Source: a virus. Taken from it: a DNA stretch of 29,527 nucleotides. Made by a program: the position numbers and the translations under genes. Shown one piece after another: positions 1-29,527 of this stretch. The stretch is taken from IMG/VR virus record IMGVR_UViG_3300011113_000803, positions 1 through 29,527 of that record, one strand, 5' to 3'. How positions within the stretch are numbered: position 1 is the stretch's first letter; each line of letters starts with the position of its first letter. A model generated the notes under the pieces. That model worked only from the letters and a program-made list of their open reading frames with translations. It was not told the origin of the DNA and searched no databases.

Positions 1-1
1 T

Positions 2-1846
2 GGTCTTACAGGAGCAGTCACTGGCGTTACCACATCTGTAGCCAATACCTTTATAGCTCTTCAAACATTTAACGTGGGAATTACGGCATCTGGTGCCACA
101 CTAGCAAACATTAGAAATGTAAATAATTTGTCAGGAAGAGCTGGAATCACATTTGCATCTGGTAGTGGAGTATTACCAAACACTATTTTACTTAAAGATG
201 GTTCTAACGATATCAACATAAATTCTGGAAGCGGAACAGTAAGTATAGGTTTAGGTGGTGCTGCTATTATAGGCACATCATCAAAAATAAAATTACAAAC
301 AACAGACGGAGACGTTACCACAACATACGGAACTATAGATTCTGGAACACTAACATCTAACAGAACTTACACACTCCCTGATGCTACCGGAACTTTTGTT
401 TTAAACACCAACATTTCTTCATCTGCTGTAACTTCATACAATGGTAGAGTTGGAGCAGTACAAGGAGTGTCTGCGGCTGTTGCAGGAACAGGCATTAGTG
501 TTAGTGGTGCCACAGGATCTGTTACCATAACCAATACTGGAGTTCTAAGTTTTAATGGTTTAACTGGTGGATTGACTTTGTTTGGTGGCACAGGTATGTC
601 TGTGTTGTCTGGTGGTAAAGGAATTACTCTGGTAAATACAGGTGTATTAAGTATTGATGGATCTACTGGTGCTATTACTAATGTAGCTAGAACTAATGTT
701 ACCAATACGTTTGCAGCCGATCAGGTTATTTCTAGTCCATTTGCAGAATTAAGAATAGCAAACACAATATTAGGAACAACAGCAGAATATAGTGCGGATA
801 ATATTAATTATTATTCCGGTGCTAATAGTCAAACATTAACATTTAACGCAACCAATCCTTCAAATAATGTTACTCTTCCAAATTATACCACAACTTTGGC
901 GGGACTTGCAGGCACTCAAACGTTTACAGGCGTAAATACATTTAGCTCTCTAGCTAATTTTAGTGCTGGTCTGTCTGCGGCAGGTATTACTATTAACGGT
1001 CCCGTAGTGACTTCAGGTCTTGGTACATTTAACGCTGGTATAACCGCATCTGGTGCTACATTTACAGGCAATGTGGCCATGACCAGCACCTCTTCTTATA
1101 CCGGTCTTGCCTCGTTTGCTGGTGGAATTACTACTTCTGGTATCACATTAAATGGCAGAATTACCGCTTCAGGATTAGGAACATTTAACTCCGGTATCAC
1201 CACGTCAGGCATCACACTAAACGGAAATCTTGTAGCATCCGGTTCAGGGAAGTTTAATAGTGGAGTTCTAACAGATTTTGTTGCTCCTACAACCGGACTT
1301 GGAGTTGGAGGAGTTTTATATTTAAACGCAGATGGAACAGGTGCTGGTGGCGGTGGTGCTGTAACTTATATTGGTGATGTTGCAGGAGATACTAATAACA
1401 CTTTTATGGCAGTAGATGACAGCAGTGTGGAAATAAATTTATATGCTGCTAATGGTCAAATTAATTCTTTCGGTCCGATTAATTTAAATAATCGTTGTAT
1501 AATTCGTACAGCGCAAGTAACATCCGATACCAACACAGCAAATCAATTAATTTTTGATTATAATGGTTCTTCGTGGTGTGGTGCAGAATTTATAATAACT
1601 GCTCAACAAGGAGCAGTTGGTGTAACTTCTATGAAAACTTGTAAAATTTTGGTTGCAAACACATCATCAACCGTTAATCACACAGAGTATGGAGAAGTAG
1701 TTGTAGGAACAGATTTTGTTACGTTTAATGTTTCAATATCTGGAGGAACAGTATCTTTAACCATGACACCATCAGGTAATTCACTAATAATAAATACTGT
1801 TGTTGGAGTAAAAGCCACTCTCTTCCCAGTTGCACTAGGAATATAA
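2..1846 (+). CDS. Tail fibre-like repetitive protein (5' end outside window)
   Basis: The reading frame is open from base 2, so the true start lies upstream and at least 614 codons are present; the GTG at 74 is an internal codon, not a convincing start. The protein is low in charge and rich in Gly, Thr, Ser, Ala and Asn. It carries a recurring GI(T)xSG(A/I)T element, with forms such as GITASGATF and GITTSGITLNG, alternating with GLGTFN-type links, and a second motif of the type S(F/Y)NG(L/R)TG. Such short beta repeats are typical of trimeric phage fibre shafts. The last 150 residues, after a Gly-rich linker (AGGGGA), are a non-repetitive beta-rich domain containing WCGAEF and TSMKTCK, probably the tip or receptor-binding part. 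The next gene follows after 4 bases and shares the repeat. The family is inferred from composition and repeats. Confidence 0.75.
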   Translation, partial: GLTGAVTGVTTSVANTFIALQTFNVGITASGATLANIRNVNNLSGRAGITFASGSGVLPNTILLKDGSNDININSGSGTVSIGLGGAAIIGTSSKIKLQTTDGDVTTTYGTIDSGTLTSNRTYTLPDATGTFVLNTNISSSAVTSYNGRVGAVQGVSAAVAGTGISVSGATGSVTITNTGVLSFNGLTGGLTLFGGTGMSVLSGGKGITLVNTGVLSIDGSTGAITNVARTNVTNTFAADQVISSPFAELRIANTILGTTAEYSADNINYYSGANSQTLTFNATNPSNNVTLPNYTTTLAGLAGTQTFTGVNTFSSLANFSAGLSAAGITINGPVVTSGLGTFNAGITASGATFTGNVAMTSTSSYTGLASFAGGITTSGITLNGRITASGLGTFNSGITTSGITLNGNLVASGSGKFNSGVLTDFVAPTTGLGVGGVLYLNADGTGAGGGGAVTYIGDVAGDTNNTFMAVDDSSVEINLYAANGQINSFGPINLNNRCIIRTAQVTSDTNTANQLIFDYNGSSWCGAEFIITAQQGAVGVTSMKTCKILVANTSSTVNHTEYGEVVVGTDFVTFNVSISGGTVSLTMTPSGNSLIINTVVGVKATLFPVALGI

Positions 1847-1850
1847 TAAT

Positions 1851-2681
1851 ATGGCATCACAATCATTTAATGCAAGAGGCGGGATTTCAGTAGGTTTAAC
1901 AGGAACTTCTGTTATATCTGAAACCGGATTTGGAACATTTCCGGTTGGTATTTCAGCGTCTGGTGCTACGTTTGCAGGAACAGTTTCATTAAACGGTCAA
2001 ACATTTACAAATGTTGTAAGTTCTGTAAACGGATTGACAGGTACACTTGCTAGTTTATTTGCTCCAGCAGGATTAACTTCTTCTCATGCAATATATACGT
2101 TTCCTAACGGAGTAACAGCTTACAGTGCAAGCAGCACACCATATTATACTTCTGCGTATTGGACTTCTCGTTCTCTAGCTACTACCACATTAACAACAAA
2201 TAGAACTTATTTTATTTTACACCAAGCACCACGAGCAATATCTTTAAAAAATATAAGAATAGCTGCAAATTCTCCTTCTGTTTCTATGAATTTATATCTT
2301 AGCGTATGGAGTGTAAATCCTTTAACCGGCTTACCGGCATCTAGATTGTATGTATCCGGAGGATTAACGGCAAATGCTAGCACTTTTAATTACGTCACAG
2401 TAACAAATGCATCAGGACTAGTTAGTGTGCCAGCTGGTCCATTTTATCTAGCTTTAACTGTTGGAGGCGCACTTCCTACTTACGCACATAGTAATGACAG
2501 AGGAATAAACCTTTACGGTTCTGATAATTATGTAACAGGTTATCAAAATTACGCTCCTGTTTTAGACACAAACGGATTTACTGCTCCGTCCAGTATCACT
2601 CAAGCAGGAACAACATTTGCTTTTGTTAATTTTATTAGTGCAGTAGTTCCTACTCCAATAATAGAGTGGAATCACGTATAA
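1851..2681 (+). CDS. Second tail fibre/adhesin-like protein sharing the GISASGAT repeat
   Basis: 276 residues, starting 4 bases after the upstream fibre gene; an AGGA inside the end of that gene (about 1837-1840) can serve as ribosome binding site. Residues 1-65 repeat the modules of the upstream fibre: GTFPVGISASGATFAG and then SSVNGLTGTL. The remainder is a distinct beta-rich domain with many Tyr, Ser and Thr residues and no repeat, likely a receptor-binding or fibre-tip domain. It ends in IIEWNHV. The two genes probably encode parts of the same fibre, or the second arose by duplication of shaft modules with a new head. The function is inferred from the shared motifs and no catalytic motif is visible. 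Confidence 0.6.
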   Translation: MASQSFNARGGISVGLTGTSVISETGFGTFPVGISASGATFAGTVSLNGQTFTNVVSSVNGLTGTLASLFAPAGLTSSHAIYTFPNGVTAYSASSTPYYTSAYWTSRSLATTTLTTNRTYFILHQAPRAISLKNIRIAANSPSVSMNLYLSVWSVNPLTGLPASRLYVSGGLTANASTFNYVTVTNASGLVSVPAGPFYLALTVGGALPTYAHSNDRGINLYGSDNYVTGYQNYAPVLDTNGFTAPSSITQAGTTFAFVNFISAVVPTPIIEWNHV

Positions 2682-2691
2682 AGGAGATTTT

Positions 2692-3027
2692 ATGGATATA
2701 ATGATTCATACAATTTATAATGAAGATACAGGAGAAACTGTAATTATTGATAAAAGAGATTTTTACCATTGTGTAGAACATCAATTAAAAATTATTCGTG
2801 AACAAGCAAAAGAATATATTTTAGCTATTGCTCCTGAATACAAACAAAGAAATGCTGCTTTGGGTTTGTTATCACAACAAGAAACCGATGATATAAAAAA
2901 TCAAATACAAAATATTCGTAATATTTCTAATCAAAAAGAAGCAGAAATTTTAGCTGTGATTTGGGATGGAACAGAAGCCACAAGACCTACAGCATGTGAT
3001 GCAGTTCAAGCAATAAGATGGGATTAA
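2692..3027 (+). CDS. Small hypothetical protein after the fibre genes, possible fibre-associated protein
   Basis: 111 residues with a good ribosome binding site (AAGGAG at 2681-2686, five bases from the ATG). A second in-frame ATG lies three codons downstream. The middle is helical, with a run like APEYKQRNAALGL followed by a heptad-like helix (QNIRNISNQKEAEI). The combination of 'Y-x-Q-R-N-x-A-x-G-L' and a following helix is, from memory, common in short proteins or C-terminal segments encoded next to phage fibres (fibre assembly or attachment). That assignment is only suggestive. The gene sits between fibre genes and the early promoter at 3032 and has no visible terminator after it. Confidence 0.5.
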   Translation: MDIMIHTIYNEDTGETVIIDKRDFYHCVEHQLKIIREQAKEYILAIAPEYKQRNAALGLLSQQETDDIKNQIQNIRNISNQKEAEILAVIWDGTEATRPTACDAVQAIRWD

Positions 3028-3031
3028 TTAT

Positions 3032-3059
3032 TTGACTTTCTTTAGTTTTATGATATATT
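3032..3059 (+). promoter_or_regulatory. Sigma70-type promoter before the replication operon
   Basis: TTGACT (3032-3037), a 16-base spacer and TATATT (3054-3059). Transcription would be expected to start about 7 bases after the -10 box, at 3066, which is the A of the second in-frame ATG of the dUTPase gene. This would give a leaderless message. The same geometry recurs on the minus strand at 28462-28489. Confidence 0.65.
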
Positions 3060-3584
3060 ATGCACATGCTGAAGTATTATAAAGTACACCCAGACTCTCA
3101 GCCTCCGGTATTTGCTACTCCCGGATCTGCTTGTTTTGATCTAAAAGCATATCTAGGATCTGACATTTTTCATGTACGTGGATACTGTCAGAACAATCGT
3201 GAGTGTAATGTAACCATCCACCAAACCACAGAAGATCGCTATGTAAAGATTGATCCCGGCCAACGGCTCCTGATTCCTACAGGTCTTGTATTTGATATTC
3301 CTGAAGGGCACTCTGTGCGTGTTCATGCTCGCTCAGGCTTGGCCTTAAAGCAAGGATTGGTAATGGCTAATGCTGAAGGAATTATTGATTGGGATTATGT
3401 GCAAGAAACCCATATCATGGTGATGAACGTTTCCAGCGAAACCTTGTTTATTCATAACGGTGAACGTATTGCTCAAGGCGAAATGGTTCCTGTATTAAAT
3501 TACAGTATAGAGCCTACCGAAATCAAGCCGGAACAAAAAACTATACGTAACGGTGGATTTGGATCTACAGGAGTAAAGACATGA
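3060..3584 (+). CDS. dut: dUTP diphosphatase (trimeric dUTPase family)
   Basis: Hydrolyses dUTP to dUMP and pyrophosphate, keeping uracil out of phage DNA and supplying dUMP to thymidylate synthase. The five family motifs appear in order: GSACFDLKA (about 22-30), RSGLALKQG (91-99), the catalytic-aspartate motif GIIDWDY (107-113), RIAQGEMVPV (136-145) and the C-terminal Gly-rich lid RNGGFGSTG (163-171). Total 174 residues, somewhat long for the family because of an extra segment at about 33-60 with two Cys. Motif 3 lacks the usual RGE after DY and reads VQE instead. There is no Shine-Dalgarno sequence. The promoter at 3032-3059 predicts a start of transcription at 3066, so translation may begin at that ATG (172 residues) on a leaderless message. 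The stop overlaps the next start (ATGA). It is the first gene of the replication operon, together with other nucleotide-metabolism genes. Confidence 0.93.
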   Translation: MHMLKYYKVHPDSQPPVFATPGSACFDLKAYLGSDIFHVRGYCQNNRECNVTIHQTTEDRYVKIDPGQRLLIPTGLVFDIPEGHSVRVHARSGLALKQGLVMANAEGIIDWDYVQETHIMVMNVSSETLFIHNGERIAQGEMVPVLNYSIEPTEIKPEQKTIRNGGFGSTGVKT

Positions 3585-3901
3585 CTAAAGACGAACTAAT
3601 TCGTAATCACGAACAGCTGTGTCATATGGCTCGTGAGCTGATGAAACGTAAGAACGCAGATTACGCTGGCCGAGACGGCAAAGAACCGTTTGCTAATTTT
3701 ACTCGGGTGGAAGCCATGGGTATCTGCCCTACGGAAGTAGGCTTTCTGGTTCGTGTAACCGACAAGATGAGCAGGCTGTCTTCGTTTATGGAATCCGGCA
3801 AACTTGAGGTTGCAAACGAGTCTTTTGAGGATACAATAGTAGATGTAATCAACTACATGGTACTATTGCACTCCTACCTAAAAGATAAGAAGCATGTCTA
3901 A
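3581..3901 (+). CDS. MazG-like / DUF1599 nucleotide-associated protein
   Basis: 106 residues, overlapping dUTPase by ATGA and the polymerase by 8 bases, so the three are translationally coupled. The sequence has the phage DUF1599 pattern as I recall it: KNADYAG near residue 25, PFANFTRVEAMGI, a helix with VGFLVRVTDKMSRL, and a final helix with E-D-T-I-V-D-V-I-N-Y. The acidic (E/D)DxxxDxxNY helix resembles the metal-binding helices of all-alpha NTP pyrophosphohydrolases such as MazG. It may hydrolyse a nucleotide, probably a non-canonical or regulatory one, in support of dNTP supply. The substrate cannot be deduced from the sequence. Confidence 0.75.
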   Translation: MTKDELIRNHEQLCHMARELMKRKNADYAGRDGKEPFANFTRVEAMGICPTEVGFLVRVTDKMSRLSSFMESGKLEVANESFEDTIVDVINYMVLLHSYLKDKKHV

Positions 3902-6467
3902 ATTTTATACCGCAGTTCATTCGGTCGGCAATACGATAATTGAAATAGGTTACGAAAACGGCAAGCGTGTGGTCAACAAGACTGCATTCCAGCCGACGCT
4001 GTACGCTCCGTCCCTAACCAAGCAGTCTCCGTACAGAACTTTGGATGGTCTGCCTGTAGACGAATGGCATCCCGGAGATATCAGTGATTGTCGTGAAGCT
4101 ATAGAAAAGTATTCTACTGTAGCTAACTTTCCTCTGTACGGCAACACCGATTGGGTGGCTCAGTATATCGGCCAACAATATCCGGGCGAGGTTCCTTACG
4201 ATTATAAAACGCTTCGTATCGGATTCTTAGATATTGAAACCGAATCAGAAGACGGATTTCCGTCTCTGGAAGATCCTAACGAGCGAATCAATGCTATTAC
4301 TATTGAAACAGACGGCAAGCGTGTATCATTTGCTTTACACGAGTTTGCTTTGCCTGATGTAGAGTGTTTGGTGTTTGGTGACGAACGCTCCATGCTTCGG
4401 GCGTTTATTGAATACTGGGAGCAGCACTATCCGGATATCATCACAGGCTGGAACATCCGATTCTTTGATATTCCGTACATCTACAAGCGTGTGGTAAAGC
4501 TGTTTGACGAAAAGACCGCCAAGCGGTTGTCTCCTATCCGTAAGATTCAAGAAAAGATTGTGAATCGTAAAGGGAAAGATCATACGGTATTTGATCTGCT
4601 TGGTGTGGCAACTCTGGACTACTACGAACTGTACATCAAGTTTACCTACACTAATCGTGAATCGTACAGTCTGAACCATATTGCAAACGTGGAATTGGGA
4701 GAAGAAAAGCTGGACTACTCGGAACACGAAAGTATTAAAGATTTCTACACCAAAGACTTTCAGAAGTTTATGGAGTACAATTCTCACGACGTTACGCTAG
4801 TTCAAAAGCTGGACAAGAAACTAAAACTACTAGAACTGGTTGTGGCTCTGGCGTATAATGCCAAAGTTAATTTCACAGACACCTTTAGTCAAGTAAAGAC
4901 ATGGGACTGTATTATCTACCATCACCTAGCCAGCAAGAATATTGTGGTGCCGCTAAAGCCTGAAGTGGAAGAAAAGAACGAGCAATTCGAGGGAGCGTAT
5001 GTGAAAGATCCACAGGTAGGCATGCACAACTGGATTGTGTCTTTCGACTTGGATTCGCTGTACCCCCATCTTATTATGCAGTACAACATTTCGCCTGAAA
5101 CCAAACTGAAGGTGTCCAAGCGAAACACTCTGAAACCAGAGTATGTGATTGATCCTGATACCGAAGAAGCAAACAAACAGTTGCTGCGTTTCAATCACGA
5201 GCATCGTGAGTTGGCACAAACCGAGAATGCCACCATTGCTGCTAACGGTGTGTACTTTTATCGCCACACACAAGGATTCCTGCCTGAGCTAATGGAAACC
5301 ATGTATGAAGAACGTAAGATGTATAAGGAAAAGATGTTGGAAGCCAAACGAAAACTAAAGGCTGGTACCGATCTGTCTCCGGCAGAAAAAGAGCGGTTAG
5401 AATACGACATTTCCAAATACAACAACTTTCAGTTGGTACGAAAGATTCAGTTGAACTCTGCGTTCGGTGCTGTTGGCAATCCGTATTTCCGATACTACGA
5501 TATTGATTGTGCTGAAGCTATTACTGTTTCCGGAAAGCTGTCTATCCGTTGGATTGAAAACAAATTGAATGAATTTTTAAACAAGATGGTTGGTACATCA
5601 GGCGAAGACTTTATTGTGGCATCAGATACCGATTCTGTATATCTGTGTCTGGATAAAGTTGTGGAAAAGATTTACGGTAAAAAGCAGGTGTCTGATTCTA
5701 AGATTACTGAAACTCTTCAAAAGCTGTGTACCGACAAGATTGAACCGTTTATTGACACCAAGTACCAAGAACTGGCTGAACGAGTAAACGCATACGCTCA
5801 GAAGATGCGTATGAAGCGTGAAAGCATTTGTAGTAAAGGTATCTGGACTGCCAAGAAGCGTTACATGCTTAATGTCATGATGGGCGAAGACGGTGTACTG
5901 TTGAAAGAACCAGAACTCAAGATCATGGGGATTGAAACAGCACGGTCTAGTACACCACAGATTGTGCGTAAAGCTTTGAAGACCGCTATTAGTCTGATTA
6001 TGAATAAAGGCGAAGATGCGGTTCAAGAATTTGTAGAAAGTTTCCGTGGTCAGTTTGATGCAGCACCAGTAGACGAGATTGCGTTTCCACGATCTGTTAC
6101 GGGTATGGAAAAATATGCTTCCAAAACAGATGTATATAAAAAGTCTACTCCGATTGCTGTTAAAGGTTCACTGCTGTACAATCATTTCTTACGAAAGAAC
6201 GGATTGGAAAAGAAGTATCGCCTAATTGGAGAAGCAGAAAAAATTAAATTTGTGTATTTAAAAGAACCTAATCCACTTTCACATGTAAGTGGAAAAGAGC
6301 AAGTTATTTCTTTTGGATCGCAAATTCCTAAAGAACTGCACCTAGATAAGTATGTAAATCGTGATCTACAATTTGAAAAATCTTTCGAAGATCCCTTGAA
6401 AACCATTCTAAATGTGTTACAATGGAGCATAAGAAAGACTGCCTCGTTGGAAGATTTCTTTGTGTAA
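3894..6467 (+). CDS. 43: Family B replicative DNA polymerase (T4 gp43-like)
   Basis: 857 residues, close to the ~900 of T4 gp43. The N-terminal half holds a 3'-5' exonuclease: Exo I FLDIETE (Asp113, Glu115), Exo II ITGWNxxxFD (Asp192) and Exo III YNSHD (Tyr295, Asp299). The polymerase motifs follow: motif A DLDSLYP (385-391), motif B KIQLNSAFG (517-525), motif C DTDS (578-581) and KKRY (654-657). In motif B the usual Tyr of the NSxYG pattern is Phe. The C-terminus, ASLEDFFV, resembles the short hydrophobic tail by which gp43 binds the sliding clamp, suggesting a gp45-like clamp elsewhere in the genome. The gene begins inside the end of the MazG-like gene. A TAAGGA at its own stop serves the next micro-gene. 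Confidence 0.97.
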   Translation: MSKFYTAVHSVGNTIIEIGYENGKRVVNKTAFQPTLYAPSLTKQSPYRTLDGLPVDEWHPGDISDCREAIEKYSTVANFPLYGNTDWVAQYIGQQYPGEVPYDYKTLRIGFLDIETESEDGFPSLEDPNERINAITIETDGKRVSFALHEFALPDVECLVFGDERSMLRAFIEYWEQHYPDIITGWNIRFFDIPYIYKRVVKLFDEKTAKRLSPIRKIQEKIVNRKGKDHTVFDLLGVATLDYYELYIKFTYTNRESYSLNHIANVELGEEKLDYSEHESIKDFYTKDFQKFMEYNSHDVTLVQKLDKKLKLLELVVALAYNAKVNFTDTFSQVKTWDCIIYHHLASKNIVVPLKPEVEEKNEQFEGAYVKDPQVGMHNWIVSFDLDSLYPHLIMQYNISPETKLKVSKRNTLKPEYVIDPDTEEANKQLLRFNHEHRELAQTENATIAANGVYFYRHTQGFLPELMETMYEERKMYKEKMLEAKRKLKAGTDLSPAEKERLEYDISKYNNFQLVRKIQLNSAFGAVGNPYFRYYDIDCAEAITVSGKLSIRWIENKLNEFLNKMVGTSGEDFIVASDTDSVYLCLDKVVEKIYGKKQVSDSKITETLQKLCTDKIEPFIDTKYQELAERVNAYAQKMRMKRESICSKGIWTAKKRYMLNVMMGEDGVLLKEPELKIMGIETARSSTPQIVRKALKTAISLIMNKGEDAVQEFVESFRGQFDAAPVDEIAFPRSVTGMEKYASKTDVYKKSTPIAVKGSLLYNHFLRKNGLEKKYRLIGEAEKIKFVYLKEPNPLSHVSGKEQVISFGSQIPKELHLDKYVNRDLQFEKSFEDPLKTILNVLQWSIRKTASLEDFFV

Positions 6468-6477
6468 GGACGCACCT

Positions 6478-6570
6478 ATGGAAGACACATTTATTGGAAC
6501 ACTTTGTACTTTAGTTTTAATTTTTATAATTTGCGAGTGGCTTGACAGAAAATGGAGTAAAGACGAATGA
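6478..6570 (+). CDS. 30-residue single-pass membrane peptide between polymerase and uvsX
   Basis: A complete short ORF (ATG 6478, TGA 6568-6570) with a good upstream ribosome binding site (TAAGGA, 6466-6471, overlapping the polymerase stop). Its stop overlaps the uvsX start as ATGA. The peptide has about 17 hydrophobic residues ([17 protein letters not shown]) followed by a charged tail (LDRKWSKDE), so a single transmembrane helix with a cytoplasmic basic end is likely. No other ORF fills this gap, and the tight coupling on both sides argues that it is translated. It resembles in layout the two other small membrane/coiled-coil genes in the block (7573 and 13812). Function unknown. Confidence 0.6.
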
Positions 6571-7583
6571 ATTTTTTAAATGATCTAATTAAAGAGTCGG
6601 GAAATCAGTTTGCCGGAATGGTAGAAGACGGAATCGAAGGTAGTGATATACGTGGATTTGTGGATACAGGCTCGTATGCATTCAATGCTTTGGTGTCTGG
6701 ATCTCTGTACGGAGGTATTGCAGACAACAAGATTATTGCACTAGCAGGCGAATCTGCAACAGGCAAGACTTACTTTTCAATCGGTATTGTGCGTAAGTTT
6801 CTGGATGACCGTAAGGACGGTATGGTGCTGTACTTTGATTCAGAACAAGCTGTAACCTCAGACATGTTCTTGGATCGTGGTGTAGATCCTAAGCGTGTAG
6901 CTGTGTTTCCTGTAGCTACAATTGAAGAGTTTCGCAATCAACTTATCAAGATTGTGGACAAGTATCTAGAACAAGATACAGAGAAGCGTAAGCCTCTGAT
7001 GGTTGTACTGGACTCGCTAGGTATGTTAAGCACCAGCAAGGAAATGAACGATACTGCTGAAGGCAAAGAAGTACGAGACATGACTCGTGCTCAGGTTATC
7101 AAGAGCACATTCCGTGTTCTTACCCTGAAGCTTGGCAAGGCAGGCATTCCACTAATCATGACCAATCATACCTACGATGTGGTAGGATCGTATGTTCCTA
7201 CCAAGGAGATGGGTGGTGGTTCGGGTCTAAAGTATGCTGCATCTACCATTGTATATCTTTCTAAGAAGAAAGACAAGGATGCAGACGGTCAGGTAGTTGG
7301 AAATATTATTCACTGCAAACTGTACAAAAGTCGTTTGACCAAAGAAAATCAAATGGTAGATGTACGTTTAAACTACGATAGTGGCTTAAATCGTTACTAC
7401 GGACTTCTTGACATTGCATTAAAGCATGATATATTTAAGAAGGTGTCTACTCGTATCGAACTTCCAAATGGAGAAAAAGCATTTGAGAAGAACATCAACG
7501 AGGAGCCTGAAAAGTATTTCACTGAAGATGTAATGAAGCGTTTAGAAGAAGCGGTAGCAAAGGAATTTAAGTATGGTCAATAA
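6567..7583 (+). CDS. uvsX: UvsX-like RecA/Rad51 family recombinase
   Basis: 338 residues; catalyses ATP-driven homologous pairing and strand exchange, used by T4-type phages for repair and recombination-dependent replication. The ATPase core shows Walker A GESATGKT (61-68), a catalytic acidic region after VLYFDSEQA (88-95), Walker B LMVVLDS (144-150) and a mobile loop region with MTNHTYD followed by a Gly-rich stretch (EMGGGSGLK) as in RecA L2. The start overlaps the stop of the preceding micro-gene (ATGA) and the end overlaps the next gene by 11 bases. Placement between polymerase and helicase fits a replication/recombination operon. Confidence 0.93.
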
Positions 7584-7815
7584 TTTAATTATGTTTGGTG
7601 GTGGAGTTCTGCTTACTTGTGCCATTGCGGGGCTGTACAGATTTATGAATTGTTACATCAACAGAATGGGGCAACTAGAAAATCTTGTTGGCAAACTACG
7701 TGAACACATCAGGGATCTGGATCTAAAGTGTGATCGTGTAAACGACGATTTTCGTTATCGTGTACTGCATCTAGAAAGCAGAGTTCGTAGCGAATCTACT
7801 ATTAAGACCAAGTAA
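7573..7815 (+). CDS. Small membrane-anchored coiled-coil protein
   Basis: 80 residues. Residues 4-24 are hydrophobic ([21 protein letters not shown]), giving one N-terminal transmembrane helix. The rest is a charged helix with heptad spacing ([19 protein letters not shown], then [16 protein letters not shown]). It overlaps uvsX by 11 bases and its TAA shares one base with the helicase ATG, so translation is coupled. Position and design suggest an accessory protein tethered to the inner membrane and facing the replication proteins. No family is recognised. Confidence 0.65.
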
Positions 7816-9209
7816 TGAAAGATTTTGAGTCAGTTCTACTAGAAGGTCTTCTGTACCGTGAAGACTTCTACAAGAAAGTTATTCCGTTTATCAAGACAGA
7901 ATACTTTCAATCTAAGCCAGTCCAGATGGTGTGGACTTGTGTTCACGATTTTATTGTGAAGTACAATGCATGTCCTTCTAAGGAGGCCATGTCTATCTGT
8001 CTGGAGAAACACAAAGGGATAAGTCAAGGTGAGTATGATCAGTGTATGGAAATGTTGGATTCGTTCAGCAAGAAAGCGGCTGAAGAACATCATCTGGACT
8101 GGCTGGTGGCAGAAACTGAGAACTGGTGCAAGGAACGGGCTTTATATAATGGTATTATGGAATCCATTCAAATTATTGATGGAAAGTCCAAAGACAAAAA
8201 CAAAACAGCTATCCCTGATATTCTTTCTACTGCTCTTGCAGTCAGTTTTGATACTAATATCGGTCATGATTATTTGGAAGATTCAGAACAACGATATGAG
8301 TTTTATCATACCATAGAACAACGTATTCCGTTTGATCTAGAATTTTTTAACACCATTACTGCTGGTGGTACTCCTGCCAAGACTCTGAACATTGTGATGG
8401 CAGGTACGGGTGTAGGTAAGTCATTGTTTCTGTGCCATCATGCTGCAAACTGTCTCAGCCAAGGCATGAATGTGTTGTACATCACTTGTGAGATGGCCGA
8501 AGAACGCATTGCAGAGCGTATAGACGCTAATCTGCTGGATACCACCTTAGACTCGCTACGAGATCTGCCCAAGGATGTGTACGAGCGTCGTATTGCTAAT
8601 CTAAAGCAGAGCGTTAAAGGTAAACTGATTATTAAAGAGTATCCTACAGCCAGTGCAAACACTAATCACTTTAGAATCTTGATGGAAGAGCTTTGGCTGA
8701 AAAAGCGATTCAAGCCTGATATTATTATTGTAGACTATCTCAACATCTGTGCGTCTTCACGAATGAAGCCTGGCGTGGTAAATTCGTATACTTACATCAA
8801 GGCTATTGCCGAAGAGTTGCGTGGTCTGGCAGCAGAAAAGAATGTTCCTATCTGGTCTGCCACTCAAGTAAATCGCACCGGATTTTCTAATACCGATATT
8901 GGTCTGGAAGACACTTCAGAATCGTTTGGTCTTCCCGCAACAGCAGACTTCATGTTTGCCTTGATCTCTACAGAGAAACTAGACGAGATGAATCAGATCA
9001 TGGTGAAACAATTAAAGAACAGATATAACGACACCGCCAGTAATCGTAAATTTGTGATTGGTATAAATCGTGCCAAGATGAAACTGTACGATATCTCCGG
9101 CACAGATCAACCTATGATGGCTGACGGAAACATAGAGGTAGAAGAAGAGGAAGAAACCAAGTTTACTAGCAAGTTTGGAAAGAAAGATTTCTCTGGCTGG
9201 AAAGTATGA
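7815..9209 (+). CDS. 41: DnaB-like replicative DNA helicase (T4 gp41-like)
   Basis: 464 residues, similar in size to T4 gp41 (475). The hexameric 5'-3' helicase unwinds DNA at the fork and works with primase. Residues 1-150 form the helical N-terminal domain. The RecA-fold motor has Walker A AGTGVGKS (196-203), the catalytic Glu in YITCEM (Glu225), Walker B DIIIVDYLN (301-309) and a following motif ATQVNRTG corresponding to DnaB motif 4. The C-terminus is acidic (EVEEEEETKF) and then basic. Its stop overlaps the primase start as ATGA, matching the functional helicase-primase pair. Confidence 0.94.
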   Translation: MKDFESVLLEGLLYREDFYKKVIPFIKTEYFQSKPVQMVWTCVHDFIVKYNACPSKEAMSICLEKHKGISQGEYDQCMEMLDSFSKKAAEEHHLDWLVAETENWCKERALYNGIMESIQIIDGKSKDKNKTAIPDILSTALAVSFDTNIGHDYLEDSEQRYEFYHTIEQRIPFDLEFFNTITAGGTPAKTLNIVMAGTGVGKSLFLCHHAANCLSQGMNVLYITCEMAEERIAERIDANLLDTTLDSLRDLPKDVYERRIANLKQSVKGKLIIKEYPTASANTNHFRILMEELWLKKRFKPDIIIVDYLNICASSRMKPGVVNSYTYIKAIAEELRGLAAEKNVPIWSATQVNRTGFSNTDIGLEDTSESFGLPATADFMFALISTEKLDEMNQIMVKQLKNRYNDTASNRKFVIGINRAKMKLYDISGTDQPMMADGNIEVEEEEETKFTSKFGKKDFSGWKV

Positions 9210-10240
9210 GCATGTATATTGATAAAAAATATATTAATCTAGTGTCTCCTAAACTGGAGCGATTTGCTTGGAAGAAAGACGATCTTGCAAATTGTCGCTG
9301 TCCTATCTGTGGAGATTCCAGTAAAAACAGATCTAAAGCTCGTGGATACTTTTTTCAAAAGCAAGGAGAATTCTTTTTTAAATGTCATAATTGCAATGTG
9401 GGTTTGAACCTATATAATTTCCTAGATAAGGTGTCGCCAAATCTAACGAAAGAATACTCGCTGGAAAAATGGAAAGACGGCAAACCATCTAAAATTAAAA
9501 GGGAACCCAAACAAACCATGCTCTTCAAAAAGAAAGCAAAAAAGAATTATAGTATCGAATTGCCTTGTGTAGCAGAACTTCCACCTAATCATTCGTGTAG
9601 GAAATTTGTTGAAGCACGTAAAATTCCTAAAGAAATTTGGAAGCATCTATACTATGCTAAAGAATTTGGTCCGTGGGTTCGCACAATCAATCCGGAAAAA
9701 GAAGGAATAGAATGTGATCCTCGTCTGGTTATTCCTATTCTAGATCAGAAAGGCCGTCTCGTGGGAGTACAAGGTCGTGTATTAGAAGTTACTAAAGATC
9801 GTAATGCACGCAAAACTGCTCGCTACATCACAATCAAAGTGGAAGGCGAAGAAACTCGTAGCTGGTATGGTTTAGATCGTCTAGACAAATACGGAACAGT
9901 TTACGTGTTTGAAGGACCGTTAGATTCTGTGTTTATTCCTAACGGTGTTGCTACTGTAGGCATGAGTAATTGTTTTGATATTCCTTCATTTATTAAAGAT
10001 CGTTCCATGGTTTTTGTGTTAGATAACGAACCACGAAATGTGGAAGTTGTTCATACCATGGAACGTCTTGTAAAAGAACGAAAAAAGATTTGTGTTTGGC
10101 CTGATCATATTAAATGCAAAGATGTGAACGACATGATCATGGGCGGTTTAGACAGCAAAGAAATCCTAAATATTATTAACAAGAATTCTGTGTCTGGCCT
10201 TGAAGCACAAATGAGGATCAATAAATGGAAGAAAATTTAA
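9206..10240 (+). CDS. 61: DNA primase (T4 gp61-like), zinc finger plus TOPRIM
   Basis: 344 residues, essentially the length of T4 gp61 (342). The N-terminal zinc-binding domain uses Cys32, Cys35, Cys60 and Cys63 (CPICGDSS ... FFFKCHNCNVG); an extra Cys30 is adjacent. The TOPRIM catalytic core shows VYVFEGPLDS (Glu236, Asp240) and VFVLDNE (Asp273-Asn-Glu275), the metal-binding acidic residues. It makes RNA primers on the lagging strand in partnership with the helicase encoded just upstream. Its start overlaps the helicase stop, and its end overlaps the next small acidic gene by 16 bases. Confidence 0.92.
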   Translation: MSMYIDKKYINLVSPKLERFAWKKDDLANCRCPICGDSSKNRSKARGYFFQKQGEFFFKCHNCNVGLNLYNFLDKVSPNLTKEYSLEKWKDGKPSKIKREPKQTMLFKKKAKKNYSIELPCVAELPPNHSCRKFVEARKIPKEIWKHLYYAKEFGPWVRTINPEKEGIECDPRLVIPILDQKGRLVGVQGRVLEVTKDRNARKTARYITIKVEGEETRSWYGLDRLDKYGTVYVFEGPLDSVFIPNGVATVGMSNCFDIPSFIKDRSMVFVLDNEPRNVEVVHTMERLVKERKKICVWPDHIKCKDVNDMIMGGLDSKEILNIINKNSVSGLEAQMRINKWKKI

Positions 10241-10524
10241 ATGAAGGCGAAGAAGAAAGAGAGTACGAAGAAATTGAATTTGACACGAACAATCCTCTAT
10301 TTGTTTTCTGCTTTATGTTTATGGAGTATATCAAAAACATAAATCCAGAATTGTATGAAAAAGCTCACAACTATGCTCAAGATCATACAGATTTAGACAT
10401 AACAGATTTTGAAATAGGTGATTTGGAAGAGATGGACGAAGATATTACAGATGATGAAGAAAGTGAAACAGATATAGATTATGAAGACGATGACAATGAA
10501 CAACAAGATTGGAGTATTGGATAA
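10225..10524 (+). CDS. Very acidic small protein, unknown function
   Basis: 99 residues with a strikingly acidic composition: about 40 percent Asp/Glu, very few Lys or Arg, and long acidic runs at both ends (EENLNEGEEEREYEE; EEMDEDITDDEE; DYEDDDNEQQD). A central helix (FVFCFMFMEYIKNINPELYEKAHNYA) looks folded. It starts inside the end of the primase gene, and its 3' end overlaps the annotated thyX start by 44 bases (28 bases if thyX starts at 10496). Small acidic phage proteins often bind basic or DNA-binding proteins or mimic DNA, but nothing here proves that. Function unknown. Confidence 0.65.
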   Translation: MEENLNEGEEEREYEEIEFDTNNPLFVFCFMFMEYIKNINPELYEKAHNYAQDHTDLDITDFEIGDLEEMDEDITDDEESETDIDYEDDDNEQQDWSIG

Positions 10525-11188
10525 AGGTCATGTTGAGTATATCGAACATATGGGCTCAGATCTTACGGTGGTCAATGCTGCTAGGGTCTCATTCGCTAAA
10601 ACCAGTGGTTGGGAAACCGACGAAAATGGCAATAGTAAGTTATCTGCGAAAGACCAAAGGCTCATCAAATATTTGGCAGAGCATAACCATTGGACTCCCT
10701 TCGCACACCCGCAAATCACGGTTCGCATCAAAGCCCCAATATTTGTCAGGACCCAACTTTTTAAACACAAAGTGGGATTCACAGAAAACGAAATTTCAAG
10801 ACGTTATGTAACCGTAGAACCGGAATTTTACACGCCTGACTGGAGATCTGCTCCTACAGACGGTGCAAAACAGGGCAGCAGTGATTTTATTTACGATCCT
10901 GTTGTGGAAGACCTGGACCGTATGTACAATAAAATTTCATTAGAATCGGTAGAAATATACAAAAGACTGCTAGAAGAAGGCGTTGCTCCAGAGCAGGCAC
11001 GATCCGTATTGCCGCAAGGCACCTACACCGAGTGGTGGTGGACAGGATCGCTCTCAGCGTTCGCTCGTGTGTTTAAACAGCGAATAGACGCCCATGCCCA
11101 ATGGGAAATTCAACAATACGCTGGAGCAATTGGAAAAATACTGGAACCACTTTTTCCACATTCTTGGGCAGTTCTGACCGCTAAATAA
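10481..11188 (+). CDS. thyX: FAD-dependent thymidylate synthase ThyX
   Basis: 235 residues. ThyX methylates dUMP to dTMP using methylene-tetrahydrofolate, FAD and NADPH. The N-terminal region has the family pattern VVNAARVSFAK (30-40) and LIKYLAEHNHWTPFAHP (61-77). The signature region reads KHKVGFTENEISRRYV (95-110): the classical RHR is replaced by KHK and there is one extra residue before NE-x-S, a form I recall from other phage ThyX proteins. EQARSVLPQGTYTEWWWTGS near residue 175 matches the substrate-binding end of the fold. ATG 10496 gives MNNKIGVLDKG, closer to typical ThyX N-termini than ATG 10481, and neither has a clear ribosome binding site. Codon usage (many AGG, CTC, GCC) differs from neighbours, suggesting separate acquisition. 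Confidence 0.92.
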   Translation: MKTMTMNNKIGVLDKGHVEYIEHMGSDLTVVNAARVSFAKTSGWETDENGNSKLSAKDQRLIKYLAEHNHWTPFAHPQITVRIKAPIFVRTQLFKHKVGFTENEISRRYVTVEPEFYTPDWRSAPTDGAKQGSSDFIYDPVVEDLDRMYNKISLESVEIYKRLLEEGVAPEQARSVLPQGTYTEWWWTGSLSAFARVFKQRIDAHAQWEIQQYAGAIGKILEPLFPHSWAVLTAK

Positions 11189-11223
11189 ACTTACTTACTT
11201 TACAAACAGGAGAAAAATTAAAT

Positions 11224-13170
11224 ATGCATTTACCTACACCTTATCAAGAGTTCATTCACCTTTCACGTTACTCACGCTGGCTAGAGGATGAAGGCCGTCG
11301 TGAATCTTGGGAAGAAACCGTTAATCGTTATTTCGGTTATTTCGACAAGCACCTGAAAGAAAATACCAAGTGCAAACTTGATAAGGAAACTAGAGAAGAA
11401 CTTCGTCAAGCAGTTCTTAATCAAGAAATCATGCCTTCTATGCGTGCCCTAATGACCGCAGGAGAAGCACTAGATCGTGACAATACTGCAGGATATAATT
11501 GTTCGTATGTGGCCGTGAATCGTGTGCGTGCCTTTGATGAAATACTTTACATTCTTATGTGTGGAACTGGAGTAGGATTCTCCGTAGAAAGACATTATGT
11601 TGATAAACTACCTACAATCGCTGAAGAGTTTACTGACTCTGATACAACAATCGTTGTCCAAGACAGCAAGGCTGGTTGGGCTAAAGCTTTTAAGGAACTT
11701 GTCTCCTTACTCATTGGTGGTCAAATTCCAAGATGGGACCTATCTAAGATACGTCCTGCTGGTGCCCGACTCAAAACTTTCGGAGGTCGTGCGTCTGGCC
11801 CAAAGCCACTGGATGATCTGTTTAGGTTCAGTGTGGATACATTTAGAAGAGCAGCTGGTCGAAAACTCACCTCCATCGAATGCCACGATATCGTCTGTAA
11901 AGTTGCGGAAGTTGTTGTGGTCGGAGGCGTCCGTCGATCAGCTCTTATCAGCCTTTCAAATCTTACCGATGAACGGATGCGTGATGCTAAGACTGGAGCA
12001 TGGTGGGAAGCTAATCCTCAAAGAGCACTTGCGAATAATAGTGTAGTGTACAAAGAGAAGCCAGAGATTGGCACATTTATGGAAGAATGGGTGTCTCTGT
12101 ACAAAAGCAAGAGCGGTGAACGTGGTATCTTCAACCGTGATGCTTGCCAGAAGACTGTGGCCAAACTAGGCGACCGTCGTGATGCTAGTTACGAGTTTGG
12201 TACCAATCCGTGCTCAGAAATTATTCTGCGAGACCGTCAGTTCTGTAATCTTACAGAAGTAATTGTTCGTGCAAACGATACTATGGAGTCGCTACAACGT
12301 AAGGTTCGTCTTGCAGCTATTCTAGGCACATGGCAAGCCTCACTAACCAACTTCCCGTATCTGTCCAGCGAATGGAAGAAAAACTGTGAAGAAGAAGCAC
12401 TTCTTGGTGTTTCGCTTACAGGCATTCTAGACAACACCATGATGCGTGATACTCACGGTCTCAAGGCCAATCTGACCAATCTCAAAGAGATGGCGGTCAA
12501 GACTAATACAGAATGGGCCAAGAAGCTAGGCATCAATCCTGCAGCAGCCATTACCTGTATCAAGCCTAGCGGTACAGTTTCACAACTTACTGATGCGGCT
12601 TCAGGTATTCATCCTCGGCACAACGAGTACTACATTCGTACCGTTCGTGCAGATCGTAAAGATCCGTTGTGTCAAATGATGATTGACAAGGGATTTGTAC
12701 ATGAGCCATGCGTGATGAAGCCCGATTCAGTTATGGTATTCTCATTTCCCATGAAGGCTGAAGGATCTGTTACACGTAATGACATGACTGCTATACAGCA
12801 TCTAGAACTGTGGCTGGCGTATCAACGCCACTGGTGTGAACACAAGCCATCAATCACGGTTAGTATACGAGAAGATGAATGGATGGAAGTTGGTGCATGG
12901 GTGTATAAGCATTTTGATGAGATTAGTGGTATTTCGTTCTTGCCTTTAGATTTAGGATCATACAGGCAGGCTCCATATCAAGACTGTTCTAAACAAGAAT
13001 ATGAAGCACTTTTAGAAAAGATGCCTAAAAATATTGATTGGAGTGATTTAAAGAAATGGGAAAAAACTGATAATACCGTAGGAACACAACAATTTGCTTG
13101 TAGTGCTGGAGCATGCGAATTAGTGGATTTACAAGTAGATAATTCTAAAGATTTTCCCGTAATGAGATAA
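11224..13170 (+). CDS. nrdJ: Class II (adenosylcobalamin-dependent) ribonucleotide reductase
   Basis: 648 residues; reduces ribonucleotides to deoxyribonucleotides with a cobalamin radical and needs no separate radical subunit. Cys93 (GYNCSYV) and Cys341 (QFCNL) would form the redox pair. Cys330 and Glu332 (NPCSEI) supply the radical Cys and catalytic Glu; the 330/332/341 spacing matches 408/410/419 of the monomeric Lactobacillus enzyme. GTGVGFSVER, GVRRSAL and IKPSGTVSQL are further family motifs. The C-terminus has Cys626 and Cys631 (CSAGAC), the same five-residue spacing as the C-terminal shuttle cysteines of that enzyme. Ribosome binding site CAGGAG precedes the ATG. The last ~280 bases are clearly more AT-rich than the rest, next to an HNH gene. 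No nrdA/B pair is present in the window. Confidence 0.94.
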   Translation: MHLPTPYQEFIHLSRYSRWLEDEGRRESWEETVNRYFGYFDKHLKENTKCKLDKETREELRQAVLNQEIMPSMRALMTAGEALDRDNTAGYNCSYVAVNRVRAFDEILYILMCGTGVGFSVERHYVDKLPTIAEEFTDSDTTIVVQDSKAGWAKAFKELVSLLIGGQIPRWDLSKIRPAGARLKTFGGRASGPKPLDDLFRFSVDTFRRAAGRKLTSIECHDIVCKVAEVVVVGGVRRSALISLSNLTDERMRDAKTGAWWEANPQRALANNSVVYKEKPEIGTFMEEWVSLYKSKSGERGIFNRDACQKTVAKLGDRRDASYEFGTNPCSEIILRDRQFCNLTEVIVRANDTMESLQRKVRLAAILGTWQASLTNFPYLSSEWKKNCEEEALLGVSLTGILDNTMMRDTHGLKANLTNLKEMAVKTNTEWAKKLGINPAAAITCIKPSGTVSQLTDAASGIHPRHNEYYIRTVRADRKDPLCQMMIDKGFVHEPCVMKPDSVMVFSFPMKAEGSVTRNDMTAIQHLELWLAYQRHWCEHKPSITVSIREDEWMEVGAWVYKHFDEISGISFLPLDLGSYRQAPYQDCSKQEYEALLEKMPKNIDWSDLKKWEKTDNTVGTQQFACSAGACELVDLQVDNSKDFPVMR

Positions 13171-13177
13171 TTAAGTG

Positions 13178-13185
13178 TATAAATA
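13178..13185 (+). promoter_or_regulatory. T4-type late promoter before the HNH gene
   Basis: Perfect TATAAATA octamer in the gap after the reductase gene, 15 bases before the HNH start and upstream of its GAGGAAA ribosome binding site. It would allow this plus-strand gene to be expressed late, independently of the early operon. Confidence 0.65.
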
Positions 13186-13200
13186 CCTTTGAGGAAACTA

Positions 13201-13815
13201 ATGAATAAATGGGAACAACAAAAACAATTATGTTTATATAAAGGAAAAAGTTATATAAATCAAACTATAAATTCTTGGAAAATTGTGGGATATCATTCTA
13301 CAAAACAAAAGCCTTCTGGATCTGCAGTTTTGTGGTTATGTGAATGTATAGAATGTGGAATTAAAAAATCACTATATCCGTATAATATATTTTCTAACAG
13401 ATCTAAAAAATGTTTTTCTTGTTCTATGAAAAACACAAAAGGTTGTAATAATCATAATTGGAAAGGTTTTGGAGATATACCTAGTTCAGTAATTACAGCT
13501 GCAAAAAATAATGCAAAAATTAGAAAAATAAAATTTAAATTAACTCCTGATTATTTGCAAAAATTGTGGTTAAAACAAAATAAAAAATGTGCATTATCTG
13601 GCGAAGAACTTGTAATGAGACCAAAATCTTTTAAAGGAAAAGATGCATGGAGTAATACAGCATCTTTAGATAGGATAGATTCAAAAAAAGGATACGTTCC
13701 AGGAAATGTTCAATGGGTGCATCCTATAGTAAATATGATGAAAAATCATTTTAATGAATTGTTGTTTTTAGAGTTTTGTGAAAAAATTTATAATTATAAA
13801 AAGGAGATATTATGA
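13201..13815 (+). CDS. Free-standing HNH homing-type endonuclease
   Basis: 204 residues from ATG 13201, which has GAGGAAA just upstream; a TTG at 13189 in the same frame is less likely. The N-terminal half carries a Cys cluster, CECIECG (47-53) and CFSC (71-74), likely a zinc ribbon for DNA binding. The C-terminal half has KKCALSGE (128-135), the Asp-containing SLDRID (155-160) and GYVPGNVQWVH (164-174), the arrangement of the HNH nuclease fold. The gene is much richer in A and T, with many AAA/ATA/TTA codons, than the replication genes before it, as expected of a recently inserted mobile gene. Its stop overlaps the next start as ATGA. It likely cuts phage DNA lacking the insertion and spreads by repair, but its target is not shown by the sequence. 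Confidence 0.85.
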   Translation: MNKWEQQKQLCLYKGKSYINQTINSWKIVGYHSTKQKPSGSAVLWLCECIECGIKKSLYPYNIFSNRSKKCFSCSMKNTKGCNNHNWKGFGDIPSSVITAAKNNAKIRKIKFKLTPDYLQKLWLKQNKKCALSGEELVMRPKSFKGKDAWSNTASLDRIDSKKGYVPGNVQWVHPIVNMMKNHFNELLFLEFCEKIYNYKKEIL

Positions 13816-14081
13816 ATCTTGAAAATATGCTTTTACTTAACTTTATTTTTACAGTAGGTTTTGCGTTTTGGACTCTTCGTACCACTATGAATATGCGTCA
13901 CGATACCGAACGTTATCTTGAGCAAACTCATCAAGAGATACGTAATAACGTAAACATTCTTGAAGAAAAAATTAACAGGGATGTGGAGTATCTGCAACGT
14001 GAAGTAGATGTTCTACACGAACAAGTGTATAACGCAACAAAAAAGAAAACCACAGGAATAAATTCACGAATTCCTCTGTGA
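13812..14081 (+). CDS. Small membrane-anchored coiled-coil protein
   Basis: 89 residues, with an AAGGAG ribosome binding site inside the end of the HNH gene and an ATGA overlap. The N-terminus is a hydrophobic helix (MLLLNFIFTVGFAFWTL, residues 6-22). The rest is a long charged coiled coil with clear heptads (NVNILEEKINRDVEYLQREVDVLHEQV). The design is the same as the gene at 7573-7815, and the codon use resembles that of the early genes rather than the HNH gene. It is the last gene before the bidirectional terminator. Function unknown; a membrane tether or scaffold is possible. Confidence 0.65.
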   Translation: MNLENMLLLNFIFTVGFAFWTLRTTMNMRHDTERYLEQTHQEIRNNVNILEEKINRDVEYLQREVDVLHEQVYNATKKKTTGINSRIPL

Positions 14082-14083
14082 AA

Positions 14084-14116
14084 TAAAAAAACCCGGTCTT
14101 GCGACCGGGTTTTTTG
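14084..14116. terminator. Bidirectional intrinsic terminator between convergent blocks
   Basis: ACCCGGTC (14091-14098), loop TTGC, GACCGGGT (14103-14110): a perfect 8-bp GC-rich stem flanked by seven A on the left and six T on the right, so it ends transcripts from both sides. It lies exactly between the end of the plus-strand early operon (14081) and the end of the minus-strand late gene (14117). Confidence 0.93.
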
Positions 14117-16327
14117 TTAGTCTCTTCTAACTGTTTTCATTATCTCGTCTACTGCTTGTGCTGCTTTATGTACATCGCTTCCTGGTTTATATTGAGCCAA
14201 TAATCGTTTACGATCAGCACTGTTTGAAACCGCTTCTTCTTTAGATAATTCGATTTTATGCTCCTGGGCTGCACCCATTAAAGTAATAATATGTGGTTTA
14301 AGTTTTTCTCCCCAAGAAGGTTGTTTTGGAGTCTCTTTTGTAGTTTCTTCAGTTTCTCCGGTATATGTTCTTTCTCCTGCTCCAGCAGAAACTATACTTT
14401 GTAAATGTGGTCCTAATCTTTCTGGTTTAATTGCAGCAACATTTACTCCTCCACGACTTCGTGGATGGCCCATAGGAAGATTGAATCCCATAGATTTAGC
14501 TCTGGCTTCGGCTCTTTGTTCTTGTTTAGCTTCCTGTAAATTTTTTAATCTTTCAGAAAGAATATTGTAATAATTTTCTTTTATTCCTAAAATATTTTTC
14601 ATACCTTCAAATGCTCCTTTTACAATTCCGCCTGCAGTTTCCATTGCTGTTTTGGTTGCCGTTTTTGCTGTTTCTTTAGCTTTTGTTTTAACAGGTCTTA
14701 TATCTTTACTACTAACATTCGACACACTTGCAGCTGGTTGAGAACGATAAACAGAATCAGAAGGAACAGAAGGTTTTGGTCTTCTTAATTCTGCAGGAAG
14801 GATGGTTCCACTTTGTTGTGCACGATAACGATCCATTGCAGCCTGTCTTTCTCTGGATCCTGGTTTTCCGGTAGTTACTGCAGTTGCTTTTGCTTCCATT
14901 TCTGGAACATCTCTTTCAGCACGAATTTGTTCTCCGCGTTGAAATCGTTCTTGAGGAGTCATTTCTTCCCAAGACTTAGTTTGTGAAACTGAAGCAGAAG
15001 ATTTGGGTTGTGAAATTGGAACAGGCGATGATGTATTAACAATGTCTTGAATCGTTTTCATTACATCTTCTTTTGCTTTAGTCTGAGCTTCTGCTCTTAT
15101 TTGTGCTAACGGTTTTCGTGGGGTTTGCGCCCAAGATGCGCCTTCTTTGGCTCTTTGTGTTCTCCAAGCTTCTAGTTCTTCTGCTCGTTTGTCGCTAGCA
15201 GCCATCAATTCGTCAATAGAAGATGTTTTCATTTGTTCTTGGGCTTTACTTACTCTTTCTTCGGCAGCTTTTTTCTCTGCTTGGACTTCTGTTTCCATAC
15301 GCTGTCTTCCAGCGGCAATATCAGCTTGGGCAACTGTTTTTGTTTGGATTGCTTTTTGTAATTGTGCTTTATGGCCTTCTAATTCTGCTTCTGCTTCTGC
15401 TTTTCTAGTCTTGGATGCAGCTAATTCTTGATCGTAAATTTTACTTCTTTCAGCAGCAGAAAGATTCATAAATTCAGAACTTCCAATTTTTGGTGTTTTT
15501 GTTTCTGGTTGAGATGCTTTTATTTCTGCTTGAGGTACTTGAGATTGAAATTTAGAAGCTAACTGATCAATACCAGTTTTTATCATCTGTTGTGATATAG
15601 GTTTTGGTCCTTGTGATAATAACATTCGTCTGGCTTCTTCATTTTCTTCTTCTTCTGATTTTTCTGGTGGTAGTATCACATCAGATATTTCTTGTCCTGC
15701 TGCCATCCCTGTTGATAATGCTGCGCCCATAGCTACTCCAGGAAGACCGTAAGGGGAACCTGCTGCAGCACCAACTAACGGAGCTTTTAATAATCTTGCC
15801 GATCCTGCAACATCTTCTGGATGTTTTACTCCAAAGAATTTAACTACTTCTTCTGCTGGTTTTTGAAGTAATTCGTCTGCTGCTAAACCGATACCAGTTG
15901 ATATTAATCCCGATGCTGTACCTTTAAGCAAGTTCATTGGTACAGAACCACCAGGAATTTGAGGTGGAGTTGGAGGAATACGAACTGGTGATGTTTGTTT
16001 GGGTGCTGGTAGAGCTTTTTGTGCAGCTGGCAAAGCTTTTTGTGGAGCTGGTAGTAATTTTTGTTCTCCAGGAAGTTGTTTTGTTGTGGTTAATGTTGTT
16101 TCTCCTGGCAACTGTGGTATTTCTGATGGTTGTTTAATAAACTCTTTTTGACTTATAAATGCAGATTTTATTTTATTTGGTGGTGTTTTAGTTCCCTTCC
16201 ACTGTAAGCCCTTTACTTCTGGAGCGTCTTTTAAACTCATTTGAGTGCTTACTATACCTTCATTTAAAGGTTTATTGAATATCTTTTTAATTATATTAAT
16301 TTCGTCGTTTGTTGGCAGATTGTGCAT
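14117..16327 (-). CDS. Large late protein, Pro-rich N-terminus, Gly/Ala helices and coiled coil; probable virion/injected protein
   Basis: 736 residues, with late promoter TATAAATA (16350-16357) and AAAAGGA ribosome binding site (16334-16340). An LNEG (21-24) near the start resembles an L-x-E prohead-protease site. Residues 65-130 are a Pro/Gln/Lys-rich linker with repeats such as ALPAPQK. Residues 134-152 and 180-211 are Gly/Ala-rich, weakly hydrophobic helices (ASGLISTGIGLAA; LVGAAAGSPYGLPGVAMGAAL) of the kind that insert in membranes. Residues about 285-380 are Ala/Glu/Lys/Gln coiled coil. The C-terminal third is basic and disordered, with an Arg-Ser-Arg-Gly-Gly segment. No family is recognised. 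Composition and late control suggest a head-internal protein ejected with the DNA or a structural tail component. Confidence 0.7.
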   Translation of the reverse strand: MHNLPTNDEINIIKKIFNKPLNEGIVSTQMSLKDAPEVKGLQWKGTKTPPNKIKSAFISQKEFIKQPSEIPQLPGETTLTTTKQLPGEQKLLPAPQKALPAAQKALPAPKQTSPVRIPPTPPQIPGGSVPMNLLKGTASGLISTGIGLAADELLQKPAEEVVKFFGVKHPEDVAGSARLLKAPLVGAAAGSPYGLPGVAMGAALSTGMAAGQEISDVILPPEKSEEEENEEARRMLLSQGPKPISQQMIKTGIDQLASKFQSQVPQAEIKASQPETKTPKIGSSEFMNLSAAERSKIYDQELAASKTRKAEAEAELEGHKAQLQKAIQTKTVAQADIAAGRQRMETEVQAEKKAAEERVSKAQEQMKTSSIDELMAASDKRAEELEAWRTQRAKEGASWAQTPRKPLAQIRAEAQTKAKEDVMKTIQDIVNTSSPVPISQPKSSASVSQTKSWEEMTPQERFQRGEQIRAERDVPEMEAKATAVTTGKPGSRERQAAMDRYRAQQSGTILPAELRRPKPSVPSDSVYRSQPAASVSNVSSKDIRPVKTKAKETAKTATKTAMETAGGIVKGAFEGMKNILGIKENYYNILSERLKNLQEAKQEQRAEARAKSMGFNLPMGHPRSRGGVNVAAIKPERLGPHLQSIVSAGAGERTYTGETEETTKETPKQPSWGEKLKPHIITLMGAAQEHKIELSKEEAVSNSADRKRLLAQYKPGSDVHKAAQAVDEIMKTVRRD

Positions 16328-16349
16328 ATTTAATCCTTTTTACTAATAA

Positions 16350-16357
16350 TATTTATA
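16350..16357 (-). promoter_or_regulatory. T4-type late promoter (perfect octamer)
   Basis: TATAAATA on the minus strand, 22 bases before the ATG of the 736-residue late gene, leaving room for the AAAAGGA ribosome binding site on the leader. Confidence 0.8.
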
Positions 16358-16378
16358 TTTTTTCCATTTCACCGCATA

Positions 16379-16384
16379 TATAAT
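16379..16384 (+). promoter_or_regulatory. Possible -10 box (TATAAT) of the lipoprotein protease gene
   Basis: A perfect TATAAT lies 8 bases before ATG 16393. No -35 box is visible at the usual distance, so the promoter is uncertain. If used, the leader would be about two bases and without a Shine-Dalgarno sequence. Confidence 0.35.
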
Positions 16385-16392
16385 TATGACAT

Positions 16393-17181
16393 ATGACACG
16401 GCTCACTGCCATCCTTTCTGCAGTGATTCTAGCCTTCTTAAGTGGATGCCAGAAAGATGCCAGTGTCTCTAAAATTTCAATCCCCATTACAACCGTACCA
16501 TTCCCCGAAGCAGGTGTTAGTAAACCAGATCCGTTTCCAGGATTTGAAATTCCAAACAACAACACCAAAAATACTTACGGTTGTGTGGGGCACGTACACA
16601 ACGAGCTAGGAGAATTTATAGGTAGTGGAGTTCTTATAGCTCCTTCTGTTGTTCTTACAGCAGGGCATGTTATAGACGGAGATACTCTTCGTTATTTTAT
16701 TACAGGCGATAAAGCGTATGTGATAGAAAAAACTGTAATACATCCCGGATATAAAGACGTTACAGGAATAAATCACGATATTGGAGTATTAATATTAGCA
16801 GAGCCTTGCACAGAAACTCCAGCACAAATACTGATTGATCGTTCAGAATTAAATCCACGAGAAGCTTTAACCACTGTGGGGTTTTCCAAACAAATCAAAA
16901 AGATTAGTAAACCTGGAACATTCTGGTATTACGGAACAACTCAAGAAGATCCTAACTATATGCGGTTTCTTCCAATCGAAGGTCATATCTGGTTTGGTGA
17001 TTCTGGTGGAGCAGTATTTGAAGACGGTGGTAAACTAGCAGGAATTATTTCTGCAATGGTAATAATGAACGGAACCATAGTAGATCATACAGCAGCACGG
17101 GTAGACTTGTACGCAGATTGGATTCGTTCAGTGATGCAGGAAGAGGGGTGTTCTCCGTGTCACGATTCCAAAAAACCTTGA
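16393..17181 (+). CDS. Trypsin-like serine protease, predicted lipoprotein
   Basis: 262 residues. The N-terminus is a lipoprotein signal peptide: Arg3, hydrophobic core, then lipobox LSGC with Cys19 as the lipidated residue. A linker rich in Pro (30-55) follows. The S1 chymotrypsin fold shows all three catalytic residues: His92 in LTAGHV, Asp129 in NHDIGVL and Ser204 in FGDSGGAV. The C-terminus ends GCSPCHDSKKP, a CxxCH pattern that may form a disulfide or bind a cofactor. It would act at the periplasmic side of a membrane. It is one of three consecutive plus-strand genes set into the minus-strand late cluster, and no ribosome binding site is visible. Role unknown; alteration of the host envelope, superinfection exclusion or processing of virion or lysis proteins are possibilities. 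Confidence 0.88.
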   Translation: MTRLTAILSAVILAFLSGCQKDASVSKISIPITTVPFPEAGVSKPDPFPGFEIPNNNTKNTYGCVGHVHNELGEFIGSGVLIAPSVVLTAGHVIDGDTLRYFITGDKAYVIEKTVIHPGYKDVTGINHDIGVLILAEPCTETPAQILIDRSELNPREALTTVGFSKQIKKISKPGTFWYYGTTQEDPNYMRFLPIEGHIWFGDSGGAVFEDGGKLAGIISAMVIMNGTIVDHTAARVDLYADWIRSVMQEEGCSPCHDSKKP

Positions 17182-17237
17182 TATGTGTTTGTGCGTTTTT
17201 GGTTGGAATGCTATTAGCCCGAGGCATGGGCTTCTAA
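17157..17237 (+). CDS. Candidate 26-residue membrane micro-protein
   Basis: A short ORF from GTG 17157 to TAA 17235-17237, overlapping the protease gene by 25 bases in another frame. The peptide is basic at its start (SRFQK) and then about 17 hydrophobic residues (TLICVCAFLVGMLLARGMG), a good single transmembrane helix or signal anchor. An AGGAAGAGGGG purine run (about 17138-17148) can serve as ribosome binding site eight bases upstream. It fills the only gap between protease and resolvase. The start codon is weak and the ORF very short, so its reality is uncertain. Confidence 0.35.
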   Translation: MSRFQKTLICVCAFLVGMLLARGMGF

Positions 17238-17245
17238 CCTAAATA
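17238..17245 (+). promoter_or_regulatory. Variant late promoter before the RuvC-like gene
   Basis: CCTAAATA, matching the last six bases of the late octamer consensus, lies exactly six bases before ATG 17252. No Shine-Dalgarno sequence is present. If used as in T4, transcription would start one base before the ATG. Confidence 0.4.
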
Positions 17246-17251
17246 TTATAC

Positions 17252-17803
17252 ATGATTATTGCAGGCATTGATTATTCTTTAACTAGCCCTAGCATATGCG
17301 TGTTCAACTCTCAAGAACCGTTTTCTTTTTCTCGTTGTTCTTTTTACTTTTTATCTGACGTTAAAAAGAATCAAACTCTGTTTTTAACTAATATTAAAGG
17401 CCAATGCATTACAGATTGGGACAGTGATTTTACCAGATACGAAAATATCTCAGATTGGGCTATGGAATATTTAATTGCGTGTGAACAGGTGGCTATAGAA
17501 GGATATGCTTTCGGAGCTAAAGGTAAGGTGTTTCATATAGCCGAAAACACTGGAGTACTTAAATATCGATTACATCAAGCCAGCATACCTGTAGAAGTAA
17601 TACCACCCAGTGCCATCAAGAAACAAGCCGCAGGCAAAGGTAATGCCAACAAAGAAGAAATGTACAAGGCGTTTGTGAAAGAAACAGGAATACAATTGCA
17701 GATGGTAATTAGTCCCGGAAAAAAAGATATCGGAAACCCAGTTTCCGATATCGTTGATTCTTACTTTATTTGTAAAGCTTTGTATTTAAAACTTAAAGTT
17801 TAG
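17252..17803 (+). CDS. RuvC-like Holliday junction resolvase
   Basis: 183 residues with an RNase H-like fold. Acidic metal-binding residues sit in the expected strands: Asp7 in IIAGIDYSLTSPS, Glu83 in QVAIEGYAFGAKG, and Asp166/Asp169 in NPVSDIVDSYFI. A Lys-rich segment KKQAAGKGNANKEEM (123-137) matches the conserved loop of phage RuvC-family proteins. The enzyme would cut four-way junctions or branched replication intermediates before packaging. The start follows an octamer-like promoter by six bases with no ribosome binding site. Near its 3' end the gene contains a perfect 12-bp inverted repeat (17726-17752). Its stop abuts the end of the convergent minus-strand gene with no spacer. Confidence 0.85.
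   Translation: MIIAGIDYSLTSPSICVFNSQEPFSFSRCSFYFLSDVKKNQTLFLTNIKGQCITDWDSDFTRYENISDWAMEYLIACEQVAIEGYAFGAKGKVFHIAENTGVLKYRLHQASIPVEVIPPSAIKKQAAGKGNANKEEMYKAFVKETGIQLQMVISPGKKDIGNPVSDIVDSYFICKALYLKLKV
17726..17752. repeat. Perfect 12-bp inverted repeat with 3-base loop inside the resolvase gene
   Basis: GATATCGGAAAC (17726-17737), CCA, GTTTCCGATATC (17741-17752). All 12 base pairs match. The stretch encodes residues around KDIGNPVSDIV, which includes a catalytic aspartate. Confidence 0.9.
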
Positions 17804-18046
17804 TTATTTTTTCTTCTTAACTGCATTACGAACCGAAGCGTAGAATACACGAGTACCTTTTTCTTTGCCATATTGATCTATCATATTGGCAAGCATTGAC
17901 TTGTGTTCTTTGGCATATTTTTCTTCTTCTGCAGAGAGTTGTTCGTTTAGATTAATTCCTAAACGCTTTTGTTGCATTCTGGTAGTGGTAAGTTCTTGTT
18001 TTTGAGCTTGACCTTGTAGCCAAGCATTCATCATTCGTTTATCCAT
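17804..18046 (-). CDS. Small late basic protein
   Basis: 80 residues, late promoter TATAAATA at 18066-18073 and AAAAGGAA ribosome binding site. The protein is helical and charged: an N-terminal Gln/Lys/Met helix, the segment INLNEQLS (31-38), an acidic helix EEEKYAKEHKS and a C-terminal YGKEKGTRVFYASVRNAVKKKK. The last part resembles, from memory, the C-terminus of many short phage proteins (Y-G-x-E-K-G-x-x-V-F-Y-A). LNE at residues 33-35 fits an L-x-E cleavage site. Probably a small virion or head-associated protein; function unknown. Confidence 0.65.
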   Translation of the reverse strand: MDKRMMNAWLQGQAQKQELTTTRMQQKRLGINLNEQLSAEEEKYAKEHKSMLANMIDQYGKEKGTRVFYASVRNAVKKKK

Positions 18047-18065
18047 TGTGGAATTCCTTTTCTAG

Positions 18066-18073
18066 TATTTATA
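18066..18073 (-). promoter_or_regulatory. T4-type late promoter (perfect octamer)
   Basis: TATAAATA on the minus strand, 19 bases before the start of the 80-residue gene and overlapping the stop end of the upstream 263-residue gene. Confidence 0.8.
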
Positions 18074-18860
18074 TATTTCGTCTTCTTGGGGTTATATAAG
18101 CAGCAACTCCCAACAATGTTGTACTTCCAATATACTTGGATTCTGGAATATTGGATTCTTGGCCATAAACAAATGGGCTGTCTTGAAACGGTAAAAGTGG
18201 ATACTGAATGCGGTTTAATAGATCGGGAATGTTTGTTGTGACTATCGGGAAATCATAATTATTGACAGAAAAAATTGAAGGTGGTGTTACGACTGGTGGA
18301 TCTATTATTATTTGTGTTTTTGGTTCTACCAAAGTTACTGCAGTTTGTCGTGGTAACCATGGAGTGTTTTGCCGTTCGGGGTTATCTGTGGTTATTACTA
18401 AATTTTCAGAAAAATGCACACCACGGTAACCTAATTGTTTGTTATAAGGAAATAAACCAAAAACATTACCATTCAGAGAAACAGCCTTGCTTGATGGTTT
18501 TTTGTCTCCGGGCGTTTCGTTTTTGTGCTCATCTGTGCTGGTTCCTGTGATTTTTTCTTGAACGTGTTTAACTTCATCAACTTTGCCTGTAATTTTATCA
18601 AAAGCCTCTTGACCCAGAATAGTAACACCAACCGTGGTGGCTATCTGAAAAGCCATCAAGGTTTTTTGCATAGATTTTATTTTAGCTTTTGCTTCTTCTA
18701 ATTGTTGTGCCAAAAAAGATTCTTTGGCCGCACGGACTTCTTCTTGAGCTTGAGCACATTTTTCTAGTGCTAGTTTAGTTTCTAAGCAACGTTCTTCTTT
18801 AATCTTGACGCAATTATTACAATGAGAATGATCACCCTGGCGAGGAGCAGCTTCTGCCAT
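18069..18860 (-). CDS. Late protein with Cys cluster, coiled coil and hydrophobic helix
   Basis: 263 residues, ribosome binding site GAAAGGGA, weak late promoter ACTAAATA at 18885-18892. The N-terminus has four cysteines (CNNC at 14-17, Cys25, Cys35) that could bind zinc or form disulfides. Residues 28-66 are a charged coiled coil. Residues about 67-83 (TLMAFQIATTVGVTILG) are moderately hydrophobic and could be a membrane helix. The second half is Pro/Thr/Asn-rich and non-repetitive, ending in VAAYITPRRRNI. It lies just downstream of a candidate holin and lipoprotein pair. No family is recognised. Confidence 0.6.
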   Translation of the reverse strand: MAEAAPRQGDHSHCNNCVKIKEERCLETKLALEKCAQAQEEVRAAKESFLAQQLEEAKAKIKSMQKTLMAFQIATTVGVTILGQEAFDKITGKVDEVKHVQEKITGTSTDEHKNETPGDKKPSSKAVSLNGNVFGLFPYNKQLGYRGVHFSENLVITTDNPERQNTPWLPRQTAVTLVEPKTQIIIDPPVVTPPSIFSVNNYDFPIVTTNIPDLLNRIQYPLLPFQDSPFVYGQESNIPESKYIGSTTLLGVAAYITPRRRNI

Positions 18861-18884
18861 AGTTTCCCTTTCGTGTTATGTTAG

Positions 18885-18892
18885 TATTTAGT
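18885..18892 (-). promoter_or_regulatory. Variant late promoter
   Basis: ACTAAATA on the minus strand, 24 bases before the start of the 263-residue gene. Two mismatches to the TATAAATA octamer. Confidence 0.45.
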
Positions 18893-19185
18893 TATTGCTT
18901 TTGCTCAGAATTTTCGTTTAGAAGTTTTTGCTTGGTTTCTTCTAGTTTTTCTTCACATTCTGGGCAAGGACGTATAAATTGTTTCCATCCCCAAGTAACT
19001 ACAAGAAATACTAGTGGAAGATACCAAAGAATCCACTGCCACCCTGTTTGAAAAGTAGTTCCTGTACTGATTTCGTGATTAATCTTTTTAAGAATAACAC
19101 TTTCAGAAGTGGTATCTGGCACGATTTGTGGTGCTGTAGAGCAAGCAGTTAAGAGTGTAGCAGCTAATAGTGTTAGATGTTTCAT
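18892..19185 (-). CDS. Small lipoprotein with transmembrane helix; possible unimolecular spanin
   Basis: 97 residues with a clear AAGGAGT ribosome binding site. The signal peptide ends in lipobox LTAC, with Cys15 as the lipid anchor. A 33-residue polar segment follows, then a Trp-rich transmembrane helix at about 49-67 (WQWILWYLPLVFLVVTWGW) and a charged tail with CPEC and Glu/Lys. An outer-membrane lipid anchor plus a C-terminal transmembrane helix is the architecture of u-spanins such as T1 gp11. However, the periplasmic part here is short and the cytoplasmic tail long. It lies 10 bases after a holin-like gene, which supports a lysis role without proving it. Confidence 0.6.
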   Translation of the reverse strand: MKHLTLLAATLLTACSTAPQIVPDTTSESVILKKINHEISTGTTFQTGWQWILWYLPLVFLVVTWGWKQFIRPCPECEEKLEETKQKLLNENSEQKQ

Positions 19186-19195
19186 GGGTTACTCC

Positions 19196-19630
19196 TTATG
19201 ACTTGTTTGATGCAGCAGCAGATCCAAAATAGAAACCGATAATACTTAGAAGAATCTGACGATTTTCGCTAGTAAACAAGTAGCCGTTTACTTCAACAAA
19301 AAACTTCTTGGTTGTTTCAGGGAATAGACCAAACAGACCTTCTGGAGTCTTGGCATCAACCTCCACGAAAGTTGGTACACCAAAGAAAGGAAGAACAAAT
19401 GGTGCTAGAAATGTGGCAAACAGAGTTGCAAGCACAATTAGTTGGCGAACTCCTTTACCTACATCTAGAGGAACACGTTCTGCAGCTTTATCTTGATTCT
19501 CTGTGGTTTGCTTGTTAGCAGCCATCAGACGTTCAAACATCTCTTTTTGGTCTTGGGCCTTTTGAGCCATATAGCGGAAAAGGAATCCAGTTGCGGATCC
19601 ACCAATCAATGAAATTAATTCTGTCGGCAT
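19196..19630 (-). CDS. Holin-like membrane protein with three hydrophobic segments
   Basis: 144 residues, ribosome binding site GAAAGGAT. Hydrophobic segments lie at about 3-20 (amphipathic, Gly-rich), 63-85 (QLIVLATLFATFLAPFVLPFFGV) and 124-140 (RQILLSIIGFYFGSAAA). A charged helix, 21-52, links the first two. The overall plan and the final GFYFGSAAA helix recall three-helix phage and GTA holins. The neighbour downstream is a lipoprotein with a transmembrane helix, so a holin/spanin pair is plausible. No endolysin is seen nearby. Expressed from a late promoter variant at 19679-19686 or from the upstream late genes. Confidence 0.6.
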   Translation of the reverse strand: MPTELISLIGGSATGFLFRYMAQKAQDQKEMFERLMAANKQTTENQDKAAERVPLDVGKGVRQLIVLATLFATFLAPFVLPFFGVPTFVEVDAKTPEGLFGLFPETTKKFFVEVNGYLFTSENRQILLSIIGFYFGSAAASNKS

Positions 19631-19650
19631 AACGATCCTTTCTCAATAGT

Positions 19651-20022
19651 TCAATAACTATTTTCTTTGTCCGTATAGTATTTATTAGGTTTCTTTCTTC
19701 TAAAAATGGAATTCCTAGAAATATGTCTTTTTTGAGCTTCTACTGGAATTGCAAGATCTTCCGGTTTCATTCCTGCTATTCCACCAGCGGCTACAGAATT
19801 AGCCATGGGGGCAGCAGGAGCACCACCTTCTTGTTCCAATAGTCTGCAAGCATGTAATTCTCTAGTAGCCATTTTTAAAAAATATTCAGGATTTCCACCA
19901 ATATACTCACATTCGGTTAAAAATGTTTCAAATAATCCATTTATATTTTTATTTGGTTTAACGGCTTCTTCTAAAAATTTGCAAACACTAAAAGTAGTAA
20001 CTACTTTAGAAAAATGATTCAT
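19651..20022 (-). CDS. Hypothetical late protein
   Basis: 123 residues. The start overlaps the stop of the upstream gene as ATGA, with a weak GAAAG ribosome binding site. The N-terminal half is helical (FSVCKFLEEAVK; FETFLTECEYIGGNPEYFLKMATRELHACRLLEQ). A flexible Gly/Ala/Pro linker (GGAPAAPMANSVAAGGIAG) leads to a basic tail (KRHISRNSIFRRKKPNKYY). The 'NSV-x(2)-GGIAG' stretch is, as I recall, found near the C-termini of many short phage proteins of unknown role. Expression is coupled to the upstream 126-residue gene. Confidence 0.6.
   Translation of the reverse strand: MNHFSKVVTTFSVCKFLEEAVKPNKNINGLFETFLTECEYIGGNPEYFLKMATRELHACRLLEQEGGAPAAPMANSVAAGGIAGMKPEDLAIPVEAQKRHISRNSIFRRKKPNKYYTDKENSY
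19679..19686 (-). promoter_or_regulatory. Late promoter variant
   Basis: AATAAATA on the minus strand (one mismatch to the octamer), inside the end of the 123-residue gene and 48 bases before the holin-like start. Confidence 0.5.
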
Positions 20023-20399
20023 CGTATTTCTTTCAATATTTTTGTTATTCTATGGTCTACTGGTATTTTTTCTATACTTATTTCTGGTATTCTTTTAGGA
20101 AGTATTTGTAAAAAATCTAAAAATGATTTTAAATATGAATGATATTTGGGTTCTATTTTATAAAATAATATTCTTGCACAGCCTTCCACCCCAAAAACAT
20201 TATTTAAAATCATTATATGATTTAATAATAATCTTTCTTTTAAATTCTTTTTTGTTTCGTATTTATTAAATAGCCTTTTAATATATTTTATTCGGTTCAA
20301 ATCCTCATAAAACTCATTTATGCCCTTGCAATGAGGGTTATCGTACATTTTAATAGCATAAAGAAGAAAATTATCTTCACTCAAGGGCTCATATAGCAT
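20019..20399 (-). CDS. Conserved phage protein of unknown function (DUF7207-like)
   Basis: 126 residues, all helical. The segment NPHCKGINEFYEDLNRIKYIKRLF (about 21-44) followed by KERLLLNHIMILNNVFG and ARILFYKIE closely resembles, from memory, a short protein conserved across many T4-related phages, sometimes listed as DUF7207. It is encoded three bases after the stop of the 171-residue gene and overlaps the next gene by ATGA, so the three are one translational unit. Its conservation with late genes suggests a role in particle assembly. No enzymatic motif is visible. Confidence 0.65.
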   Translation of the reverse strand: MLYEPLSEDNFLLYAIKMYDNPHCKGINEFYEDLNRIKYIKRLFNKYETKKNLKERLLLNHIMILNNVFGVEGCARILFYKIEPKYHSYLKSFLDFLQILPKRIPEISIEKIPVDHRITKILKEIR

Positions 20400-20402
20400 T
20401 TT

Positions 20403-20918
20403 TTATTCTTCTTCTGTTTGTTTCAATTCTCCTTCTTCTTGGTTGGTGCCTTTTGTTAATTTTGCGTCCATTTTATATAAACCAGAAGAACTTTCATTAA
20501 TAGTTACAACTAAAGTTATAGGTTCGTTGTTATTTAACCCGTCTGTTACTTCAAATCCTTTGCTTAAATCGTGAGTAGGACTAGTTCCGAAAGTACCGCC
20601 AAATCTTTTTATTCTAAAATTTATTGGTTGACCTATTTTTATTTCGGTTTTATTATTAAAATCAAAATCAAGAGAAGCTAGATTTAATTTAAGTCGTAAT
20701 AACGATAAAGCTGCTCTTGGTTCTAAATATTCTCTGCTAGTAAAGGCGTTTAAAAATGCTTGAATTCTTTTAAATTGGTCATCTCGTTCTACACGATAAA
20801 TTCCTTCATCACTATAAGCTGAACGTGTAGAATTTTTTACAGGAAATCCTCCTAAAACTCCACCATCCATATATTCGCCTTCGTTTAATTGTGTTTTTAA
20901 TTGTTTATACTTTTTCAT
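20403..20918 (-). CDS. Hypothetical late protein, possible virion component
   Basis: 171 residues, late promoter AATAAATA (20934-20941) and CGGAGAAA ribosome binding site. The N-terminus KTQLNEGEYMDGG places an LNEG at residues 11-14, again near the start. The middle is helical (DDQFKRIQAFLNAFTSREYLEPRAALSLLRLKLN), then a beta-rich region (TEIKIGQPINFRIKRFGGTFG; TLVVTINESSSGLYKMDAKL) and an acidic Gln/Glu tail. The helical part reminds me of a conserved protein that accompanies the next gene's family in other T4-related phages. Function unknown. Confidence 0.6.
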   Translation of the reverse strand: MKKYKQLKTQLNEGEYMDGGVLGGFPVKNSTRSAYSDEGIYRVERDDQFKRIQAFLNAFTSREYLEPRAALSLLRLKLNLASLDFDFNNKTEIKIGQPINFRIKRFGGTFGTSPTHDLSKGFEVTDGLNNNEPITLVVTINESSSGLYKMDAKLTKGTNQEEGELKQTEEE

Positions 20919-20933
20919 GTATTTCTCCGTTTG

Positions 20934-20941
20934 TATTTATT
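20934..20941 (-). promoter_or_regulatory. Late promoter variant
   Basis: AATAAATA on the minus strand, 15 bases before the start of the 171-residue gene and overlapping the stop codon of the upstream 458-residue gene. Confidence 0.6.
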
Positions 20942-22316
20942 AACCTTTTTTCTTGGCTTTTTTTGTTGTTTTGCCTTTATTTTTTAATTCTATGTAAGTT
21001 GCTAGTCTGTAACTGGCTTCTTCTGGAGTATCGTCTCTTATTTTTTTTCCATCTTTGTCTTTAGGACCAGTAACTACTTTGGCTCGGTCTTTAACTTTTT
21101 CTCGTATTTTATCTCTATTTTTGGCTCTAGGATTACTATTTTGGGGAGTTAACTTGCCTTTATTATCAGCGTTTACAATGTCTTCTTGTATTTTATTAAA
21201 AAATTTAGTTTTTAAATTGTCTGCTAACAACAAATTTGTAGTTTCGTCTATTGTTAGCTGGTTTTCTTTATTTTCTTTTAAAGTCTTCCAAGTACCGCCC
21301 TTTTTCTTATAACATTTTGCTGCCCATGCATTAGCATAAGCAGAAGGATAGACATCAAATTTTCTTTTTGCTTGAGATTTGCAATCAGACCAAGCTTCAG
21401 AATTGTTTGGAACATTTTTCTCTAATATAATAATTTTTTCGTTTTCGCATAAAATTTTGACTATTTCTGTGGGGTCTATACTTTTTACTACTTGTCCTTG
21501 TTCGTCTAATAAAGTATAATTTTGTTTTAATGACGATAATATTCCCATAAAAACACCATTATGAGTTTCGATTAGTACTTTTTTATTTTTAAAGGGCTGA
21601 AGATCGGCTTCAGTAAAATCAACACATTCTTTAGTTAGTTGACTTACAGATTTACCACGTTCCCACATTCGACACGACCAATAACGAGCTTTAGTTCTTG
21701 GACCTGGATTTTCACAACGATGACGAGCACGGAAATTTTTACGACGACCAGGATCGTCTCGTTTTATTTCCATATTAGGATCCCCAAATCTTACAGTAAC
21801 TACATTACCTTTTTCGTTTTTTACACGAACCGCAAATTTTTTAGGACCACCAGGAGTACGGAAAGGTTTACCTAAAGGAGCCTCTTCTTTTAACATTTTG
21901 TTTTCTATTCTTTGTTTTATTTTAGAAAATAAAGATTCTTTCTTTTCTTTTTCACAATCACAAGTTTTATTAGTAGATTCCATTTGCTCATTCACCTTTC
22001 TCTTTTTATTGGCTCCAGTTTTTACAAATATTGGTTTTTTTCCTTTATTTGATCCACTGCCTTTTGTTCCGCGTCCAGCTTCAGATTGCGCAGCTCTTTT
22101 TCTTTTTACAAAACTAGCAATACCTTCTTTTCCTAGTTTTTTGGCTTTTTGTTTAGATAGGCATGCAGAATACGCTTCTCCCTTTTTGGCATCTCCGCAT
22201 TCTCCTACTCTTTTTCCGGAGGAATTATAACGATCCCAACCTGGAGTTTTATTTGCAGATTCTCCATGGAACCATTTACCCAATCCAGAATTTCTATATA
22301 CCTCATTTAGCTTCAT
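20940..22316 (-). CDS. Multidomain basic late protein (phage structural-type repeats, Sm-like insert)
   Basis: 458 residues, very Lys/Arg-rich. Residues 13-75 form a Cys-containing module (KWFHGESANKTPGWDRY ... CGDAKKGEAYSACL) of the DUF5872 type as I recall. Residues 160-220 are a conserved phage module with FGDPNMEIKRDDPGRRKNFRARH and RYWSCRMW. Residues 240-290 (FKNKKVLIETHNGVFMGILSSL ... YTLLDEQGQVVKSI) have the strand pattern of a small Sm-like barrel. Residues 308-343 are another module, AWSDCKSQAKRKFDVYPSAY ... GGTWK. The C-terminus ends in KKAKKKG. Promoter octamer GATAAATA ends six bases before the ATG and there is no ribosome binding site, so the message may be nearly leaderless. LNE at 3-5. 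Probably a packaged, nucleic-acid-associated virion or core protein. Confidence 0.65.
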   Translation of the reverse strand: MKLNEVYRNSGLGKWFHGESANKTPGWDRYNSSGKRVGECGDAKKGEAYSACLSKQKAKKLGKEGIASFVKRKRAAQSEAGRGTKGSGSNKGKKPIFVKTGANKKRKVNEQMESTNKTCDCEKEKKESLFSKIKQRIENKMLKEEAPLGKPFRTPGGPKKFAVRVKNEKGNVVTVRFGDPNMEIKRDDPGRRKNFRARHRCENPGPRTKARYWSCRMWERGKSVSQLTKECVDFTEADLQPFKNKKVLIETHNGVFMGILSSLKQNYTLLDEQGQVVKSIDPTEIVKILCENEKIIILEKNVPNNSEAWSDCKSQAKRKFDVYPSAYANAWAAKCYKKKGGTWKTLKENKENQLTIDETTNLLLADNLKTKFFNKIQEDIVNADNKGKLTPQNSNPRAKNRDKIREKVKDRAKVVTGPKDKDGKKIRDDTPEEASYRLATYIELKNKGKTTKKAKKKG

Positions 22317-22322
22317 AAACTA

Positions 22323-22330
22323 TATTTATC
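22323..22330 (-). promoter_or_regulatory. Late promoter variant with minimal leader
   Basis: GATAAATA on the minus strand, six bases before ATG 22316 of the 458-residue gene; it lies at the end of the preceding gene. No Shine-Dalgarno sequence fits between. Confidence 0.6.
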
Positions 22331-22952
22331 GTTTCTGATGGGCTAGTTGAGCATTAATAGAATCGGTAATTTTCTTTATTTCTCCCGAACAATACACAGA
22401 ATCCATACTTTCTGCTTTATTTCCACTGCACCATTGAACTATAGTAAATCCTGTCATTTGATTTTGTTTTTGCAATGGAAGTACAGAAAATGCTTCCACG
22501 TTTCTAGATTCTAAGTATTGTTTAACGTGAGAATCTTTTAAATCTACAGTAAAATGAATTTTGGGATTGTTATCTACAACTAAAAGCAACAAAGGTAAAA
22601 ACATAGAACACAAAAGACCTTGCATTCTTTCACCATCTGATTCTATACCTTTTTCTACAGATTCATGAGTTAAACTAAATTTTCTCATGGATATACCATC
22701 CATAAAATATTCACCATTGTGAAATTGTATTACTTGTGCTCTTGCAGCATCAGTCAAAACTCTTAATTCTGTTAGCAATTCGTGTATTTCACTATGCACA
22801 GTTATAAAATTATCTGTGCCAAATATCTCTTTATATTTTTTTCTGGCTTTTATTCCAGCAAATATGGCAGCGGCTATAATTGCAAATGCTATGGACCACG
22901 ATTCAAAAATCTTTACAAAGTCTTCCGATAAATTAAAAGAACCATTACCCAT
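22326..22952 (-). CDS. Membrane-anchored protein with GAF-like domain
   Basis: 208 residues, AAAGGT ribosome binding site. One transmembrane helix at about 17-37 (SWSIAFAIIAAAIFAGI) is followed by a linker helix (HSEIHELLTELRVLTDAARAQ) and a soluble domain of about 150 residues with VIQFHNGEYFMDGISMRKFSLTHESV, LLLLVVDNNPKIHFTVDL and FSVLPLQKQNQMTGFTIVQW. The alternating strands and the 'QFHNG' opening recall GAF-type sensor domains, and I recall similar proteins in other phages with the same FHNGxYFMDG motif. It lies between two large late genes. It may sense a small molecule or sit in the envelope during infection; ligand unknown. Confidence 0.6.
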   Translation of the reverse strand: MGNGSFNLSEDFVKIFESWSIAFAIIAAAIFAGIKARKKYKEIFGTDNFITVHSEIHELLTELRVLTDAARAQVIQFHNGEYFMDGISMRKFSLTHESVEKGIESDGERMQGLLCSMFLPLLLLVVDNNPKIHFTVDLKDSHVKQYLESRNVEAFSVLPLQKQNQMTGFTIVQWCSGNKAESMDSVYCSGEIKKITDSINAQLAHQKR

Positions 22953-22961
22953 AAACTACCT

Positions 22962-25283
22962 TTATTTCTTTTTTATTTTTTTAACGTATCTGTCTTCCAA
23001 ATATTTTGATAATTTTGTTTTTACCGGATTATGGGCTAAAGGAGTTTGATCTATTAAGTTTTGTAGTAGTTGATCTGTTCCTTCAAATCCTGCGCCGTGT
23101 TCTTCATTCATACTACGATTTTTTGATTTGTTCATAACAGTTAAATTTCCATCGCCATTATTTTGAGGATTTCCGTCTTTATGGTGAACGTCTTTTCCAT
23201 CACCTTTACTGACTTTTCCTTTATCTTCCATTTTACGACGAGCTAATACTCTTTTACTTCTATTTGCTCTTTGTTTTGGTTTTGAATGATAATTATCGTA
23301 TTCTTTACGATAATTTCTACCTTCTAGAACATTAAATTCTTCTTCTAAGAATAACAAAGAATCTAAAAGGTTTATGTTGCCTTGTTTTATTTGATCTACA
23401 AGATAATCATTTGCCAATAAGTATTCATTTAATATGGAATCTATTCCTTTTTCTATAACGCTTTCTTCTTTTCCTTGGGGATTATAATTTCTTTTTACAG
23501 GAATGTTGATTTCTTCTTCTCTGTCTGTATTAATATTCAATGTTATAGTGTTGTATGAATTTGTATTTTGTTTTATAAAATTACTGTATAATATTGGTTT
23601 TACAAAACTAATATTCGTTACTGTCAAGCCTAAAGCTTGTAAAAACTCCAAAGGATTTGATAAGTTTTGTTTGTTTTTTTGAAGTTCGCTAACAACATCC
23701 ATAAACGATTCGTTTAAAGGAACAAGCATATTCATAAGAGATGTTGTGAATTCGTTATCTGTTTGGTTAAAAGTTAAAATTAAATCGGTATCTTTGCTTT
23801 TTGTAAATTCTTCAAAAAACTCTGCAGATAAAGGAGTTATTGCTGCGTCACTTCCATCTTTATTTGCACTGATTAATAATTGTGCACTGCCAATTTTTTT
23901 ATCGAATTTTAATTCGCCTGTTAATGCTTCTTTAATTATTTGTGCTTTGATTTCAGGTATGTTTATAAAATCTTCTACTAATTTTTGAGATTTATATACT
24001 AACCTGTTCTTTTGAATTTTTAATGTTTCTTTTTTCCATCTTTCTTTTTCTAAAGATGCTATTCCTTGTTTATCACTGAATGCTCTTTGGGGATACGGTA
24101 ATTCAATATTACCCATTCTTAAATTTTGTACAAAATCTTCAAACAAAGAATTAAAAACAGGATAAACAACATTTTCTTCCATCTGACTTATGGTAGAAAC
24201 TACAGTAATTTGAGCTTCTTGCTTAGGAAGTAGTGTTACTTGTTCACCTATTTTTATAGAGATACCGGTTTTTTCTTTTCCTAATGTTCCAGTAAATAAA
24301 GAAGTGGGAGCAGCTTCTTTTATGCCATTTTTAGACCAAACTTTACCAGTTTTTATTACAGGTTCATTTTGTTCTATTTTCATTTCTGTTAATTCAGGAT
24401 ATTGAGATAAAATCTCCTGCATTAATCTTTGTAGTGAATCATTTAAAGTTCTACTGTAACTTAACAAACCAGAAAGTTCATCCGGTATTTCTTGTCCATT
24501 TATAGAACCTAGAACATATGGTAATCCGTAAACCATTTGACTTGTATCATGATCCCAATCAGGATACGATGATGCAGGATCTGTTATCTCTTTTCCATCA
24601 ACAGGAACTCGTATTCTTGGTGGTGGTATTTCTGTTGGAGTGCTAGAAGCTTCTGTTTCTTTTTCTTGTTCTTTTTCTATTTTTCCTAATAAACGAACAG
24701 AAGTTTTCGTATTGATAAAGTTTTCCATCTGAGAATAGTGTCTTAAATCTCTGGGAGTAATATTTCCTTTATCAATCTTTTTTACTTTTCCTTTGAGAAC
24801 TGTGTGTGTTTCAGGATTATAATCGTCTTTAGGTATAATTTCTATTTTATTTCTTCTGCTATTTTTTACAATTATAATTCTCTTTAATTCACTTTCTTGA
24901 GAATCTTGACGACGCTCTTCGCGTTTACGGTCTCGTTCACGATCAGCAGGATCAACTTCTGGACGCATTTTTCTTTTTTCTGCTTTTACAGGAGTTCTTT
25001 CTTCTGCTAATTTGTCTAAAAATGCAGTTTGTAATTTTTCTTTGATAAATCCTTCACCAAGACCCATTTGTATTCCACGAGCTTTAGCTTGAGCTTCATC
25101 TCTCATATTTTCTCTTTTTAAATTAATTCTTCGTATCGCCATTTGACGATCAAATTCTCGTAATTTTTTACGGGAATCTACTTTTTCTTTTTGTAGTGGT
25201 AAATTAAATTCTAATAGAAAAAAAGACTCGTTTAAAAAGTCTGAATATTCGTTTTCGTTAAACCAAAGTGGGTAATTAGACAT
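22962..25283 (-). CDS. Large late protein with C-terminal HNH nuclease domain
   Basis: 773 residues. The N-terminus has a hydrophobic FLNESFFLLEF (16-26) containing LNE. Residues 35-140 are a long highly charged helix region (Arg/Lys/Glu). The middle, about 240-640, is mixed alpha/beta without a recognised family. The C-terminal ~100 residues have KPKQRANRSKRVLARRKM, then DVHHKDGNPQNNGDGNLTVM (His700, His701, Asp703, Asn705, Asn713), a good HNH nuclease motif, and end in VKKIKKK. The C-terminal module recurs in phage proteins as I recall. Late promoter CATAAATA lies 11 bases before the ATG and no Shine-Dalgarno sequence is visible. It could be a virion protein delivering a nuclease into the cell, or act in DNA packaging. 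Confidence 0.7.
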   Translation of the reverse strand: MSNYPLWFNENEYSDFLNESFFLLEFNLPLQKEKVDSRKKLREFDRQMAIRRINLKRENMRDEAQAKARGIQMGLGEGFIKEKLQTAFLDKLAEERTPVKAEKRKMRPEVDPADRERDRKREERRQDSQESELKRIIIVKNSRRNKIEIIPKDDYNPETHTVLKGKVKKIDKGNITPRDLRHYSQMENFINTKTSVRLLGKIEKEQEKETEASSTPTEIPPPRIRVPVDGKEITDPASSYPDWDHDTSQMVYGLPYVLGSINGQEIPDELSGLLSYSRTLNDSLQRLMQEILSQYPELTEMKIEQNEPVIKTGKVWSKNGIKEAAPTSLFTGTLGKEKTGISIKIGEQVTLLPKQEAQITVVSTISQMEENVVYPVFNSLFEDFVQNLRMGNIELPYPQRAFSDKQGIASLEKERWKKETLKIQKNRLVYKSQKLVEDFINIPEIKAQIIKEALTGELKFDKKIGSAQLLISANKDGSDAAITPLSAEFFEEFTKSKDTDLILTFNQTDNEFTTSLMNMLVPLNESFMDVVSELQKNKQNLSNPLEFLQALGLTVTNISFVKPILYSNFIKQNTNSYNTITLNINTDREEEINIPVKRNYNPQGKEESVIEKGIDSILNEYLLANDYLVDQIKQGNINLLDSLLFLEEEFNVLEGRNYRKEYDNYHSKPKQRANRSKRVLARRKMEDKGKVSKGDGKDVHHKDGNPQNNGDGNLTVMNKSKNRSMNEEHGAGFEGTDQLLQNLIDQTPLAHNPVKTKLSKYLEDRYVKKIKKK

Positions 25284-25294
25284 GGATATACATT

Positions 25295-25302
25295 TATTTA
25301 TG
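25295..25302 (-). promoter_or_regulatory. Late promoter variant
   Basis: CATAAATA on the minus strand, 11 bases before the start of the 773-residue gene, in the short gap after the 121-residue gene. Confidence 0.55.
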
Positions 25303-25307
25303 GATTT

Positions 25308-25673
25308 TTACGCTTTATCTTCAGGAGTTATTCTTTCTACAGTAAATCCTTTAAATGTTTTTCTTTTTCCACTTATCACGTCCCACATAGCAGAAGAATT
25401 AATATTTCTATCTCGGCAAAAACCAGTAAAATTATCAGTTATATATTTTATACCTTCTTTATCTGTAAATATAAAAATTGTTCGTTTTTTCTTGGTGTGA
25501 ACAAATTCAAGCTGTTTTTGTACTTTAGAATTCCAGATCCATTCTTTTCCTTGTTTTACGAATTCTCCACCATGTTTTTCTATAAATTTGCTCCTATTGT
25601 GTTCACCTCTAGAATTTTGGTTAAAAAATGCCCATTCACGAGTATTTTTTTTATTTACATTGTTTAGGTTCAT
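25308..25673 (-). CDS. Small protein with homing-endonuclease-type DNA-binding module, no nuclease
   Basis: 121 residues, GGAGAAACG ribosome binding site inside the upstream exonuclease gene, which it overlaps by 23 bases. The C-terminal 45 residues (DNFTGFCRDRNINSSAMWDVISGKR, then KTFKGFTVERI) match the helix-turn-helix/NUMOD-type modules attached to GIY-YIG and HNH homing endonucleases in phages (pattern F-C-x(3)-N-I-N-x-S-x(2)-W/L-x(2)-V-x-x-G-K-R-x(3)-K-G-F). No GIY-YIG or HNH catalytic motif precedes it. The N-terminal part contains NTREWAFFNQNSRGEHNRSKF, unknown. Either a relic of a homing endonuclease or a domesticated DNA-binding protein. Confidence 0.65.
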   Translation of the reverse strand: MNLNNVNKKNTREWAFFNQNSRGEHNRSKFIEKHGGEFVKQGKEWIWNSKVQKQLEFVHTKKKRTIFIFTDKEGIKYITDNFTGFCRDRNINSSAMWDVISGKRKTFKGFTVERITPEDKA

Positions 25674-26304
25674 ATTCGTTTCTCCATTCTTTTATGGCTT
25701 CTGCTAATTCTTTTTTGTAGTTGTTTGGACTTTCTACAAAAGTTTGAACTGTTCCATCATCACAAGTTATAAGGATGGCTATCTGATCAATCTTTTCTCC
25801 AGTTCTTTCTTGCCACATAACAGCATAAGCTGTTGCTTGTAAAAAGTAGTTTTTAATATCTTCTTTTTTCTTTGGTTTGGTGCTGCCTTTAAAATCTATC
25901 ACGCTGGGAATTCCATTAAAATCTGCTATACAATCTACTCTGCCAGCCAAACGGAGTGGTTTACTCCAAAGAAATCCTTCAATAGCTTTAACATTATCAA
26001 TTTTATTGACTTGTTCTTGAAATTGGCAAAATAAATCTAAAGTATATGGATCTTGATTTTTTGCGTATTCTGGATCGTTTTTTATATAATTTTCTACAAG
26101 AGAGTGTAGTTTTGTGCCACGATTTCGTGTACGAACCGCTTCTTTAGGATTATTTTTACGCCATTCCGCAAAAAATTGATTTTTTTTCCATCCTACAACT
26201 GTAGTTACAGAAGGAAATTTACCGTCTGGGGTTTGATAAAAGCCGTCTACTCGCTCTCCTTTAGGAAGATCCACTATTGCATGATTAAAAAGTTTAGAGT
26301 TCAT
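25651..26304 (-). CDS. PD-(D/E)XK exonuclease (MGME1/RecB-like)
   Basis: 217 residues. Family landmarks appear in order: FPSVTTVVGWK (30-40), FFAEWRKNNP, the RNRGTKLHSLVENYI helix with His67, Glu109 in AIEGFLW, Asp124 in LAGRVDCIADF, Asp137 and Lys139 in SVIDFKGSTK, and the conserved Gln156/Tyr160 in FLQATAYAVMW. This is the single-strand exonuclease type found in phages and related to mitochondrial MGME1. It would trim DNA ends or flaps during replication and recombination. Late promoter TATAAATA (26317-26324) lies 12 bases before the ATG, with no Shine-Dalgarno sequence. It overlaps the next gene. Confidence 0.87.
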   Translation of the reverse strand: MNSKLFNHAIVDLPKGERVDGFYQTPDGKFPSVTTVVGWKKNQFFAEWRKNNPKEAVRTRNRGTKLHSLVENYIKNDPEYAKNQDPYTLDLFCQFQEQVNKIDNVKAIEGFLWSKPLRLAGRVDCIADFNGIPSVIDFKGSTKPKKKEDIKNYFLQATAYAVMWQERTGEKIDQIAILITCDDGTVQTFVESPNNYKKELAEAIKEWRNEYEPKQCK

Positions 26305-26316
26305 AATGTATACATA

Positions 26317-26324
26317 TATTTATA
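26317..26324 (-). promoter_or_regulatory. T4-type late promoter (perfect octamer)
   Basis: TATAAATA on the minus strand, 12 bases before ATG 26304 of the exonuclease gene, in the divergent gap shared with the plus-strand gene at 26339. Confidence 0.75.
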
Positions 26325-26338
26325 CGGAGAATACAACT

Positions 26339-26602
26339 ATGGATATGTACAGAGTAGGAAAAGTCGTAGATTTAGCAGCAAATACAAGAAAAAATTTTGA
26401 TACCTCTGCTGACAAGCATAAAGGAATTTTATTTCCTAACAGTGTAACAAGTAATTATAATGTGATATTTCATGATGCAGCAAACACAAATCCAGGTGGT
26501 ATAACTCTTGCTATGGCATCTACCGTTGAGTCTTTTGTGTTACCATGTGTAGCTAAAGCCGTAATATCAAGTGCTGCTTCCAGAATAATATTACTTAGTT
26601 AA
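26339..26602 (+). CDS. Small plus-strand protein in late cluster, possible virion component
   Basis: 87 residues from ATG 26339, which has CGGAGAA ten bases upstream. An in-frame ATG at 26306 would sit inside the minus-strand promoter and lacks a ribosome binding site. The sequence is hydrophobic and beta-rich: KGILFPNSVTSNYNVIFHDAANT, PGGITLAMASTVESFVLPCV, ISSAASRIILLS. The pattern, a small sandwich ending in a hydrophobic strand after 'SAAS', resembles short phage particle proteins, but no family is certain. It is isolated among minus-strand genes and convergent with the 422-residue gene, whose end overlaps its last four bases. Confidence 0.65.
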   Translation: MDMYRVGKVVDLAANTRKNFDTSADKHKGILFPNSVTSNYNVIFHDAANTNPGGITLAMASTVESFVLPCVAKAVISSAASRIILLS

Positions 26603-27867
26603 TCTTTCTTATTAATTAACTTTTTGAAATAACCAGTCATATCAGAACCAGAAGAATTAAATATTCGATATTGTTTTTTCCCGTATATTATTCTACGAAT
26701 TCCTCTGATACTTGAAGCAAATACTTCTATTTTTTTACCGTCTTGAATGTACACGACCTTATATTTTTGTTTCTTTAATTTTCGTTGTGTGGATTCTCTG
26801 GGAGAAAGAACATTTTCTTTAATAGAAGTAGTTACCGGAACTTCTACAGTATAATATTTTCCAAAAGAACGAGGATCCATAAAAGATCTTCTAGCTTTTG
26901 CTGAAAGTAATTCCATGGGAGCCAGATTATCTGCTATGTTTGGAGTCGAATAAGTTCGTTCTGGTTCTTCTCTTTCATCTTCATCGTTTTTATTTTTTCT
27001 TCTTTTTTCTTCTTCGTCTTGTTTTAATTTTGTAGACTGGTCTGTTTTTACAGCTGTTTGAGCAGCTGTTTGTGTGGCTGTTTGAGCAGCTGTTTGTGTG
27101 GCTGTTTGAGCAGCTGTTTGTGTGGCTGTTTGAGCAGCTGTTTGAGCAGCTGTTTGTGTGGCTGTTGCTGGAGAAGTAATCGGAACAGTTTGTGTTGTTG
27201 TGGTTATTGAGTTATCTACTGAAGGAGCAATTTTGGATGTTTCGTCTTGTTTAGTTAAATGCGAAATAACTTGTTTTACTAATTTTTGTGTTGCTTCAAT
27301 ATTTACTGCAGATTTTGTTTGTGTTGGAGCGTGAGCAGAAATTCTTGCAGGAATTGGAGTATATGGAGAATGAACAATATCTGTTAATTTACTTGGTGTT
27401 GGTGTTTTTGGTGTGGTTTTTAAGACAACAGGTAAATTCTTTTCAACACCAAGCAAAGCTTCCACAGTTTGTGGTGCTTTTTTTTCTAATTCCAATACTG
27501 CAGTTGGTGCCGATTTCGAAGCAACTTGCATTAATTTTGGAGCAATTTTTGGTGTCAATTGTGGTGCTAATTTTGGAGCAACTTGTCCTAATTTTGATAA
27601 TACGGCACCTATGGATTCTGTTATCATTGAGATATCAGTTTGTCCTATCTCTTCTACAAAAGGCAATTGTTGTATTTTTAAATTTGTATCTGTTTCTTCA
27701 ATTAAAAATTTATTTTGAATAGCCCATTCATTTAAAAAAATATTACCCATGATCCACAATTGATGTGAATCTGGGTAATTTCCGTGAGCAATTTTCCATT
27801 GCTCGCAAGTTTCTTGTAATGTCTTTTTTATTCCAATTTTAAATTTTAATTGAGTTAAATTTTCCAT
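26599..27867 (-). CDS. Late protein with AQTA/TQTA repeat and basic C-terminus
   Basis: 422 residues. The N-terminal 70 are helical with YPDSHQLWIMGNIFLNEWAI (31-50, containing LNE). Residues 95-140 hold Ala/Pro/Lys repeats (VAPKLAPQLTPKIAPKLMQVA). Residues 234-272 are nine to ten tandem copies of a (A/T)QTA tetrapeptide encoded by 12-bp DNA repeats. A Lys/Glu/Asp-rich spacer and a basic C-terminal domain (RKLKKQKYKVVYIQDGKKIEVF ... RRIIYGKKQYRIF) follow. Late promoter TATAAATA ends five bases before the ATG, so the message would begin at or next to the start codon. Layout resembles the 736-residue late protein (Pro/Ala linker plus basic tail). Probably a particle protein; function unknown. 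Confidence 0.65.
   Translation of the reverse strand: MENLTQLKFKIGIKKTLQETCEQWKIAHGNYPDSHQLWIMGNIFLNEWAIQNKFLIEETDTNLKIQQLPFVEEIGQTDISMITESIGAVLSKLGQVAPKLAPQLTPKIAPKLMQVASKSAPTAVLELEKKAPQTVEALLGVEKNLPVVLKTTPKTPTPSKLTDIVHSPYTPIPARISAHAPTQTKSAVNIEATQKLVKQVISHLTKQDETSKIAPSVDNSITTTTQTVPITSPATATQTAAQTAAQTATQTAAQTATQTAAQTATQTAAQTAVKTDQSTKLKQDEEEKRRKNKNDEDEREEPERTYSTPNIADNLAPMELLSAKARRSFMDPRSFGKYYTVEVPVTTSIKENVLSPRESTQRKLKKQKYKVVYIQDGKKIEVFASSIRGIRRIIYGKKQYRIFNSSGSDMTGYFKKLINKKD
27051..27170. repeat. Tandem 12-bp repeat, about ten copies
   Basis: Units of the form (C/T)(A/G)GCTGTTTG(A/T)G follow each other without spacers; the last unit is degenerate. Read on the minus strand each unit encodes a (A/T)QTA tetrapeptide. 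Because the unit is a multiple of three, copy-number change would keep the reading frame of the 422-residue protein. Confidence 0.9.
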
Positions 27868-27872
27868 GCAAT

Positions 27873-27880
27873 TATTTATA
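27873..27880 (-). promoter_or_regulatory. T4-type late promoter (perfect octamer), likely leaderless
   Basis: TATAAATA on the minus strand with only five bases (ATTGC) before ATG 27867. In T4 the first transcribed base is the sixth after the octamer, which here is the A of the ATG. No Shine-Dalgarno sequence. Confidence 0.75.
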
Positions 27881-27885
27881 ATTGC

Positions 27886-28455
27886 TTACTTTGCAGGCAA
27901 AAGGAACCGAATACCCCAATATCGTTCCATATCATTGTTTCCAAACAGCATCCAATCTTCCACCTTCAAAGGATCATATGTCCTCCAAGTACCATCGTTC
28001 AAATTCACAGTAAAAACGCCACCTTGACTACCCAGTTTACGCCAAACGGCAAGCGAGGTTTGAGTCTGATGAGAATCAGAAATTACCGTATATCCCAGAT
28101 CACTCAACCAACGGTATAGTGCAGGAGCGTATCCTTCACCGATCCAGTCACGGTGAACACGGATACGGTCCATTACCACCACCTTACGACTCCACGGAAA
28201 TGCTTCTTGCGGAATAGGTGCAGCAATCAGACGAGCAACCAGCACCGGATCGCCGTCATTAGAACTGATCAGTACAAGCATACCATTACCTTGCAGAGTT
28301 CGAATATGCTTCAGATCAATTGTCATGCCTTGCAGATCACCAGAACCGTTATGCGTTTCTTGTGAAAACGCAGATTCTGAATTAAATTCCTTTACCTGCT
28401 TGTTGAAAGAGGCGAGATGGTTTGAGTCGATGGTAATTGTTGGAGTAAGAATCAT
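27886..28455 (-). CDS. GNAT-like acetyltransferase-fold protein
   Basis: 189 residues from ATG 28455. An in-frame ATG at 28473 would lie inside the promoter, so the shorter form is preferred. Residues 92-140 have the GNAT layout: a strand VVVMDRIRV, the acetyl-CoA loop RDWIGEGYA (R-x-x-x-G-x-G), helix PALYRWLSDLGY, strand TVISDS and QTQTSLAVWRKLG. The first 80 residues would supply the remaining beta strands. It may acetylate a host or phage protein or small molecule; the target is unknown, and an inactive GNAT fold cannot be excluded. Codons are GC-richer than in the neighbouring late genes. A strong sigma70-type promoter fits early expression, with its expected start exactly at the ATG and no ribosome binding site. 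Confidence 0.75.
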   Translation of the reverse strand: MILTPTITIDSNHLASFNKQVKEFNSESAFSQETHNGSGDLQGMTIDLKHIRTLQGNGMLVLISSNDGDPVLVARLIAAPIPQEAFPWSRKVVVMDRIRVHRDWIGEGYAPALYRWLSDLGYTVISDSHQTQTSLAVWRKLGSQGGVFTVNLNDGTWRTYDPLKVEDWMLFGNNDMERYWGIRFLLPAK

Positions 28456-28461
28456 ACTGTT

Positions 28462-28489
28462 AGTATACACCATACCAAGAAAATGTCAA
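28462..28489 (-). promoter_or_regulatory. Strong sigma70-type promoter for the GNAT-like gene
   Basis: On the minus strand: TTGACA (28489-28484, perfect), 16-base spacer, TATACT (28467-28462), then six bases (AACAGT) and ATG 28455. The predicted transcription start falls on the A of the ATG. Confidence 0.8.
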
Positions 28490-28506
28490 ATGAAAAATTA
28501 AATTTC

Positions 28507-28514
28507 CATAAATA
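28507..28514 (+). promoter_or_regulatory. Late promoter variant facing the candidate RNA
   Basis: CATAAATA on the plus strand (one mismatch to the octamer). By T4 spacing transcription would begin at about 28520, and the next intrinsic terminator is at 28610-28645. Confidence 0.5.
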
Positions 28515-28519
28515 TTAGT

Positions 28520-28645
28520 GATCGGGCTGAGTTGGTTGTAGACTTTGCTCTAGCGAACTACGCCATTCATGCTAAAAAGGGAACTTCGCTACCTTTCGGT
28601 CGTCATAGGGCAGAGGAGAGCCACGAACTCTCTTCTGCTTTTTTT
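28520..28645 (+). ncRNA. Candidate phage small non-coding RNA
   Basis: About 125 bases bounded by a late-type promoter (28507-28514) and a strong intrinsic terminator, with no convincing ORF. The region holds an additional hairpin at 28538-28561: GTAG + TTTGC (28544-28548), loop TCTA, GCGAA (28553-28557) + CTAC, with a two-base bulge. A 5-bp AAAGG/CCTTT pair around 28576-28595 is also possible. The only ATG-started frame (28570) is 26 codons long, lacks a good ribosome binding site and runs through the terminator. The divergent genes on both sides have their own promoters, which leaves the terminator without a coding gene to end. The 5' end is inferred. Confidence 0.5.
28610..28645 (+). terminator. 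Intrinsic terminator on the plus strand
   Basis: GCAGAGGAGAG (28610-28620), loop CCACGAA, CTCTCTTCTGC (28628-28638): an 11-bp stem with one G-T pair, followed by seven T (28639-28645). The last T is also the first base of the next late promoter. Confidence 0.92.
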
Positions 28646-28652
28646 ATAAATA
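28645..28652 (+). promoter_or_regulatory. T4-type late promoter (perfect octamer)
   Basis: TATAAATA on the plus strand directly fused to the terminator T-run, 30 bases before ATG 28683. The leader contains CAAGGA as ribosome binding site. Confidence 0.8.
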
Positions 28653-28682
28653 CAGGTAAGAGTATATAGCAAGGATTTAAAA

Positions 28683-29527
28683 ATGGATCTAGAAAATATT
28701 AAAAATTCTACCAAACAGTCGATCATTAAAAATTTCATGGAAAATGTAAAGCATGCTCGTCGTGGTGCTTCTCATCAACGACCAAAAAGTTGGAGCAAAG
28801 GCACCAAATCTGGATCAGACAAAAAGAAAATGCGTCGTGAAGGTAAAGATGCCGCACGAGAAATGAATGAAGCAGGAGATCCTTGGGATTCGTATGATGC
28901 GTGGCGTCTTAACAATTTTACTCCACAAGAAGCACCACAAGAAGAACATCCTCTAGACAAACGTGAACGAGAACACAAACAAGCAATCTCTACAGCAACT
29001 CACGATTTTGCGCACGAAGTAGATTTAAATCAATATCATGGCCACTCACGAGAAGAAATGGGTAAACTATTAAACAAGAATATAGAAAACGAATATGATC
29101 ATCCTCGTGAAGCCGCAGAACATCTTGCCAAAGTATATCCTGCTCCTGCTGGTGTAGATTCTAAAAAATATCTACAACATTTAGAGCAAGGCATTGATGT
29201 TTTGTCACAAAATCTAAGCACAGAAGATACTCATAAAGCTTTAGCAGGAAACATGTTCTGGCAGATGGGTAAATCAGGAAATTTCCTTCCTATTACTAAT
29301 ACCGTTAAATCTGATATTTCAGAATCTATTTACCGCAAATTAAAAGCCAAATTAAATGAACAATATCCTGTTGTTCCTTCATACGAAGGAGATCCAGAAT
29401 TAGAAGCAGATAAAATTGCTGGAATTGAATCTTCTCTATCTCCAGCAGAACGAGATCCATTTCATTTATTATCACAACAAGATCGTGAAGAAGTTCACAG
29501 CACTCTCAAGAGAAATCCTGGACCTAA
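28683..29527 (+). CDS. Large late protein, 3' end outside window; unknown function
   Basis: Open from ATG 28683 to the window end without a stop (281 codons visible). AAGGA at about 28671-28675 is the ribosome binding site, behind a perfect late promoter. The N-terminal 60 residues are strongly basic (NVKHARRGASHQRPKSWSKG; SDKKKMRREGKDAAREMNEAG). The rest is helical and charged, with His-rich segments (DFAHEVDLNQYHGHSREEMGK; EYDHPREAAEHLAKVYPAP). A helix-rich repeat of about 90 residues may start near residue 130. No family is recognised. The basic head and late control fit a DNA-associated virion protein, but this is a guess. Confidence 0.7.
   Translation, partial: MDLENIKNSTKQSIIKNFMENVKHARRGASHQRPKSWSKGTKSGSDKKKMRREGKDAAREMNEAGDPWDSYDAWRLNNFTPQEAPQEEHPLDKREREHKQAISTATHDFAHEVDLNQYHGHSREEMGKLLNKNIENEYDHPREAAEHLAKVYPAPAGVDSKKYLQHLEQGIDVLSQNLSTEDTHKALAGNMFWQMGKSGNFLPITNTVKSDISESIYRKLKAKLNEQYPVVPSYEGDPELEADKIAGIESSLSPAERDPFHLLSQQDREEVHSTLKRNPGP

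Follow-up and report, generated by a model that had tools for sequence, protein, structure and literature searches.

A small-RNA gene of T4-like phages with antisense complementarity to 23S rRNA around H69-H71

In archaea and eukaryotes, pairing with ribosomal RNA is known for small guide and chaperone RNAs. Phages, for their part, are known to steer host translation through proteins, tRNAs and regulation at the level of mRNA. The base-pairing small RNAs described in phages, which have a discrete promoter and terminator of their own, target mRNAs as far as they are known. T4 also carries two small stable RNAs of unknown function, RNA C (species 1 RNA) and RNA D (species 2 RNA). The locus described here, likewise a predicted small RNA of a T4-type phage, shares with the first of these groups its discrete promoter and terminator and a probable reliance on base pairing, and its best complement is 23S rRNA.

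The stretch of DNA that we analyzed, referred to below as the window, is 29.5 kb long (positions 1 to 29,527 of IMG/VR record IMGVR_UViG_3300011113_000803). It is a fragment of a T4-like phage with a DNA polymerase ~48% identical to that of cyanophage S-RIM8 and 76-85% identical to those of uncultured relatives. A cyanophage origin was considered and set aside, with no psbA-type gene found across 43 phage records. Elsewhere, the window carries a gene for a trypsin-like serine protease (Pfam PF00089; 16393-17181, plus strand), here in a T4-like phage, and a perfect hairpin of 12 bp flanked on either side by T-rich tails (17726-17752) that is apparently a bidirectional terminator. A GCTGTTTGAGCAGCTGTTTGTGTG-like unit is repeated (27050-27170) within a 422-aa gene of the minus strand, a gene that is much longer in some relatives.

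Positions 28507-28652 hold, on the plus strand and between two divergent genes, a late-type promoter, a non-coding unit of ~128 nt, a strong terminator and the next late promoter. The first promoter, CATAAATA (28507-28514), has its expected start at G28520, and the predicted small RNA spans 28520-28647, its 5' end being inferred from the late promoter and its 3' end from the terminator. The intrinsic terminator (28609-28645) consists of a 12-bp stem, in which 28609-28620 pairs with 28628-28639 (-18.5 kcal/mol, z -5.6), a 7-nt loop and a T-run (28639-28645); its stem is the longest among 16 terminator-like sites in the 15.5-kb stretch that was scanned. T28645 belongs both to this T-run and to the late promoter of the downstream gene, TATAAATA (28645-28652), a fusion that is kept in the relatives L156-L158 and L176. 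Exact copies of TATAAATA lie just 5' of gene starts at 16350, 18066, 26317 and 27873 on the minus strand and at 28645 on the plus strand. Because these copies directly precede genes, the octamer looks like a genuine promoter element in the window.

The divergent neighbors each have their own signals: the downstream gene (from 28683, plus strand) the late promoter at 28645, and the upstream gene (27886-28473, minus strand) a sigma-70-like TTGACA-16-TATACT at 28489-28462 on the minus strand. The upstream gene encodes 195 aa that belong to no family, and its near-perfect sigma-70 promoter suggests early expression, opposite to that of the late RNA. The GC content of the unit is 0.48, compared with 0.44 (upstream) and 0.38 in the neighboring genes and 0.37 overall. 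An initial annotation had proposed a late-type promoter and a strong terminator between divergent genes with promoters of their own, a base shared by the T-run and the next late promoter, and a GC content above that of the flanking genes. All of this held, although the upstream gene comes close in GC; the terminator stem, given as 11 bp, is present but measures 12 bp. The fold of the whole unit has a z of -3.2, which shrinks to -1.4 once the terminator is removed, so that the window taken singly would not settle the existence of an RNA gene. The comparative evidence does.

In three contigs with related polymerases, the stretch is 85-89% identical over 196 nt, whereas the adjacent downstream protein is merely 44-56% identical and another nearby protein 44-57%. 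The core was also found, by nucleotide similarity alone, in phages whose polymerases are only 50-55% identical. Two pattern scans of IMG/VR, added to the similarity matches, bring the family to ~45 loci in uncultured T4-like phages, and its covariance model recovers members that had been left out of its building. These loci are spread over at least eight unrelated gene contexts, which disfavors a cis-acting element of one gene. One viral match (L197) reads as a true 23S rRNA and was excluded; the 73 stretches returned by a loose 15-mer scan lie outside the family tally, and the marginal hit to a 177-kb relative (L248, E 0.67) did not resemble the family. A phrog_298 exonuclease gene stands two genes from the RNA in the window (25651-26304, minus strand) and also close 3' of it in the distant L179/L180 lineage (L179:1384-2058, plus strand).

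The ends of the unit are joined by a closing helix, P1. Its 5' strand, GUGAUCG (28518-28524), pairs with CGGUCGU (28597-28603), and its two outermost bases fall just before the expected start; the 3' strand continues into UCAUAG, and the combined segment (28597-28608) aligns with the antisense of 23S ~1914-1925. Within P1 the fold places a P3 hairpin, AAAGG-GAACUUCGCUA-CCUUU (28576-28596), whose loop displays AAYUUCGCUA. At one P1 pair, 22 of the 32 distinct family sequences have G-C and the other 10 have A-U, so that it is broken in none. In a MAFFT alignment in which some P1 strands were misaligned, the covariation score of P1 plus P3 exceeded 500 of 500 shuffles and every slid register; in the same test, the count of pairs changed on both sides did not stand out. 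Many P1 pairs are G-U on the promoter and terminator strand and would be A-C mismatches on the opposite one. Because such pairs work only on the transcribed strand, they settle the strand of the RNA. RNAalifold found no structure in the first MAFFT alignment because the middle is too variable, and P1 was then tested directly. MFE folds alone yielded no single common P2 arm, which we therefore left loosely defined.

A TATAAATA-like promoter precedes the RNA in 20 of the 32 distinct sequences, and in 15 of these 20 exactly 5 nt separate the octamer from the first base of P1. T4 late transcripts start at that distance behind their promoter. A second main architecture lacks the late promoter (L161, L209, L201, L207, L213, L214, L215, L218, L221 and L223); several of these members sit directly behind a GC-rich hairpin resembling the terminator of the upstream gene, so that their transcription would have to rely on another type of promoter or on processing. 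Together, the covariation of P1, its strand-specific G-U pairs, the fixed promoter spacing and the terminators indicate that selection acts on an RNA.

The reverse complement of the conserved core resembles bacterial 23S rRNA. The match covers E. coli ~1914-1942 and 1964-1979, sometimes also ~1993-2000 (standard numbering, that is, the copy used + 6), and thus the H69 loop, H70 and the flanks of H71. Across the family it resolves into up to three boxes that are colinear with the rRNA: GGAGACAG (~1993-2000), AUUACGCYAUUCRUGC (1964-1979) and GGAAYUUCGCUACCUU..GACCGUCAUAG (1914-1942). In the window, box 1 is a remnant, GUAGAC (28538-28543, antisense to ~1993-2000), which is GGAGACAG or GACAG in relatives; box 2 is UACGCCAUUCAUGC (28559-28572, antisense to ~1964-1978), and box 3, GGAACUUCGCUACCUU (28580-28595, antisense to ~1927-1942), lies inside P3. 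In the interval from box 2 to box 3, where 23S rRNA forms hairpin H71, the majority of phage RNAs carry a short linker, and one group (L161, L209, L201, L215 and L214) carries its own hairpin.

Against E. coli 23S rRNA, the phage RNAs score 28-62 in antisense at one segment and 16-30 on the sense strand, compared with a shuffle maximum of 32 (60 shuffles each). The window RNA reaches a modest 31, against 26 for the best of its own shuffles and the overall maximum of 32; L176 scores no higher than its shuffles. For the window RNA alone the match is thus weak, and the case rests on the family. In all 32 sequences the longest Watson-Crick run with 23S rRNA, 11-20 nt in length, begins at 1926/1927, and for 30 of the 32 the best predicted duplex site across the entire 23S rRNA falls in this region; the duplex energies disregard the RNA's own fold. 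The scan patterns were derived from the phage consensus and not from 23S rRNA, but they required part of box 3, so that the invariance of box 3 among scan matches is in part a product of the search. This ascertainment bias does not touch L156-L162, the seven loci retrieved through their nucleotide similarity to the window. Box 2 stays constant although different families pair it with differing upstream strands, and its common changes at two positions retain G-U pairs with 23S rRNA. A partner outside the RNA best explains this behavior.

The complementarity lies on the correct strand, albeit with consistent mismatches to universal 23S bases: opposite A1938 in 21 and C1967 in 27 of the 32 sequences, and opposite A1918 and 1925-1926 in nearly all. 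Those at A1938 and C1967 could reflect the 23S rRNA of the unknown hosts, tolerance or loss of a pairing role. Aliarcobacter 23S rRNA carries the matching base at 1967. When the variant (C1967U) was sought as a clue to the host, it was absent from the 299 Pseudomonadota genomes sampled, a search that had no positive control. Antisense scores vary between the 23S rRNAs of different phyla, and the hosts remain unassigned.

These data establish a real small-RNA gene, as the initial annotation had proposed: the unit is conserved, its promoter spacing is fixed, P1 changes are compensatory and reading frames are lost. Its transcription is inferred, as there are no transcript data. The claim that some 125 bases hold no credible ORF also held, the sole long open frame (55 codons) having no ATG and being broken by indels in relatives. 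The single internal hairpin was an under-reading, given P1, the P2 arm and P3. Coding-type conservation and an absence of conserved structure had been named as refuting observations; both were checked in relatives and neither was met. The roles suggested at the time, namely mRNA regulation, a decoy or packaging, find no support, and the evidence points instead to base pairing with host 23S rRNA.

We therefore propose the following model, of which expression, binding and effect are all inferred. The phage would make a small structured RNA late in infection, its 5' end folded onto its 3' end through P1 to enclose the P2 arm and the P3 hairpin, with the terminator ending the transcript. Boxes 2 and 3, joined by box 1 in several relatives, would pair in trans with host 23S rRNA around H69-H71 at times when the rRNA strands are open, namely in 50S subunits that are free or still being assembled. 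The bound 50S subunits would then be kept out of 70S ribosomes, a consequence that is the most inferred part of the model and whose alternative is the shielding of an rRNA segment. Published work bears on the state of the target: the segment is open to cutting by MazF-mt6 in free 50S subunits and is not cut in 70S ribosomes (PMC5408214), H68-H71 are flexible in pre-50S particles (PMC11260487), and PNA directed against the neighboring H69 stops E. coli (PMC7038079). We lean, without great confidence, toward a structured antisense RNA, expressed late, whose binding partner is the host 23S rRNA of free or immature 50S subunits. The direction of its effect is the weakest step, shielding of H70 being the main variant. 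Whether T4-like phages across lineages possess a natural antisense RNA that pairs with H69-H71 of free or assembling 50S subunits and controls the host ribosome pool late in infection is a bolder reading, for and against which we see the balance as nearly equal. Among the points against the antisense model, some of the bases that would pair with the rRNA are also claimed by P1 and P2, and late expression is an odd time for blocking the assembly of new ribosomes.

Of the alternatives, one that remains possible is that the RNA arose from a 23S gene fragment copied in antisense and that its function now lies in its own folding, perhaps in binding a protein or as a stability RNA, so that the resemblance to 23S rRNA is mere ancestry. 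The mismatches are consistent and not random, P1 overrides complementarity at 1918 and 1925-1926, and the P3 loop could serve as a protein site, all of which fits this view. Against it, the sequence of box 2 persists through changes of its partners within the RNA, and the 23S complement is best kept exactly where 23S rRNA is universal, with linkers and arms drifting. The shielding variant, in which the RNA pairs with 23S rRNA to cover the H70 segment (UUCCU, 1939-1943), so that ribosomes are spared attack by MazF-type toxins or by other RNases of the host, seems unlikely to us. Box 3 does cover the MazF-mt3 and MazF-mt6 cleavage site of free 50S subunits (PMC5408214), and late phage genes need functional ribosomes; yet binding of an antisense RNA at H69-H71 should by itself keep the subunits from joining, and a connection to toxins is not known for these hosts.

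It is also conceivable, but very unlikely, that the stretch matters as DNA, either as a copy of the rRNA-gene target of a homing endonuclease or as a relic of recombination. The 1923-1940 region of 23S genes is known as an intron and homing site, with the I-CeuI site in this part of 23S. A covarying P1 with strand-specific G-U pairs, the fixed promoter spacing and the terminators speak against such a role. A short coding gene or a leader of the downstream gene is all but excluded. A stop-free frame of 55 codons does run through the window (28502-28669), but it lacks an ATG, and indels shift every frame in relatives; as for a leader, the downstream gene varies between lineages, and the one in the window is served by a separate promoter located past the terminator. 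Antisense pairing with 23S rRNA remains our preferred reading.

Searches for described counterparts returned none within their scope. Rfam gave no family above the gathering threshold, ARAGORN found no tRNA or tmRNA, and the family covariance model detected no such RNA in T4, S-RIM8, HTVC008M or P-SSM2. Nucleotide searches of named phages returned nothing meaningful with the window and nothing with L222; those with L159 and L209 matched essentially rRNA genes. A scan of bacterial genomes in GTDB, which allowed short linkers only and did not cover the long-linker architecture, found no copy, its single match (L224) being a masked true 23S gene. The open-access literature yielded no phage RNA that is antisense to rRNA, subscription papers and preprints not being covered. 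As far as we could check (Rfam, named phages, the short-linker form in GTDB and open-access literature), a phage RNA that pairs with rRNA, a pairing that is itself inferred here, would be of a new kind.

If the model is correct, an RNA directed at ribosomal RNA would give phages a different handle on host translation, and its target would be a naturally chosen weak spot in 23S rRNA beside the sites of antisense PNAs and MazF toxins. The near universality of this target among bacteria means that laboratory E. coli can serve to test the idea, with no need to grow the phage itself. Among known systems, box C/D and H/ACA guide RNAs and rRNA-chaperone snoRNAs such as U3, U8 and U14, of archaea and eukaryotes, are likewise small, structured and paired with conserved rRNA in immature ribosomes. 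They are cellular and work through conserved boxes and partner proteins, whereas the RNA described here is phage-encoded and directed at bacterial rRNA, and no such boxes or proteins were noticed, Rfam, whose families include such guides, having returned no match. The PNA oligomers on helix 69 (PMC7038079) are also antisense to a neighboring part of 23S rRNA and inhibit growth of E. coli, but are synthetic, unstructured and short. MazF-mt3 and MazF-mt6 (PMC5408214) act on the same H70 segment in free 50S subunits as protein ribonucleases, not as RNA. RNA C and RNA D of T4 sit in a tRNA cluster, and the family model has no match in the T4 genome. Finally, where the known base-pairing small RNAs of phages are aimed at messengers, the best complement of this one is the 23S rRNA of the ribosome.
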